This document shows, one piece after another, positions 1-64,000 of a stretch of DNA of 64,000 nucleotides. The notes under the pieces were generated by a model, which was given only the letters and a program-made list of their open reading frames with translations, ran no database searches and was not told the origin of the DNA. The DNA is from Bordetella genomosp. 2. GTDB taxonomy: Bacteria > Pseudomonadota > Gammaproteobacteria > Burkholderiales > Burkholderiaceae_B. Position numbers and translations under genes: made by a program. Each line of letters opens with the position of its first letter. Positions within the stretch are counted from its first letter, which is position 1. Location: the NCBI RefSeq assembly GCF_002261345.1, contig NZ_NEVT01000004.1, positions 1 through 64,000 of the forward strand, given 5' to 3'.

Positions 1-804
1 CTGTGATAGGTGCTGATGGGGGAAATCATCAAGGCGCGCCACCGCGGCCTGGCCGGCGGCCGCCGGCTCGGCCGGGGCCGGCGCGCCGGCCTGCGCCGGC
101 AGCGGCGCGCGCCGCACATCGAGCTGGTCGGCGTCCACGATGAAGCAGCAAACCGCCTCGATATCGTCGGACGAGCAGGTGCTGTCGACCCATACTGTCA
201 GGCCGCCCGCATCCCGCTCGTGCCTCAGCACCTTGCCCAGGTTGCCCATCTCGTCCACAAGGGCCTGGGCGTCCTTGTCCGAGACCCGGCCGATGCGTAT
301 CTGGAACGGCGCCGCATCGTCGACCGGCGCGGGCTGGGCCGGGGTCGCGGGCTGCGCGGCGACAGGCGCCGCGGCCGGCGGCGGCACCGCGCCAGCGGCC
401 GCGCCGTGCTCCTGCGCCAATTGCCGCAGCACCGCGCAGATGCGCTCGTAGACGGCCTCGTCGGGCTCCCCGGCAGCGCGATAGGTATCCAGTTGGCTCT
501 TCAGCACGTCTTTTGTTTCCAGGAAAATGTCCACCATGTCCGCGCGCAGGGCCATCTCGCCGCGCCGGATCTCGTCCAGCAGGTTCTCCAGCAAATGCGT
601 GGTGCCGGCCAGCTTCTGGAAGCAGCCGAAGGTGGCCGCGCCGCCCTTGATCGAATGCGCGGCGCGGAAGATGGCGTTCAACTGCTCGATATCGGGCGCA
701 TTCACGTCCAGGCCCAGCAGCAGTTGCTCCATCTCGGCCAGCAGTTCGTCGGCCTCGTCGAAAAAGGTCTCGTAAAACTGGCTGAGGTCCAGACCGGCGC
801 TCAT
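1..804 (-). CDS. cheA: Chemotaxis histidine kinase CheA, N-terminal part (runs off the window)
   Basis: The reading frame is open from an ATG at 804 to the window edge (268 codons, no stop). The first ~110 residues form an Hpt domain with the phospho-accepting His50 in the motif AAHSIKGGAATFG, the site that passes phosphate to CheY and CheB. An Ala/Pro-rich linker follows (about residues 138-162), then a segment resembling the CheY-binding P2 region. The dimerisation, ATPase and CheW-like domains lie outside the window. It sits 27 bp downstream of a cheY-like gene in the flhDC-motAB-che run, so it is probably read from the flhDC promoter. The product is cytoplasmic and works with CheW at chemoreceptor arrays. 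Confidence 0.95.
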   Translation of the reverse strand, partial: MSAGLDLSQFYETFFDEADELLAEMEQLLLGLDVNAPDIEQLNAIFRAAHSIKGGAATFGCFQKLAGTTHLLENLLDEIRRGEMALRADMVDIFLETKDVLKSQLDTYRAAGEPDEAVYERICAVLRQLAQEHGAAAGAVPPPAAAPVAAQPATPAQPAPVDDAAPFQIRIGRVSDKDAQALVDEMGNLGKVLRHERDAGGLTVWVDSTCSSDDIEAVCCFIVDADQLDVRRAPLPAQAGAPAPAEPAAAGQAAVARLDDFPHQHLSQ

Positions 805-831
805 GATCCTGTGTCTTCCTGTCGAAATCGC

Positions 832-1212
<381 letters not shown>

Positions 1213-1214
1213 GA

Positions 1215-2153
1215 CTACCTTGCCGTCCCGGCCGCCGGCGTTTCCCGCGCCACCGCCTCGTTCACATCCTCGACGCCGCCGGCCCGCAGTTCGGCCGCGG
1301 TGGCGTTCTCCCGTTCGATCTGCAGCTGGGTGCGGCGATTCAGCACCACCAGGCTGATACGCCGGTTAACGGCCGCATACGGGTCATCTTTAACCAGGCT
1401 CATGCTGGAAGAGAGTCCCTGGATGCGCATCAGCTTGCCTTCGGCCATGCCGCCGGCGACCAATTCCTGGCGCGAGGCATTGGCCCGGTCGGCGGACAGC
1501 TCCCAATTGCTGTAGGCGCGTTCGCCCCGGGCATACTGGGTGGCGTCGGTGTGGCCGGCGATACTGACCTTGTTGGGCAATTCGTTGAGCACCGGCCCCA
1601 GCTCGCGCAGAATGTCGCGCATATAGGGCCGGACCTCGGCGCTGCCGGTCGAGAACATGGGCCGGTTCTGGTTGTCCACGATCTGGATGCGCAGCCCTTC
1701 GGTGGTCATGTCGATCAGGAGCTGCGGCTTGAAGTTCTTCAGCACGGGGTTTTCTTCCAGCATGCTGTCCAGGCGGTGCTTCAGGCGCTCCAGCGCGCGC
1801 CGGTCACGCCGCTCGGCGTCGGACTGCACCTGCGCCTGCACCCGGCTGCCATCGGCCTGGCGCACCTCTCCTTCGTCGCGCAGCGGATCGCGGCCGCCGC
1901 CCGGGATGGCGCTGGTCTCGGCCGACGAGCTCGGCCCGCCGGTCAGGGCCACCCGCAGCGGCATGCGGAAGTACTCGGCAATGCCGCGCAGCTCTTCCTT
2001 CGGCACAATGGCGATCAGCCACATGACCAGGAAGAACGCCATCATGGCGGTGATGAAATCCGCGTAGGCGATCTTCCAGCTGCCTCCATGCCGCGCGGCG
2101 GCCCGCGCGCGCTTGCGGCGGATCACCACCCGGTGATTGTTCAGCGAACTCAT
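1215..2153 (-). CDS. motB: Flagellar motor stator protein MotB
   Basis: 312 residues, the usual MotB length. A basic cytoplasmic N-terminus precedes a single membrane segment (about residues 28-50) with the proton-carrying Asp32 in YADFITAMMAF. The C-terminal half (about 155-280) is an OmpA-like peptidoglycan-binding domain, with the motif GHTDATQYARGERAYSNWEL and conserved arginines in the next helix. It forms the MotA4-MotB2 proton channel and anchors it to the cell wall. The gene follows motA by 11 bp. Confidence 0.97.
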   Translation of the reverse strand: MSSLNNHRVVIRRKRARAAARHGGSWKIAYADFITAMMAFFLVMWLIAIVPKEELRGIAEYFRMPLRVALTGGPSSSAETSAIPGGGRDPLRDEGEVRQADGSRVQAQVQSDAERRDRRALERLKHRLDSMLEENPVLKNFKPQLLIDMTTEGLRIQIVDNQNRPMFSTGSAEVRPYMRDILRELGPVLNELPNKVSIAGHTDATQYARGERAYSNWELSADRANASRQELVAGGMAEGKLMRIQGLSSSMSLVKDDPYAAVNRRISLVVLNRRTQLQIERENATAAELRAGGVEDVNEAVARETPAAGTAR

Positions 2154-2164
2154 CCGCCGCCCCT

Positions 2165-3040
2165 TCAGGCGCGGCCGGTGGCCGCCGACTTGGCCTGCCG
2201 CACGTGCTCTTCCAGCTCACCGAACGACGGGCGCACGGCGGAGAACAGCACCTTGCGGCCGAATTCGACGGCAAGCTGCGGCGGGTAACCGTTCATGCTG
2301 GCCAGCAGCGTCACCTTGATGCACTCCAACACCTTGACCGACTCGGCGGTGCGCCGCTCCAGACGCGACGCCAGCGGCGCGACGAAACCATAGGCCAGCA
2401 ACACCCCCAGGAAGGTGCCGACCATGGCCTTGGAAATCAGGTCCCCCAACACCGCGGGAGGCTGGTCCACCGCGCCCAGCGCCTTGATCACCCCCAGCAC
2501 CGCGGCCACGATGCCGAAGGCCGGCAGCGCGTCGGCCACCTGGTGCAGCGCATGGCAGGGCACCTCGCGCTCGTGCCGGTAGGTCTCGATCTCCTCGTCC
2601 ATCAGCGTCTCGATCTCGAACGAGCTCATGTTGCCGCTGATCATGATGCGCAGGTAGTCGGTAATGAACTCCATCAGCTTGGCATCGCCGGTAATGCGCG
2701 GATAGTCGCTGAAAATGGCGCTGGACTCCGGGTCTTCGATGTGCGATTCGATCGCCATCAGGCCCTCGCGGCGCGCCTTGTTCAGCAGCACATACAGCAG
2801 GGCCATGAGCTCCATGTAGACCTCCTTGCTGTACGGCGCGCTCTTGACCGCTTGCGGCAGCGCATTCCGCATCAGCAGCAGCGACTTGCGGCTGTTGCCC
2901 GCCAGGAAAGCCCCCAGCGCCGCGCCCGCGATCAGGGTCAGCTCGAATGGCTGGTACAGCGCCCCGAGGTGCCCGCCCAGCCCGATGAAACTGCCCACCA
3001 CCGCGACGAGCACCACCGCATAACCAATAACAATCAACAC
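2165..3040 (-). CDS. motA: Flagellar motor stator protein MotA
   Basis: 291 residues with four predicted membrane segments (about 1-22, 30-50, 170-190 and 200-222) and a large cytoplasmic loop holding the charged MDEEIET stretch that contacts FliG. Conserved prolines around AVDQPPAVLG and the segment AMVGTFLGVLLAYGF are typical. I place the start at a GTG (3040) because it gives the family-typical N-terminus M-LIVIGYAVVL and has AGAGG about 8 bp upstream. An upstream ATG at 3109 would add 23 unconserved residues. It is the proton-channel partner of MotB. Confidence 0.95.
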   Translation of the reverse strand: MLIVIGYAVVLVAVVGSFIGLGGHLGALYQPFELTLIAGAALGAFLAGNSRKSLLLMRNALPQAVKSAPYSKEVYMELMALLYVLLNKARREGLMAIESHIEDPESSAIFSDYPRITGDAKLMEFITDYLRIMISGNMSSFEIETLMDEEIETYRHEREVPCHALHQVADALPAFGIVAAVLGVIKALGAVDQPPAVLGDLISKAMVGTFLGVLLAYGFVAPLASRLERRTAESVKVLECIKVTLLASMNGYPPQLAVEFGRKVLFSAVRPSFGELEEHVRQAKSAATGRA

Positions 3041-3182
3041 ATCAGGCCTCTGCCATCGAAGTCTAGAGTTGGCGACAATGATCCCCCGCCGACCCGGCTG
3101 CAAAAGCACGGGTTACGGGGCGTTTTGGGGGGCTTTTGGCCTATTTGGCGGGTCCGCCGCCGGCCGGCGGCGGACGCGGGGC

Positions 3183-3761
3183 TCAGCCGCGCATGGCGGC
3201 GGCCGCCGGAAGGGCGCGCTGCCCGGCCCGGGCCTTGGCCGCGGCGCGGGTCTTGCCGGCGCGCGGCGGCGGCCGGCAGATCGCGCAGACGAAGTCGCCC
3301 TGCGGATCGTGCGCATGCGCAATGAAATGGCCGCCGCACTGCCGGCAAGGCGACAACTGCAGCATGCCGCTGTCGAAGAACCGCACCAGCATCCAGGCGC
3401 GCGTGAAGCTGAGCACCGGCTCGTCGGCCGGGCGCTCGGCTCCCGCGTGCTCCAGGTACAGCCGGTACGCATCGATGATGGCCCGGATGCCGCGGCTGTC
3501 GGTGCGCGTATTCAGGAAGCTGTAGACGTTATAGAACAGCGACGAATGGATGTTCGGCAGCCAGGTCATGAACCAGTCGACCGAGAACGGCAGCATGCCC
3601 TTCGGCGGGGAGCAGCCGCGGATCTCGCGATACAGCCGCGACAGGCGGTCGTGGCTGAGGCTGGTTTCCGCCTCCAGGACTTGCAGGCGGGCGCCCAGCG
3701 AGATCATGGAGCTGGCCAACAGAATGTCGTCGGCCTCCTGGGAAACGCTCTTGCTAGCCAT
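3183..3761 (-). CDS. flhC: Flagellar master regulator subunit FlhC (FrlB in Bordetella)
   Basis: 192 residues, closely matching enterobacterial FlhC in length and in motifs such as PPKGMLPFS and SFTRAWMLVRF. Four zinc-ligand cysteines are present: Cys139, Cys142, Cys159 and Cys162. With FlhD it forms the FlhD4C2 activator that opens class II flagellar promoters. The ATG at 3761 was chosen over upstream starts because MASKSVSQEADDI aligns with the family N-terminus. It is 11 bp from flhD, and in B. bronchiseptica this locus is known as frlAB, repressed by BvgAS. The last ~25 residues are Ala/Arg-rich and poorly conserved. Confidence 0.96.
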   Translation of the reverse strand: MASKSVSQEADDILLASSMISLGARLQVLEAETSLSHDRLSRLYREIRGCSPPKGMLPFSVDWFMTWLPNIHSSLFYNVYSFLNTRTDSRGIRAIIDAYRLYLEHAGAERPADEPVLSFTRAWMLVRFFDSGMLQLSPCRQCGGHFIAHAHDPQGDFVCAICRPPPRAGKTRAAAKARAGQRALPAAAAMRG

Positions 3762-3772
3762 GGGACGCGGCA

Positions 3773-4096
3773 TCAGGCCAACTGCTCTACAGGCTGGTTG
3801 GCCAGCAGGATGGTCGCATGGGCCTGCTGCAGCGCGCCGCCCAGGACGTCCTGGGTCAGCGCCGAAAGCAGGCTGTAGTCGTCGAAACGGAATCGGCACA
3901 GCAACGAGCTCGAGCTGGCCAGCTTCACCAATTGCGCGGGCGACAGGCGCGCCAGGATGTCGGCCACCTCGGCGCTGAACCCCAGGCGGAACATCGACGC
4001 GGCATAATCGTCGCGTAGCATGCGCTGGGCCAGCAGCAGATACGAAAGGTTGACTTCCCGGATATCGGCGAGCAAAGAACTGTCCGCGGTATTCAC
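3773..4096 (-). CDS. flhD: Flagellar master regulator subunit FlhD (FrlA in Bordetella)
   Basis: 107 residues with the hallmark [20 protein letters not shown] and the following [24 protein letters not shown] choose a GTG start at 4096: it follows an AGGAG ribosome site by 8 bp and gives [16 protein letters not shown], close to E. coli FlhD. The ATG at 4159 would add 21 residues with no counterpart. The product partners FlhC as the class I switch for all flagellar genes. The gene is divergent from fliA across a 341-bp AT-rich region. Confidence 0.95.
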
Positions 4097-4437
4097 GCTT
4101 GTGGCTCCTAAAAACTTGACAATGCCGGGGCGGCTAGAGCCCCGGCCGTATCGGCTCAAGATCCCATTGACCCGACTTCGATATCAATACAAACTGTATC
4201 TTTTGATACCAAAGTGAACGTAATCTACCATTGATCTTGTCAAATTTTATGACATTCATGGCGGAATATGGCGAAATTTCTGACATTCAGCAAAAAAAAT
4301 ACACTCAAGTTACGTTTAGGTACATGACCTGCCCAGGAATTTCGTAAACAAACACGTAAAAGGTTTTGTGTTTGTATAAATGAAAAACGCGTGCTTGCCG
4401 ACAATCTCCTGCTTGAACGAGATGTCGACGGATACGC
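4097..4437. promoter_or_regulatory. Divergent flhD / fliA regulatory region
   Basis: A 341-bp gene-free stretch, much richer in AT than its surroundings. On the flhD side there is a hairpin-type repeat GTATC-TTTT-GATAC (4196-4209). On the fliA side there is a perfect 8-bp inverted repeat, ACAAACAC (4348-4355) and GTGTTTGT (4368-4375), abutting TATAAA (4375-4380), a plausible -10 about 55 bp before the fliA ATG. I see no certain BvgA or FlhDC box, though regulation by both would be expected from Bordetella biology. Confidence 0.6.
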
Positions 4438-5172
4438 ATGCCCCACGCAGATGACAGTCTGGTCCGGTACGCGCCGCTGGTCCGCAGGCTGGCGCTGCAG
4501 ATGCTGGCGCGGCTGCCCGCCAGCGTCCAGCTCGACGACCTGGTCCAGGCCGGCATGATCGGCCTGCTCGACGCGTTGCGGCGCTACCAGGAAACGCCCG
4601 ACGCCCAGTTCGAGACCTACGCCACCGCCCGCATCCGCGGCGCCATGCTCGACGAGCTGCGCAGCCAGGACTGGTTGCCGCGCAGCGTGCGCAGCAAGGG
4701 CAAGCGCATCGAGGCCGCCATCCAGCGCAAGGAACAGGAACTGATGCGGCCGCCCTCCGACGGCGAGATCGCCGACGCGCTGGAAGTGCCGCTGGACGAA
4801 TACCAGGCCATGCTGAACGACGCGCGCGGCATCCAGATCCTCCATTACGACGAACTGGGCGAGCCCGGCGAACCCGGCTGGCACGAAATGCCGGCGGACA
4901 CCTCGCACAGCCCGCTCGACGCCCTGCTGGCCGCCGACCTGCGGCGCGCGCTGATCGAGGCCATCGAAGCCCTGCCGGAACGCGAACAACTGGTGCTGTC
5001 GCTGTGCTACGAGCAGGGGCTGAACCTGAAAGAGATCGGCGCGGTCCTGGGAGTGACCGAGGCGCGCGTCTGCCAGCTGCGCACCCAGGCCACCGCCCGC
5101 ATCCGCGCCCGCTTGCGGGACGGCGCCTGGCAGCAGCTGCCGGCCGAGGCCCACCTGGCGCAGGTCCTGTAA
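4438..5172 (+). CDS. fliA: Flagellar sigma factor 28 (FliA)
   Basis: 244 residues. Region 2 contains LDDLVQAGMIGLLDALRRY followed by FETYATARIRGAMLDELRSQDW, diagnostic of FliA. Region 3 follows, and region 4 has the HTH YEQGLNLKEIGAVLGVTEARVCQL. It directs RNA polymerase to late flagellar and chemotaxis promoters and is normally held by FlgM until hook completion. A sigma-28 promoter lies 43 bp downstream of its stop, driving flaA. GGAT 6 bp before the ATG is a weak ribosome site. Confidence 0.97.
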   Translation: MPHADDSLVRYAPLVRRLALQMLARLPASVQLDDLVQAGMIGLLDALRRYQETPDAQFETYATARIRGAMLDELRSQDWLPRSVRSKGKRIEAAIQRKEQELMRPPSDGEIADALEVPLDEYQAMLNDARGIQILHYDELGEPGEPGWHEMPADTSHSPLDALLAADLRRALIEAIEALPEREQLVLSLCYEQGLNLKEIGAVLGVTEARVCQLRTQATARIRARLRDGAWQQLPAEAHLAQVL

Positions 5173-5214
5173 GCGCGCCCGCCCTTCCCTTCCTCCGATT
5201 CTGCGGCCAGACGC

Positions 5215-5241
5215 TTAAGTTCATCACGCCCCCGCCGTTAC
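5215..5241 (+). promoter_or_regulatory. Sigma-28 promoter of flaA
   Basis: TTAAGTTC (5215-5222), an 11-bp spacer, then GCCGTTAC (5234-5241). This matches the FliA consensus TAAAGTTT-N11-GCCGATAA with exact spacing. It lies 83 bp upstream of the flaA ATG and just after fliA, consistent with class III expression of flagellin. Confidence 0.85.
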
Positions 5242-5323
5242 CCAGGCTAGCGGGACATCCGGCCCGCAAATGGGCGGCCTCGCTGCCCAGTTTGAAGAAG
5301 CCTTTCTCTCTTGGGAGCTATCC

Positions 5324-6517
5324 ATGGCTGCAGTCATCAACACCAACTACTTGTCGCTGGTTGCGCAGAACAACCTCAACAAGTCCCAATCCGCTCTGGG
5401 CTCCGCCATCGAGCGCCTGTCCTCCGGCCTGCGCATCAACAGCGCCAAGGACGACGCCGCCGGCCAGGCCATCGCCAACCGCTTCACCGCCAACGTGCGC
5501 GGCCTGACCCAGGCTGCCCGCAACGCCAACGACGGCATCTCGATCGCCCAGACGACCGAAGGCGCGCTGAACGAAATCAACAACAACCTGCAGCGTGTGC
5601 GTGAACTGGCCGTGCAGGCCGCCAACGGCACCAACTCGGCTTCGGACCTGAAGTCGATCCAGGACGAAATCCAGCAGCGCCTGGACGAAATCGACCGCGT
5701 GTCGGCCCAGACGCAATTCAACGGCGTCAACGTGCTGGCCAAGGACAACAAGCTGACCATCCAGGTCGGCGCCAACGACGGCGAAACCATCACCATCGAC
5801 CTGAAGGAAGTCACCGCCAAGACCCTGGGCCTGGATGGCTTCAACGTGTCGGGGCCGAAGGGCGCGCTGAATCCGCTCGCCGCTGCCGATTACCAGAAGG
5901 CTTATGGCGCGACGACCGCTGTCAACGCCAACAGCGTGGACGAAGCCACCGCCGACACCCTGGCCGGCCGCCTGGGCGTGGCCGCGGGCAGCGTGACGGT
6001 GGCCGGGACCGCCGTGGCCGACGAGAACGGCAACTGGTTCGTCCAGGTCGACATCACCGCCGCCGACGCGACGGAAGCCAGCAACCTGCAGGCCAAGGGC
6101 TTCGATATCGAGTCGGGCGACAGCGCGACCTACTACATCGCCCTGGACCCGCAGGATGCCGACACCACCACCACGGCCGGCACCGCCGCCTTCACGCTCG
6201 ACACCAGCACGATCGACCTGGGCAGCCTGAGCAAGGGCGCCACCGACGGCGCGCTGGCCAAGCTCGACACCGCGCTGCAGAACATCGACACGCAGCGCAG
6301 CGCCCTGGGTGCCATCCAGAACCGCTTCGAGTCGACCATCGCCAACCTGAACAACACGGTCAACAACCTCTCGGCCGCCCGTTCGCGCATCGAAGATGCC
6401 GACTACGCGACCGAAGTTTCGAACATGACCAAGAGCCAGATCCTGCAACAGGCCGGCACCTCGGTGCTGGCGCAGGCCAACCAGGTTCCGCAGACGGTGC
6501 TGTCGCTGCTGCGTTAA
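5324..6517 (+). CDS. flaA: Flagellin
   Basis: 397 residues. The N-terminal D0/D1 helices (MAAVINTNYLSLVAQNNLNK, SSGLRINSAKDDAAGQAIAN) and the C-terminal helices (RSRIEDADYATEVSNMTKSQ, ending VPQTVLSLLR) are conserved. The central ~170-300 region is the variable, surface-exposed part. It polymerises into the flagellar filament after type III export. The ATG at 5324 follows GGGAG (5313-5317); an upstream in-frame ATG at 5270 would add an unconserved 18 residues. It is driven by the sigma-28 promoter at 5215. In Bordetella, flaA is expressed in the Bvg-minus phase. Confidence 0.97.
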   Translation: MAAVINTNYLSLVAQNNLNKSQSALGSAIERLSSGLRINSAKDDAAGQAIANRFTANVRGLTQAARNANDGISIAQTTEGALNEINNNLQRVRELAVQAANGTNSASDLKSIQDEIQQRLDEIDRVSAQTQFNGVNVLAKDNKLTIQVGANDGETITIDLKEVTAKTLGLDGFNVSGPKGALNPLAAADYQKAYGATTAVNANSVDEATADTLAGRLGVAAGSVTVAGTAVADENGNWFVQVDITAADATEASNLQAKGFDIESGDSATYYIALDPQDADTTTTAGTAAFTLDTSTIDLGSLSKGATDGALAKLDTALQNIDTQRSALGAIQNRFESTIANLNNTVNNLSAARSRIEDADYATEVSNMTKSQILQQAGTSVLAQANQVPQTVLSLLR

Positions 6518-6581
6518 TCCGGGCAACCCCGGCACATGCCGGGACCCAGGCAGGGCCATCCACAAGACGGCCCTGCTTCGC

Positions 6582-6614
6582 AACGGCTGGATGCCTGGCG
6601 TCCAGCCGTTTTTT
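6582..6614 (+). terminator. Rho-independent terminator after flaA
   Basis: A 10-bp perfect stem, AACGGCTGGA (6582-6591) with TCCAGCCGTT (6601-6610), and a 9-nt loop, followed by TTTT. Two weaker GC-rich hairpins lie between the flaA stop and this one. Confidence 0.85.
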
Positions 6615-6631
6615 GTTTTGGGCTTTCATTG

Positions 6632-6667
6632 GAGGTGTCAGGCCCCCTGAAGGGTGCCTGACACCTC
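6632..6667. repeat. GGTGTCAGG-type inverted repeat between flaA and lpdA
   Basis: GAGGTGTCAGG (6632-6642) and its exact inverse CCTGACACCTC (6657-6667) with a 14-nt loop. It belongs to the same family as the GGTGTC(A/T)GACACC palindromes elsewhere in this window and sits between two convergent genes. Confidence 0.75.
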
Positions 6668-6769
6668 TAGAACCTGGCGCGATCCCGCGCGCCTGGCGCC
6701 GGCCGCAACGGCTGCCCCAAAAAAGCAGCCGCCCATCGGGCGGCTGCTTTCCTGCTGCGGCGCAGCCGG

Positions 6770-8575
6770 TCACTTCTTCCGCATCGGCGGCAGGTCGGTG
6801 CAGACGCCTTCGGCCACTTCGGCCGCCATGCCCACCGATTCTCCCAGCGTGGGATGCGGGTGGATGGTCTTGCCGATGTCCACCATGTCGGCGCCCATCT
6901 CGATCGCCAGGGCGATTTCGCTGATGAGGTCGCCGGCATGGGTGCCGACGATACCGCCGCCGACGATGCGGTGGCTCTCCGCGTCGAACAGCAGCTTGGT
7001 GAAGCCCTCGTCGCGGCCGTTGGCGATGGCGCGGCCGGATGCGGCCCAGGGGAACAGGCCCTTCTCGACCTTGATACCCTGCTTCTTGGCCTCGTCCTCG
7101 GTCAGGCCGACCCAGGCCACTTCCGGATCGGTGTAGGCCACCGACGGAATGACGCGCGCGTCGAAGAAGGACTTCTGGCCGGCGGCGGCCTCGGCCGCCA
7201 CGTGGCCCTCGTGGACCGCCTTGTGGGCCAGCATGGGCTGGCCGACGATATCGCCGATGGCGAAGATGTGCGGCACGTTGGTGCGCATCTGGCGGTCCAC
7301 TTCGATGAAGCCGCGTTCGGTGAGGGCGATGCCGGCCTTGTCGGCGCCGATCTTCTTGCCGTTGGGGCTGCGGCCCACGGCCTGCAGCACCAGGTCATAG
7401 CGCTGCGGCTCCTTGGGCGCGCCCTCGCCCTCGAACGTGACGTAGATGCCGTCCTTCTTGGCCTCGGCGCCCACCGTCTTGGTCTTGAGCATGATGTTGT
7501 CGAAACGGCCGGCGTTCATCTTCTGCCAGACCTTGACCAGGTCGCGGTCGGCGCCTTGCATCAGGCCGTCCAGCATTTCCACCACATCCAGGCGCGCGCC
7601 CAGGGTGGAATACACGGTGCCCATTTCCAGGCCGATGATGCCGCCGCCGATGATCAGCATCTTCTTGGGAATGGCGCGCAGCTGCAGCGCGCCGGTGGAA
7701 TCGACGATGCGCTCGTCGTCCGGCAGGAACGGCAGCTTCACCGACTGGCTGCCCGCGGCGATGATGGCATGCTTGAAGCGGATGGTCTGGGCCTTGCCGT
7801 CGGCGCCCTTGACGGCCAGGTGGTGCGGATCGGCGAATTCGCCCACGCCGGTCACCACTTTCACCTTGCGGGCGCGGGCCATGCCGGCCAGGCCGCCGGT
7901 CAGCTTGGCGACCACGCTGTCCTTGTAACCGCGCAGCTTGTCCAGGTCGATCTTCGGCTCGCCGAAGCTGATGCCGTGGGCGGCCAGGGCGCGCGCCCCG
8001 TCGATGACGGCGGCGTTGTGCAGCAGGGCCTTGGACGGAATGCAGCCAACGTTCAGGCAGACGCCGCCCAGGGTTTCGTAGCGCTCGACCAGCACCGTGG
8101 ACAGGCCCAGGTCGGCGGCGCGGAAGGCGGCCGAATAGCCGCCGGGGCCGGCTCCCAGCACCACCACGTCGCATTCGACGTCGGCGGCGCCGCTGTGGGA
8201 CGCGGCGGCCGGGGCGGCAGTGGCTTGCTTGGGCGGCGCCGGCTGCTTGCCTGAGGTGTCAGACACCGGCGCGGAGGCTTGCTCTTTCGTTTTGGTGTCT
8301 GACACCTCTTGGGTTTCAGACACCTGGGCGGCGTCGCCGGCCTCGACCTCCAGGATCACCTTGCCTTCCGACACCTTGTCGCCGACCTTCACCTTCACCG
8401 ACTTCACCACCCCGCCCGCCGAGGCCGGGATCTCCATCGACGCCTTGTCGGACTCCACCGTGATCAGGCTCTGCTCCGCCTTGATCGTATCGCCTTCGTT
8501 CACCAGCACCTCGATGACTTCCACTTCCTTGAAGTCGCCGATGTCCGGCACCTTGATTTCCACGAGTTTGCTCAT
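6770..8575 (-). CDS. lpdA: Dihydrolipoamide dehydrogenase (E3) with N-terminal lipoyl domain
   Basis: 601 residues, about 125 longer than ordinary E3, because residues 1-82 form a lipoyl domain (lipoylated Lys44 in ESDKASMEIP). Residues 83-130 are an Ala/Pro/Gln linker containing VSDT twice and VSET once, encoded by dispersed palindromes. The rest is a flavin disulfide reductase: FAD motif VVLGAGPGGYSAAFRA, redox Cys173/Cys178 in GGVCLNVGCIPSK, an NAD-binding GGGIIGLEMGTV, and a C-terminal dimer interface with the catalytic His-Glu. It reoxidises lipoyl groups of the E2 encoded 12 bp upstream. Lipoyl-E3 fusions are known in Neisseria and Ralstonia. GGGAG precedes the ATG. Confidence 0.96.
   Translation of the reverse strand: MSKLVEIKVPDIGDFKEVEVIEVLVNEGDTIKAEQSLITVESDKASMEIPASAGGVVKSVKVKVGDKVSEGKVILEVEAGDAAQVSETQEVSDTKTKEQASAPVSDTSGKQPAPPKQATAAPAAASHSGAADVECDVVVLGAGPGGYSAAFRAADLGLSTVLVERYETLGGVCLNVGCIPSKALLHNAAVIDGARALAAHGISFGEPKIDLDKLRGYKDSVVAKLTGGLAGMARARKVKVVTGVGEFADPHHLAVKGADGKAQTIRFKHAIIAAGSQSVKLPFLPDDERIVDSTGALQLRAIPKKMLIIGGGIIGLEMGTVYSTLGARLDVVEMLDGLMQGADRDLVKVWQKMNAGRFDNIMLKTKTVGAEAKKDGIYVTFEGEGAPKEPQRYDLVLQAVGRSPNGKKIGADKAGIALTERGFIEVDRQMRTNVPHIFAIGDIVGQPMLAHKAVHEGHVAAEAAAGQKSFFDARVIPSVAYTDPEVAWVGLTEDEAKKQGIKVEKGLFPWAASGRAIANGRDEGFTKLLFDAESHRIVGGGIVGTHAGDLISEIALAIEMGADMVDIGKTIHPHPTLGESVGMAAEVAEGVCTDLPPMRKK
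8255..8324. repeat. Three GGTGTCNGACACC palindromes inside the lpdA linker
   Basis: Exact copies at 8255-8267 (central A) and 8294-8306 (central T), plus a one-mismatch copy GGTTTCAGACACC at 8312-8324. Read on the coding strand they encode VSDT, VSDT and VSET between the lipoyl and flavoprotein domains. Confidence 0.85.
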
Positions 8576-8579
8576 GACG
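8310..8579 (-). repeat. Lipoyl-domain duplication, lpdA copy
   Basis: Nearly base-for-base identical to 10032-10301 in aceF. Over the first 86 codons the proteins are identical apart from the last repeat-encoded residues; one silent difference is visible (Asp codon GAC versus GAT). Identity starts at the palindrome and ends just beyond the ATG. Confidence 0.9.
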
Positions 8580-8587
8580 GCTCCCGG

Positions 8588-10297
8588 TTACAGCGCAATG
8601 CGGCGGAAATCGGCCAGCAGCTGGCCCAGGTACGCATTGAAGCGCGCGGCGGCGGCGCCGTCGATGACGCGGTGATCGTACGACAGCGACAGCGGCAGGA
8701 TCAGGCGCGGCACGAACTGCTTGCCGTCCCACACCGGCTTGTGGGCCGAGCGCGAGACGCCCAGGATGGCGACCTCGGGGGCATTGATGATGGGCGTGAA
8801 ATGGGTGCCGCCGATGCCGCCCAGCGACGAGATCGAGAAGCAGCCGCCCTGCATCTCGGCCGGCGAGATCTTGCCGTCGCGGGCCTTCTTGGACAGCTCG
8901 CCCATTTCCTTGGCGATATCCAGGATGCCCTTCTTGTCGGCGTCGCGGATCACCGGCACCACCAGCCCATTGGGCGTGTCGGCCGCGAAGCCGATGTGGT
9001 AGTACTGCTTGTAGATCAGCTGGTCGCCATCGAGCGAGGCGTTGAACTCGGGGAACTTCTTCAGCGCCGCCACCACGGCCTTGATCAGGAACGCCAGCAT
9101 GGTGACCTTGATGCCGGCCTTCTCGTTTTCCTTGTTCAGGGTGACGCGCAGCGCCTCCAGGTCGGTGATGTCCGCCTCGTCATTGTTGGTGACGTGGGGA
9201 ATCATGACCCAGTTGCGATGCAGGTTGGCGCCGGATATCTTCTTGATGCGCGACAGCGGCTTGGCCTCGATCGGCCCGAACTTGGTGAAATCGATCTGCG
9301 GCCACGGCAGCAGGCCGAGCGCCGCGCCGTCGGCGCCGCCCGCGGCTGCGGCAGCGGGCGCGGACAGCGCCTGCTTCACATAGGCGCGCACGTCGTCCGC
9401 CGTGATGCGGTCCTTGCGGCCGCTGCCCTTGACCTTGCTCAGGTTGACGCCGAGTTCGCGGGCGAACTTGCGCACCGAGGGCGAGGCGTGCGGCAGCTGG
9501 CCCGGCTTGAGGCCGGGGTCTTCCAGCGCGGCGGTCGGCGACGGCCGGGCGCCGGCGGCTTTGTCGGCTGCCTGCTGCGGCGCCGCGCCGGCGCTGTCAG
9601 GCGCCTGTTGCTGGCCTTGGGTATCCGGCGCCTGCTGCTGGGCGGGCGCCTGGGCTTTTTGCGGCGCGGCCTGCGCGCCGCCCTGGCCTTCCACCACCAC
9701 GATGGCGCTGCCCTTGGACACCTTGTCGCCCACCTTGACCCTGACTTCCTTGACCACGCCGCCGGCCGAGGCCGGGATTTCCATCGAGGCCTTGTCGGAC
9801 TCGACGGTGATCAGGCTCTGCTCGGCCTTGATGGTGTCGCCCACCGCGACCATGACCTCGATGACTTCCACTTCCTTGAAGTCGCCGATGTCCGGCACCG
9901 TCACTTCGGTGACGCCGCCGGCCGGCTCGACATCCGGGGCCTCCTCGGTCTGGCCCTGGGTCTTGGGAGCCGGCGCCGGCTGGTTGTCCGACGCCTGGGC
10001 CTGCTTATTGGGCGCGGTGTCAGACACCCCCTGGGTGTCTGACACCTGGGCTGCGTCGCCGGCCTCGACCTCCAGGATCACCTTGCCTTCCGACACCTTG
10101 TCGCCGACCTTCACCTTCACCGACTTCACCACCCCGCCCGCCGAGGCCGGGATCTCCATCGATGCCTTGTCGGACTCCACCGTGATCAGGCTCTGCTCCG
10201 CCTTGATCGTATCGCCTTCGTTCACCAGCACCTCGATGACTTCCACTTCCTTGAAGTCGCCGATGTCCGGCACCTTGATTTCCACGAGTTTGCTCAT
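8588..10297 (-). CDS. aceF: Pyruvate dehydrogenase E2, dihydrolipoamide acetyltransferase
   Basis: 569 residues. Two lipoyl domains (about 1-80, Lys44; about 128-205, Lys168) are joined by Ala/Pro/Gln linkers. A peripheral subunit-binding domain follows (about 270-305, ASPSVRKFARELGVNLSKVK), then the catalytic core ending with His542 and Asp546 in DHRVIDGAAAARF. It transfers acetyl from lipoyl to CoA and forms the core of the complex. The first linker contains VSDTQGVSDT encoded by two palindromes. It lies 12 bp after aceE and 12 bp before lpdA, giving the order E1-E2-E3. AAGG upstream of the ATG supports the start. Confidence 0.97.
   Translation of the reverse strand: MSKLVEIKVPDIGDFKEVEVIEVLVNEGDTIKAEQSLITVESDKASMEIPASAGGVVKSVKVKVGDKVSEGKVILEVEAGDAAQVSDTQGVSDTAPNKQAQASDNQPAPAPKTQGQTEEAPDVEPAGGVTEVTVPDIGDFKEVEVIEVMVAVGDTIKAEQSLITVESDKASMEIPASAGGVVKEVRVKVGDKVSKGSAIVVVEGQGGAQAAPQKAQAPAQQQAPDTQGQQQAPDSAGAAPQQAADKAAGARPSPTAALEDPGLKPGQLPHASPSVRKFARELGVNLSKVKGSGRKDRITADDVRAYVKQALSAPAAAAAGGADGAALGLLPWPQIDFTKFGPIEAKPLSRIKKISGANLHRNWVMIPHVTNNDEADITDLEALRVTLNKENEKAGIKVTMLAFLIKAVVAALKKFPEFNASLDGDQLIYKQYYHIGFAADTPNGLVVPVIRDADKKGILDIAKEMGELSKKARDGKISPAEMQGGCFSISSLGGIGGTHFTPIINAPEVAILGVSRSAHKPVWDGKQFVPRLILPLSLSYDHRVIDGAAAARFNAYLGQLLADFRRIAL
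10016..10046. repeat. Pair of GGTGTCNGACACC palindromes in the aceF linker
   Basis: Exact copies at 10016-10028 (central A) and 10034-10046 (central T), in opposite orientation and 18 bp apart start to start. They encode the VSDT...VSDT part of the linker after the first lipoyl domain. Confidence 0.85.
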
Positions 10298-10301
10298 GAC
10301 T
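10032..10301 (-). repeat. Lipoyl-domain duplication, aceF copy
   Basis: Partner of 8310-8579. The second lipoyl domain of aceF encodes a similar protein but has clearly diverged DNA. The first domain of aceF and the domain of lpdA are therefore the recently homogenised pair. Confidence 0.9.
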
Positions 10302-10309
10302 GTTTACCT

Positions 10310-13018
10310 TCAGGCGTGGTGCGGGTTGGCTTTTTCGGGGTTGATGCCGTACTTCTTGATGGCCTCGGCCACCTTGGCGGCGGGGATGGTGCCGGCATCG
10401 GCCAGCTCGCGCAGCGCGGCCAGCACGACGAAATGGCGGTCGACCTCGAAGTGCTCGCGCAGCTTGTAGCGGAAGTCGGAACGGCCGAACCCGTCGGTGC
10501 CCAGCACGCGGTACGAACGGCCCTTGGGCACGAACGGTCGGATCTGGTCGGCGAACAGCTTCATGTAGTCGGTCGACGCGATGATCGGGCCCTCGGTCTT
10601 TTCCAGCTGCTGGGTCACGTAGGGCACCAGCGGCTTCTTCTGCTCCGGGTGCAGCAGGTTGTGGCGCTCGGCGTCGAGGCCGTCGCGGCGCAGCTCGGTG
10701 AAGCTGGTGACGCTCCACAGGTCCGAGGCCACGCCCCAGTCGGCTTCCAGCAGTTCCTGGGCGGCCATGACTTCGCGCAGGATGGTGCCGGAGCCCATCA
10801 GCTGCACGCGCTGCTTGCCCTTGCCGTGCGACTTGAGCTTGTACATGCCCTTGATGATGCCTTCCTCGTCGCCCGCGGTCAGGCCGGGCTGCGGGTAGTT
10901 CTCGTTCATCACGGTCAGGTAGTAGTACACGTTCTCCTGGTCTTCCACCATGCGCTTGAGGCCGTGCTGGATGATGACCGCCAGTTCGTGCGCGAAGGTC
11001 GGGTCGTACGACACGCAGTTGGGAATGGTCGAAGCCAGGATGTGGCTGTGGCCGTCCTCGTGCTGCAGGCCCTCGCCGTTGAGCGTGGTGCGCCCGGCGG
11101 TGCCGCCCAGCAGGAAGCCGCGCGCCTGCATGTCGCCGGCCGCCCAGGCCAGGTCGCCGATGCGCTGGAACCCGAACATCGAGTAGTAGATGTAGAACGG
11201 GATCATGATGCGGTTGTTCGTCGAATACGACGTGGCCGCGGCGATCCACGAGCTCATGGCGCCCGCTTCGTTGATGCCCTCCTGCAGCAGCTGGCCGTCG
11301 GCCGCTTCCTTGTAGTACATGACCTGGTCTTTATCGACCGGCACGTACTTCTGCCCTTCGGGCGCGTAGATGCCGATCTGGCGGAACAGGCCTTCCATGC
11401 CGAAGGTGCGCGATTCGTCCGCCAGGATGGGCACCACCCGCGGGCCCAGGTCCTTGTCGCGCAGCACCTGGTTCAGCACCCGCACGAACGCCTGCGTGGT
11501 GGAGATCTCGCGGCCTTCGGAAGTGGGCTCCAGCACGGCCTTGAACGCCTCCAGGGCCGGCGCCTTGAGCTGCTCGTCGGCCTTTTCGCGGCGACGCGGC
11601 AGGTAGCCGCCCAGCGCCTTGCGGCGCTCGTGCAGGTATTTCATTTCGGGCGAGTCGTCGGCCGGCTTGAAATACGGCAGCTTCTCCAGCTGGTCGTCGG
11701 GAATGGGAATGGCGAAGCGGTCGCGGAATTCGCGGATGGCGTCCAGTTCCAGTTTCTTCTGCTGGTGGGTCGGATTCTTGGCCTGGCCCACGTGGCCCAT
11801 GCCGTAGCCCTTGATGGTCTTGGCCAGGATGACGGTGGGCTGGCCCTCGTGCGTGGCGGCCGCCTTGAAGGCCGCGTACACCTTGTGGGGGTCATGGCCG
11901 CCGCGGTTCAGGCGCCAGATGTCTTCGTCGCTCATGCGCGAGACGGCTTCCAGCAGCTTGGGGTGCTTGCCGAAGAAGTGTTCGCGCACGAACTTGCCGT
12001 CGTTGGCCTTGTACGCCTGGTACTCGCCGTCGACGGTCTCTTCCATGATCTTGCGCAGGATGCCTTCCTTGTCGTGCGCCAGCAGCGGGTCCCAGTAGCC
12101 GCCCCAGATCAGCTTGATGACGTTCCAGCCCGAGCCGCGGAAATCGCCCTCGAGTTCCTGGATGATCTTGCCGTTGCCGCGCACCGGGCCGTCCAGGCGC
12201 TGCAGGTTGCAGTTGATGACGAAGATCAGGTTGTCGAGCTTCTCGCGCGCGGCCAGGGCGATGGCGCCGAGCGATTCGGGCTCGTCCATTTCACCGTCGC
12301 CGCAGAATACCCACACCTTGCGCTTGCTGGTGTCGGCCAGGCCGCGGGCGTGCAGGTACTTGAGGAACCGCGCCTGGTAGATGGCCATCAGCGGCCCCAG
12401 GCCCATCGACACCGTGGGGAACTGCCAGAAGTCCGGCATCAGCTTGGGGTGCGGGTACGACGACAGCCCTTTGCCGTCCACTTCCTGGCGGAAATGGTCG
12501 AGCTGCTCGGCGGTCAGGCGCCCTTCCAGGTAGGCGCGGCCGTACATGCCGGGCGAGGTATGGCCCTGGAAGTACACCAGGTCGCCGCCGTGGTCTTCGC
12601 TTTCGGCGTGCCAGAAGTGGTTCTGCCCGCAGCCGATCATGGTGGCCAGCGAGGCGAACGACGCAATGTGGCCGCCCAGGTCGCCGCCGTCGGGCGGGTT
12701 GTGCTTGTTGGCCTTGACCACCATGGCCATCGCGTTCCAGCGCACGTACGAGCGGATGCGCGACTCCAGCTCGAGGTTGCCGGGGTGGGCGGGCTCGAGC
12801 GCCTGCGGTATGGTGTTGACGTACGCCGTATTGGGCGAGAATGGAATATGCGCGCCGGAGCGGCGGGCCTCGTCGATCAGCCGTTCCAGCAGGTAGTGGG
12901 CGCGTTCCGGACCTTCGCGGTCGAGCACGGCGGCCAGGGCTTCGAGCCATTCCTGGGTTTCCAGGGTATCTTCATCATTGGCGGCCGATAGCGCGCGAGC
13001 CTGGGCGTTAGAGGACAT
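10310..13018 (-). CDS. aceE: Pyruvate dehydrogenase E1, homodimeric type
   Basis: 902 residues, the single-chain E1 typical of proteobacteria. The thiamin-diphosphate motif is CGDGEMDEPESLGAI ... NCNLQRLDGPV. Other AceE signatures are GHTSPGMYGRAYLEGRLT and KTIKGYGMGHVGQAKNPTHQ. It decarboxylates pyruvate and reductively acetylates E2. I start at the ATG 13018 (MSSNAQARAL), preceded by AGGAG at 7 bp. A longer frame from 13285 would cover the promoter region and is not conserved. It is the first gene of the aceE-aceF-lpdA operon. Confidence 0.97.
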   Translation of the reverse strand: MSSNAQARALSAANDEDTLETQEWLEALAAVLDREGPERAHYLLERLIDEARRSGAHIPFSPNTAYVNTIPQALEPAHPGNLELESRIRSYVRWNAMAMVVKANKHNPPDGGDLGGHIASFASLATMIGCGQNHFWHAESEDHGGDLVYFQGHTSPGMYGRAYLEGRLTAEQLDHFRQEVDGKGLSSYPHPKLMPDFWQFPTVSMGLGPLMAIYQARFLKYLHARGLADTSKRKVWVFCGDGEMDEPESLGAIALAAREKLDNLIFVINCNLQRLDGPVRGNGKIIQELEGDFRGSGWNVIKLIWGGYWDPLLAHDKEGILRKIMEETVDGEYQAYKANDGKFVREHFFGKHPKLLEAVSRMSDEDIWRLNRGGHDPHKVYAAFKAAATHEGQPTVILAKTIKGYGMGHVGQAKNPTHQQKKLELDAIREFRDRFAIPIPDDQLEKLPYFKPADDSPEMKYLHERRKALGGYLPRRREKADEQLKAPALEAFKAVLEPTSEGREISTTQAFVRVLNQVLRDKDLGPRVVPILADESRTFGMEGLFRQIGIYAPEGQKYVPVDKDQVMYYKEAADGQLLQEGINEAGAMSSWIAAATSYSTNNRIMIPFYIYYSMFGFQRIGDLAWAAGDMQARGFLLGGTAGRTTLNGEGLQHEDGHSHILASTIPNCVSYDPTFAHELAVIIQHGLKRMVEDQENVYYYLTVMNENYPQPGLTAGDEEGIIKGMYKLKSHGKGKQRVQLMGSGTILREVMAAQELLEADWGVASDLWSVTSFTELRRDGLDAERHNLLHPEQKKPLVPYVTQQLEKTEGPIIASTDYMKLFADQIRPFVPKGRSYRVLGTDGFGRSDFRYKLREHFEVDRHFVVLAALRELADAGTIPAAKVAEAIKKYGINPEKANPHHA

Positions 13019-13173
13019 CGTGTGTCTCCTGTGGAGGTTCTGTGCACGCCCGCCCCGGGTCGCGGGATCGGGCAAATGGTTCCGGAACATGCCGGGTTTC
13101 CGCCGTCCGGGCAGCCTGGACGGCGGCCTGGAGCAACGCATCAAACCGGGAGAGTAACCCGTCCCACAGAAAA

Positions 13174-13208
13174 TTTCATGTTGCGGTACGGCATTTCGCA
13201 ATATGAAA
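13174..13208. promoter_or_regulatory. Inverted repeat upstream of aceE
   Basis: TTTCATGTTGCG (13174-13185) and CGCAATATGAAA (13197-13208) are inverted copies matching at 11 of 12 positions, with an 11-bp spacer, in an AT-rich patch about 160 bp upstream of the aceE start. The second arm is also part of a smaller near-palindrome (TTTC-N7-GAAA). It is a candidate operator for the pyruvate dehydrogenase operon or for the divergent sensor-kinase operon. Confidence 0.55.
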
Positions 13209-13320
13209 AATTGACGCCAAGCTGAATGCAGAGGGGCGGCTGGCCGGCCGGGCCGGCCGCCGCGCCGCGCAGCCGGCCGCAACACGCTCTAAAATGCCGG
13301 CTCTATACGGCCCGAACGCA

Positions 13321-15075
13321 ATGTCCAGCCCGCACAAGTCCAATATTCCCACGTCGTTCCACGACCATGCCCGGCAGCGCCGGCGCGGCGTGTACTGGCT
13401 CACGCCCGCGCTGGTGCTGATCCTGTACCTGTGCGTGATGGGCGCCTTCTTCTGGCTGCAGCGCCTGCACGACGACAGCGTCATGTTCGTGACGATCGAC
13501 CAGGAAGTGCGCCAGCAGCGCCTCATCTGGGTGGTGCTGGCGCTGTCGTGCGTGATCATCATCAGCCTGCTGATGCTGTGGCGCTATACGCGCTTCCGCT
13601 CCAGCGCCGAGGCGGCCCTGATCGCCGAGACCCGCTTCCGGCGCGCCATGGAAAACTCCATGTCGACCGGCATGCGGGTGCTCGACATGGAAGGCCGCAT
13701 CGCCTATGTGAACCCGGCGTTCTGCCGCATGATCGGCTGGAACGAGGCCGACCTGATCGGCCGCAGCCCGCCCTTCCCCTACTGGGTGCCGGGCCGCCAC
13801 GAGCAGCACCAGCATACGCTCGACGTGCTGACCTCGGGCAAGACGCCCAGCAGCGGGCTCGAGGTCGAGGCCCAGCGCCGCGACGGCTCGCGCTTCACGG
13901 CGCGCATGTACGTGTCGCCGCTGCTCGACCCCAACGGCACGCAGATCGGCTGGATGACCTCGATGACCGACATCACCGAGCCCAAGCGCATCCGCGAGGC
14001 GCTGACCGCCGCCCATGAGCGCTTCATGACGGTGCTGGAGGGCCTGGACGACGCGATCTCGGTCACGGCCGACACGCACGACGGCCTGGAGCTGCTGTTC
14101 GCCAACCGCACCTACCGGCGCGTGTTCGGGGCGCAGACCGGCGGCCACGACGAGCTGCTGGCCGGGCGGCGCGGCCGCTTCACCGACGAATCGGTGGAAG
14201 TGTTCGCCCCGTCGGTGCAGCGCTGGTTCGAAGTGCACCACCGCATGCTGGCCTGGACCGACGGCCGGCGGGTGCGCATGCAGGTGGCGCGCGACATCAC
14301 CGAACGCCGCAACCACGAGGAAGCCTCGCGCATCCAGCAGGAAAAGATCCAGCTCACCAGCCGCCTGACCACCATGGGCGAGATGGCCTCGTCGCTGGCG
14401 CACGAGCTGAACCAGCCGCTGACGGCCATCGCCAACTACAGCATGGGCGCGGTGGCGCTGGTCAAGGCCGGCCACACCAGCCCCACCATGCTGCTGCCGG
14501 CGCTGGAAAAGGCCGCCTCGCAGGCCGAGCGGGCCGGCAAGATCATCAGCCGCATCCGCGAGTTCGTCAAACGCAGCGAGCCGCGCCGCCAGCGGGTGCC
14601 CATCAGCCGCATCGTCGACAACGCCATCGGCTTCGCCGAGATCGACGCGCGCAAGCGCCGCATCCGCATCGAGCCCTTCGTGCCGTCCAACGCGCCCGAC
14701 GTGCTGGCCGACCCGATCCTGATCGAGCAGGTGCTGCTGAACCTGCTCAAGAACGGCCTGGAGGCCATGGAAAAGAGCGAATCCGACGAACTCAAGGTCG
14801 CCGTGATTCTGCACGAACAGCACATCGAGGTGGCCGTGGTCGACCGCGGCCACGGGCTGGCCGAGCCCGAGCGGCTGTTCGAACCCTTCTTCAGCACCAA
14901 ATCCCAGGGCCTGGGCATGGGGCTGAATATCCGCCGTACCATTATCGAGTCGCATCACGGCCGCCTTTGGGCGGACCCCAACCCCGCCGGCGGGACGATT
15001 TTCCGCTTTACCCTGCCTTGCGCCGTCCCAGAGAAGGGCGCGCAGAATGATCAGCCCGAGGAGTTGCACGCATGA
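13321..15075 (+). CDS. PAS-domain sensor histidine kinase (FixL/DctB-like)
   Basis: 584 residues. Two membrane segments (about 24-46 and 68-88) with only a short loop between them; a first PAS domain (about 100-222, RVLDMEGRIAYVNPAFCRMI); a second PAS-like domain (about 228-330); HisKA with His361 in SSLAHELNQPLTAIANYS; and an HATPase with N box LLNLLKNGLEAM and glycine boxes DRGHGL and GLGMGL. The tiny periplasmic loop suggests sensing in the membrane or through PAS. I choose the ATG at 13321 because the ATG at 13294 overlaps a likely -10 (TAAAAT, 13290-13295). Its stop overlaps the regulator start (ATGA). The signal is unknown. Confidence 0.9.
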   Translation: MSSPHKSNIPTSFHDHARQRRRGVYWLTPALVLILYLCVMGAFFWLQRLHDDSVMFVTIDQEVRQQRLIWVVLALSCVIIISLLMLWRYTRFRSSAEAALIAETRFRRAMENSMSTGMRVLDMEGRIAYVNPAFCRMIGWNEADLIGRSPPFPYWVPGRHEQHQHTLDVLTSGKTPSSGLEVEAQRRDGSRFTARMYVSPLLDPNGTQIGWMTSMTDITEPKRIREALTAAHERFMTVLEGLDDAISVTADTHDGLELLFANRTYRRVFGAQTGGHDELLAGRRGRFTDESVEVFAPSVQRWFEVHHRMLAWTDGRRVRMQVARDITERRNHEEASRIQQEKIQLTSRLTTMGEMASSLAHELNQPLTAIANYSMGAVALVKAGHTSPTMLLPALEKAASQAERAGKIISRIREFVKRSEPRRQRVPISRIVDNAIGFAEIDARKRRIRIEPFVPSNAPDVLADPILIEQVLLNLLKNGLEAMEKSESDELKVAVILHEQHIEVAVVDRGHGLAEPERLFEPFFSTKSQGLGMGLNIRRTIIESHHGRLWADPNPAGGTIFRFTLPCAVPEKGAQNDQPEELHA

Positions 15076-15694
15076 ACACCCCCCCCCAGTCGAGCACGGT
15101 ATTCATTGTCGATGACGACGAAGCGGTACGCGATTCATTGCGCTGGCTGCTGGAAGCGAACGGCTATCGCGTGCGCGCCTACGCCAGCGGCGAGACGTTC
15201 CTCGAAGAATACGATCCGACCCAGGTCGGCGTGCTGATCGCGGACGTGCGCATGCCCGGCATGAGCGGCCTGGAACTGCAGGAACAGATCATCGCCCGCA
15301 ATGCGCCGCTGCCCATCGTGTTCATCACCGGCCACGGCGATGTGCCGATGGCGGTGTCCACCATGAAGAAGGGCGCGGTCGACTTCCTCGAAAAGCCGTT
15401 CAACGAGTCCGACTTGCGCGAGATCGTGGCCCGCATGCTGGAGCAGGCGACCCAGCGCGTCAGCCAGTTCCAGGCCCAGAAGAACCACGAGGCCATGCTG
15501 GCGCGCCTGACCGCGCGCGAGCAGCAGGTACTCGAGCGCATCGTGGCCGGCCGGCTCAACAAGCAGATCGCCGACGACCTGGGCATCAGCATCAAGACCG
15601 TCGAGGCGCATCGCGCCAACATCATGGAAAAACTGGAAGTCACCACGGTCGCCGACCTGATGAAGGTCGCGCTGGCCAAACCCGAGGCACATGC

Positions 15695-15698
<4 letters not shown>
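15072..15698 (+). CDS. FixJ/TtrR-family response regulator
   Basis: 208 residues. Receiver domain with Asp14-Asp16, phospho-acceptor Asp58 ([12 protein letters not shown]), Thr86 (FITGHGD) and Lys108 (FLEKPF); then a LuxR-type HTH (about 145-203, [20 protein letters not shown]). It is the cognate partner of the overlapping kinase and should be a transcription factor. Codons 3-5 fall within a run of nine C (15079-15087) directly after the ATG, so a one-base slip would abolish the protein. Its stop overlaps the folD start (ATGA). Confidence 0.93.
15079..15087. repeat. C9 homopolymer in codons 3-5 of the response regulator
   Basis: Nine consecutive C residues immediately after ATG-AAC-A. Eight or ten C would shift the frame within the first five codons. 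Confidence 0.85.
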
Positions 15699-16579
<881 letters not shown>

Positions 16580-16615
16580 CAACCCGGGCCGCCGGCGCGC
16601 CGGCATGACCGGACA

Positions 16616-16679
16616 GGTGTCTGACACCCCTCGAAGCGCCGCCGGCAGGCAGGCGTTGCCTCCCGGGGTGTCAGACACC
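16616..16679. repeat. Inverted pair of GGTGTCNGACACC palindromes between folD and prlC
   Basis: GGTGTCTGACACC (16616-16628) and GGTGTCAGACACC (16667-16679), extended outward and inward so that AGGTGTCTGACACCCC pairs exactly with GGGGTGTCAGACACCT: a 16-bp stem with a 35-bp loop. In RNA it would form a strong hairpin between folD and prlC. Confidence 0.85.
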
Positions 16680-16795
16680 TTTCACTACTTCCCACCGCAC
16701 CGACCGGCGCCTTCCCGCCGTGCCGCCCGACTTGCTTTCCGGCGCGCCGCCCTTATCTGTTATCAATACAGATTCCCGTTCCCACACCGATCCTC

Positions 16796-18856
16796 ATGAC
16801 CCAGAATCCCCTCCTCGCCCCCGTCTCCGACCTGATCGACTACGCGGCGGTCCAGCCGGGCCACATCGTGCCCGCCATCCAGGAACTGCTGGAACAGGCC
16901 CGCCGGGCGGTCGCCGCCGCCGCCGACCCGGCCCTGCCGGCGCAATGGGAGGCCGTGGTCGAGCCGCTCGATACGGCATCGGAGCGCCTGTGGCGGGCCT
17001 GGTCGGTGGCCGGCCACCTGAACGCAGTGGTGAACACGCCCGAGCTGCGCGAGGCCTACAACGCCGCCCTGCCCCTGGTGACCGAATTCTCCACCTGGGT
17101 GGGCCTGCACGAGGGCCTGTACCGCCAGTACCAGCGGCTGCAGGCCGCGCCCGGCTTCGCCGACTGGAGCCCGGTGCGCCGCCGCGTCGTCGAACTGGCG
17201 CTGCGCGACTTCCGGCTCAGCGGGGTCGAGCTGCAGGGGCCGGCGCGCGAGCGCTATGCCGCCATCTCGGACCGCGAGGCCCAGGTGGCGCAGAAATTCT
17301 CCGAAAACGTGCTCGACGCGATCGACGCGTGGTCGCTGCTGGTCGACGACGAGGCGCGCCTGGAAAGGCTGCCCGCCGACGTGCGGCAGGCCGCCAGCCA
17401 GGCGGCGCAGGAAGACGGCAAGCAGGGCTGGAAACTGACGCTGAAGATGCCCTGCTACCTGCCGGTCATGCAGTACGCGCGCGACCGCTCGCTGCGCGAG
17501 CAGCTGTACCGCGCCTATGGCACGGTGGCCTCCGAACAGGGCGACACACGCTTCGACAATTCACCGCTGATCGAGGAACTGCTGGCGCTGCGCGCCGAGG
17601 AGTCCGGCCTGCTGGGCTACGGCAGCTTCGCGGCGCTGCGCCTGCAGACCCGCATGGCGCGCGACGCGGGCGAGGTCACCGGCTTCCTGCGCGACCTGGC
17701 CGCGCGCGCCCGCCCCTATGCCGAGCGCGACCTGGCCGAGCTGAAGGCCTACGCGGCCGCCGAGCTGGGCCTGGAGACCCTGCAGCCCTGGGACGTGGCC
17801 TACGCTTCCGAACGCCTGCGCGAAGCCCGCTACGCCTACTCGGAAGACGAGATCAAGCAGTATTTCACCGAGCCGCGCGTGCTGGCGGGCCTGTTCGAGG
17901 TCATCGAAACGCTGTTCGACGTGCGACTGCGCGAGACCGATGTATCCCGCTGGCACCGCGACGTGCGCGGCGTACGGGTGGAAACGCCGGCCGGCGCGCT
18001 GGTCGGCCACCTGTACCTGGACCTGTACGCCCGCGCCGGCAAGCAGAGCGGCGCCTGGGTCGACAGCGAACGCAGCCGCCGCCGCGTCGGCGCGCAAGTA
18101 CAGGCGCCGGTGGTGTATCTCACCTGCAATTTCGCCCGCCCGGCCGATGGCAAGCCGGCCCTGCTGACTCACGACGACGTGATCACGCTGTTCCACGAGA
18201 CCGGCCACGCCCTGCATGCCCTGCTGTCCGAGGTGGACGAGCCGGCCGCCTCGGCGTTCGCCGCGGTGGAATGGGACGCCATCGAGCTGCCCTCGCAGTT
18301 CATGGAGAACTTCTGCTGGGAATGGCCGGTGGCGCAGCGGCTGTCGTCCCACGTCGACAGCGGCGAGCCGCTGCCCCGCGCACTGTTCGACAAGCTGGTG
18401 GCGGCGCGCAATTTCCAGAGCGGCATGCAGGCCGTGCGGCAGATCGAGTTCGCCCTGTTCGACATGCTGCTGCACGAGCGCCCGCAGGGGGCGCCGATCG
18501 CCGAGGTGCTGGCCCTGCTCGAACAGGTGCGCGGCGAAGTGGCGGTGCTGTTCCCGCCCGCCTGGCATCGCCTGCCCCACAGCTTCTCGCACCTGTTCGC
18601 CGGCGGCTATGGCGCCGGCTATTACAGCTACAAGTGGGCCGAAGTGCTGTCCGCCGATGCCTATGAGGCCTTCGAAGAGGCCGCCGCCGGCGCGTCCGGC
18701 GAGCACGGCACGCTGGATCCCGCCACCGGCGCGCGCTTCCGCAAGGAGATCCTGGCCGTCGGCGGGGCGCGGCCCGCGGCGGAATCGTTCCACGCGTTCC
18801 GGGGCCGCGCGCCGCGCATCGACGCGCTGCTGCGGCATAGCGGCATGGCCGGCTGA
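16796..18856 (+). CDS. prlC: Oligopeptidase A (M3 zinc metallopeptidase)
   Basis: 686 residues, as in E. coli PrlC. The zinc site HETGH lies in ITLFHETGHALHALLSE at about residues 465-469, with the third ligand Glu about 28 residues later. The C-terminal GYGAGYYSYKWAEVLSADAY matches the family. It is a cytoplasmic peptidase that degrades oligopeptides, including signal peptides. It lies 216 bp after folD across a palindromic repeat pair. The context implies no special role. Confidence 0.96.
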   Translation: MTQNPLLAPVSDLIDYAAVQPGHIVPAIQELLEQARRAVAAAADPALPAQWEAVVEPLDTASERLWRAWSVAGHLNAVVNTPELREAYNAALPLVTEFSTWVGLHEGLYRQYQRLQAAPGFADWSPVRRRVVELALRDFRLSGVELQGPARERYAAISDREAQVAQKFSENVLDAIDAWSLLVDDEARLERLPADVRQAASQAAQEDGKQGWKLTLKMPCYLPVMQYARDRSLREQLYRAYGTVASEQGDTRFDNSPLIEELLALRAEESGLLGYGSFAALRLQTRMARDAGEVTGFLRDLAARARPYAERDLAELKAYAAAELGLETLQPWDVAYASERLREARYAYSEDEIKQYFTEPRVLAGLFEVIETLFDVRLRETDVSRWHRDVRGVRVETPAGALVGHLYLDLYARAGKQSGAWVDSERSRRRVGAQVQAPVVYLTCNFARPADGKPALLTHDDVITLFHETGHALHALLSEVDEPAASAFAAVEWDAIELPSQFMENFCWEWPVAQRLSSHVDSGEPLPRALFDKLVAARNFQSGMQAVRQIEFALFDMLLHERPQGAPIAEVLALLEQVRGEVAVLFPPAWHRLPHSFSHLFAGGYGAGYYSYKWAEVLSADAYEAFEEAAAGASGEHGTLDPATGARFRKEILAVGGARPAAESFHAFRGRAPRIDALLRHSGMAG

Positions 18857-18877
18857 CGCCCGCCACGCCGGCGCGCG

Positions 18878-18909
18878 CCCCCCCCCTGCCCGCGCCGGCG
18901 CGCTAGAAT
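18878..18909 (+). promoter_or_regulatory. Candidate sco1 promoter with a C9 tract at the -35 position
   Basis: TAGAAT (18904-18909) is a plausible -10. Seventeen bp upstream, where a -35 would be, lies a run of nine C (18878-18886). No conventional -35 is seen, recalling the C-tract promoters of Bordetella fimbrial genes. The sco1 ATG is 55 bp downstream of the -10. Confidence 0.5.
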
Positions 18910-18963
18910 CGTGCCGTTGCCGTTCCGTTTACCGCGCCGCTGCGGCCCGTACCCGACATCGAC

Positions 18964-19578
18964 ATGCCCGCTATTCTTTCCGGCCGCCTGTGGCGTGCCT
19001 TGCTGCTCGCCTCCTGCATGCTGGTCGCCGCCTGCGGCGACAAGGCCGCCAACTGGACCCTGTACGACATCAAGGGACACCTGCCCGACCTCAAGTTCCA
19101 GCTGGCCGGCGCGGGCGGCAAGACCGTTTCCAGCAACGACCTCAAGGGCAAGACGGTGCTGCTGTTCTTCGGCTATGCGAGCTGCCCCGACGTCTGCCCG
19201 ACTACCATGGCCCAGCTCACGGCCGTGCTGCAGCAGCTGGGCGACGCCGCCGACAACGTGCGCATCGTCTTCGTCAGCGTCGATCCGCACCGCGATACGC
19301 CGGATGTCCTGCAAGCCTATGTGGATGCGTTCAACAAGAGCGCCATCGGCGTGACCGGCAGCGAAAAACAGATCGCCGACCTGGCGCGCCGCTACCGCGT
19401 GGCCTACCAGATCGAGAAGCCCCGGCCGGGCGACGCGGCCGACGTCTACGACGTGACGCACAGCCGCGGGGTTTACATCTTCGACAACGAAGGCCAGGCC
19501 CGCCTGCTGGCATCCGACACCGACAGTATCGACGCGATCGTCAAGGATCTGCGCCAATTGATCGAGATTACCGGCTAA
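18964..19578 (+). CDS. SCO1/SenC/PrrC family copper chaperone lipoprotein
   Basis: 204 residues. A lipoprotein signal peptide ends at the lipobox VAAC (Cys24). The thioredoxin-fold domain carries Cys74 and Cys78 (CPDVCP) and the distal ligand His166 (DVTHSRGVY), the copper-binding set of SCO1/SenC. Family members deliver copper to the CuA centre of cytochrome c oxidase or act in redox control at the outer face of the inner membrane. The gene is preceded by a promoter-like element carrying a C9 tract. The next gene (glsB-like) has its own upstream region. Confidence 0.94.
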   Translation: MPAILSGRLWRALLLASCMLVAACGDKAANWTLYDIKGHLPDLKFQLAGAGGKTVSSNDLKGKTVLLFFGYASCPDVCPTTMAQLTAVLQQLGDAADNVRIVFVSVDPHRDTPDVLQAYVDAFNKSAIGVTGSEKQIADLARRYRVAYQIEKPRPGDAADVYDVTHSRGVYIFDNEGQARLLASDTDSIDAIVKDLRQLIEITG

Positions 19579-19683
19579 TTCACCGCATACGCCGCTAGCA
19601 CGTTCTTGCGGCATGCCGATGGCCGGACGGCGCAAGCTGTTGCGCGGATGCCCCAAATACGAGTTGTTACAACGTCGGCCCGC

Positions 19684-19701
19684 GGGGGGGGTGGGTATTA
19701 T
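19684..19701 (+). promoter_or_regulatory. G8 tract next to a candidate -10 upstream of glsB
   Basis: Eight G (19684-19691), then TATTAT (19696-19701) as a possible -10. A candidate -35, TTACAA (19667-19672), is 23 bp upstream of the -10, longer than the optimal 17 bp. Changes in the G run would alter this spacing. Confidence 0.4.
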
Positions 19702-19740
19702 CCAAACGCTTACCCTACATCCTGAAAGAGGAGCACGCGC

Positions 19741-19992
19741 ATGAGCATCATCATCATGATCATCGTCGGGTTTGTCGTCGGCCTCATCGCCCGCGCCATC
19801 ATGCCTGGCGACCAGAACATGGGGATCATCATGACCACCATCCTGGGCATCGTCGGCGCAGTCGTGGCGGGCTTCCTGGGCCAGTCGCTGGGCTGGTACG
19901 CACCGGGCGAACCGGCGGGCTGGATCGGCTCGGTCGTCGGCGCCATCGTCGTGCTGTTCGTGGTCGGCCTGATCACCAAGAAGCGCGCATAA
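19741..19992 (+). CDS. GlsB/YeaQ/YmgE family small membrane protein
   Basis: 83 residues with three hydrophobic segments: about 2-22, 29-50 and 60-78. The glycine-rich GFVVGLIARAIMPGDQNMGI and the GWIGSVVGAIVVLFVVGLI end are typical of the family formerly called transglycosylase-associated. It is probably an inner-membrane protein, often stress-induced, of unknown molecular function. AGAGGAG lies 9 bp before the ATG, so translation should be strong. A G8 tract sits about 50 bp upstream. Confidence 0.9.
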   Translation: MSIIIMIIVGFVVGLIARAIMPGDQNMGIIMTTILGIVGAVVAGFLGQSLGWYAPGEPAGWIGSVVGAIVVLFVVGLITKKRA

Positions 19993-20006
19993 CGCATCCA
20001 TGCAAG

Positions 20007-20045
20007 AAAAAAAGCCGGGCGGCCCGCGGGCCGCCCGGCTTTTTT
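20007..20045. terminator. Bidirectional rho-independent terminator
   Basis: A 14-bp perfect GC-rich stem (20013-20026 with 20027-20040, AGCCGGGCGGCCCG and its inverse), flanked by seven A on the left and five T on the right. It lies between the convergent glsB-like gene and the efflux operon and can serve both. Confidence 0.9.
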
Positions 20046-20060
20046 CTTGCCCGCGCCAGG

Positions 20061-21527
20061 CTACCGCGCCGGCGGGGCCGCGGCCACGGTCTGCTCCGAC
20101 CAGCCTCCGCCCAGGGAGCGGTACAGCGTCACCAGGTTGGACAGGCGCGCCAGGCGGGTCTCGACCAGGACCTGCTGGGCCGAATACAGCGAGCGCTGCG
20201 CGTCCAGCACGCTGAGGTAGTTGTCCACCCCTTGCTCGAAGCGCTGGCGCGACAGGTCGTAGGCGCGCTGGCTGGCGTCGACCAGCTGGCGCTGCGCGAC
20301 GATCTGCGTCTGCAGCGTGCCGCGTCCGGCCAGCGCGTCCGACACCTCGCGGAAGGCGGTCTGGATCGATTTCTCGTACTGGGCCACCTGGATGTTCTTG
20401 CGCACCTTGGCCGCGTCCAGGCTGGCGCGCAGCGCACCGCCCGCGAAGATGGGCACGGTGATGCTGGGCGCGAAGCTCCAGGCGCCCGAGCCGGCATCGA
20501 ACAGCCCGCCCAGGCTGGCGCTGGCGGTGCCCGCGCTGCCGGTCAGGCTGATGGTCGGAAAGAAAGCCGCCCGGGCCGCGCCGATATTGGCATTGGCCGC
20601 CCTGAGCTGGTGTTCGGCGGCGCGGATGTCCGGTCGCCTGACCAGCAGGTCGGACGGCAGGCCGGCGGGCAGGTTCGACGGCATGATGCCGTCCGGCAGC
20701 GCCCGGGCCTGGTCGAGTTGCGCCACCACGTCGGCCGGCAGCGGCTGGCCCACCAGCAGCACCAGCGCATTGCGGTCCTGGGCCGCCATGCGGGTGTACT
20801 GCGACAGGTTGCGCTCGGCCGTGCGCAACGCGATCTCCGCCTGGCTCAGGTCGAGCTCGGTGGCCACGCCCAGGTCGTAGCTCTGCTTGGTCAGGCGATA
20901 GGAATCCTGCTGCGCCGCCAGGGTCGACCGGGTCAGGCTCAGCAATTCCTGGTCGGCCCGCAGCGTCAGGTAGGCGGCGGCGGTTTCGGCCACCAGCGAC
21001 AATTGCGTGGCGAGGCGGGTCTCGTCCTGCGCCAGGTAGGTTTCCAGGGCCTGGTCGCTGAGGCTGCGAATACGCCCGAACAGGTCGAGTTCCCACGCCG
21101 AGACGGCGCCGCCGACCTGGTAGCTGCGGCTGATGGTGGACTCGCCGCTCTGCGACAGGTCGCCGGGCATGCGCTGCACCGAGCCCTGCCCCGCGACGCC
21201 CACGCCGGGCAGCAGGTCGGCCCGCTGGATGCGGTACTGGGCCCGCGCTTCTTCGACGTTCAGGGCGGCCACCCGCAGGTCGCGGTTGGCCTCCAGGGCC
21301 ATGGAGATCAGCCGCTGCAGCAGCGGATCGGCGAAAAAGTCGCGCCAGCCGATATCGGCCGCGGCGGCGCCCGCGGCCGGCTGGCCCGGCGTCTCGTAGG
21401 CCGGGCCGGTGGGAAAGGTGGCGCTGACGGGCGCGTCGGGACGCTCATAGGTGGGCGCCAGGGAGCAGCCCGCCAGGGCCGCCGCCAGCGCGGCGGTCAG
21501 GATGGATCGATACATGGTCGGACTCAT
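20061..21527 (-). CDS. RND efflux outer-membrane factor (OprM/NodT family lipoprotein)
   Basis: 488 residues. Signal peptide with lipobox LAGC (Cys21), then two homologous outer-membrane-factor repeats, each long alpha-helical, with typical motifs such as [26 protein letters not shown] and [20 protein letters not shown]. It forms the trimeric channel-tunnel for the RND pump encoded immediately upstream. Its ATG overlaps the pump gene stop (ATGA), with GGGGAG upstream, so the start MSPTMYRS is preferred over the internal ATG four codons later. Confidence 0.95.
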
Positions 21528-24500
21528 TGCGGTTGCTCCCCGGGCTGCGCCGACGGCGCCGGCGGCAAGGCGGGGTCGCCGTCTTGCGGATCTTCGTCGT
21601 CGTCTTCGTGGCGTTCGCTGTGGCGCTTGACCTTGAACAGCTGCAGCATCACCACGAAGAAGGCCGGCACGAAGAAGATGGCCAGGAAGGTGCCGGCCAG
21701 CATGCCGCCGATCACGCCGGTGCCGATGGCATGCTGGCGGCCCGAGCCGGCGCCGTTGGAGATGGCCAGCGGCACCACGCCCAGGATGAACGCCATGGAC
21801 GTCATGAGAATCGGCCGCAGGCGCTGGCGCGCCGCGTGCACGGCGGCTTCGACCAGGCTGGCGCCCTCTTCGTAGTGGGCCTTAGCGAACTCCACGATGA
21901 GAATGGCGTTCTTGGCGCTCAGGCCCACGGTGGTGAGCAGACCGACCTGGAAGTACACGTCGTTGGACAGGCCGCGCAACAAGGTGGCGGCCAGCACCCC
22001 GATGACTCCCAGCGGCACCACCAGCATGACGGAGGTGGGGATGGCCCAGCTTTCGTACAGCGCGGCCAGGCACAGGAACACCACGAGCAGTGAAATGGCG
22101 TACAGCGCGGGCGCCTGCGCGCCGGACAGGCGCTCCTCGTAGGACAGGCCGGTCCATTCATAGCCGATGCCGGTGGGCATGGTGGCGGCGATGCGCTCCA
22201 TCTCGGCCATGGCCTCGCCCGAGCTGTAGCCCGGCGCCGCCTGCCCCTGGATGTTGAACGACGGCACGCCGTTGTAGCGGTCCAGGCGCTGCGGGCCGTA
22301 GGTCCAGCGGGCCGAGGCGAAGGCCGAGAACGGCACCATGCCGCCGCTCTGGTTGCGCACGTACCATTTGTCGAGGTCCTCGGGCAGCATGCGCGACGAC
22401 GCTTCGCCCTGCAGGTACACCTTCTTCACGCGCCCGCGGTCGAGGAAGTCGTTGACGTACGAACCGCCCCAGGCGGTGGACAGCGTGTTGTTGATGTCGG
22501 AAATGCCCACGCCCAGCGCACGCGCTTTCTCGCGGTCGATTTCCAGCTCATACTGCGGCGCGTCTTCCATGCCGTTGAAACGCACGCCGGCCAGCACCGG
22601 GCTCTTGGCCGCCTCGGCCAGGAACTGCTGGCGCGCGGCGACGAGCCTGTCGTGGCCCAGGCCCGCCTGGTCGGTGAGCTGGAAGTCGAAGCCCAGCGCG
22701 TTGCCGAGCTCCATGACGGCCGGCGGCGCGAAGGCCATCACGCGCGCATCGTGCAGGTGCTGGCTGAAATACGCATTGGCCCGGGCCGCCAGGGCCTGCA
22801 CCTTCTGCGAAGCGTCGCGGCGCTCGTCCCAGTCGCGCAGCTTGATGAACATGATGGCCGAGTTCTGGCCGCGGCCGCCGAAGCTGAAGCCGTGCACCGC
22901 GAACACCGAGGCGACGACGTCCTTCTCGTCCTCGAGCAGGTAGCGGGTGGCGGCCTCGACCGTGTGGCTGGTGCGCTCGGCGGTGGCGCCGGCGGGGGCC
23001 TGCACCTGCGCGAACAGGATGCCCTGGTCCTCGTCGGGCAGGAAGGCGGTGGGAATGCGCGTGAACATCCACCCCATGACGAGCACCAGCAGCAGGTAGA
23101 TGAGCATCAGCCGCTTGGTGCGCCCCAGGCCGCGCGCCACCGAATTGGCATAGCCGTCGGTGGAGCGCTCGAACAGGCGGTTGAACCAGCCGAAGAAGCC
23201 GGTCTTGGTCGCATGGTGGCCCTTGGGGATGCGCTTGAGCAGGGTGGCGCACAGCGCCGGCGTGAAGATGATGGCCACCAGCACCGACAGCACCATCGAC
23301 GACACGATGGTGATCGAGAACTGGCGATAGATGACCCCGGTGGAGCCGCCGAAGAACGCCATCGGCACGAACACGGCCGACAGCACCAGCGCGATGCCGA
23401 TCAGCGCGCCGGTGATCTGGCCCATGGACTTGCGCGTGGCCTGGCGCGGCGACAGGCCCTCCTCGGCCATGACGCGCTCGACGTTTTCCACCACCACGAT
23501 GGCGTCGTCCACCAGCAGGCCGATCGCCAGCACCATGCCGAACATGGTCAGGGTGTTGATGGAATAGCCGAACACCGCCAGCACCCCGAAGGTGCCCAGC
23601 AGCACCACCGGCACCGCCAGCGTGGGGATCAGCGTGGCCCGGAAGTTCTGCAGGAACAGGTACATCACGAGGAACACCAGGATGATGGCCTCGATCAGGG
23701 TGTGGATCACGCTTTCGATGGACAGCGCCACGAAGGGCGAGGTGTCGTACGGGTACACCACGTCCATGCCCGGCGGGAAGAACGGCTTGAGGCGGTTGAT
23801 GGTGTCGCGCACCGCCTCGACGGTATCGAGCGCGTTGGCGCCCGGCGCCAGCTTGATGGCCAGGCCGGAGGCCGGCTGCCCGTTGAAGTAGCTGTCGATG
23901 GCGTAGTTCTGCGCGCCCAGCGACACGCTGGCGACGTCGCCGAGCCGGACCTGCGAGCCGTCCGGGTTGACCTTCAGGAGGATCGCGCGGAACTCCTCGG
24001 GCGTCTGCAGGCGCGACGGGCCGATGATGGTGGCGTTGAGCTGCTGGCCCTTGATCGCCGGCAGGCCGCCCAGCTCGCCCGACGACACCTGCACGTTCTG
24101 TTCCTTGACCGCGTTCATCACGTCGACGGTGGTCAGGTCGTAGGACAGGAGTTTGTCGGGATCGACCCAGATGCGCATGGCGTACTGCGAGCCGAACAGC
24201 TGGAAGTCGCCCACGCCGGGCGTGCGGCTGACCGGGTCCTGCACGTTGGCCGCCACGTAGTTGGCCAGATCCTCCTTGGCCATGGTGCCGTCGGTGGAGA
24301 TGAAACCCGCCACCACCAGGAAGTTCTTGGTCGCCTTGCTGACGCGTATGCCCTGCTGCTGCACTTCGAGCGGCAGCAGCGGCTGCGCCACCGCCAGCTT
24401 GTTCTGCACCTGCACCTGCGCGGTGTCGGGGTCGGTGCCCTGCGCGAACGTCAGCGTGATCGCCATGCTGCCGTCGGAGTTGCTTTCCGATGACATGTAG

Positions 24501-24727
24501 CTGAGGTTGTCGATGCCGTTCATCTGCTGTTCGATGACCTGCACCACGCTGTCCTGCACCGTCTGCGCCGACGCGCCCGGGTAGTTGACCCGGATGCTGA
24601 TGGCCGGCGAGGCGATGTTGGGATACTGCGCCACCGGCAACTGCAGGATGGCCAGGACGCCCGCCATCATCAGGACGATGGCGACCACCCAGGCGAAGAC
24701 CGGCCGGTCGATGAAAAACTTGGCCAT
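21524..24727 (-). CDS. RND multidrug efflux transporter (AcrB/HAE1 family)
   Basis: 1067 residues. Twelve membrane segments arranged as 1 + 5 + 1 + 5 around two large periplasmic loops. N-terminus [20 protein letters not shown], the proton-relay pair in [20 protein letters not shown] (Asp-Asp of TM4) and a TM10 lysine region ([13 protein letters not shown]) are canonical. It uses proton motive force to extrude hydrophobic compounds from the periplasm or inner leaflet. It is the middle gene of adaptor-pump-channel. GGAG precedes the ATG. The C-terminal tail is short and acidic, then Pro-rich. Confidence 0.97.
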
Positions 24728-24736
24728 GCGGACTCC

Positions 24737-25915
24737 TTACTTGGCCGCGGCGGCGGGCGCTTGCGCAGGCGCGGTGAATTCGGTCGCGTTGACTTCCGCG
24801 CCGGGCTGTACCCCTTGCAGGCCTTCGACGATGATCTTGTCGCCGGCCTTCAGGCCGTCGGTGACCAGCCATTGGTCGCCGATGGCGCGGTCGACCTTCA
24901 GGATGCGCAGTTCGACCTTGTTGTCGGCGTTGACCACCAGCGCGGTCGGCTCGCCGCGCTGGTTGCGCGTGATGCCGCGCTGCGGCGCCAGCAGCCCCTG
25001 CGGGGCCACGCCTTCGATGACGCGGGCGCGCACGAACATGCCCGGCAGCAGTTGGCGGTCGGGGTTGGGGAACACCGCGCGCAGCGTGACCGAGCCGGTG
25101 CCCTGGTCAACGGTCACTTCGGAGAACTGCAGGGTGCCCTCATGACGGTATTGCGAGCCGTCGGCCAGCGTCAGCGACACGCGGGCCGCATCCTTGCCGG
25201 CCTCGCGCTGCAGCAGGCCGCTGTCGAGCGCGCTCTTCAGGCGCAGCAGGTCGACGCTGGACTGCGTGACGTCGACGTAGATCGGGTCGATCTGCTGCAC
25301 CGAGGCCAGCGCGCCGGCCTGGTTGGCGGTGACCAGCGCGCCCTCGGTGACCGTGGAACGGCCGATGATGCCGTCGATGGGCGACAACACCCGGGTATAG
25401 ACCAGGTTGATGCGCGCGGTCTCGAGCGCGGCCTTGGCGGACTGCACATCCGCCGCGGCCTGGTCGCGCGCGGCGACCGCGTCGTCATACGCCTGGCGGC
25501 TGACCGCGCGGCTCTCGGCCAGCGGGCGGTAGCGCTGCACCAGCAGGTTGGCCGTCTTGAGCTGCGCCTGGGCGCGCGCCAGCGCGGCCTTCTGGCTGTC
25601 GTAGCTGGCCTGGTAGAGGGCCGGGTCGATCTGGTAGAGCTGCTGGCCGGCGCTGACTTCGCCGCCTTCGGTGAACAAGCGCTTCTTGATGATGCCGTTG
25701 ACCTGCGGCCGGACTTCCGCGACCCGGTAGGCGCTGGTGCGGCCGGGCAGCTCGGTGGTCAGGGCCACGGGGCGCGTCGCCAGGGTCACCACGCCGACCT
25801 GCGGCTTGCCGCCCGCCGGCGGGGCCGGGTCGTTGCCGCAACCCGCCACCGCCAGCGTCGCCGCCGCGATGACCAACAGCGCGGCGCTGCGCCGCAATAC
25901 GTTGTTCTTGTTCAT
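24737..25915 (-). CDS. RND efflux periplasmic adaptor (AcrA/MexA family lipoprotein)
   Basis: 392 residues. Signal peptide with lipobox VAGC (Cys26). The order is beta-barrel, lipoyl half, coiled-coil hairpin (about 95-160), lipoyl half, beta-barrel and membrane-proximal domain, ending in a Pro/Ala tail. The motif PLAESRAVSRQAYDDAVAARDQ marks the hairpin. It links the pump to the outer-membrane channel. The start at 25915 (MNKNNVLRRS) is supported by AAGGA and a proper signal peptide; a longer frame from 26038 lacks both. The operon probably answers to the divergent LysR gene. Confidence 0.96.
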   Translation of the reverse strand: MNKNNVLRRSAALLVIAAATLAVAGCGNDPAPPAGGKPQVGVVTLATRPVALTTELPGRTSAYRVAEVRPQVNGIIKKRLFTEGGEVSAGQQLYQIDPALYQASYDSQKAALARAQAQLKTANLLVQRYRPLAESRAVSRQAYDDAVAARDQAAADVQSAKAALETARINLVYTRVLSPIDGIIGRSTVTEGALVTANQAGALASVQQIDPIYVDVTQSSVDLLRLKSALDSGLLQREAGKDAARVSLTLADGSQYRHEGTLQFSEVTVDQGTGSVTLRAVFPNPDRQLLPGMFVRARVIEGVAPQGLLAPQRGITRNQRGEPTALVVNADNKVELRILKVDRAIGDQWLVTDGLKAGDKIIVEGLQGVQPGAEVNATEFTAPAQAPAAAAK

Positions 25916-26087
25916 ACGATCCTTTTCGAGCTGGACAGGGCCGGGCCGCGGCCTGTGCGCCGCCGCGCGGCAAGCTCCGGTCAGTGATTCATCAGGTTCG
26001 GGGCGCGTGCTCAATTGCTGCGCTGCGAAACTCGTCATTTTGCTTTATCCCAATTCAGAAACAAAGCGGCCAAAGGCGAAAACATCA

Positions 26088-26101
26088 TCCCATTTATGGG
26101 A
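26088..26101. promoter_or_regulatory. Palindrome between the efflux operon and its LysR gene
   Basis: TCCCAT-TT-ATGGGA, a perfect 6-bp inverted repeat in an AT-rich patch 35 bp before the LysR start and about 170 bp upstream of the adaptor start. It is a likely binding site for the divergent regulator. Confidence 0.5.
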
Positions 26102-26135
26102 CAATTCATCGTCAGCCACTACAGGAATTGCGCGC

Positions 26136-27065
26136 ATGAAACGCTTGCAAGGCATGGAATTTTTCGTGGAAGTGGCCAAGACCTGCAATTTTGGCCGGGC
26201 CGCGGCCAACCTGGGCGTGCCCAAGTCGACCGTGTCGCGCCAGGTGGCCGAGCTGGAACGGTCGCTGGGCCTGCGGCTGCTGAGCCGGACCACCCGCCGG
26301 GTGGAACTGACCGAGGCCGGCCATTTGTATTTCGAGCGCTGCCAGCGCATCGTCGCGGAAGCGCAGGTGGCCCACGAGGAACTGCAAAAACTGGTGGAGA
26401 CGCCCTCCGGCCCGCTGCGGGTGAACATGCCGGCCGATTTTGGCACGGACTTCCTGGCCGAGGCGTTCATGGAGTTTTCTCAACGCTATCCCGAAGTGAC
26501 TTTCTACCTGGACCTGGCCAGCCCGGAACACGCGGGGCGCGTCTTCCAGACCTGCGATGTGTCGATCGAGATCGGCGCACTGCCCGACTCGACCCAGATC
26601 GCCCGCCTGCTGGGCTGGCTGCCGGCCTACCTGTATGCCTCGCCCGAATACCTGGCGCGCCATGGCGCGCCGCAACACCCCAGTGACCTGACCCGCCACG
26701 AGTGCCTGGAGTTCCGCGCATCGGGCGACCGCGTCACCCGCTGGCCGCTGGCGCGCGGCGACGAGCACGTGGAGATCACGCCCGGCAAGCGGTTCTCGGT
26801 GAACAGCGTGGCCATGGTGCGCAGCCTGGCTTCGCTGGGCGCCGGCATCGCCGTGCTGGCGCCGGTGCAAAGCGTGCGCCAGGACGTGGCGCAACGCCGC
26901 CTGCAGCGCGTGCTGCCGGACTGGCAGGCCGGGCCGTTTCCGGTCTATGCCGTCACCGACACGCGCCTGCTGCCGGCCAAGACGCGGATATTCATCGAAT
27001 TCCTGATGGAACGCCTGCGCGATGGCAAACGGGCGCCACAGGATAACGCGGCGCTCTTCGCCTGA
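26136..27065 (+). CDS. LysR-family regulator, divergent from the efflux operon
   Basis: 309 residues. N-terminal winged HTH (FGRAAANLGVPKSTVSRQVAELERSLG) and a C-terminal effector domain starting PLRVNMPADFG, of the DsdC/CrgA-like LysR subfamily. The start MKRLQGMEFF at 26136 is the family-typical N-terminus; the same frame extends upstream to 25737 inside the adaptor gene, but that part is a shadow. Position suggests control of the divergent efflux operon and autoregulation. The inducer is unknown. Confidence 0.92.
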   Translation: MKRLQGMEFFVEVAKTCNFGRAAANLGVPKSTVSRQVAELERSLGLRLLSRTTRRVELTEAGHLYFERCQRIVAEAQVAHEELQKLVETPSGPLRVNMPADFGTDFLAEAFMEFSQRYPEVTFYLDLASPEHAGRVFQTCDVSIEIGALPDSTQIARLLGWLPAYLYASPEYLARHGAPQHPSDLTRHECLEFRASGDRVTRWPLARGDEHVEITPGKRFSVNSVAMVRSLASLGAGIAVLAPVQSVRQDVAQRRLQRVLPDWQAGPFPVYAVTDTRLLPAKTRIFIEFLMERLRDGKRAPQDNAALFA

Positions 27066-27112
27066 CCGCGCATCGGAAATGGACTGAAACAGCTACCGCG
27101 CGGGCGGCCTGT

Positions 27113-27844
27113 TCAGAAATGCTCGTCCTCGCGCAGGTAGCGCCACTGCCCCATCGGCAGGTCGCCCAGCCTGACCCGGCCGATGCGCACGCGCTTCAGG
27201 CCCACCACCTTCAGGCCCACCAGTTCGCACATGCGGCGGATCTGGCGCTTGCGGCCTTCGCGCAGCACGAAGCACAGCTGGTCGGCATTCTGCCAGCGCA
27301 CTTGCGCCGGCTTGAGCGCCTTGCCGTCGAGCGACAGGCCATGGTTGAGCAGCGCCAGCCCGCGCGCGTCGAGGCGGCCCTGCACCCGCACCAGGTATTC
27401 CTTGTCGACCCCGGAATCTTCGCCGATGAGGTGGCGGGCGATGCGGCCGTCCTGTGTCAGCACCAGCAGGCCATGCGAATCGATGTCGAGCCGCCCCGCC
27501 ACCGCCAGGCCCTGCAGGTGCGCGCGCGAAAAGCGCAGCGGCGCGCGGTCGCGCGCATAGCGCGAGGCCGCCGTGATGAGCGCGGCGGCCGGCGTGTAGC
27601 CCTTCTCGGCCTGGCCCGACACATAGCCCACCGGCTTGTTGATCAGGATGGTGACGCGCGCCGTCTGGCGCGCCTGGGCGGCGCGCTCGAGCGTGATGAC
27701 CTGGTCGGGAAAGGCGCGCGCGCCCAGTTCGGCCACCACCACGCCGTCGACCCGCACCCAGCCGCGCTCGATATAGCTGTCGGCCTCGCGCCGCGAACAG
27801 AGGCCGCGCTCGGCCATCAATTTCGAGATTCGTACTTTTTCCAT
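27113..27844 (-). CDS. 23S rRNA pseudouridine synthase, RluF/RsuA family
   Basis: 243 residues. N-terminal S4 domain ([20 protein letters not shown]), then a catalytic domain with Asp120 in [18 protein letters not shown] and the C-terminal [16 protein letters not shown]. This fits the RluB/RluE/RluF/RsuA branch; overall resemblance favours RluF (U2604 of 23S rRNA), but the exact target cannot be fixed from sequence alone. The start at 27844 gives [10 protein letters not shown]; a longer frame upstream covers the divergent ubiC gene. Confidence 0.9.
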
Positions 27845-27944
27845 GGGACTTTGCCAGCCGCGCCGGACCCGACACGGGCCGGCCGGCGATTGTCGCATTG
27901 TAGGCCGGCCCGCGGCGGCGCCGGGCTTGGCATAATAGGCACCC

Positions 27945-28505
27945 ATGAAAGTCCCGTCTCCCCTGGCGCCTGGCTGGCTGCCTGCCGTCCCTCCTTCGTT
28001 GTCGACCGCCCACAAGTATTGGCTGATGCGCCCCGGCGCTCTGACCGCCGGCCTGCGCGCCCTCGGCACGGTGCGCCTGCGCGTGCTGGCCGAATATGCC
28101 CAGGGCGCGCCCGTCGACGAAGCCCGCGGCATGGGCCTGGCGCCCGCCAGCCCGGTCTGGGTGCGCGAGATCCTGATGTCGGTCGATGGCGTGGACAGCG
28201 TGGTGGCGCGCAGCCTGACGCCGCTGGCCGCCTCGCACGGCGTGTGGCAGGGCATGCGCCGGCTGAGCACGCGGCCGCTGGCCGACATGCTGTACCACGA
28301 CCGCAGCATCGAACGTTCGGCCTTCGTATGCCGCCGCCTGGCCGCGCCGGTGCCCTTCCATGCCACGGCGCGGCGCGCCCAGCCCGGCGCGGCGGGCGCG
28401 CTGTGGGCCCGGCGCTCGGCATTCTGGCGCCATGGGCAGCCGCTGCTGGTGGCGGAGTGCTTCCTGCCGGCGTTCTGGCGCGACGTCGAGCGCCATCCGG
28501 CCTGA
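27945..28505 (+). CDS. ubiC: Chorismate lyase
   Basis: 186 residues. The segments [42 protein letters not shown] and the C-terminal [13 protein letters not shown] match UbiC, including the conserved Arg and Glu that hold 4-hydroxybenzoate. It converts chorismate to 4-hydroxybenzoate and pyruvate, the first committed step of ubiquinone synthesis. A possible -10 (CATAAT, 27931-27936) lies only 8 bp before the ATG, implying a very short leader. Confidence 0.93.
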
Positions 28506-28538
28506 CCGCGCCGCGGCCCGGCGCGGACGCGGCGCCGC

Positions 28539-29075
28539 TCAACGCCAGCGATCGGGCTCCAGCGTGACCTGCCCCGCCGCCGCCGACACGAAGGCGGCGC
28601 CATCCTGGACATTGACGTGCAGGTCCATGGTGCGTTCAGCCAGCGCCCCGAGCTCGCGCGTCTGCGCGGCCGGCAGGTTCACCACCCGCAGGTTGCGGGC
28701 CCGCGCCAGCTTGTTGCGCACGCCGTCCCACCATACCGTGCTGGCGTGGCCGCCGTAGCAATACACTACCACCTCGGCGGCGCGCCCGCAGGCCTTGAGG
28801 ATGCGCCGCTCGTCGGGGTGGCCGACTTCGATCCACAGATCGATCGCGCCGGTGAGGTCTTTCAGCCAGACGTCGGGTTCGTCGGTTTCGCTCAGGCCCT
28901 TGGTGAACGCCAGCCCTTCCTCGGCATGCAGGGCGTAGGCCAGCAGCCGCACCATCATGCGCTCGTCGGTTTCCGAGGGATGGCGGGCGATGGTCAGGGC
29001 GTGGCTGCCGTAATAGTGGCGATCGGTGTCGGCGATATGCAGGTCGGCTTTGTAGATGGTTGCGCGCAGGGCCAT
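28539..29075 (-). CDS. yaeQ: YaeQ family protein
   Basis: 178 residues, the family length. The N-terminus [22 protein letters not shown] and the motifs [18 protein letters not shown] and [16 protein letters not shown] are diagnostic. YaeQ proteins have a PD-(D/E)XK nuclease-like fold (Asp/Glu-x-Lys core around DLWIEVG), but no firm activity is established; early reports linked it to transcription anti-termination. It is convergent with ubiC and divergent from the exporter gene. Confidence 0.92.
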
Positions 29076-29170
29076 GGGGAATCCGGCGGCGCCGGGCCGC
29101 GAAAAGCGCTAATGATACCCGTGCGCCGCCGCGCGGCGGTATGCTGGCGTTTTGTCCCGCCGAGGCCGCC

Positions 29171-29821
29171 ATGACGCCCACCGCCGCCCTGATCGCTTTC
29201 TGTCTTGCCGCCGGCATCCTGACGCTGACGCCGGGACTGGACACCGCCCTGGTGCTGCGCACCTCCGCCATCGAGGGCGGCCGGCGCGCCATGCTGGCCG
29301 GCCTGGGCATCTGCGCCGGCTGCCTGGTCTGGGGCGTGGTGGCCGCGCTGGGCCTGGGGTCGCTGCTGGCCGCCTCGCAGACGGCCTATGACGTGCTGCG
29401 CATCTGCGGCGCGGCCTATCTGTTCTACCTGGGCGTGAAGCTGCTGTGGCGGGCCGTCCAGGGCCATCCGCCGGCCGCCGCGGCCGGCCCGGCCGCGCCG
29501 CCCGCGTCGCACTGGTCCGGCACCGGCGCGCAGTGGTTCCTGCGCGGCTGCCTGACCAACGTGCTCAATCCCAAGGTGGGGGTGTTCTACGTCACGTTCC
29601 TGCCGCAATTCATTCCGGCGGGGGTGGATGTCCTGGGATTCAGCCTGCTGTTGGCGGGCTTGCATGCCTTGATGGGCGTGCTGTGGTTCGCGGCGCTGGT
29701 GGCGGCCACCCGGCCGCTGTCCCGCTGGCTGCAGCGCGGCAGCGTCTTGCGGGGGCTGGATGCGGTCACCGGGGGGGTGTTCGTGGCGTTCGGCGTGAAG
29801 CTGGTGATGGAGCGGCGGTGA
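29171..29821 (+). CDS. RhtB/LysE family amino acid exporter
   Basis: 216 residues with about six membrane segments. The N-terminal motif ILTLTPGLDTALVLRTSAIEGG corresponds to the family signature GPNxxxV-type loop, and LTNVLNPKVGVFYVTFLPQF is diagnostic. It should export an amino acid or derivative; the substrate is not predictable. The start at 29171 is preferred, but MLAFCPAEAAM starting upstream is possible. A G7 run lies near the 3' end (29771-29777). Confidence 0.88.
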   Translation: MTPTAALIAFCLAAGILTLTPGLDTALVLRTSAIEGGRRAMLAGLGICAGCLVWGVVAALGLGSLLAASQTAYDVLRICGAAYLFYLGVKLLWRAVQGHPPAAAAGPAAPPASHWSGTGAQWFLRGCLTNVLNPKVGVFYVTFLPQFIPAGVDVLGFSLLLAGLHALMGVLWFAALVAATRPLSRWLQRGSVLRGLDAVTGGVFVAFGVKLVMERR

Positions 29822-29854
29822 AGGGTGTGCGCGCGAAGCGCTTGACTATTGATT

Positions 29855-29893
29855 CCGTCGGGGCGGGAGGCGGGCCCCGTCCCGCCCCGACGG
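29855..29893. terminator. Strong hairpin between convergent genes
   Basis: A 14-bp perfect stem (29855-29868 with 29880-29893, CCGTCGGGGCGGGA and its inverse) and an 11-nt loop, without a T run. It probably stops or protects both converging transcripts. Confidence 0.6.
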
Positions 29894-29912
29894 TGGGAAG
29901 CACGCACCCACG

Positions 29913-31789
<1,877 letters not shown>

Positions 31790-31793
<4 letters not shown>

Positions 31794-32668
31794 TTGTCCT
31801 GGCGCGGGTCGAGCGCGTCGCGCAGGCCGTCGCCCAGCAGGTTGAAACCCAGCACCGCCAGGAAAATCGCCGAGCCCGGGAAAATCGACATCCAGGGCGC
31901 CTGCGTCATGAAGTTCTTGGCCGTATTCAGCATCGAGCCCCAGGACGGGTTCGGCGGCTGCAGGCCCAGGCCCAGGAATGACAGGCTGGCCTCGGCGATG
32001 ATGGCGGTGGCGATGGTGATGGTGGCCTGCACGATGAGCGGCGGCATGATGTTGGGCAGGATATGGCGCACGATGATGCGCGTGTCCGATGCCCCCAGCG
32101 CGCGCGAGCTCTGTACGTAGTCCTCGTTCTTGACGGCCAGTACCTGGCCGCGCGCCAGCCGGATGAACTTCGGCGCGGCGGACACCCCGATGGCGATCAT
32201 GGCATTGGTCAGGCTGGGACCCAGGAAGGCCGCCAGCGCGATGGCCAGGATCAGGAACGGGATGGCCAGCAGCGCCTCGGTGCAGCGCGACACCACGCTG
32301 TCGATCCAGCCGCCGAAGTAACCCGATACCAGGCCGAACGGCACGCCCACGATGAGCGCGATCACCACCGACACCAGGCCGGCCATCAGCGAGGCGCGCG
32401 CGCCGTACAGCATGCGGCTGTAGATGTCCCGGCCCAGTTCGTCGGAACCCAGCCAGAAGGCCGCCGAGGGCGCCTTGCGGATCGACATGAAGCTGGTCTG
32501 CAGCGGATCGTGCGTGGCCAGCAGCGGCGCCAGCAGCGCCAGCGCCACGAACAGCAGCACAATGGCGGCGCCCAGCAGCGCCACCCGGTTGCGTTTGAAT
32601 TTGCCCCAGGCGCGGTTGCGGCTGCGGGGCGGCGGTACGGCGGTCGCCGTGGCGAGATGTGCGCTCAT
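31790..32668 (-). CDS. Peptide ABC transporter permease (DppC/GsiD type)
   Basis: 292 residues. N-terminal extension with one membrane segment (about 32-52), then the BPD_transp_1 domain with five or six segments and the EAA loop ([25 protein letters not shown]). Start and stop overlap their neighbours (ATGA with the DppB-like gene, GTGA with the ATPase), a tightly coupled unit. The start [11 protein letters not shown] was chosen for that overlap; the longer frame upstream is a shadow of the DppB gene. Confidence 0.95.
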
Positions 32669-33609
32669 GCGTGCCTCAGGCGGGGGTTGACCAGGATGTA
32701 GAGAATGTCGGCCAGCAGGTTCATGATGATGAAGCCCACGGCGACGCACAGCACCACCCCTTGCACGACCGCGTAGTCGCGGGCGAACACCGCGTCGACG
32801 ATCAGCTTGCCGAAACCCGGGATGGTGAATACCTGCTCGGTCAGCACGGCGCCTGCCAGCAGCTCGCCGAACAGCAGCGTCACGAGGGTCACGATAGGCA
32901 TCAGCGCGTTGCGCAGCGCGTGCTTGAGGACCACGCGGTGCGGCGCCACGCCCTTGGCGCGCGCGGTGCGCACGTAGTCGGCGCTGAGCGCCTCCAGCAT
33001 GGCCGAGCGGGTATGCCGCATCAGGTAGGCCGCGATGGCCGTGGACAGCACCAGGGCCGGCATCAACATGGTCTTCATCGACATCCAGAAGTCTTCCGCC
33101 GGCGACACATAGCCGGAGGCCGGCAGCAGGCGCCACTTGACCGACACCAGCATGATCAGCAGGATGCCGAGCCAGAAATTGGGGATCGACATGCCCGACA
33201 ATGCCGCCACGTTGGCGCCCATCTCGGTCGCGGTGCCCTTGCGCACGGCGGCCACGATGCCCATGGGAATGCCGACCAGCAGCGCGAAGAACATCGCCAT
33301 GGCCGCCAGTTGCAGCGTCACCGGCAGTTTCTGCGCGATGAGATGGGTGACCGGCACGTCGGTGCGCAACGACTTGCCCAGGTCGCCCTGCAGCACCTGG
33401 GCGACCCAGGCGCCGTACTGCACGGGCAGCGGGTCGTTCAGGCGATACTTTTCGCGCAGGTAGTCGAGGACGGCGGGGTCGCGCTCTTCGCCCGCCAGTG
33501 TGAGCACCGGATCGCCGGGCAGGATTTTCTGCAGCATGAAGACGATCATCGACACCAGGATCAATGTCGGGATCGCCACCAGCACGCGGCGCAAGATGAT
33601 TTTGAACAT
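32665..33609 (-). CDS. Peptide ABC transporter permease (DppB/GsiC type)
   Basis: 314 residues. N-terminus [20 protein letters not shown], typical of DppB, then six membrane segments and the EAA loop ([25 protein letters not shown]). It forms the membrane channel with the DppC-like partner. The start at 33609 is fixed by the family N-terminus; the 24 residues upstream are unconserved and Arg-rich. Confidence 0.95.
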
Positions 33610-33716
33610 GGGCTGGACCTGAAACTCTGGAACGGTGCGCGCCGCTGCGCCCCCAAACGCGCGGGCCGTGCGTCGCGGCACGGCCCGGCTGCATCAGGCG
33701 CGCGGTGCGGCTCGCG

Positions 33717-35231
33717 TCATTGGGCGAACGACACGCCCTTGAGGCGGATCATGCCATCCGGGTAGGGCTTGAAGCCCTGCACCTTCTTGGCCAGGACGAA
33801 CGGCCAGGGCTGGTAATAGATATACACCGCCTGGGCATCTTCCTGCAGGATGGCCTGCGCCTGGTCGTAAAGCGCCTTGCGCTTGGTCTCGTCCGGCACG
33901 GTGCGGGCCTCGGCCAGCAGCTTGTCGACCTCGGGGTTGCAATAGCGGCCGTCATTGAGCGCGCCCTTGCAGGTGACGAACTGGTAGATGTTGCCGTCCG
34001 GATCGACCCGGCCGGACCAGCCGCGCATCAACAGCTCGAAATTGCCGCTTTGCGCTTCGTTCAGCAGCGCCGCGTACTCGGTGGGCCGCAGGCTGAGCTG
34101 GAAGCCGGCTTCCGCCGACATGGCCTGCACCATCTCGGCGATGGCCGAGGTGGTGGTGTTGTTGCCGAACGCCAGCTCGGCCCTGACCGTTTCCTTGCCG
34201 GCTTCCTTCAGCAGCGCCTTGGCCTTGGCGATGTCGCGCGCCGGGATGGGGAACTTGTCGCTGTGATACGGGCTCGCGGGCGGGAACGGCTGGTTGGCCG
34301 GATCGAAGATGCCGCCGCCGACCACCTCGTTGATGATGTTGCGGTCCAGCGTCAGCTCGAAGGCGCGGCGCACCCGCTCGTCCTTGAACGGATTGGTCTC
34401 AGCGCGCTTGCCATTGGCCACGTTGAAATAGAACTGCTGGTAGCCCAGGCCCGAGACGGGCGCGAACTGCAGGCTGGCGTCGCTCTTGACCTGCTGGGCA
34501 TCCGACGGATTCATGCGCTCCAGGATGTCCAGGCCGCCGGCGCGCAGGTTGGACAGGCGCACGGTGGTGTCGGGAATGGGCAGGAAGGTGACGCGCTTGA
34601 AGGCGTAGTTGCCGGCGTCGTAGTACTGGTCGAACTTGTCCAGCACGATGCGGTCATTCTGCACCCGCTCGACGAACTTGTAGGGCCCCGAGCAGACCGG
34701 CTTGCGGCCCACGGCCGCGGTGTCGTCGCTGAAGATCTTCGGCGACATCATCATGCCGGCGCGGTCGGACAGCGCGGCCAGCAAGGTGGCGTCGGGCTGC
34801 TTGAGCGTCAGCACCAGGGTCTGCGCGTCGGGCGCCTCGACCTTGGCCACCGAACCCAGCTCGCCCTTGCGCATGCTGTCCTGCAGCGTCATGGCGCGCT
34901 CGAGATTGGCCTTGGCCGCCGCCGCGTCGAACTTGCTGCCGTCATGGAACAGCGCGTCGGTGCGCAGCTTGAACGTCAGCACGGTGTTGTCGTCGTTCCA
35001 GGACCACGACTGCGCCAGTTGCGGCACGAATTGCAGTTTCTCGTTGACGTCGACCAGCTTGTCGCACAGCGATGTGAAGACGATGCGGCCCACGTAGGTG
35101 CGGGCGCGGTGCGGATCGAGTACGTCGGGGTCTTCCTGCAGGCCGATGCGCAGCTCCTGCGCCAGCGCCGTCCCCGAGGCGGCGGCCAGCAGCGCGGCGC
35201 ACACCCCCAGCTTGAAGTGCTTGAGCTTCAT
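33717..35231 (-). CDS. Peptide/glutathione-type ABC substrate-binding protein (SBP_bac_5)
   Basis: 504 residues. Sec signal peptide (about 1-24, cut after ALA in SGTALAQELRIG), then a family 5 extracellular solute-binding fold with the motif QEDPDVLDPHRARTYVGR. It captures peptides in the periplasm for the permeases downstream (107-bp gap). AAGGG 9 bp before the ATG supports the start. Linkage to ggt suggests glutathione or gamma-glutamyl peptides, as with GsiB, but the ligand is an inference. Confidence 0.93.
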   Translation of the reverse strand: MKLKHFKLGVCAALLAAASGTALAQELRIGLQEDPDVLDPHRARTYVGRIVFTSLCDKLVDVNEKLQFVPQLAQSWSWNDDNTVLTFKLRTDALFHDGSKFDAAAAKANLERAMTLQDSMRKGELGSVAKVEAPDAQTLVLTLKQPDATLLAALSDRAGMMMSPKIFSDDTAAVGRKPVCSGPYKFVERVQNDRIVLDKFDQYYDAGNYAFKRVTFLPIPDTTVRLSNLRAGGLDILERMNPSDAQQVKSDASLQFAPVSGLGYQQFYFNVANGKRAETNPFKDERVRRAFELTLDRNIINEVVGGGIFDPANQPFPPASPYHSDKFPIPARDIAKAKALLKEAGKETVRAELAFGNNTTTSAIAEMVQAMSAEAGFQLSLRPTEYAALLNEAQSGNFELLMRGWSGRVDPDGNIYQFVTCKGALNDGRYCNPEVDKLLAEARTVPDETKRKALYDQAQAILQEDAQAVYIYYQPWPFVLAKKVQGFKPYPDGMIRLKGVSFAQ

Positions 35232-35261
35232 GTACGTTTCCCTTGGATGTGTGTTATGAGT

Positions 35262-35290
35262 ACCGGCGCCGGCCCCGCCAGGGCGCCGGT
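35262..35290 (-). other. Intercistronic hairpin between ggt and the binding-protein gene
   Basis: ACCGGCGCC (35262-35270) pairs with GGCGCCGGT (35282-35290) over an 11-nt loop, inside the 85-bp gap upstream of the binding-protein gene. Such hairpins often set unequal transcript levels within transporter operons. Confidence 0.45.
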
Positions 35291-35316
35291 GCCGGCCCAG
35301 CATGCCATGTTGCGGC

Positions 35317-36945
35317 CTAGAAGCCAACCGCCTGGCCATCGCGGCGGCCGTCGCTGGCGGCGACATAGCCGGCCTCGTTGTCGCTCTCGTGCATGCGCCA
35401 GATGAACTGGCCGGCGCCGAAATCCATGTAGGGATCGTCCACCGACTTCATGGAATGGCCCAGCGCCCGCAGCCCCTCGACCGTGGCGCGATTCATGGTG
35501 GACTCGATGTCCAGCGTGAAATCGCGGTTGACCTTCCAGCGCGGTGCGCAGCACGCCGCCTGCGGCTGCTGGTGGTAGTCGAGCATGCGGATGACGGTCT
35601 GCAAGTGGCCCTGCGGCTGCATGTCGCCGCCCATCACGCCGAAGCTCATGACCGGCTTGCCGCCGCGCGTCAGGAAGCCCGGGATGATGGTGTGGAACGG
35701 ACGCTTGCCGCCGTCCACCACGTTGGGCGACTTGGGATCCATGGAGAAACCCACGCCGCGGTTCTGCAGGCTGATGCCGGTGCCCGGCACCACGACCCCC
35801 GAGCCGAAGCCCATGTAGTTGGACTGGATGAACGAGATCATCATGCCGCTTTCGTCGGCGGCGGTCAGGTAGATGGTGCCGCCGGCATGCGGGCGGCCCG
35901 CCTCGAAATGGGTGGCGCGGTCCAGGCGGATCAGCTTGGCGCGGCTTTCCAGGTAGGCGTCGGACAGCATCTGCTGCGGCGTGACGTCCATGGTGCGCGG
36001 GTCGGACACGTAGCGGTACAGGTCGGCGAACGCGAGCTTCATGGCCTCGATCTGCACGTGCTGCGACTGCACGGAGTCGACCGGCATGCCGGCCAGGTCG
36101 AAGTGCTCGCAAATGCCCAGCGCCATCAGGGCGGCAATGCCCTGCCCGTTGGGCGGGATTTCGTGCAGCTCGTAGCCGCGGTACGACTTCGAAATGGGCT
36201 TGACCCATTCCGGCCGGTAGCCGCGCAGGTCGTCCAGCGTCATGGCGCCGCCGCATTCCTTGCTGAAGGCGGCGATTTTCTCGGCCAGTTCGCCTTCGTA
36301 GAAATCGCGCCCGCCGCTGGCGGCGATGCGGCGCAGCGTATAGGCCGCGTCGGGGATGCGGAAATGCTCGCCCACGGCCGGCGCGCGGCCGTTGGGCATG
36401 AAGGCCTGCGCGTAGCCAGGCTGGTCGGCCAGCTCGGCCGCCGCGGCCGCCCACTTGTGGGCCACCACCGGCGGCACGGCGTAGCCGCGCTCGGCGATCT
36501 CGATGGCCGGCTCGAACAGGTCGGCAAACGGCAGCTTGCCGAGCTTCTCGTGCAGGGTGGCCCAGCCGGCCACCACGCCCGGCACGGTGGCGGCGTCCCA
36601 GCCGCGCTTGGGCTGCTTGGCCAGGCCGTCCGGCCCGGTGCCGTACTTGCGCTTGAAGTATTCGACGTTCCAGGCGGCCGGCGCCACGCCCGAGGAATTC
36701 AGGCCATGCAGCTCCTTGCCGTCCCAGACAATGGCGAAACAGTCGCCGCCCAGCCCGCACGACACCGGCTCGACCAGCACGATGGTGGCCGCCGCCGCGA
36801 TCGCGGCGTCGACCGCGTTGCCGCCCTTGAGCAGCATGCGCAGGCCCGCCTGGGCCGCCAACGGGTGGGAAGTGGAGACGACATTGCGGGCGAACAGCGG
36901 AATCCGGAACGAAGGATAGGGATTGTTCCAGTCGAAAGTTTTCAT
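35317..36945 (-). CDS. Gamma-glutamyltransferase family hydrolase, no signal peptide
   Basis: 542 residues, the length of the GGT precursor. The family core VSTSHPLAAQAGLRMLLKGG and GLGGDCFAIVWDG is present. The predicted autocleavage nucleophile is Thr357 in HAGGTIYLTAADESG, followed by a GTGISLQNRGVGF loop. Unlike E. coli Ggt there is no signal peptide: the chain begins MKTFDWNNPYPSFRIP. It therefore probably acts in the cytoplasm on imported gamma-glutamyl compounds, or on a different amide. It is first in an operon with a peptide ABC importer and is divergent from a LysR gene. Confidence 0.92.
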   Translation of the reverse strand: MKTFDWNNPYPSFRIPLFARNVVSTSHPLAAQAGLRMLLKGGNAVDAAIAAAATIVLVEPVSCGLGGDCFAIVWDGKELHGLNSSGVAPAAWNVEYFKRKYGTGPDGLAKQPKRGWDAATVPGVVAGWATLHEKLGKLPFADLFEPAIEIAERGYAVPPVVAHKWAAAAAELADQPGYAQAFMPNGRAPAVGEHFRIPDAAYTLRRIAASGGRDFYEGELAEKIAAFSKECGGAMTLDDLRGYRPEWVKPISKSYRGYELHEIPPNGQGIAALMALGICEHFDLAGMPVDSVQSQHVQIEAMKLAFADLYRYVSDPRTMDVTPQQMLSDAYLESRAKLIRLDRATHFEAGRPHAGGTIYLTAADESGMMISFIQSNYMGFGSGVVVPGTGISLQNRGVGFSMDPKSPNVVDGGKRPFHTIIPGFLTRGGKPVMSFGVMGGDMQPQGHLQTVIRMLDYHQQPQAACCAPRWKVNRDFTLDIESTMNRATVEGLRALGHSMKSVDDPYMDFGAGQFIWRMHESDNEAGYVAASDGRRDGQAVGF

Positions 36946-36997
36946 GGACGCAGGCTCAAGGGGAAAAGACAGTCGAAATTACTCTTGTGCTCTAATT

Positions 36998-37020
36998 AAA
37001 TCAATTTGAATATTTGATTT
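36998..37020. promoter_or_regulatory. LysR-type inverted repeat between ggt and its regulator
   Basis: AAATCAA (36998-37004) and TTGATTT (37014-37020), a perfect 7-bp inverted repeat with a 9-bp spacer in a very AT-rich 93-bp divergent gap. The size and position fit a LysR operator controlling both genes. Confidence 0.6.
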
Positions 37021-37038
37021 CTCATACAAATTAATTTT

Positions 37039-37947
37039 ATGAGCAGCATCCGCTTCCTGCGCAGTTTCCTGGCGGTGGCCCACCATGGCTCCTTTTCGGA
37101 AGCGGCCGAGCAGGTCGCCCTGACCCAGGCGGCCATCAGTTTCCAGATGCGCGCGCTGGAAGCCGAGCTGGGCCGCGAGCTGTTCGACCGCAGCGGGCGG
37201 CTGGCCATTCTCAATGCCGCCGGGCGCGAACTGCTGCCCGACATCAAGCAACTGGTGGACCTGTACGACCGCCTGAAGCTGCCGCGCAATGCGCCCGGCG
37301 AGCTGGCCGGCGCGGTCTCCATCGGCGCCATCGTGTCCTGCATGGGCACGCTGTCGAAAGTCGTGTCGCACCTGAAGCGCCGCCATCCCAGCCTGGACGT
37401 CAAGGTGCTGTCGGGCAAGGCCAGCGAGCTGGCCGGCAAGGTCGAGGCCGGCGAGCTGGATGCCGCCTTCGTGGTGGAGAGCAGCCGCAAGATGACCAGC
37501 ATGCGCTGGACCCCGCTCTATGAAGAACCGCTGGTGGTGGTGGCGCCGCCCTCGGCCGCGGGCCAGACCGCCCACGCGGTGCTGGCGGCCAACCCCTTCC
37601 TGCGCTTCGACCGCACCCAGCGCACCGGCCGCCAGATCGACCACGTGCTGCGGCGGCTGGGCCTGCCGGTGGCCGAGTTCCTGGAGCTCAACGCCATCGA
37701 GACGCTGGTCGAACTGGTGCGCCAGGAAGTGGGCGTGACGCTGCTGCCGCTGCTCAACGGCTCGAACTGGCAGGCCAGCCCGGACCTGCGCATCCTGCCG
37801 CTGCCTGACGAGCTGGGCCACCCGGCGCGCGGCATCGGCATGGTCGAACGGCGCGACCACGCGCGCCAGGACATCACGCGCGAAATCTGCGCGCAAAGCT
37901 TGGCGATGTTCCGCGCCCGGGCGCCGGGCGCCGGCGCGGAAGCGTGA
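37039..37947 (+). CDS. LysR-family regulator of the ggt/peptide-importer operon
   Basis: 302 residues. Winged HTH (SFSEAAEQVALTQAAISFQMRALEAELG) and a LysR effector domain from about residue 92. It is divergent from ggt with a 93-bp AT-rich gap carrying an inverted repeat, so it probably controls the gamma-glutamyl/peptide operon. It ends 9 bp before the convergent phospholipase gene stop. The inducer is unknown. Confidence 0.93.
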   Translation: MSSIRFLRSFLAVAHHGSFSEAAEQVALTQAAISFQMRALEAELGRELFDRSGRLAILNAAGRELLPDIKQLVDLYDRLKLPRNAPGELAGAVSIGAIVSCMGTLSKVVSHLKRRHPSLDVKVLSGKASELAGKVEAGELDAAFVVESSRKMTSMRWTPLYEEPLVVVAPPSAAGQTAHAVLAANPFLRFDRTQRTGRQIDHVLRRLGLPVAEFLELNAIETLVELVRQEVGVTLLPLLNGSNWQASPDLRILPLPDELGHPARGIGMVERRDHARQDITREICAQSLAMFRARAPGAGAEA

Positions 37948-37956
37948 GCGCCGCCG

Positions 37957-40134
37957 CTAGGGGCGCAGCCCCATCGCGGGGTCGCTGATCGACGGCCTGC
38001 CGGTCTCCACGCGCCCTGCGTAGCGGCGCAGATAGGCCGCGTCGCCGGCCACCGTGACACTGAAGTCGTACCAGCCGCCGCTGTCCTTCAAGGACCAGTG
38101 CTGCTGCGCTTCGGCCCCGGCCGCCACCTCGAGCGACCAGCGCTGGTCGCCCGCGTAGTACGCATTGGGCACGACCTCGAACGTGCAGGCCGCCTGGCCG
38201 CGGTTCAGGAACGACACATAGACATCGCCCTGGGCGACCTCGTAGCAGACGCGGATCTCCGGATTGGCCGACTGCGGCCCGGCCGCCGCGTTCAGGCTGC
38301 CCTTGAAGTGACGGTGATAGCCGTTGGGGCCGAGCACCCACAGATCGTAGGCGCCGCCGTCGGCGCGGGTGTCCCAGCGGTCGTCCAGCTCCGAACCGGC
38401 GTGCAGCGTGTAGCGGCGCGGCAATCGATCCAGATGCAGGCGGTCATACACGTGGAACACCGCCGCCGCCGGGCCCGTATTGGCGAACAGCAGCTGCATG
38501 GTCCCGCCGGACGGATCGGCGCGCCCGCTGGTGTGCAATTCGTAGGGCAAGGCCCGCGAATAGCGCACGCCGGGCGCCTGCTGCGGCAGTTGCTGGCCGC
38601 TCGCGTCCGGCACCGGCACCTGGGCCAGCGCCTCTTGCTGCGCGCGGATCAGGTCGGCCTGCGTCTTGCTGAGCAGTTTCAGGTCGGGCAGCGGCTCGCT
38701 GTTGGGCGTGGCGAAATCGAACGCCGACACCAGGTCCCCCATCACGGCGCGCCGCCAGGGGCTGATGTTGGCCTCGGCCACGCCGAAGCGCGCCTCCAGG
38801 AAGCGCAGCACCGAGGTGTGATCGAAGACCTGCGAGTTCACCCAGCCGCCGCGGCTCCATGGCGAGACCACATACATGGGCACGCGCGGCCCCGGCCCAT
38901 AGACGCGCTGGTCGGCCGGATCCTGGCGCGAGGCCACCATGTGGCGCTCGAAAGCCGTATCCACGGTGGAGGCGCCCGCCATCGAGCCGTCCGGGTTGAA
39001 CGAGGGCGCAGCCGGCGGCGGCACGTGATCGAAGAAGCCGTCGTTCTCATCGAAATTGATGAGCAGCACGGTCTTGCTCCACACCTCGGGATTGGCGGTG
39101 AGCGCATCCAGCACTTCCTGGATGTACCAGGCCCCCTGGACCGGACTGGACGGCCCCGGATGCTCGGAATACGCGGCCGGCGCCACGACCCAAGACACTT
39201 GCGGCAGGCTTCCGCTGGCGGCGTCGTCGCGCAGGGCCTGCAGCATGCCGCCGTCCGGCATGGTGTTGGCCACGCCCTTGTACAGCGGGTTGGCGGCGTC
39301 CATCGCCGGCGTCCACATCGGGTACGGCGCGCCGTCCGGCGCGTTGCCGGCCTGCTCGTTGGCGCGGCGGAACTGCTGGAAGCCGGCCAGCGAGTTGTCG
39401 GTGAAATTGTCGGGCAGGTTCTGATAGACCTTCCAGGTCACGCCGGCCTGCTGCAGGCGTTCCGGATACGTGGTCCAGGTCCAGCCCTCGGTCGAGGCGC
39501 CCAGGCCGTCCCACTGGTTGCGGGTCGACGGGCCATTGCCGGCGCCGGTGGGGTCATTGGTGCCGGTCCACAGGAACAGCCGGTTGGTATTGGTGCCGCC
39601 GTGCGTGGAGCAATGATAGGCATCGCACAGCGTGAAGGCCTCGGCCAGCGCGAACTGGAACTCCAGCTCGGCCTGGCGGTAATAGCCCATGGAATGGTCT
39701 TCCTTGTACAGCGGCCATTGGTCCATGCGGCCGCCGTCCCAGGCGGCCTGCGCGTCGGGGTAATCGTGCGGCGTGCCGGCGACGCGCTGCGCGTTGCCGC
39801 GCGTGCTGTCCAGGTGGTATGGCAGCACTTCGCGCGCACCATTGGACTGCTGCCAGACCGAACGCCCGTCGGGCAGGGGTATGGTGAAGCGGTCGCCGAA
39901 CCCGCGCACGCCCTTGAGCGTGCCGAAGTAATTGTCGAACGAGCGGTTCTCCTGCATGAGGATCACCACGTGCTCGACGTCCCGGATGGTGCCGGTGCGG
40001 TTGTTGGCGGGAATCGCCAGCGCCCGGCGGATGCTGGGCGGCAGCGCGGCGAGCGTCGCCACGCCGGTGGCGGCGATGGCGCTGTTGCGCAGGAAGCGGC
40101 GCTTGGCCGGCGAGGCTGGAGGATGTTGCGGCAT
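37957..40134 (-). CDS. Tat-exported non-haemolytic-type phospholipase C
   Basis: 725 residues. A twin-arginine signal (KRRFLRNSA at 11-19, hydrophobic stretch, likely cut after RALA at about 40), then the phosphoesterase domain with VEHVVILMQENRSFDNYFGT and NFDENDGFFDHVPPP, and two C-terminal repeats (DUF756-like) from about 510. This is the PlcN/PlcH/AcpA family, which hydrolyses phospholipids at the phosphate head group. In Pseudomonas, homologues cross the inner membrane by Tat and the outer membrane by a type II system. This gene adjoins a type II cluster and follows a small lipoprotein gene by 36 bp. Confidence 0.94.
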   Translation of the reverse strand: MPQHPPASPAKRRFLRNSAIAATGVATLAALPPSIRRALAIPANNRTGTIRDVEHVVILMQENRSFDNYFGTLKGVRGFGDRFTIPLPDGRSVWQQSNGAREVLPYHLDSTRGNAQRVAGTPHDYPDAQAAWDGGRMDQWPLYKEDHSMGYYRQAELEFQFALAEAFTLCDAYHCSTHGGTNTNRLFLWTGTNDPTGAGNGPSTRNQWDGLGASTEGWTWTTYPERLQQAGVTWKVYQNLPDNFTDNSLAGFQQFRRANEQAGNAPDGAPYPMWTPAMDAANPLYKGVANTMPDGGMLQALRDDAASGSLPQVSWVVAPAAYSEHPGPSSPVQGAWYIQEVLDALTANPEVWSKTVLLINFDENDGFFDHVPPPAAPSFNPDGSMAGASTVDTAFERHMVASRQDPADQRVYGPGPRVPMYVVSPWSRGGWVNSQVFDHTSVLRFLEARFGVAEANISPWRRAVMGDLVSAFDFATPNSEPLPDLKLLSKTQADLIRAQQEALAQVPVPDASGQQLPQQAPGVRYSRALPYELHTSGRADPSGGTMQLLFANTGPAAAVFHVYDRLHLDRLPRRYTLHAGSELDDRWDTRADGGAYDLWVLGPNGYHRHFKGSLNAAAGPQSANPEIRVCYEVAQGDVYVSFLNRGQAACTFEVVPNAYYAGDQRWSLEVAAGAEAQQHWSLKDSGGWYDFSVTVAGDAAYLRRYAGRVETGRPSISDPAMGLRP

Positions 40135-40170
40135 GAACGGATCCTGGATGATGTCGATATAGCCGCGCGC

Positions 40171-40326
40171 TCAGGGCGCGCAGCGCAGCACCGGCTCGGC
40201 GGGCGTGGTCGGGGGATTGGGCGGCGCGACATCGTCGTCGTCATCGGAATCGCCGCTGCCGCAAGCGGCCAGCGAAGTGCACAACAGCGCCACCGCCGCG
40301 AGGCGGTACAGAGTGGACAGGTTCAT
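40171..40326 (-). CDS. Small Asp-rich lipoprotein upstream of the phospholipase
   Basis: 51 residues. MNLSTLYRLAAVALLCTSLAAC is a convincing lipoprotein signal with lipobox LAAC (Cys22). The mature ~30 residues hold DSDDDDD and a Pro-rich tail ending VLRCAP, giving a second cysteine. AAGGAAA precedes the ATG. Asp at lipoprotein position +2 would favour inner-membrane retention, but here +2 is Gly, so outer-membrane sorting is expected. It lies 36 bp before the phospholipase gene and divergent from gspC. I do not recognise a family. A role in phospholipase folding, retention or secretion is only an inference. Confidence 0.75.
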   Translation of the reverse strand: MNLSTLYRLAAVALLCTSLAACGSGDSDDDDDVAPPNPPTTPAEPVLRCAP

Positions 40327-40451
40327 GGTCGAAGTTTCCTTGGTCGGAGGCAATGGCGCGCCCGGCGCGCCGCACGGCGATCCTAGGCGCCGACAATGAC
40401 AATTGACCGACCGCGCGCGGCGTGCCGGCCGTGCGCAACACTGGCCGCCGC

Positions 40452-40469
40452 TCACATGGCTGTCACATG
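40452..40469. promoter_or_regulatory. PhoB-box-like 11-bp direct repeat in the lipoprotein/gspC divergent region
   Basis: TCACATG (40452-40458) is repeated at 40463-40469, an 11-bp period, and the second copy forms CTGTCAC. PhoB boxes are 7-bp CTGTCAT-like units with 4-bp spacers. It lies between gspC and the lipoprotein-phospholipase genes, where it could serve both. Confidence 0.4.
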
Positions 40470-40512
40470 CATGCGGTAGGGTCGGCGCATCGATCCAACC
40501 GCCCTTGCCCGC

Positions 40513-40953
40513 ATGCGCCTGCGTCCGCACTTCACCGTCCCCCCTGCCCCGCGCGCCCTGCGCGCGCTCGCCATCGCCGCGGCCGCCGCCGGCGCGGGAT
40601 TGTGGGGCGCCATATTGCTGGCGCCCGGCCCCGCGCCGCTGCCGCCCGCGCTGGCCATGGCCGCGCCGCCGTCATCGGACACGCGTGCCGTGGCGTTGCT
40701 GTTCGGCACAGACCAGGCGATCGATACGCAGGTCTCGGTATTGGGCCTGATCTCGGCCGGCACACACGGGTCAGCGGTGCTCAGCGTCGATGGCGGCCCC
40801 GCCCGCGCCTACGGCATCGGCGCGGAGGTCGCGCCCGGCCTGGCGCTGGCCGGCGTCTCCGCCGCCGGCGTCGAGCTGGACCGCAACGGCCTGCGCGTGC
40901 GCGCCAGCGCGCCCGCGCAGGCGGCGCCGTCCGGCATCGTGCCGGTGCCCTGA
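40513..40953 (+). CDS. gspC: Type II secretion protein GspC, short form
   Basis: 146 residues, about half the usual GspC. One membrane segment (about 17-37), a short Pro/Ala spacer and a homology-region domain (about 56-125, VSVLGLISAGTHGSAVLSVD and ARAYGIGAEVAPG) that in other systems binds the N0 domain of GspD. The C-terminal PDZ or coiled-coil domain is missing, as in the short XcpP-like variants. It probably bridges inner membrane and secretin. It is the first gene of the forward gsp run. Confidence 0.82.
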   Translation: MRLRPHFTVPPAPRALRALAIAAAAAGAGLWGAILLAPGPAPLPPALAMAAPPSSDTRAVALLFGTDQAIDTQVSVLGLISAGTHGSAVLSVDGGPARAYGIGAEVAPGLALAGVSAAGVELDRNGLRVRASAPAQAAPSGIVPVP

Positions 40954-40958
40954 TGGCG

Positions 40959-40990
40959 ACAGTATTACTGTCATATTTCTGACGCATGAT
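40959..40990 (+). promoter_or_regulatory. Palindrome and CTGTCAT motif before gspG
   Basis: A perfect palindrome ACAGTA-T-TACTGT (40959-40971) overlaps CTGTCATATTT (from 40968), an exact PhoB-box half unit followed at 11-bp spacing by the weaker CTGACGCATGA. GTCATATTTC (40970-40979) recurs at 50323-50332 upstream of gspD/gspF. Confidence 0.45.
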
Positions 40991-41024
40991 TGCCGCTTTC
41001 CATACCTACCAGCGGAGAAATACT

Positions 41025-41453
41025 GTGCGTCAGTTCCAGCGCGCGCGTGCCCGGCAGCAGGGCTTCACGCTAATCGAGATCATGGTGGTGATCGTCATCA
41101 TGGGCATCCTGGCCGCCCTGGTGGTGCCGCGCGTGCTCGACCGGCCCGACCAGGCCCGCCGCGTGGCCGCGCGCCAGGACATCAGCGGCCTGATGCAGGC
41201 GCTCAAGCTGTACCGCCTGGATACCGGCCGCTACCCGACCACCGCCGAAGGCCTGCAGGCCCTGGTCAAGCAGCCCGAGGGCGCGCGCAACTGGCGCCCC
41301 TACCTGGACCGCCTGCCCAACGACCCGTGGGGCCATCCATACCAGTACCTGAATCCGGGCGTGCGCGGCGAGATCGACGTGTTCACCTTCGGTCCCGACA
41401 ACAAGGCGGGCGGAGAACAGGACGATGCGGACATCGGTTCGTGGGATCTCTGA
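41025..41453 (+). CDS. gspG: Type II secretion major pseudopilin GspG
   Basis: 142 residues from a GTG at 41025, preceded by GCGGAG 8 bp upstream. The ATG at 40986 would give an unusually long 25-residue leader. Prepilin peptidase site QQG/FTLIEIMVVIVIMGILAAL; conserved body YRLDTGRYPTTAEGLQALV and the calcium-binding C-terminus (FTFGPDNKAGGEQDDADIGSW). It is the main subunit of the pseudopilus piston. Confidence 0.94.
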   Translation: MRQFQRARARQQGFTLIEIMVVIVIMGILAALVVPRVLDRPDQARRVAARQDISGLMQALKLYRLDTGRYPTTAEGLQALVKQPEGARNWRPYLDRLPNDPWGHPYQYLNPGVRGEIDVFTFGPDNKAGGEQDDADIGSWDL

Positions 41454-41916
41454 AGCCGGTTTCACCCTGATCGAGATGCTGGTGGTGGTGGTGATCATCG
41501 CCATCGGGGCTTCCATGGTCAGCCTGTCGATCGCCTCGTCGTCGGGACGTGAACTGCGCGGCGATGCCGAGCGCCTGGTCGACGCCTTCGCGGTCGCGCA
41601 AAGCGAAGCGCGCAGCGACGGGCGCGCCATCCGCTGGCGCGCCGATGCGCGCGGCTGGTCGTTCGAGCGGCGCGGCCGCGCGCCGCGCGTGTCGGCCCAG
41701 GACGACGGTCCGCGCGCGCCGGACCGCTTCGAGGACGACAGCGCGCTGCGCCCGCAAGCCTGGAGCGCGCCGCCGGTGATCCTGAGCCTGGCGCCGGATC
41801 GCCCGGTCGTGTTCGGCACCGAATGGATCGCCGACCCCCTGGTGCTGGAGCTGGCCGCCAATGGCGAGACGGCGCGGATCGAGCGCGATGCCGCGGGCGG
41901 CTATGCGATCCGCTGA
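41425..41916 (+). CDS. gspH: Type II secretion minor pseudopilin GspH
   Basis: 163 residues. A short leader ends at EAG/FTLIEMLVVVVIIAIGASMV. The body is poorly conserved and Arg/Asp-rich, with VFGTEWIADPLVLELAANGE near the end, as in other GspH. It overlaps the 3' end of gspG by 29 bp. Confidence 0.9.
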   Translation: MRTSVRGISEAGFTLIEMLVVVVIIAIGASMVSLSIASSSGRELRGDAERLVDAFAVAQSEARSDGRAIRWRADARGWSFERRGRAPRVSAQDDGPRAPDRFEDDSALRPQAWSAPPVILSLAPDRPVVFGTEWIADPLVLELAANGETARIERDAAGGYAIR

Positions 41917-42301
41917 GCGCCGCCGCGCCGCGGCGCGCGGGCAGCGCGGCTTCACCCTGATCGAAGTGCTGGTGGCGCTGGCCATCATCGCGGTGGCCAT
42001 GGGCGCGGCGATGCGCGCCACCCAGGTCATGCTCGACAACAACCGGGCCATCCGCAACAAGACGCTCGCGCTCATGGCGGCCGAGAACGCGCTGGCGCAA
42101 TTGCGCCTGGAACAGGCCTTTCCGCGCGCCGGCACCCAGACCACGCCCTGTCCGCAGGGCGCCCTGGCGCTGCGCTGCGAACTGGAGATCCGCAATTCGC
42201 TGAACCGCAATTTCCGCCAGGTGACCGTGCGGGTGCGCGACAGCGGCCAGGGCGGCGCCACGCTGGCCGAACTGACCGGCCTGGTCTCGCAGATACGATG
42301 A
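41903..42301 (+). CDS. gspI: Type II secretion minor pseudopilin GspI
   Basis: 132 residues from the ATG at 41903, which overlaps gspH by 14 bp. Processing site QRG/FTLIEVLVALAIIAVAMGAAM; then NNRAIRNKTLALMAAENALAQLR, typical of GspI. An ATG at 41888 is an alternative start. It is part of the GspI-J-K tip complex. Confidence 0.9.
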   Translation: MRSAERRRAAARGQRGFTLIEVLVALAIIAVAMGAAMRATQVMLDNNRAIRNKTLALMAAENALAQLRLEQAFPRAGTQTTPCPQGALALRCELEIRNSLNRNFRQVTVRVRDSGQGGATLAELTGLVSQIR

Positions 42302-42906
42302 GACACTCTCGCCACGCCCGCGCTGCGCGCCAGCAGGGCTTTACCTTGATCGAAGTGCTCATCGCCATCGCCTTGATGGCGCTGGTCAGCCTGCTGTCGT
42401 GGCGCGGACTGGAGCAGGTATCGTCGGCGCGCGCCTGGCTGGACGACCAGACGCAGGAACAAGCCATCGTGCTGCGCACCCTCGGCCAGCTGGAGCGCGA
42501 CCTGAATCGCGCCTACACCGGCGTGCCGGCCGGCGACGCCGGCGACAACACGCTGTTGCCGGCCGGCATCCACGTCGCGCAGGCCGCCGGCGCGGCGCTG
42601 CTCGATATCGTGCGCGCCACGCCCGAGGGCGGCCTGTGGCAGCGCGTCACCTGGCGTCTGCGGCCCGACGGCCTGTGGCGCTACAGCGGCGTGGCCGCGG
42701 CGCGCTATCCGCTGCCGGAACCGGCCGAAGGCGCCCTGGTCATGCCGGGCGCCACCGCACTGGCGCTGCGCGCATGGGTGCCCGGGCGCGGCTGGCGCGA
42801 TCCGCTGCAGCCGGAAACCACCCGCGCCAGCGGGCTGGAAGTGGCGGTCGAACGGCGCCTGCGCGGCCAGGCCGAGCGCTACACGCGCGTGGTGGTGCTG
42901 CCATGA
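42298..42906 (+). CDS. gspJ: Type II secretion minor pseudopilin GspJ
   Basis: 202 residues. Processing site QQG/FTLIEVLIAIALMALVSLL; then WRGLEQVSSARAWLD and LGQLERDLNRAY, typical of GspJ. Start and stop overlap gspI and gspK by ATGA junctions. Confidence 0.93.
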   Translation: MRHSRHARAARQQGFTLIEVLIAIALMALVSLLSWRGLEQVSSARAWLDDQTQEQAIVLRTLGQLERDLNRAYTGVPAGDAGDNTLLPAGIHVAQAAGAALLDIVRATPEGGLWQRVTWRLRPDGLWRYSGVAAARYPLPEPAEGALVMPGATALALRAWVPGRGWRDPLQPETTRASGLEVAVERRLRGQAERYTRVVVLP

Positions 42907-43847
42907 CGCGCGGCCCCGCGCGACAGCAAGGCATGGCGGTGGTCAGCGCGCTGATCGTGGTCGCCATCGTGGCGGCCCTGACCAGCGGGCTGTTCCTGCG
43001 CCAGACTTCGGCGATCCGCCAGGTCGAGAACGAACAGGCGCGCATCCAGGCGCGCTGGCTGCTGCTGGGCGGCATCGACTGGGCCCGCCTGATCCTGGGC
43101 GAGAACGCCCGCCGCGAAGCCACCGTGCGGCGCGACCAGCTGTGGTCCACGCCGGTGCTCGACACCCGCATCGAAGGCGGCGACGATGACCGTGCCGCGG
43201 TGTTCTCGGGCAGCATCCAGGACGAACAGGGCAAATACAACCTGTACAACCTGGCCGAGCGCGGCGTGGTCGACGAGACCCAGCTGGAGGTGCTGGCGCG
43301 CCTGCTGGCCGCCCTGGGCCTGCCCGACACGCTCGCCCCGCAATTGGCCGAGCACGTCGCGCTGACGCAAAGCCGCGCGGCTGCGCCCCAGGCGCCCGGC
43401 GCAGCCGCGCCGCCCGGCGCCGGCGGCGCGCGCGCGCCGCAGCCGCGCGGCATCGAGGACCTGGCCGCGCTGATGCAGGTCGACCAGGCCGGCGTGCGCG
43501 CCATGCGGCGCACCATGACGCTGCTGCCGGCCGCCAGCCTGGTCAACGTCAACACCGCCGAACCCGAAGTCATCGCGGCCCTGGTGCCGGGCCTGAGCCT
43601 GGCCCAGGCGCGCGCCGTGACCGGCGAGCGCGACCGCGGCCGCTGGTTCAACGACAGCGGCGACTTCACCAACCGGCTGTCCACCGGCGACCCGCCCTTG
43701 CAGGTGCCGCCGGTCGCCACCACCAGCGAATGGTTCCTCGCCACGGGCACCGTGGCCTACCAGCGCGCGCGCGTCAGCATGCAGGCCCTGGTCAGCACCG
43801 CCCGCCAGCGCGCCCCCGAAACCGTATGGATAAGAGAAACACCGTAA
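42903..43847 (+). CDS. gspK: Type II secretion pseudopilus tip protein GspK
   Basis: 314 residues. N-terminal QQGMAVVSALIVVAIVAAL has the prepilin-like segment without Glu5, the normal GspK feature. The large globular domain contains SIQDEQGKYNLYNLAE and VNVNTAEPEVIAALVPGLS (SAM-like). An Ala/Pro/Gly insert (about 160-180) is unusual. It caps the pseudopilus. The start at 42903 overlaps the gspJ stop. Confidence 0.94.
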   Translation: MTRGPARQQGMAVVSALIVVAIVAALTSGLFLRQTSAIRQVENEQARIQARWLLLGGIDWARLILGENARREATVRRDQLWSTPVLDTRIEGGDDDRAAVFSGSIQDEQGKYNLYNLAERGVVDETQLEVLARLLAALGLPDTLAPQLAEHVALTQSRAAAPQAPGAAAPPGAGGARAPQPRGIEDLAALMQVDQAGVRAMRRTMTLLPAASLVNVNTAEPEVIAALVPGLSLAQARAVTGERDRGRWFNDSGDFTNRLSTGDPPLQVPPVATTSEWFLATGTVAYQRARVSMQALVSTARQRAPETVWIRETP

Positions 43848-44863
43848 AGAATGTGCTGCGCGTGGCCCTGCCGCGCCTGGCCGAATGGGCGGACAGTACG
43901 CCGCTGGCCTATGCCTGGATCGACCGCCAGGGCCGGGTGGCGCGCGGCGGCAGCCTGGCGGCGGCGCCGCTGGCGGCCGCCTTTCCGCACGCGCGGGTGC
44001 AGGCCATACTGCACCCGGACGATGTGATCGTGGCGGCGCTCACGGTGCCGGCCGTGCCCGCCAGCCGTCACGCCGCCGCCGTGCACGGCGCGCTGGAGGG
44101 CCTGGTGCTGGGCGAGCTGGACACCCTGGCGGTGGGCCATGGCGGCCGCGCCGCCGACGGCAGCGTGACGGCCGCCTGGATGGCCCGCGAGCCGCTGCGC
44201 GCCGCCTGGCAGCGCCTGTCCGCCGCCGGGCTGGCGGTGCAGGCGTTCTACCCCTTGCAGGTCTGGTCCGATATGCCGGACACGGCGCAGCCGGCCCCGC
44301 TGCACGACATCGGCGACCCGCGCTGGCAAGCGCCCGGGCCGGGCTGGTCGCTGGCGGTGCCGGACCTGGCGCCGCGCCGGCCGTCGCGCTGGCGCGGCGC
44401 CGCGGCCTGGCTGGGGGTTGCCGCGGCGGTCTGGATCGCCGGCCTGAACCTGTATGCCCTGCAATTGCAGCGCGAGACGCAGGACCTGCGCAGCGCCATG
44501 GAGCGCGATGTGCGCGATGCGTTCCCCGGCATTCCCGTGGTGCTGGACCCGCTGCGCCAGGCCGAACGCGGGCGCGACGCGTTGCTGGCGGGCCAGGGCG
44601 ATGCATCGGGCGACGACTTCCTGTCGCTGGCGCGCGTGGCGGCCCAGGCGCTGCCGTTCGCCGCCGACGCAGTCGACCGGATGACCTACCGCGACGCCAC
44701 GCTGACACTGCGCCTGCATGCCGCCCCCGCCGGCCAGGACACGGCCGCGGCGACCGACCGGCTGGCCGAGACGTCCGCCATCCTGCAACGCGCCTCGGCG
44801 CTGGGCGCGCGCATCGAGCGCGACGACGGCGGCGATTGGCGCATCATGAGGGTCCGCCCATGA
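43826..44863 (+). CDS. gspL: Type II secretion assembly platform protein GspL
   Basis: 345 residues. A cytoplasmic actin-like part (about 1-190, weakly conserved), one membrane segment (about 194-212, GAAAWLGVAAAVWIAGLNLY) and a periplasmic ferredoxin-like domain. It recruits the ATPase GspE and partners GspM. The start MDKRNTVKNV overlaps the end of gspK by 22 bp. Confidence 0.88.
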   Translation: MDKRNTVKNVLRVALPRLAEWADSTPLAYAWIDRQGRVARGGSLAAAPLAAAFPHARVQAILHPDDVIVAALTVPAVPASRHAAAVHGALEGLVLGELDTLAVGHGGRAADGSVTAAWMAREPLRAAWQRLSAAGLAVQAFYPLQVWSDMPDTAQPAPLHDIGDPRWQAPGPGWSLAVPDLAPRRPSRWRGAAAWLGVAAAVWIAGLNLYALQLQRETQDLRSAMERDVRDAFPGIPVVLDPLRQAERGRDALLAGQGDASGDDFLSLARVAAQALPFAADAVDRMTYRDATLTLRLHAAPAGQDTAAATDRLAETSAILQRASALGARIERDDGGDWRIMRVRP

Positions 44864-45462
44864 GCCTGCCTGCCTCCCTGCGCGCCAGCCTGGCGCCCGC
44901 GATGCGCCGCGCCGAGGCCGGCTGGCAACGCGCCGCCGCCTGGTACAGGCAGCGCCCGCCGCGCGAGCAGCGCCTGTTGGCGGCGGCCGCCGCGGTCGCG
45001 GCGCTCGCCCTGCTGTTCCTGGTGCTGATCGAACCGGCCTGGTCCGCCATGCGGCAGGCGCAGCGCGACTTGCCGGCGCTGCGCGTCCAGGCCGCCACCG
45101 TGGCCGACCTGACCGCGCAAGTGCGCGCCATGCAGCGCCATGGCGCCGGCAGCGCGGCGCCGGCCATGCCCACGGCCGAGGAACTGTCGGCCAGCCTGCG
45201 GCGCGAAGGCCTGCCCGACGAAGCGTGGACGCTGGCCGCGCCGGCCAAATCCGCCGGCGCCGCGCCGGAACCCGGCGTGACGCTGAGCTTGCGCGAGGCG
45301 CCATCGTCCGCCCTGTTCCGCTGGCTCGACACCGCCGCGCGCGACTGGCGGCTGTCGGTCGCCCAGGCGGAGCTGACCCGCGCCACCAATCCGGCCGGCC
45401 GCCGCCTGCCGGGCCGCCTCAGCGGCACACTCACCCTGCGCCCTGCTGCCCCCGCTTCCTGA
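44860..45462 (+). CDS. gspM: Type II secretion protein GspM
   Basis: 200 residues. A short basic cytoplasmic N-terminus with YRQRPPREQRLL, one membrane segment (about 40-60) and a periplasmic domain with a heptad-like helix then a ferredoxin-like fold. It stabilises GspL. ATGA overlaps join it to gspL and gspN. Confidence 0.88.
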   Translation: MSLPASLRASLAPAMRRAEAGWQRAAAWYRQRPPREQRLLAAAAAVAALALLFLVLIEPAWSAMRQAQRDLPALRVQAATVADLTAQVRAMQRHGAGSAAPAMPTAEELSASLRREGLPDEAWTLAAPAKSAGAAPEPGVTLSLREAPSSALFRWLDTAARDWRLSVAQAELTRATNPAGRRLPGRLSGTLTLRPAAPAS

Positions 45463-46211
45463 TGCGTTTATCCCTGCCTTCGTCTTTCTCGCTGCCGCTG
45501 GCCGCGCTGGCCTGTGGCAGCGCCTTGCTCGCCGCCCTGCCGGTATTGCCGGCCCGCTGGTTCAAGCTGCTGATACCCGATGACGCCATGGTGGCGCTGG
45601 CCGGCGCCGACGGCACCGTGTGGCGCGGCAGCGCCCAGCTCGCGCTGGGCCCGCCCGGGGCCCGCCGCCTGCTGCCCCAGCCGGTGCGCTGGCAATGGCG
45701 CGCGGGCGCGCTCGAACTTTCGCACCCCTGGCTGCGCGGACCGGTGCGCCTGCAACCGGGCTGGAATGGCGTGACGGTCTCGGCGCAGAACCTGCAGATG
45801 CCGGCGGCAGTGCTGGCCGCGTTCGGCGCCCCGCTCAATACGGTGGCGCCGGGCGGCCAGATCGAAGTGCAATGGCGGCCGTTCCTGCTGGGCAGCATGC
45901 CGCCGGCCGGCGAGCTGGGCGTGGGCCGCTGGACGCAGGCCTCGTCCGCCCTGTCGCAAGTGCGTCCGCTGGGCGACTACCGGCTGCGCGCCAGCGCGGC
46001 CGATGGCGCGATCGAACTCCAGCTCGACACCGAGGCCGGCGTGCTGGAGCTGACCGGCAGCGGCCAGGTGCGCAAGGGGCGGCTGCAGTTCCAGGGCATC
46101 GCGCAGCCGGCCGCCGGGGCCAGCGACGCGCAGCGCGCCGCCCTGACCGGACTGCTGGGCGCGCTGGGCCCGGTGTCGGACGGCAGGAGCCGCTTCGGCA
46201 CGCCGCGCTGA
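45462..46211 (+). CDS. gspN: Type II secretion protein GspN
   Basis: 249 residues. An N-terminal membrane anchor (about 8-30), then a periplasmic domain with GADGTVWRGSAQLALG and ELTGSGQVRKGRLQFQG, as in GspN. GspN is accessory and absent from many type II systems. Its start overlaps the gspM stop by one base. The gene ends 11 bp before the convergent gspE stop. Confidence 0.87.
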   Translation: MRLSLPSSFSLPLAALACGSALLAALPVLPARWFKLLIPDDAMVALAGADGTVWRGSAQLALGPPGARRLLPQPVRWQWRAGALELSHPWLRGPVRLQPGWNGVTVSAQNLQMPAAVLAAFGAPLNTVAPGGQIEVQWRPFLLGSMPPAGELGVGRWTQASSALSQVRPLGDYRLRASAADGAIELQLDTEAGVLELTGSGQVRKGRLQFQGIAQPAAGASDAQRAALTGLLGALGPVSDGRSRFGTPR

Positions 46212-46222
46212 ACGCCGCCCGC

Positions 46223-47653
46223 TCAGGCGTCGCGCGTGACGCGCAGGATTTCCTCGGGCGAGGTGGCGCCCGCCTCGACCCAGCGCTGGCCGTCGTCGCG
46301 CAGCGTGCGCATGCCCCCGCGCAGGGCCTGGGCGCGCAAGGCCTGTTCGTCGCGCCCCTCGTGGATCAGGCGCCGCACGTCCTCGTCCACCGTGAACAGC
46401 TCGTGGATGCCGGAGCGGCCGCTATAGCCAGTGTGATTGCACGCCGGGCAGCCCACCGGGCGGTAGACCACGCGCCCGTCCGGCAAGGTATCCGGCCGGC
46501 GGCATTCGTGGCATAGCTGCCGCACCAGGCGCTGGGCCAGCACGCCCAGCAGCGACGAGGCGAGCAGGAACGGCTCGACGCCCATGTCCACCAGCCGCGT
46601 GACGGCCGAGGTGGCGTCGTTGGTGTGCAGCGTGGCCAGCACCAAGTGCCCGGTCAGCGAGGCCTGCACCGCGATCTGCGCGGTTTCCAGGTCGCGGATC
46701 TCGCCGATCATGATCACGTCCGGATCCTGCCGCAGGATGGCCCGCAGGGCCAGCGCGAAGGTCATGTCGATCTTGGCGTTGACCTGCGTCTGGCTGATGC
46801 CGGGCAGGTCGTACTCGATCGGGTCTTCGACGGTAAGGATGTTGGTGGTCGAGGCGTCCAGGCGCGACAGCGCCGCGTACAGCGTGGTGGTCTTGCCGCT
46901 GCCGGTCGGGCCGGTCACCAGCACGATGCCGTGCGGCTGGCGGATCAGGCTGTCGAGCTGGGTCAGCACCGCCGGGCTCATGCCGAGCTTCTCCAGTTGC
47001 AGGCGCCCTGCCTCCTTGTCGAGCAGGCGCAGCACGGCGCGCTCGCCATGGCCGGTGGGCAGCGTCGACACCCGCACGTCGATGGGCCGCCCGCCCACCC
47101 GCAGGGCGATGCGGCCGTCCTGCGGCAGGCGCTTCTCGGCGATGTCCAGATTGGCCATGATCTTGATGCGCGAAATCAGCGCCGAGTGCAGCGCCTTGCG
47201 CGGGCTGACCACGTCGCGCAGCACGCCGTCGACCCGGTAGCGCACCACCGAATGGGTCTCGTACGGTTCGATATGCATGTCGCTGGCGCCATCGCGCGCG
47301 GCCTGCGCGAACAGCGCGTTGATCATGCGGATCACCGGCGCGTCGTCCTGCGTCTCCAGCAGGTCGGCCACTTCGGGGATGTCCTGCAGGAGCCGGTCCA
47401 GGTCGATCTCGTTCTCGGCCACGCCCATGACGGAAGCGGCGTCGGCGGTATCGCTGTAGGCGGCGTTGAGCAGCGTCTCGAGCTGCTCGTCGTCCACCTG
47501 CGTGACGGGCACTTCGCCATGGCAGCGCCTGATCTCGCGGATCGCCCAGGCCGGCGTGCGCGCGCTGACGGTCAGCTGCGAGGCCCCGGGCCGCAACAGC
47601 AGCACGGCCCGCTGCGCGCGGGCCCAGGCGAACGGCAGCGGGTAGGCGTTCAC
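46223..47653 (-). CDS. gspE: Type II secretion ATPase GspE
   Basis: 476 residues. Walker A GPTGSGKTT at about 253, Asp and His boxes (TVEDPIEYDLPGISQTQVN, ATLHTNDATSA), Walker B MIGEIRDLETAQIA, and a zinc tetracysteine module (CHECRRP ... GCPACNHTGY). It energises pseudopilus assembly at the inner membrane with GspL. It starts at a GTG overlapping the gspD stop (GTGA), on the strand opposite to the other inner-membrane components. Confidence 0.95.
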   Translation of the reverse strand: MNAYPLPFAWARAQRAVLLLRPGASQLTVSARTPAWAIREIRRCHGEVPVTQVDDEQLETLLNAAYSDTADAASVMGVAENEIDLDRLLQDIPEVADLLETQDDAPVIRMINALFAQAARDGASDMHIEPYETHSVVRYRVDGVLRDVVSPRKALHSALISRIKIMANLDIAEKRLPQDGRIALRVGGRPIDVRVSTLPTGHGERAVLRLLDKEAGRLQLEKLGMSPAVLTQLDSLIRQPHGIVLVTGPTGSGKTTTLYAALSRLDASTTNILTVEDPIEYDLPGISQTQVNAKIDMTFALALRAILRQDPDVIMIGEIRDLETAQIAVQASLTGHLVLATLHTNDATSAVTRLVDMGVEPFLLASSLLGVLAQRLVRQLCHECRRPDTLPDGRVVYRPVGCPACNHTGYSGRSGIHELFTVDEDVRRLIHEGRDEQALRAQALRGGMRTLRDDGQRWVEAGATSPEEILRVTRDA

Positions 47654-50253
47654 AGGTGGGTCACCAGTTCGGCCCGGTAGCCCAGCTCCCTGAGCAGCGC
47701 CACGGCCGTATCGACGGTGGCGGCGTCGCGCGCCACATCGGAGCGCACCACGAAGCCCTGCCCGCCCGGCCCCACCTGCACATAGGCGCTCAGGCCGCTG
47801 ATGCGCACGCGCTGGGCGATGCGGTCGGCCTCGGCCTGGCTTTCCACCGAGGCCACCTGCAGAATGGTGGTGTCCTGGCGCGTCTCGGCATACAGCGCGG
47901 ACGGGTCGGTGGCGATGCTGACCCCCAGCGGCAGGTTGGCGCGGATCGGCAGGCTCGGGTCGGTGCCGCCCGAGGGCTCAGGCAACTGCCGCACGCGGAA
48001 GGTCTGGGTGGTGCGCGGCGGGTCGCGGCGCATGGTCGCGGCGGCGGCCTCGGGCCGCAGGTCGTACTCGGCGCCGCCCACCGCCTGCACGCGCGCCGGC
48101 GGCAACAGCGGCGCCTGCAGGTCGGGCAGCAGCCAGTGCTTGCCGGGCTGCGCCTGGCTTTGCGCGCGGCGCATGTAGTCATAGCGGTTGAGCGTGACGT
48201 TGGCGCTGTCGCGCGCGTCGCGCACCACGTAGGGCCGCAGGAACACCATCAGGTTGCTCTTGGTGCGGCGCCGCGTGTCGTAGCGGAACAGCGCCCCCAG
48301 CACCGGAATCGAACTCAGGCCGGGCACGGCGTTGGTGGAGGTGCTGACGCTGTCTTCCAGCAAGCCGCCCAGCACGATGATCTGGCCGTCGTCGACCAGC
48401 ACGCTGGTATCGATGGCGCGCTTGTTGGTGACGAGGCCGGTGGTCTCGCTGGAACTGGCCTCGTCGATGCTGCTGACTTCCTGGTAGATGTCCAGCTTGA
48501 CCGCGCCGCCTTCGGAAATCTGCGGGCGGATGTTCAGCTTCAGGCCGATGTCCTCGCGCTCGATGGTCTGGAACGGATTGTTGCTGCCGGCGCTGCCGGA
48601 AGTCACATACTGCCCGGTGACGAACGGCACGGTCTTGCCCACCAGGATGCTGGCCGGCTCGTTGTCCAGGGTCAGCAGGTTGGGCGTCGACAGGATGTTT
48701 GCCTCGCCGCTGTTCTGCAGCGCGCGCGCCAGCACGTTGAGGTTGATCACCTGGTTGCCCAGCGCATCGACGGTGCCCTTGACCAGGCCCAGCGTCAGGC
48801 CGCGCCCCAGCGCGTCCAGGGTGGTGGCGCCGGTGCCGGCGCTGCCGATGCCGCTGCCGCCCAGGTTGGTGCCGCCGACGAAGCCGCTGCCGTCCAGGCT
48901 GCCGGCGCCGGTCATCCACTGGATGCCGAACTCGGCCGCCTTCTCCTGGCTGACCTCCACGATCAAGCTTTCCACCAGCACCTGCGCGCGGCGCTGGTCG
49001 AGCTGGTCGATCACTTCGCGCAGGCTGCGATACAGCGGCTCGGGAGCCGAGATGATCAGCGTGTTGGTAGCGGGGTCGGCCTGCACCGTGGCGCCGCCGC
49101 CGGAATATGTCACCGCCTGTCCGGCGCCGCCGTCGTCGCGCTCGATCTGCTGCTGCTGGCCGAACGAGCTGCCGCCGCCCAGGCCGCCGGACGTGCCGGA
49201 GCTCACCGGCATGCTGCTGGCGCCGCGCGTGGACGTGTTGGCGCGATTGCGCGAATTGGCTGCCGTCCCGCCACCCATGTTCGACCCGACCGCGGCGCCC
49301 TCCCCGCCCGCGCCGTTGAGGGCCTGGCTGCTCAGCAGGCCGCCGAGGACTTCGGCCATGCGCGAGGCCTGCGCATTGCGCAAGTACACCACATGCAGAT
49401 TGCCGGGCCGCGCCGATTGCGAATCCAGTTTCTCGATCAGGTCGCGGGCCAGCCTGGTGCGGGCCGGACTGCCGGCGCGCACCAGCACGCTGTTCGTGCG
49501 CGGATCGGCCACCATGGCGATGCGCTGCGTCGGATCGTTGTTCTGGGCGTCGAGCAGCTGCGTGGCCAGCGAGGCCAGGTCCGACGCCACGCCGTACTTG
49601 ACCGGCACCACGTCGGTATCGATCGCGCTGGGCACATCGACCCGCGCGATCACGCGGGCGATCCGGTCCAGGTTGTCGGCGTAGTCGGTTACGACGATGG
49701 TGTTGTTGCCCGGATATGCGTTGATGGGGTTGTTGGGCGGGACCAGCGGCCGCAGCACCGGCAGCAGGTTCGCGGCGTTCTCGTACTTGAGCGAGAACAC
49801 GCGCGTCACGACCTCGCTGCCGCGCGCTTCACGCGCGAAGTCGGCCATCGGCACCGGCGCCGGCGCGCCGCTGCGCCGCGGCGTGTCCGTCACCACGGTG
49901 CTGCCCTGCAGCTTGGCGTCGGCCTCGGGCACCACGCGCGTCACGCCGTCGACCTCGACAATGGCATAGCCCTGCATGCGCAGCGCACCCGCCAGCATGG
50001 CCAGCGCCGTATCGCGATCGACCGGGCGCCCGGACACCAGCGTGAGCTTGCCCTTGACGCGCGGATCGACCAGGTAATTGCGCTGCGTGAATAACGATAG
50101 CGCGCGCAACACCGCGGGGATATCGGTGTCGACGAAATTCAGGCTGACGCGCTGGTCGGCCGGCTGCGCTTGGGCATAGACAGGCGGCAGCGGCATCGCG
50201 GCATTCGCAACGGCGAGCAGGACAGCCAGGGTGGTTTTTCTGAGGCGGCGCAT
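47650..50253 (-). CDS. gspD: Type II secretion secretin GspD with C-terminal SPOR-like extension
   Basis: 867 residues. Signal peptide (about 1-28, cut after VYA), N0-N3 domains (about 30-410, N3 with a Gly/Ser/Gln-rich loop), then the secretin pore ending VPGLSSIPVLGALFRYDTRR and LMVFLRPYVV (about 430-700). After a Pro-rich linker the last ~75 residues (TTILQVASVESQAEADRIAQ ... LLRELGYRAELV) resemble a SPOR domain. It forms the outer-membrane channel. I choose the ATG at 50253; an in-frame TTG at 50271 is possible. It is divergent from gspF. Confidence 0.92.
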   Translation of the reverse strand: MRRLRKTTLAVLLAVANAAMPLPPVYAQAQPADQRVSLNFVDTDIPAVLRALSLFTQRNYLVDPRVKGKLTLVSGRPVDRDTALAMLAGALRMQGYAIVEVDGVTRVVPEADAKLQGSTVVTDTPRRSGAPAPVPMADFAREARGSEVVTRVFSLKYENAANLLPVLRPLVPPNNPINAYPGNNTIVVTDYADNLDRIARVIARVDVPSAIDTDVVPVKYGVASDLASLATQLLDAQNNDPTQRIAMVADPRTNSVLVRAGSPARTRLARDLIEKLDSQSARPGNLHVVYLRNAQASRMAEVLGGLLSSQALNGAGGEGAAVGSNMGGGTAANSRNRANTSTRGASSMPVSSGTSGGLGGGSSFGQQQQIERDDGGAGQAVTYSGGGATVQADPATNTLIISAPEPLYRSLREVIDQLDQRRAQVLVESLIVEVSQEKAAEFGIQWMTGAGSLDGSGFVGGTNLGGSGIGSAGTGATTLDALGRGLTLGLVKGTVDALGNQVINLNVLARALQNSGEANILSTPNLLTLDNEPASILVGKTVPFVTGQYVTSGSAGSNNPFQTIEREDIGLKLNIRPQISEGGAVKLDIYQEVSSIDEASSSETTGLVTNKRAIDTSVLVDDGQIIVLGGLLEDSVSTSTNAVPGLSSIPVLGALFRYDTRRRTKSNLMVFLRPYVVRDARDSANVTLNRYDYMRRAQSQAQPGKHWLLPDLQAPLLPPARVQAVGGAEYDLRPEAAAATMRRDPPRTTQTFRVRQLPEPSGGTDPSLPIRANLPLGVSIATDPSALYAETRQDTTILQVASVESQAEADRIAQRVRISGLSAYVQVGPGGQGFVVRSDVARDAATVDTAVALLRELGYRAELVTHL

Positions 50254-50380
50254 GAGATATGTGAACAGCAAAGGAGCAGTAAATTGCGGCCGAGTATACG
50301 GGGTACCCCTGCAACACTATCGTCATATTTCGCGGTCAATGTGGCGGCCTGGAAATCATTGAAAGCACGGGCTTTTTCGC

Positions 50381-51589
50381 ATGCCGTCGTTCCGTTACGA
50401 AGCCACCGACCTGGTGGGGAAGATCGTCCATGGCACCCTCGATGCCGAGACCGAGCGCGGCGCGCGCAACCAGTTGCGCGCCCGCGGCCTGGTGCCGCTG
50501 TCGACGGTGGCCGCGGCGTCGCGCCAGGGCGCGGGCGCCGGCATGCTGCAGCGCCGCCTGTCCGACAGCGAGCTGGCCTGGCTGACGCGCCAGCTCGCCA
50601 GCCTGCTGGCCGCGCGCCTGCCGCTGGACGCCGCGCTGAGCGCGACGCTGGAGCAGGCCGAGAGCCGCCACGTGGCGACCGCGCTAACCGGCGTGCGCGA
50701 TGAGGTGCGGGCCGGCTTCCGGCTGGCCGATGCGCTGGCGACGCGGCCGCGCGATTTTCCGGAGATCTATCGCGCGCTGGTGGCCGCCGGCGAGGAATCC
50801 GGCGACCTGGCGCAGGTGATGGAGAAACTGGCGGGCTACATCGAAGAGCGCAACGCGCTGCGCGGCAAGGTGATGACGGCGTTCATCTATCCCGCCGTGG
50901 TGGCCTGCGTATCGGTCATCATCGTCGCGTTCCTGCTGGGCTATGTGGTGCCGCAGGTCATCACCGCCTTCGACCACGCGCACCAGCAATTGCCGCTGCT
51001 GACGCGCATCATGCTGGCGCTGAGCGATTTCGTGCGCCAATGGGGCTGGGCCAGCGCCATCGGCGCGGTGGCCGCCTTCTCGCTGTGGCGCATCGCGCTG
51101 CGCGCGCCGGCGCGCCGCGAGGCCTGGCATGCGCGGCTGCTGCGGCTGCCGCTGGCGGGGCGCTTCGTGCTGGGGGTGGACGTGGCGCGCTTCGCCTCGA
51201 CGCTGGCCATCCTGAGCAGCAGCGGCGTCAGCCTGCTGGGCGCGCTGGGCGCGGCGCGCCGCACCCTGGGCAACGAACGCCTGCGCCGCGCCGTCGATGA
51301 AGCCACCGAGCGCGTGCGCGAAGGCGCGCCGCTGGCCTCGGCGCTGGCGGCGCAGAAGGTGTTTCCGTCATTGTTGATCCACCTGGTCGCCAGCGGCGAG
51401 AAGACCGGGCGCCTGCCGGAACTGCTCGAGCGCGGCGCGCAGAACCTGTCGCGCGACCTGGAGCGCCGCGCCATGGCCATGACCGCCCTGCTGGAACCGA
51501 TGCTGATCCTGCTGATGGGCGGCTTCGTGCTGCTGATCGTGCTGGCGGTGATGATGCCGATTCTGGAGATGAATCAGTTGGTGCGCTGA
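50381..51589 (+). CDS. gspF: Type II secretion inner-membrane platform protein GspF
   Basis: 402 residues. Two GspF repeats (about 65-190 and 268-390) and three membrane segments (about 165-190, 220-240 and 370-395). Motifs: LTRQLASLLAARLPLDAALS, GEESGDLAQVMEKLAGYIEE and SGEKTGRLPELLERGAQNLS. It anchors the machinery and contacts GspE and GspL. It is transcribed alone, divergent from gspD, with a 74-bp repeat array downstream. Confidence 0.95.
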   Translation: MPSFRYEATDLVGKIVHGTLDAETERGARNQLRARGLVPLSTVAAASRQGAGAGMLQRRLSDSELAWLTRQLASLLAARLPLDAALSATLEQAESRHVATALTGVRDEVRAGFRLADALATRPRDFPEIYRALVAAGEESGDLAQVMEKLAGYIEERNALRGKVMTAFIYPAVVACVSVIIVAFLLGYVVPQVITAFDHAHQQLPLLTRIMLALSDFVRQWGWASAIGAVAAFSLWRIALRAPARREAWHARLLRLPLAGRFVLGVDVARFASTLAILSSSGVSLLGALGAARRTLGNERLRRAVDEATERVREGAPLASALAAQKVFPSLLIHLVASGEKTGRLPELLERGAQNLSRDLERRAMAMTALLEPMLILLMGGFVLLIVLAVMMPILEMNQLVR

Positions 51590-51609
51590 GAGCCTGGGGG
51601 GCTGTGCGC

Positions 51610-51842
51610 GGTGTCTGACACGCAAGGTGTCAGACACCTGGGTTGCCCCACCGGCAGGTGCCGGGCCCCGCAAGTGCCCGACACCGAGGTCCCACGCAAG
51701 GTGTCAGACACCTGTGCTGCCCCACCGGCAGGTGTCAGGCTCCGCAGGTGCCCGACACCGGGGTCCCACGCAAGATGTCAGACACCTGTGCTGCCCCACC
51801 GGCAGGTGTCAGGCTCCGCAGGTGCCTGACACCGGGGTCCCC
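51610..51842. repeat. 74-bp tandem repeat array built from GGTGTCAGACACC units
   Basis: Fills most of the 316-bp gene-free gap between gspF and glnB. After a leading GGTGTCTGACACG (51610-51622), units start at 51626, 51700 and 51774 (exactly 74 bp apart; the third is about 90% complete). Each unit begins with the GGTGTCAGACACC palindrome (GATGTC in the third), contains a shared TGCCCCACCGGCAGGTG core, and holds a second hairpin of GGTGTCAGG and CCYGACACC. The unit is too long and too palindromic, and lacks unique spacers, to be CRISPR. The remaining 51843-51905 shows only GC-rich sequence. Confidence 0.9.
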
Positions 51843-51905
51843 GTGTCGGCCGGGCGATCGCCTGGCGCCGGGTCCGCCCATCCCGGCCGGGCCGTGCCGG
51901 CGCCC

Positions 51906-53919
<2,014 letters not shown>

Positions 53920-53957
53920 GGACTACGGTTCCAGATCGGTTGAATACGGACTGAAAA

Positions 53958-55313
53958 TTATCGCATGCCGGCCCCGGGGGCATCGTCCAGCACCGTCGGC
54001 CCGGCCGCGCCGTCCAGGGCGCGTTCCCGCGCCAGATCGCGCCGCAGCGCCTGGCCCAGGCCCTCGCCCATGGCGCCGATGTCGGCGCCCGAGGGCTGCT
54101 GGTACAGGCGCAGGCCCAGTTCGGGCAGGATGGCCAGCAGGTGGTCGAACACGTCGCCCTGGATGCGCTCGTACTCCACCCAGGCCGTCAGGGCGGTGAA
54201 GCAATAGACCTCGATGGGGATGCCGTCGGACTGCGGTTCCATCATGCGCACCATCATCGACATGTCCTGGCGGATCTCCGGATGCCGCTTCAGATAGGCC
54301 AGCGCATAGGCGCGGAAGGTGCCGATATTGGTCAGCCGCCGCCGGTTGGCCGGCAGCCGCGCCAGTTCTTCGTCCAGCGTGCTGTTGGTCTGCAGCAGAT
54401 CGGTCCGCTTGGCCGCCAGGTAATCGTGCAGCAGCCGGAAGCGCATCAGGCGCTCGGCCTCGTCGTCGGCCAGGAAGCGCACGCTGGTGGCGTCCACCCG
54501 CAGCGTGCGCTTGATGCGCCGCCCGCCCGACTCGAACATGTGGCGGTAGTTGCGGTAGCTCTCGGAAAACAGCTTGTAGGTGGGCACCGTGGTGACGGTG
54601 TTGTCCCAGTTCTGCACCTTGACGGTATGCAGGGCGATGTCGCGCACGAAGCCGTCGGCGTTCGACTGGGGCATCTCGATCCAGTCGCCGATGCGCAGCA
54701 TGTCGTTGGAGGTGAGCTGGGTGCTGGCCACCAGCGACAGCAGCGTGTCCTTGAACACCAGCAGCAGCACCGCCGACAGCGCGCCCAGGCCGGAGATCAT
54801 CCACAGCGGCGAGCGGTCCAGCAGTATCGACAGCACCAGCACCGTGCAGATGGCGATCAGCATCAGCTTGCCGATCTGGATGTAGCCCTTGATGGAACGC
54901 GTCTGTGCCCGCGTGGTGGCGGAATAGGTGTCCTGCCAGGCGCTCAGCACGCCGCTGGCCGCCATGAATAGGCAGATCCAGGCGGCGGCGTGGGCCAGCC
55001 GCCCCACCACGGCGGCGGCCGGCTCGACGTGCGGCACCAGGCCGATGCCCATGGACACCACGGCGAACGGCACGGCATACCAGAAGTTCTGGTAGGCGCG
55101 CCGGCGCCGCAGGGCCTTGTCCCAGTTCTCGCGGCCGGTCAGGATCAGCAGCCGGTGCGCGCAGGCCAGCACGATGCGGGCCCCGACCCACTGCGCGATC
55201 AGGGCCGCCAGCACCAGCACGCCGACGCCCAGCAGCGTCTGGCCCCAGGCATGGGTCGGCACGTATTCGCCCAGCCGCGTCACCAGGCGTTCCCATTCCC
55301 ATTCGATTGCCAA
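53958..55313 (-). CDS. MscS-family mechanosensitive channel, YbdG-like
   Basis: 451 residues. About five N-terminal membrane segments (15-185), then the MscS pore and beta domain ([44 protein letters not shown]) and a large cytoplasmic domain ([20 protein letters not shown]). It resembles E. coli YbdG/MscM. The only start that keeps the first residues is a TTG at 55313, supported by AAGGAG 8 bp upstream. It shares its upstream region with argH. Confidence 0.9.
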
Positions 55314-55429
55314 ATCCGGGCTCCTTCAGATGGCTTGCCCGAATTATCCAACAAGTGGCCCCGCCGCCGGGCGGCGCCGGATACCTGGGCGGCGCCGGGC
55401 GGTTTGCCAGCGTCGCCAGTCCCTAGCCC

Positions 55430-55445
55430 TATAATTCCGCCCATC
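55430..55445 (+). promoter_or_regulatory. argH -10 element with almost no leader
   Basis: A perfect TATAAT (55430-55435) lies 10 bp before the argH ATG (55446). A candidate -35, TTGCCA (55404-55409), is 20 bp upstream of it. No ribosome-binding site can be seen, so the transcript would be leaderless or nearly so. Confidence 0.55.
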
Positions 55446-56861
55446 ATGGCAAAAACACCCTCCTCCGACCAAAACCAGTTCGCCAACAAGGCGCAAGCCT
55501 GGTCCGCCCGGTTCTCCGAGCCGGTTTCCGAACTCGTCAAGCGCTACACGGCGTCCGTGGATTTCGACCAGCGCCTGGCGCGCCACGACATCCAGGGCTC
55601 GCTGGCGCACGCCGAAATGCTGGCGGCGCAGGGCATCATCCCGGCCCAGGACCTGGCCGACATCGAGCGCGGCATGGCCCAGATCCTGTCGGAAATCGAC
55701 GCCGGCACCTTCCAGTGGCTGCTCGACCTGGAAGACGTGCACCTGAACATCGAAAAACGCCTGGTGGAGCTGGTCGGCGACGCCGGCAAGCGCCTGCACA
55801 CCGGCCGCTCGCGCAACGACCAGGTGGCCACCGATATCCGCCTGTGGCTGCGCGCCGAGATCGACGGCCTGATCGCCCTGCTGCGCAAGCTGCGCCACGC
55901 GCTGGCCAGCGTCGCGCTGGAACACGCCGGCACCATCATGCCGGGCTTCACGCACCTGCAGGTGGCCCAGCCGGTCACCTTCGGCCACCACCTGCTGGCG
56001 TATGCCGAAATGTTCGGCCGCGACGCCGAGCGGCTGGCCGACTGCCGCAAGCGCGTCAACCGGCTGCCGCTGGGCGCCGCCGCGCTGGCCGGCACCAGCT
56101 TCCCCATCGACCGCGAACGCGTGGCCCGCACGCTGGGTTTCGACGGCGTGTGCCGCAACTCGCTGGACGCCGTGTCCGACCGCGACTTCGCCATTGAATT
56201 CTGCGCCGCCGCCGCGCTGATCATGACCCATGTGTCGCGCCTGTCCGAAGAACTGGTGCTGTGGATCAGCCCGCGCGTGGGCTTCATCGACCTGGCCGAC
56301 CGCTTCTGCACCGGCAGCTCGATCATGCCCCAGAAGAAGAACCCCGACGTGCCGGAGCTGGCGCGCGGCAAGACCGGCCGCGTCAACGGCCACCTGATGG
56401 CCCTGCTGACCCTCATGAAAGGCCAGCCGCTGGCCTACAACAAGGACAACCAGGAAGACAAGGAAGGCCTGTTCGACACGGTCGACACCCTGCGCGACAC
56501 GCTGACCATCTTCGCGGACATGGCCGCCGGCATCAAGGTCAAGGCCGACAACATGCGCGCCGCCGCGCTGCAGGGTTTCGCCACCGCCACCGACCTGGCC
56601 GACTACCTGGTCAAGCAGGGCGTGCCGTTCCGCGACGCCCACGAAGTGGTGGCCCACGCCGTGCGCGACTGCGAACAGCGCGGCTGCGACCTGGCCGACC
56701 TGCCGCTGGCCGACCTCAAGGCCTACCACCCCGGCATCGGCGACGACGTCCATGCGGTGCTGACGCTGGAAGGCTCGGTGGCGGCGCGCAAGCACGTCGG
56801 CGGCACCGCCCCGGAACGCGTGCGCGAGGAAGCGCAGCGCGTCCTGCAGGAAACCGCCTGA
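55446..56861 (+). CDS. argH: Argininosuccinate lyase
   Basis: 471 residues. [19 protein letters not shown], the catalytic loop signature [20 protein letters not shown] and [18 protein letters not shown] identify ArgH. It cleaves argininosuccinate to arginine and fumarate. The N-terminus has about 15 residues beyond E. coli ArgH. The start ATG has a consensus TATAAT only 10 bp upstream and no Shine-Dalgarno; a longer open frame upstream runs through the promoter and the neighbouring gene and is not real. Confidence 0.96.
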
Positions 56862-56878
56862 AGGCAGGCGGCCCCGAG

Positions 56879-56900
56879 GGACCGGGCTACTGCCCGGTCC
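56879..56900. terminator. Short hairpin between argH and the nitroreductase gene
   Basis: GGACCGGGC (56879-56887) pairs with GCCCGGTCC (56892-56900) over a 4-nt loop, overlapping the 3' end of the convergent nitroreductase gene. There is no T run. Confidence 0.45.
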
Positions 56901-57465
56901 ACTCCGTGACAAATTCCCGGTAGTCCGGCCGCTCGGCCGGCGGCACCGCGCAGGCCGGCGTGCCGATCGCCAGGAAGCCCAGGAAGCGGTAGTCCAGCGG
57001 GTCCAGCCCGAGGGCTTCCTGGACTTCCTCCAGGTAGGTGCCCATGCCGGTGCTCCAGAACGCGCCGTAGCCCAGCATGTGGGTGGCGTTCAGGATGTTC
57101 ATCACCGAGGCGCCGGTGGCCAGCAGTTGCTCCTGCTCCGGCACCTTGGGGTTGTCGTGCTCGATCTTGTGGGCCAGGCCCACGAACAGCGGCACTTCGC
57201 TCATCCACTGGCGCACCGATTTTTCCTTTTCCGGCGTCATGCGCGGGTCGCCGCTGCGCTTGACCGCGTCCAGGGCGCGGTCGGCCAGGCGGCCGATGGC
57301 CTCGCCGCGAATCAGCACGAAACGCCAGGGACGCAACTTGCCATGGTCCGGCGCGCTCATGGCGGCCTGGAAAATCTGGTCGAGCTCTTCCTGCTTGGGC
57401 GCGGGCGCGCGCAGGAACTTCATGGAACGGCGGGAAGCCAGGGCATGCAGGGGAGAAACGGTCAT
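56887..57465 (-). CDS. Nitroreductase family protein (YdjA-like)
   Basis: 192 residues. Flavin-binding N-terminus RRSMKFLRAPAPKQEELDQI, MSAPDHGKLRPWRFVLIRGE, and a C-terminal PLDYRFLGFLAIGTPA. This matches the short FMN-dependent YdjA subgroup. The substrate is unknown. It is convergent with argH and 99 bp from the metal-responsive regulator, with no evident functional link. Confidence 0.9.
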   Translation of the reverse strand: MTVSPLHALASRRSMKFLRAPAPKQEELDQIFQAAMSAPDHGKLRPWRFVLIRGEAIGRLADRALDAVKRSGDPRMTPEKEKSVRQWMSEVPLFVGLAHKIEHDNPKVPEQEQLLATGASVMNILNATHMLGYGAFWSTGMGTYLEEVQEALGLDPLDYRFLGFLAIGTPACAVPPAERPDYREFVTEWTGQ

Positions 57466-57563
57466 GGGTAAGCGTCAGCCTATTCGAGAAACATTCTCAT
57501 CATACGACAGCCCCCGCGCGGGCCGGCCCTATCCCCCCGCCCCGGCCAAGGTCTTGGCCGCGC

Positions 57564-57998
57564 TCAGCCCAGGTGGGTGTGGCGCTCGGGGCGTTCCTCG
57601 ACCTGCATTTCGGACAGGCCGTGCAGAATGCCGCAGTCGTCAGTATCGGGCCGCGCCGACAGGCAGCGCCGGCGCAGTTCGGAAAGCTGGCCCTTCAACT
57701 GCAACAGCTCGGCGATGCGGGCATCCACGTGGGCGATGTGCTGGTCGAACAGCGCGTTGATCGGGCCGCAGCCGGCGCGGTGGTCGTCGGCCAGTTGCAG
57801 GATGGCCCGGATCTCCTCCTGCGTCATGTCCAGCGCGCGGCAATTGCGGATCAGGCGCAGCCGCTCCAGGTGCGGCGCGCCATAGCTGCGGTAATTGTTC
57901 AAGCCACGCTCCGGCGCGGGCAGCAAGCCCTCTTTTTCGTAATAGCGCACGGTTTCGACGGTCGTGCCGGCCGCCTTGGCGAGTTCGCCGATCTTCAT
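57564..57998 (-). CDS. cadR: MerR-family Cd/Pb/Zn-responsive regulator (CadR/PbrR)
   Basis: 144 residues. N-terminal MerR HTH (MKIGELAKAAGTTVETVRYY), a dimerisation helix, and the metal-binding cysteines of the CadR/PbrR group: one in DHRAGCGPI (Cys78) and two in the loop CLSARPDTDDCGIL. A His-containing tail follows (RHTHLG). The start at 57998 follows GGAGG; four residues could be added from 58010. It activates the divergent P-type ATPase gene by untwisting a long-spacer promoter. Confidence 0.93.
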   Translation of the reverse strand: MKIGELAKAAGTTVETVRYYEKEGLLPAPERGLNNYRSYGAPHLERLRLIRNCRALDMTQEEIRAILQLADDHRAGCGPINALFDQHIAHVDARIAELLQLKGQLSELRRRCLSARPDTDDCGILHGLSEMQVEERPERHTHLG

Positions 57999-58034
57999 GG
58001 CTGCCTCCACAGGAAATCGGCCGGGTACGGCCGC

Positions 58035-58065
58035 TTGACCCTATAGTAACTCCAGGGTGTGCAAT
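58035..58065 (+). promoter_or_regulatory. Metal-responsive promoter and operator of the P-type ATPase gene
   Basis: TTGACC (58035-58040) and TGCAAT (58060-58065) are separated by 19 bp, the overlong spacer typical of MerR-activated promoters. Within it lies the dyad ACCCTATAGT (58038-58047) and ACTCCAGGGT (58049-58058), close to known PbrR/CadR operators. Confidence 0.85.
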
Positions 58066-58101
58066 GCCGTCAATGCTCTTGAATGGACCCCGATCCGAGC
58101 C

Positions 58102-60345
58102 ATGACCCACCCTGTTTCCGACTCCCCGGCCTGCTGCGGCCACGACCACGCCGGCCACGACCATGCCGGGCATGCGCACCCCGCCGCCGGCCGCCGCGCC
58201 GAGGCGGCGCCGCTGCGCGCCGGCCCAGGCCAGCGGCTGGCGCGGCTGCGCATCGGCCAGATGGACTGCCCCACCGAGGAGACCCTGATCCGCAAGAAGC
58301 TGGGCGCCCTGCCCGGCGTGCACGGCATGCACTTCAACCTGATGCAGCGGGTGCTGACGGTCGCGCATGGCGAGGGCGCGCTGGACAAGGTGGTGGCCGC
58401 CATCAAATCGCTGGACATGACGCCCGAGGTGCTGGCCGACGACGATGCGACGCCCGCCGCCGCGCCGGCGGGGCGCCGCGGCCATGGCTACTGGCTGGCC
58501 GCCGGCGGCGTGCTGGCCGCCCTGTCGGAAGCCGCCCACTTCGCCGCCCTGCCCACGGCGGTCGCGGCGGTGCTGGCGCTGGCCGCCATCCTGGCGTGCG
58601 GCCTGGGCACCTACCGCAAGGGCTGGATCGCACTTCGCAACGGCAATCTCAACATCAACGCGCTGATGAGCATCGCCGTCACGGGAGCCGTCCTGATCGG
58701 CCAGTGGCCCGAGGCCGCCATGGTGATGTTCCTGTTCAACGTGGCCGAGCTGATCGAGGCGCGCGCGCTGGACCGCGCGCGCCACGCGGTGCGCGACCTG
58801 CTCGACCTGGCACCGCAAGTGGCGACGGCCCGCCAGGCCGACGGCTCGTGGGCCGAAGTGCCGGTGGCGCAGCTGCGCCATGACGACTGGGTGCGCGTGC
58901 GGCCCGGCGAACGCATCGCCGCCGACGGCATCGTGGCCGACGGCTCCTCGGCGGTGGACCAGTCCGCCATCACGGGCGAGAGCCTGCCGGTCGACAAGGC
59001 AGTGGGCGACACCGTGTACGCCGGCACCGTCAACACCACCGGCGCGTTCGACTACCGCGTCACCGCCGCGGCCGGCGAGACCACCCTGGCGCGCATCATC
59101 CACGCGGTCGAGCAGACCCAGGGCGCGCGTGCCCCGACCCAGCGCTTCATCGACCGCTTCTCGCGCGTGTACACGCCGGTGGTGGTGATCCTGGCGCTGC
59201 TGGTGGCCGTGGCGCCGCCGCTCATCTGGGGCCAGCCGTGGCTGGACGCGATCTACCGCGCGCTGGCGCTGCTGATCATCGCCTGCCCCTGCGCGCTGGT
59301 CATCTCCACGCCGGTCAGCATCGTCAGCGGGCTGACCGCGGCGGCGCGCCGCGGCATCCTGATCAAGGGCGGCGTGTACCTGGAAGAAGGCCGCCGGCTC
59401 GCCTGGCTGGCGCTCGACAAGACCGGCACGCTGACCCACGGCAAGCCGGTCTGCACCGACCTGGACACCCTGGTCCGGCCCGAACCCGGCGCGGCCGCGC
59501 CGGCCCTGCTGGCCGCCAGCCTGGCCGCGCGCTCCGACCACCCGGTGTCGCGCGCCGTGGCGCAAGCCCATGCCGCCGGCGCGGCGCCCGCGCCGCTGCT
59601 GGAAGTGCGCGATTTCGCCGCCCTGCCGGGACGCGGCGTGCGCGGCCGCATCGGCGGACAGACCTGGCACCTGGGCAACCTGCGGCTGATGCGCGAACTG
59701 GGCGTGGCCACGCCCGACCTGCAGGCCCGCATCGAAGCCCTGGAGCAGCAAGGCAAGACCGCCATCGCGCTGGCCGACGGCCGCGGCGCCGTGGCGCTGG
59801 CGGCGGTGGCCGACACCCTCAAGCCCGGCAGCGCCGAAGCAGTCGCCGGCCTGCACCGCCTGGGCGTGCGCACGCTCATGCTGACCGGCGACAACGTGCG
59901 CACCGCGCGGGCGGTGGCCGAACAGGCCGGCATCGACGAAGCCCATGGCGAACTGCTGCCCGAGGACAAGCTGCGCGCCGTCGAGGCCAAGCTCGGCGCG
60001 GCCGGCAAGGTCGGCATGGTGGGCGACGGCATCAACGACGCGCCGGCGCTGGCGCGCGCCGACATCGGCTTCGCCATGGGTGCGGCCGGCACCGGCACGG
60101 CCATCGAGACGGCCGACGTGGCGCTGATGGATGACGACCTGCGCAAGATCGGCCAGTTCGTGCGCCTGTCGCGCGCCACGCACCGCATTCTGGTGCAGAA
60201 CATCGCGCTGGCGCTGGGCATCAAGGCGGTGTTCCTGGTGCTGGCCGCCGCCGGCCACGCCACCCTGTGGATGGCCGTGTTCGCCGACGTGGGCGCCAGC
60301 CTGCTGGTGGTGGCCAACGGCCTGCGCCTGCTGCGCGCGCGCTGA
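58102..60345 (+). CDS. cadA: Heavy-metal P1B-type ATPase (CadA/ZntA/PbrA)
   Basis: 747 residues. A His-rich N-terminus (CCGHDHAGHDHAGHAHP) and a heavy-metal-associated domain (about 50-120, with GQMDCPTEE), eight membrane segments including the metal-binding CPC (IIACPCALVIS), TGES phosphatase motif, DKTGTLT phosphorylation site, HP locus (SDHPVS) and GDGINDAPAL hinge. It expels Zn2+, Cd2+ and/or Pb2+. The ATG at 58102 is chosen because the frame's first ATG (58057) lies inside the promoter. It is controlled by the divergent CadR-like regulator. Confidence 0.95.
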   Translation: MTHPVSDSPACCGHDHAGHDHAGHAHPAAGRRAEAAPLRAGPGQRLARLRIGQMDCPTEETLIRKKLGALPGVHGMHFNLMQRVLTVAHGEGALDKVVAAIKSLDMTPEVLADDDATPAAAPAGRRGHGYWLAAGGVLAALSEAAHFAALPTAVAAVLALAAILACGLGTYRKGWIALRNGNLNINALMSIAVTGAVLIGQWPEAAMVMFLFNVAELIEARALDRARHAVRDLLDLAPQVATARQADGSWAEVPVAQLRHDDWVRVRPGERIAADGIVADGSSAVDQSAITGESLPVDKAVGDTVYAGTVNTTGAFDYRVTAAAGETTLARIIHAVEQTQGARAPTQRFIDRFSRVYTPVVVILALLVAVAPPLIWGQPWLDAIYRALALLIIACPCALVISTPVSIVSGLTAAARRGILIKGGVYLEEGRRLAWLALDKTGTLTHGKPVCTDLDTLVRPEPGAAAPALLAASLAARSDHPVSRAVAQAHAAGAAPAPLLEVRDFAALPGRGVRGRIGGQTWHLGNLRLMRELGVATPDLQARIEALEQQGKTAIALADGRGAVALAAVADTLKPGSAEAVAGLHRLGVRTLMLTGDNVRTARAVAEQAGIDEAHGELLPEDKLRAVEAKLGAAGKVGMVGDGINDAPALARADIGFAMGAAGTGTAIETADVALMDDDLRKIGQFVRLSRATHRILVQNIALALGIKAVFLVLAAAGHATLWMAVFADVGASLLVVANGLRLLRAR

Positions 60346-60514
60346 GCGCCGCCGCGGGCGGCGCGGGCACGGCGCCGCCTAATAACCGCCGGCAATATTC
60401 TTACGATTCTTCATGCTTTGTGGAAAAATAGGCTGGTTGTTACAGTGTTCGTTTCCCCGGCGCGGCCCACAAGGCGGCGCCGGCGCGCATGACACCATCC
60501 ACTGGAGCACCACC

Positions 60515-61294
60515 ATGAAATTGCGCTCGATTCTGCTGGCCGGACTACTGCAACTCACCGTGGCGGCCGCCGCCCATGCCCAGGACGGCCTGGCCGCCAT
60601 CAAGTCGGCCGGCGTGTTCAAGATCGGCACCGAAGGCACCTATGCGCCGTTCACGTATCACGACACCTCCGGCAAGCTCACCGGCTTCGACGTGGAAATC
60701 GGCCGCGCCATCGCCGAGCGCCTCGGCGTCAAGGCGGAATTCGTCGAAGGCAAGTGGGACGGCCTGATCGCCGGGCTGGACGTCAAGCGCTACGACGCCG
60801 TGATCAACCAGGTCGGCATCACCGATGCGCGCAAGGCCAAGTACGACTTCTCCGACCCGTACATCGCTTCGCAGGCGGTGTTGATCGTGCGCGACGACAA
60901 CACCGAGATCAAGCGCTTCGAGGACATCAAGGGCAAGCGCTCGGCCAATACGCTGACCAGCAATTTCGGCAAGCTGGCGCAGAAGTACGGCGCCCAGGTG
61001 GTGGCCGTGCAGGGCTTCAACGAGAGCATCGACCTGCTGATGTCGGGCCGCGTCGACGCCACCATCAACGACAACCTGTCGTTCCTGGACTTCAAGAAGC
61101 AGAAGCCCAACGCCAAGGTGAAGATCGTCGACAGCGACAAGAGCGCCGAGTTCAGCGAATCGGGCGTACTGATCCGCCAGGGCAACCCCGAGCTGCGCGC
61201 GGCCATCAACAAGGCGCTGGCCGACATGAAGGCCGACGGCACCTACAAGGCCATTTCGGAAAAGTACTTCGGCACCGACCTGTCGGCCCAGTAA
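60515..61294 (+). CDS. Polar amino acid ABC substrate-binding protein (cystine-type, FliY/TcyJ-like)
   Basis: 259 residues. Sec signal peptide (about 1-22, cut after AHA), then a family 3 solute-binding fold: TEGTYAPFTYHDTSGKLTGF at the ligand site and EKYFGTDLS at the end. The resemblance is strongest to cystine-binding proteins, but the ligand is an inference. It is the first gene of a three-gene importer whose ATPase is frameshifted. The 169 bp upstream is AT-rich and separates it from the P-type ATPase gene. Confidence 0.93.
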   Translation: MKLRSILLAGLLQLTVAAAAHAQDGLAAIKSAGVFKIGTEGTYAPFTYHDTSGKLTGFDVEIGRAIAERLGVKAEFVEGKWDGLIAGLDVKRYDAVINQVGITDARKAKYDFSDPYIASQAVLIVRDDNTEIKRFEDIKGKRSANTLTSNFGKLAQKYGAQVVAVQGFNESIDLLMSGRVDATINDNLSFLDFKKQKPNAKVKIVDSDKSAEFSESGVLIRQGNPELRAAINKALADMKADGTYKAISEKYFGTDLSAQ

Positions 61295-61344
61295 GCCCCG
61301 CCGCCTCGTCCGCCGAGCCACCCTTCCAAGGAAGACACGCCATC

Positions 61345-62025
61345 GTGCCCGCCTGGCTGCAGTTGATGATCGATTCATTCTGGCCCCTGCTGCACGCGGG
61401 GCTGGTGTTCACGGTGCCGCTGACGCTGCTGTCCTTCGCGGGCGGGCTGGTGCTGGCCTTCGTGGTGGCGCTGATCCGCCTGTTCGGCCCGGCCCCGCTG
61501 GTGGCGCTGGTGCGCTTCTATGTATGGCTGATCCGCGGCACGCCGCTGCTGGTGCAGTTGTTCGTGATCTTCTACGGCCTGCCCAGCGCGGGGATCGTGC
61601 TCGACCCGCTGCCGGCCGCCCTGATCGGCTTCACCCTCAACGTCGGCGCCTACAACTCCGAGGTGATCCGCGGCGCCATCGAATCCATCCCGAAGGGCCA
61701 GTGGGAAGCCGCCTACTCGCTCAGCATGACGCGCGGCCAGGCCATGCGCCGCACCGTCCTGCCGCAGGCCGCGCGCGTGGCCGTGCCGCCGCTGGCCAAC
61801 TCGTTCATCTCGCTGGTCAAGGACACCTCGCTGGCCGCCGTGCTGACCGTGCCCGAGATCTTCCAGGCCGCCCAGCGCATCGCCGCGGTCACCTACGAGC
61901 CGCTGATTCTCTACACCGAGGCCGCCCTGATCTACCTGGTGTTCAGCTCGGCGCTGTCGGCCGCGCAAGTGCGGCTGGAGCGGCGCTTCGGCCAGCACGC
62001 GGTGTTTTCCGAGAGGAACCGATGA
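61345..62025 (+). CDS. Polar amino acid ABC transporter permease
   Basis: 226 residues from a GTG at 61345 with AAGGAAG upstream. Five membrane segments; the HisM-type EAA loop (EAAYSLSMTRGQAMRRTVLPQA) and RGTPLLVQLFVIFYGLP. An ATG at 61366 is an alternative start. It pairs with the binding protein upstream and the broken ATPase gene, whose ATG overlaps its stop (ATGA). Confidence 0.92.
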   Translation: MPAWLQLMIDSFWPLLHAGLVFTVPLTLLSFAGGLVLAFVVALIRLFGPAPLVALVRFYVWLIRGTPLLVQLFVIFYGLPSAGIVLDPLPAALIGFTLNVGAYNSEVIRGAIESIPKGQWEAAYSLSMTRGQAMRRTVLPQAARVAVPPLANSFISLVKDTSLAAVLTVPEIFQAAQRIAAVTYEPLILYTEAALIYLVFSSALSAAQVRLERRFGQHAVFSERNR

Positions 62026-62766
62026 TCGCGCTGACGCAGATCGACAAATTCTTCGGCGACCACCATGTACTGGACAAGGTCGACGTCGCCATCGCCGAAG
62101 GCAGCGTCACCGCGCTGATCGGCCCGTCCGGCAGCGGCAAGAGCACGCTGCTGCGCTGCGTGAACCTGCTGGAGATCCCGGAGGGCGGCACACTGCAGCT
62201 GGGCGACGAGACCGTGCGGTTCGACCCGCAGCGCAAGCCCGAGCGCGACGCCGTCCAGCGCGTGCGCAAGCAGACCGGCATGGTGTTCCAGAACTTCCAG
62301 CTGTTCCCGCACCAGACCGTCATCGACAATGTCATGGAAGGCCTGGTCACGGTGCAGAAGTGGCCGCGGCCGCGTGCCCGCGAGCGCGCGCTGGAACTGC
62401 TGGCCAAGGTCGGCATGCGCGACAAGGCCGACGCCTGGCCGCTCAATCTGTCCGGCGGGCAGCAGCAGCGCGTAGCCATTGCCCGCGCGCTGGCCCCCCT
62501 CGCCGCGCGTGCTGCTGTGCGACGAGCCCACCTCGGCGCTCGACCCCGGCCTGGCGGCCGAAGTGGTCGAGGTGCTCAAGCAGCTGGCCAGCGAAGGCAT
62601 GACCATGCTGATGGCCACCCACGACCTGCGCCTGGCCGCCGCCATCTCGCGCGAGGCGGTGTTCCTGCAGGAAGGCCGCGTGGTGGAATCCGGCCCCTCG
62701 GCCGAACTGTTCAGCCGGCCGCGCGACGCGCGCACGGCGGCGTTCATTTCCACGCTGACGCAGTAG
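62022..62766 (+). pseudogene. Polar amino acid ABC transporter ATPase, frameshifted at a C6 run
   Basis: The first 157 codons are normal: Walker A GPSGSGKSTLL, Q loop MVFQNFQLFPHQT, signature LSGGQQQRVAIARALA. At C6 (62494-62499) the frame is lost. The correct continuation, PRVLLCDEPTSALDPGLAAE through the H loop (MATHDL) to a stop at 62766, is in the +1 frame. Removing one C restores a 247-residue protein of normal length. In the frame as given, translation runs on out of frame to 63023 and lacks Walker B. It may be a true inactivating mutation, a slippage variant or a sequencing error. Confidence 0.88.
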
Positions 62767-62805
62767 GCCGCGCGCCTGCCGCCGGACTCCCGCGCGAGGC
62801 TCGCC

Positions 62806-63813
62806 TCAGTTCACCTGGGCGCCGGATTTCCGCACCAGATCCGACCACTTGGCGATCTCGGCCCGTTCGAAACCGGCCAGGTCGCGGGTGGACTCGCCGC
62901 CCGGTTCAACGCCCTGCCCGGCCAGGCGCTCGAGCACCTGCGGATCGCCCAGGGCCTGCTGCGCCGCCTGGCGCAGCACGGCCAGCGCCGGTTCGGGCGT
63001 GGCGGCCGGCGCGTACAGCATGAACCAAGCCACCAGGTCGAAATCGCTGCCGGTCTGCTCGGCGATGCTGGGCACATCGGGCGCGGCGCTGCTGCGGCGG
63101 GCGCTGGATACTCCCAGGGCGCGCAGCTTGCCGGCCTGGATGTGCGGCAGTACCGCGGCGGGATGGTAGAACATGAACTGCACCTGGCCCGACATCACGT
63201 CGGACACGGCCAGCCCGCCCTCTTTGTAGGGCACGTGCAGCATTTCGCCGCCCAGCCGCGCCTTGAGCAATTCGCCGGCCAGGTGGCCGGACGTGCCGCT
63301 GCCGGCCGAGGCGAACGCCACGCCGGGCGCCTTGCCCGCGGCGGCGGCCAGGTCCTTGAGCGACTGGATGCCCGATCCGCTTCCGGTGACCAGGAAAGTC
63401 GGCGTCTGGCCCACGAACGCCACCGGCGCGAAGTCCTCCAGCGGGTCGTAGCCGGGATTCTTGTACAGGGCCTGGTTGATCGCGTGCGTGCCCACCGTGC
63501 CCATCACCAGCGTATAGCCATCGGGCTGGACCCGCGCCACCTGAGCCGTCCCGATGGTGCCGCCCCCGCCGGATTTGTTTTCCACCACCACTTGCTGGCC
63601 CAGCGGCTTGGCCATGGCCTCGGCCACGATGCGCGCGATGGTGTCGGTGGTGGTGCCCGGACCGAACGGCACCACCATGCGCACCGCACGCTCGGGGAAC
63701 GCGGCAGCCTGCGCGGCCACGGCCGGCAGCCCCAGCACGCCGGCCAACAATGCGGCGCCCAGCAATTTGCGGCGTGTCCGCCGGCCGTTGGAATGGTGAT
63801 CGAGCGGTTTCAT
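62806..63813 (-). CDS. Bug/TctC family tripartite tricarboxylate transporter binding protein
   Basis: 335 residues. Signal peptide of mixed Sec/Tat look (RRTRRKLLGAALLAGVLG, cut near AQA), then the TctC fold with VRMVVPFGPGTTTDTIARIV, VVENKSGGGGTIGTAQVAR and a late SIAEQTGSDFDL. It is one of the many orphan Bug proteins of Bordetella, a periplasmic receptor for carboxylates. GGAGA precedes the ATG. No TctA or TctB gene is in view. Confidence 0.94.
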   Translation of the reverse strand: MKPLDHHSNGRRTRRKLLGAALLAGVLGLPAVAAQAAAFPERAVRMVVPFGPGTTTDTIARIVAEAMAKPLGQQVVVENKSGGGGTIGTAQVARVQPDGYTLVMGTVGTHAINQALYKNPGYDPLEDFAPVAFVGQTPTFLVTGSGSGIQSLKDLAAAAGKAPGVAFASAGSGTSGHLAGELLKARLGGEMLHVPYKEGGLAVSDVMSGQVQFMFYHPAAVLPHIQAGKLRALGVSSARRSSAAPDVPSIAEQTGSDFDLVAWFMLYAPAATPEPALAVLRQAAQQALGDPQVLERLAGQGVEPGGESTRDLAGFERAEIAKWSDLVRKSGAQVN

Positions 63814-63881
63814 GGTTGTCTCCTCGTTATGATGAGTATGTGCGGCGAGCCATGCCGGCGGCGCGCCGCGATTTGCAACGC

Positions 63882-64000
63882 CTACGGGCGCTGCGCGGCA
63901 AACCCCGGGGGCAGCGCGCCCTCGTATTGCACCGCGCGGCCGGCCTGGTACGACAGGGCGAACCCGATCGGCGCCTCCTGCTCTTCGGTCAGGTGCGCAA
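63882..64000 (-). CDS. 3' end of an unidentified gene (runs off the window)
   Basis: An open frame of 38 codons plus a TAG at 63882-63884, entering from the window edge. The visible C-terminus begins AHLTEEQEAPIGFALSYQAG and ends PPGFAAQRP. Its codon usage is like its neighbours, and it lies 68 bp upstream of the Bug gene on the same strand, so the two may be co-transcribed. Too little remains for me to assign a family. Confidence 0.6.
   Translation of the reverse strand, partial: AHLTEEQEAPIGFALSYQAGRAVQYEGALPPGFAAQRP

Follow-up and report, generated by a model that had tools for sequence, protein, structure and literature searches.

Within the 64,000-nucleotide stretch of DNA analysed here (hereafter the window), gene calls and domain searches placed two genes on the minus strand: lpdA (6770..8575), encoding E3 with an N-terminal lipoyl domain, and aceF (8588..10297), encoding the pyruvate dehydrogenase E2 with two lipoyl domains, an E3-binding domain and a catalytic domain. 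The palindrome GGTGTCNGACACC occurs five times in the linkers of these genes, as four exact copies starting at 8255, 8294, 10016 and 10034 and a one-mismatch copy at 8312, and sequence matching thus confirmed the placement given in a first-pass annotation. Linker 1 of aceF holds a doublet (10015..10048, minus strand; identified by sequence match, reading frame and hairpin fold) that reads Q-VSDT-QG-VSDT and consists of a 31-bp hairpin at 10016-10046 and, outside it on the coding strand, the bases CA and G. In the aceF mRNA, this doublet is predicted to form a strong hairpin (-27.9 kcal/mol, z -5.3). The lpdA linker carries a paralogous doublet with one mismatched half, read as VSET-QE-VSDT (8294..8324, minus strand; sequence match and fold), and a lone half read as VSDT (8255..8267, minus strand; sequence match and reading frame). 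All five copies lie in the frame GTG TCN GAC ACC, which yields VSDT, or VSET in the mismatch copy. The first-pass annotation had described this frame and an alternative, GGT GTC NGA, in which a central T creates TGA; this was right but left out the third frame, TGT CNG ACA CC, which is likewise open. Because every doublet combines one A-centred and one T-centred half, every doublet hits TGA in the GGT GTC NGA frame.

The linker palindromes belong to the REP/REPIN family, a kind of element that is already known. The exact 13-mer is present in 366 copies in the 5.02 Mb genome, well above the copy number of about 100 expected of such repeats, vs 0 for a reversed control, and the window alone holds 36 matches at up to two mismatches vs 3.4 +/- 1.8 in 100 shuffles. 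Intragenic counts come from an 864-kb sample of the same genome, in which 84 of 89 exact copies were intergenic, one overlapped a gene end and four lay inside genes, these four being exactly the aceF and lpdA linker copies. Samples from two relatives were similarly extragenic, with 74/74 (G006) and 30/32 (G008) exact copies between genes and 0/74 and 1/32 inside them. When 30 clusters were sorted by context, 15 lay between convergent and 12 between tandem genes, two were inside genes, one sat beside a single called gene and none fell between divergent genes. Halves are commonly arranged as inverted hairpin pairs: we counted 64 exact short-loop doublets, and among the 51 read, all had complementary centres and one was located in coding sequence. 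Four repeat stretches folded as DNA gave z-scores of -5.9 to -9.7. Examples elsewhere in the window, for which no strand was assigned, include a long-loop REPIN between two plus-strand genes, its two inverted 13-mers being 51 bp apart (16616..16679; match and fold), an array mixing both subtypes of REP half, located between convergent genes (51610..51833; sequence match and clustering), and a type B doublet with a GGC/GCC stem (6634..6665; match and stem pattern) between the end of lpdA and a gene that we take to be flagellin-like. The GTAG tag of other REPs was not enriched, being found within 14 nt outside the hairpin in 2/18, 0/28 and 3/33 distinct doublets. The first-pass annotation had proposed a dispersed element that invades coding DNA. 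A mobile-type REP family with a RAYT gene in the same genome, coding copies and an open reading frame bear out part of this proposal, but a general habit of invading genes is not supported, given the intergenic bias of copies and doublets alike.

Within the genus, a RAYT transposase gene (PF01797 above cut-off) was detected in six of seven repeat-bearing genomes and in neither of the two repeat-free ones, and all six loci are flanked on both sides by palindromes at up to two mismatches, the exact 13-mer being missing at those of G001 and G005. The NCBIfam model REP_Tyr_transpos (NF047646) scored above its cut-off in 3/4 proteins tested; the copy from the window's genome reached 77.4 bits against a cut-off of 80 and contains NHVHLL, which is presumably the HUH motif. 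This linkage has exceptions, as profile searches gave no RAYT match in G004 despite its 144 repeat copies, and no PF01797 match in 5 of the 8 repeat-rich genomes of group g4.

Across nine genomes of the genus, the exact 13-mer ranges from 0 to 691 copies. A first survey, with the other genera represented by one or two genomes each, wrongly hinted that the repeat was restricted to this genus; a search of 268 family genomes then added nine repeat-rich ones, eight from group g4 and the ninth from g36, holding 36 to 639 copies each, and repeats at named Achromobacter loci likewise reject such a restriction. The linker motif is present in six of the seven repeat-bearing genus genomes, where it mostly keeps the REP sequence and is eroded in G001 and G006. 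It is missing from the repeat-free G002 and G007 and, despite genomic repeats, from G005, as well as from B. genomosp. 1, B. ansorpii, 11 of 12 named Achromobacter loci and all ten repeat-poor g4 genomes read. Outside the genus, 7 of the 9 repeat-rich genomes lack it, and linker copies, placed in the VSDT frame once more, occur in two Achromobacter-type genomes. Relatives with palindrome-free linkers thus exist, and the outcome that would have spoken against a DNA element, namely VSDT in all relatives written with varied codons, was not encountered. On a tree of 16 rows, the distribution takes a minimum of two changes; the backbone lacks resolution, and one gain followed by losses fits as well as several gains. 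An apparent rearrangement parting aceF from lpdA in G004 was discarded, since the break falls on single N bases that we read as assembly joins.

The frame itself says little about how the copies arose. In total, linkers yielded 22 exact 13-mers (four in the window's genome, G000; one in G003, three in G004, six in G008, two in G123 and six in G138), every one of them in the VSDT frame, and the first-pass annotation had taken the frame of the five window copies as a sign of retention. We rejected this as evidence on its own, as the copies go back to few independent events and the frame, which suits codon usage anyway, is shared by 9 of the 10 other intragenic matches with one mismatch. More informative are the silent positions, as the third positions of the two Ser codons are complementary in 11/11 distinct linker doublets (U-A in eight, C-G in two, A-U in one). 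This complementarity, along with the lack of the motif in REP-free genomes of the genus, indicates that the linker copies derive from REPs. Two of the five measures in a hairpin test on the linkers speak against this reading, as 102 and 109 of 500 shuffles scored as high. The outer bases CA...G of linker doublets match the intergenic doublets of G008 (A 94%, G 94%, n=33), while G006 has no such consensus (n=28) and G000 favours A...T (A 83%, T 67%, n=18), which points to an old or G008-like source and away from the repeats resident in the window's genome. Linker doublets also have in common a CAR loop that few resident doublets possess outside the linkers, with one case in G008 (of 566 type A), one in G003 (of 176) and three in G004 (of 107). 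This shared loop led us to reject a fresh insertion for each linker copy, as support and not proof, since CAR-loop doublets are common in G006 (35).

The two genes are themselves closely related in this region. Up to the linker, lipoyl domain 1 of aceF and that of lpdA are identical at 224/225 bases, so that the five linker copies do not represent five events, and the linker doublets look, from their sequences, like descendants of one old insertion. Similar near-identity holds in all seven repeat-bearing genomes of the genus (220-225 of 225) vs 189-207 in six others read. The doublet of the window's aceF has A...T centres vs T...A in its lpdA partner, a difference for which simple conversion does not account. 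We also considered whether the linker repeats cause the conversion of the lipoyl domain, and rejected this, since conversion is seen in G005, whose linkers have none, and high similarity at the loci L119 and L120, which lack the 13-mer.

Taken together, these results suggest that the linker copies are REP-derived and go back to an old insertion that conversion and duplication multiplied, a reading to which we assign a probability of roughly 0.85 as a whole. The half-unit is a 13-bp palindrome, usually paired in inverted orientation to give a 31-bp or ~64-bp hairpin, presumably spread by the RAYT of the same genome and held almost wholly between genes by selection. In an ancestor of the group, the pyruvate dehydrogenase genes may have received at least one REP in the disordered linker that follows lipoyl domain 1, inserted in a stop-free frame and with a net length that preserved the frame. 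A linker able to tolerate about ten extra polar residues could then have let the insert persist, passively, as a translated VSDSQRVSDT or VSDTQGVSDT. From there, local duplication and gene conversion across the near-identical lipoyl segments would have copied it between aceF and lpdA, and an Achromobacter lineage probably acquired its copies separately in the same linkers. The case would show how gene conversion can multiply one insertion. Since relatives span four linker states, namely repeat-free, repeat-bearing but empty, well preserved and eroded, selection on the REP-derived peptide and on the hairpin should be measurable.

A bolder version, which we consider tentative and rather unlikely, is that REPs were recruited on more than one occasion, across two genera, to serve as prefabricated E2/E3 linker segments, always in the polar VSDT frame and with lipoyl conversion as the vehicle. 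If true, this would be a parallel exaptation, with selfish DNA becoming part of the swinging arm in a central metabolic complex. Less probable still is a domesticated function, in which the peptide or a strong mRNA hairpin would be useful, for instance by slowing the ribosome as it passes from the lipoyl domain to the remainder of the enzyme or by setting linker length. The predicted aceF hairpin fits this idea, as do the occupation of the same linkers in two genera, the prevalence of the motif among repeat-bearing genus genomes, and two covarying pairs in the linkers, one of which changes the protein on both sides in G001. However, covariation is also expected if the linker copies stem from REP variants that were already paired. 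Codon changes in the motif are only mildly constrained (12 distinct nonsynonymous and 8 synonymous changes over ~21.3 and ~7.7 sites), and its erosion in G001 and G006 and its absence from G005 and from most repeat-rich genomes outside the genus also argue against a function.

We give about the same low odds to these linkers being a true hot spot for REP insertion, created for example by an ancestral RAYT beside lpdA or by single strands exposed during lipoyl-domain conversion. Of the repeat-rich g4 genomes, the three that match PF01797 (G102, G123 and G138) indeed have a RAYT gene downstream of lpdA, at a distance of ~720 to 1140 bases and with palindromes (at most one mismatch) on both sides, and the near-identity of the lipoyl segments in repeat-bearing genomes of the genus points the same way. 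However, the RAYT of the window's genome is on another contig, the linkers of G102 hold no copies despite the neighbouring RAYT, G005, L119 and L120 are again discordant, and the association is confounded by descent. Finally, conservation at the protein level, with an ancestral VSDT in the linkers and a palindrome that merely results from codon usage, could appeal to the frame shared by other intragenic matches and to the survival of the peptide through some codon change in G001 and G006, but it is hardly credible, being already contradicted by the hundreds of mainly intergenic copies, by the motif-free linkers of relatives and by the pairing of Ser codons at silent positions.

Among known systems, two Bordetella families were compared by description only. 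Bor-1 is likewise a structured, intergenic, high-copy family, with 196 and 128 members in B. bronchiseptica and B. pertussis, but its units in these classical bordetellae are listed at 117 and 93 bp (PMC2267715). BRE resembles the present repeat in being a usually intergenic Bordetella repeat with some coding copies and suspected mobility, and differs in its longer unit (~90 bp), its maximum of 29 copies per genome and its occurrence in other betaproteobacteria including Comamonadaceae (PMC3110155). Among the matches listed in the open-licence literature, we found no description of a RAYT-linked REP family of Bordetella and Achromobacter, Bor-1 being compared with it by description only. A close parallel lies in the REPINs and RAYT-linked REPs described from Pseudomonas fluorescens SBW25 and others (PMC3116915). 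Like these REPINs, the present family combines high copy number, a mostly extragenic location, inverted hairpin doublets, tandem arrays and RAYT adjacency. Unlike them, it has no enriched GTAG tag, each half-unit forms an almost perfect palindrome of 13 bp by itself, loops of ~5 nt are common among the doublets, and some copies lie in frame in genes.

RPE-1 elements of Rickettsia are longer and located in many genes; in the 864-kb sample of the window's genome, internal sites fell only in aceF and lpdA. The linker segment is similar to such elements in being an in-frame insert missing from homologues, as the empty linkers of G002, G005, G007 and most named Achromobacter loci attest. In-frame REPs are already known from other bacteria, one of which, O. 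terrae, we take to be Opitutus terrae. Intragenic REPs with GTAG or CGTC tags are described from O. terrae, Rickettsia conorii, Thauera and others in a report that also cites the Rickettsia palindromic elements, kept in frame as extra residues as are the copies here (PMC3733652). These REPs are similarly short palindromic repeats in protein genes, often dimers and read as extra residues. Many of the cases listed there lie in genes for DNA synthesis and repair, whereas here internal sites were found only in the E2/E3 linkers of pyruvate dehydrogenase and the tag is different. The present locus thus offers a comparable case of mobile-type DNA turned into protein sequence in a core enzyme, and what sets it apart is a recurrent landing site, the same linkers in two genera.

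The five palindromes that the first-pass annotation reported in the linkers of pyruvate dehydrogenase E2 and E3 are present, three in lpdA (8255, 8294 and 8312; gene at 6770-8575, minus strand, with lipoyl and dihydrolipoamide dehydrogenase domains) and two in aceF (10016 and 10034; gene at 8588-10297, minus strand, with two lipoyl domains, an E3-binding domain and a catalytic domain). Four are exact and the copy at 8312 has one mismatch, and every linker copy lies behind lipoyl domain 1 and encodes Val-Ser-Asp-Thr (VSDT; VSET in one case), as originally read. Judged by sequence comparison, these linker copies are REP-derived. The 13-mer proved to be dispersed, as proposed, with 366 copies in the 5.02-Mb genome and none for a reversed control, but the further suggestion that it invades coding DNA held only in part. 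Within an 864-kb sample, made up of the window plus 40 segments of 20 kb each and annotated with a self-trained codon model, 84 of the 89 exact 13-mers were intergenic, one lay over a gene end, and the four intragenic copies were those already reported, which are included by choice because the window is part of the sample. Of the 30 clusters in this sample, 15 fell between convergent and 12 between tandem genes, two were intragenic and one adjoined a lone called gene; none fell between divergent genes. In 400-kb samples from two other genomes of the genus, all 74 exact 13-mers of G006 and 30 of the 32 of G008 were intergenic; one G008 copy overlapped a gene, and the other was intragenic, close to the C-terminal end of an open frame and again in the VSDT frame. 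Each of these two samples held one cluster between divergent genes.

Adjacent copies were most commonly spaced by 18 bp or by about 50 to 52 bp, the short form being a 31-bp hairpin, GGTGTCAGACACC-N5-GGTGTCTGACACC. Exact doublets (two inverted halves) whose loops span 3 to 7 bases numbered 64 in the window's own genome (G000); in the 51 that were read, the centre was A-T in 39 and T-A in 12, and codon scores of the flanks marked the aceF doublet as the only coding one, the lpdA doublet falling outside the 64 because it carries a mismatch. Relatives also have a slightly asymmetric form, with one half ending in GACTCC, and a second REP subtype with GGC/GCC stems. Short-loop doublets of the first and second subtypes, respectively, number 68 and 14 in G000, 14 and 194 in G001, 176 and 142 in G003, 107 and 156 in G004, 7 and 67 in G005, 399 and 18 in G006, and 566 and 244 in G008, with 0 and 0 in both G002 and G007. 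Both subtypes are mixed in an array with a period of about 74 bp between two convergent genes of the window (51610-51833). As DNA, four repeat stretches gave much more stable folds than their shuffles (z -5.9 to -9.7), as did both window linker doublets when treated as RNA (z -5.3 and -5.4).

A Y1 transposase gene (PF01797), taken as that of a REP-associated tyrosine transposase (RAYT), was found in six of the nine genus genomes (G000, G001, G003, G005, G006 and G008), and not in the repeat-free G002 and G007, nor in G004 despite its 144 repeat copies. Palindromes with at most two mismatches occur on both flanks at all six loci, as GGC/GCC variants, none exact, in G001 and G005. Three of four proteins tested scored above the cut-off of the NCBIfam REP-associated tyrosine transposase model; the G000 protein, which has an HVH motif, reached 77.4 against a cut-off of 80. 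The G000 gene (locus L131, contig C8) lies between exact 111-bp direct repeats (1159-1269 and 2216-2326), each containing two REP doublets. The G006 match (L129) includes one in-frame TGA, so the transposase of this genome, which has 567 repeat copies, may be inactive. In three Achromobacter-type genomes (G102, G123 and G138; L277, L278 and L048), a RAYT gene with palindromes on both flanks is found downstream of lpdA, at a distance of about 720 to 1140 bases. This proximity would fit the possibility that the linkers are a true insertion hot spot; however, G102 has no linker copies despite the RAYT gene near its lpdA.

The 14 linker doublets read in six genomes (five in G008, one in G003, and two each in G000, G001, G004 and G006) comprise 11 distinct sequences. 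Twelve are bounded by CAG at one end and G at the other, always in the same direction relative to the coding strand; only the G000 lpdA copy and the eroded G006 aceF copy depart from this. Intergenic G008 doublets match these outer bases (A 94%, G 94%; n = 33), G006 doublets have no outer-base consensus (n = 28), and resident G000 doublets favour A before (83%) and T after (67%; n = 18), which suggests that the window's linker copy is closer to a G008-like source than to the present resident repeats. All 22 exact 13-mers in the linkers read, across all genomes, are in the VSDT frame. Since this frame places G or C at fixed third positions and is used by nine of ten other one-mismatch matches within genes of the 864-kb sample, frame alone is weak evidence. 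Relative to the commonest form, the distinct codon changes among linker doublets (12 nonsynonymous at about 21.3 sites, eight synonymous at about 7.7) look more like a loosely constrained linker than a guarded motif. Across the 11 distinct doublets, 88.3% of hairpin pairs are standard, and two pairs covary: one joins the third bases of the two Ser codons, where changes are silent, and the other, seen in G001, alters the protein on both sides. Of five measures in a shuffle test of these 11 (500 shuffles, limited by few rows and shared descent), three were above every shuffle and two were not beyond shuffles (102 and 109 of 500 equally high). The pairing may simply be inherited from the inserted REP variant; the mRNA hairpin or the peptide could conceivably have a role.

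Lipoyl domain 1 of lpdA (8351-8575) and aceF (10073-10297) differs at 1 of 225 bases in the window, and the two window linker doublets are thus best seen as paralogous copies. Within a genome, the two genes share 220 to 225 of these 225 bases in the seven repeat-bearing members of the genus. Counts are lower, at 189 and 196, for its two genomes without repeats, and 203 to 207 for four others; two additional rows were unreadable. In G004, aceF and lpdA seem to lie apart; this was set aside, since single N bases in the lipoyl repeats (L213, 1350 and 3201) are probably assembly joins. Six of the seven repeat-bearing genomes have linker copies, exact in G000, G003, G004 and G008 and eroded in G001 and G006; G005 has none. 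Linkers lacking the palindrome, which the first-pass annotation had proposed to seek, thus exist, including those of both repeat-free genomes. Across species, linker doublets have a glutamine-coding loop in common; resident doublets seldom carry it in G003, G004 and G008 but often do in G006. The simplest account would be a single early insertion followed by conversion and duplication. On a 16-row tree that excludes G123 and G138 and has a poorly supported genus backbone, linker-copy presence takes a minimum of two changes.

At least ten copies occur in 16 of 268 family genomes: seven of the window's genus, eight of the Achromobacter-type group g4 and one of another group, g36. With at least one linker read in each of the nine repeat-rich genomes outside the genus, copies appeared in two: G138, with three in each of aceF and lpdA, and G123, whose lpdA, the only linker read, holds two exact copies and an eroded one. 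The G138 lpdA linker is identical to that of an Achromobacter veterisilvae record (L048). The motif was in none of the ten g4 genomes with linkers read, among 11 having at most six copies, and was missing from 11 of 12 named Achromobacter loci. Because the motif is missing from B. genomosp. 1, B. ansorpii and almost every g4 genome whose linkers were read, at least two acquisitions are likely.

Best supported overall is a course in which RAYT activity would insert a REP, the insert would survive only where length, frame and structure permit, it would be passively translated, and gene conversion would carry it between aceF and lpdA. Among the matches listed in open-licence literature, no paper covers a Bordetella REP/RAYT family, and one may be described elsewhere. 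Two described Bordetella repeats, the intergenic stem-loop family Bor-1 (PMC2267715) and BRE (PMC3110155), have published units longer than the 13-mer repeat, a distinction drawn from their descriptions rather than from sequence. Two kinds of element are already established: REPINs, inverted REP pairs folding as hairpins, that go with RAYTs (PMC3116915), and intragenic REPs translated as additional residues (PMC3733652).
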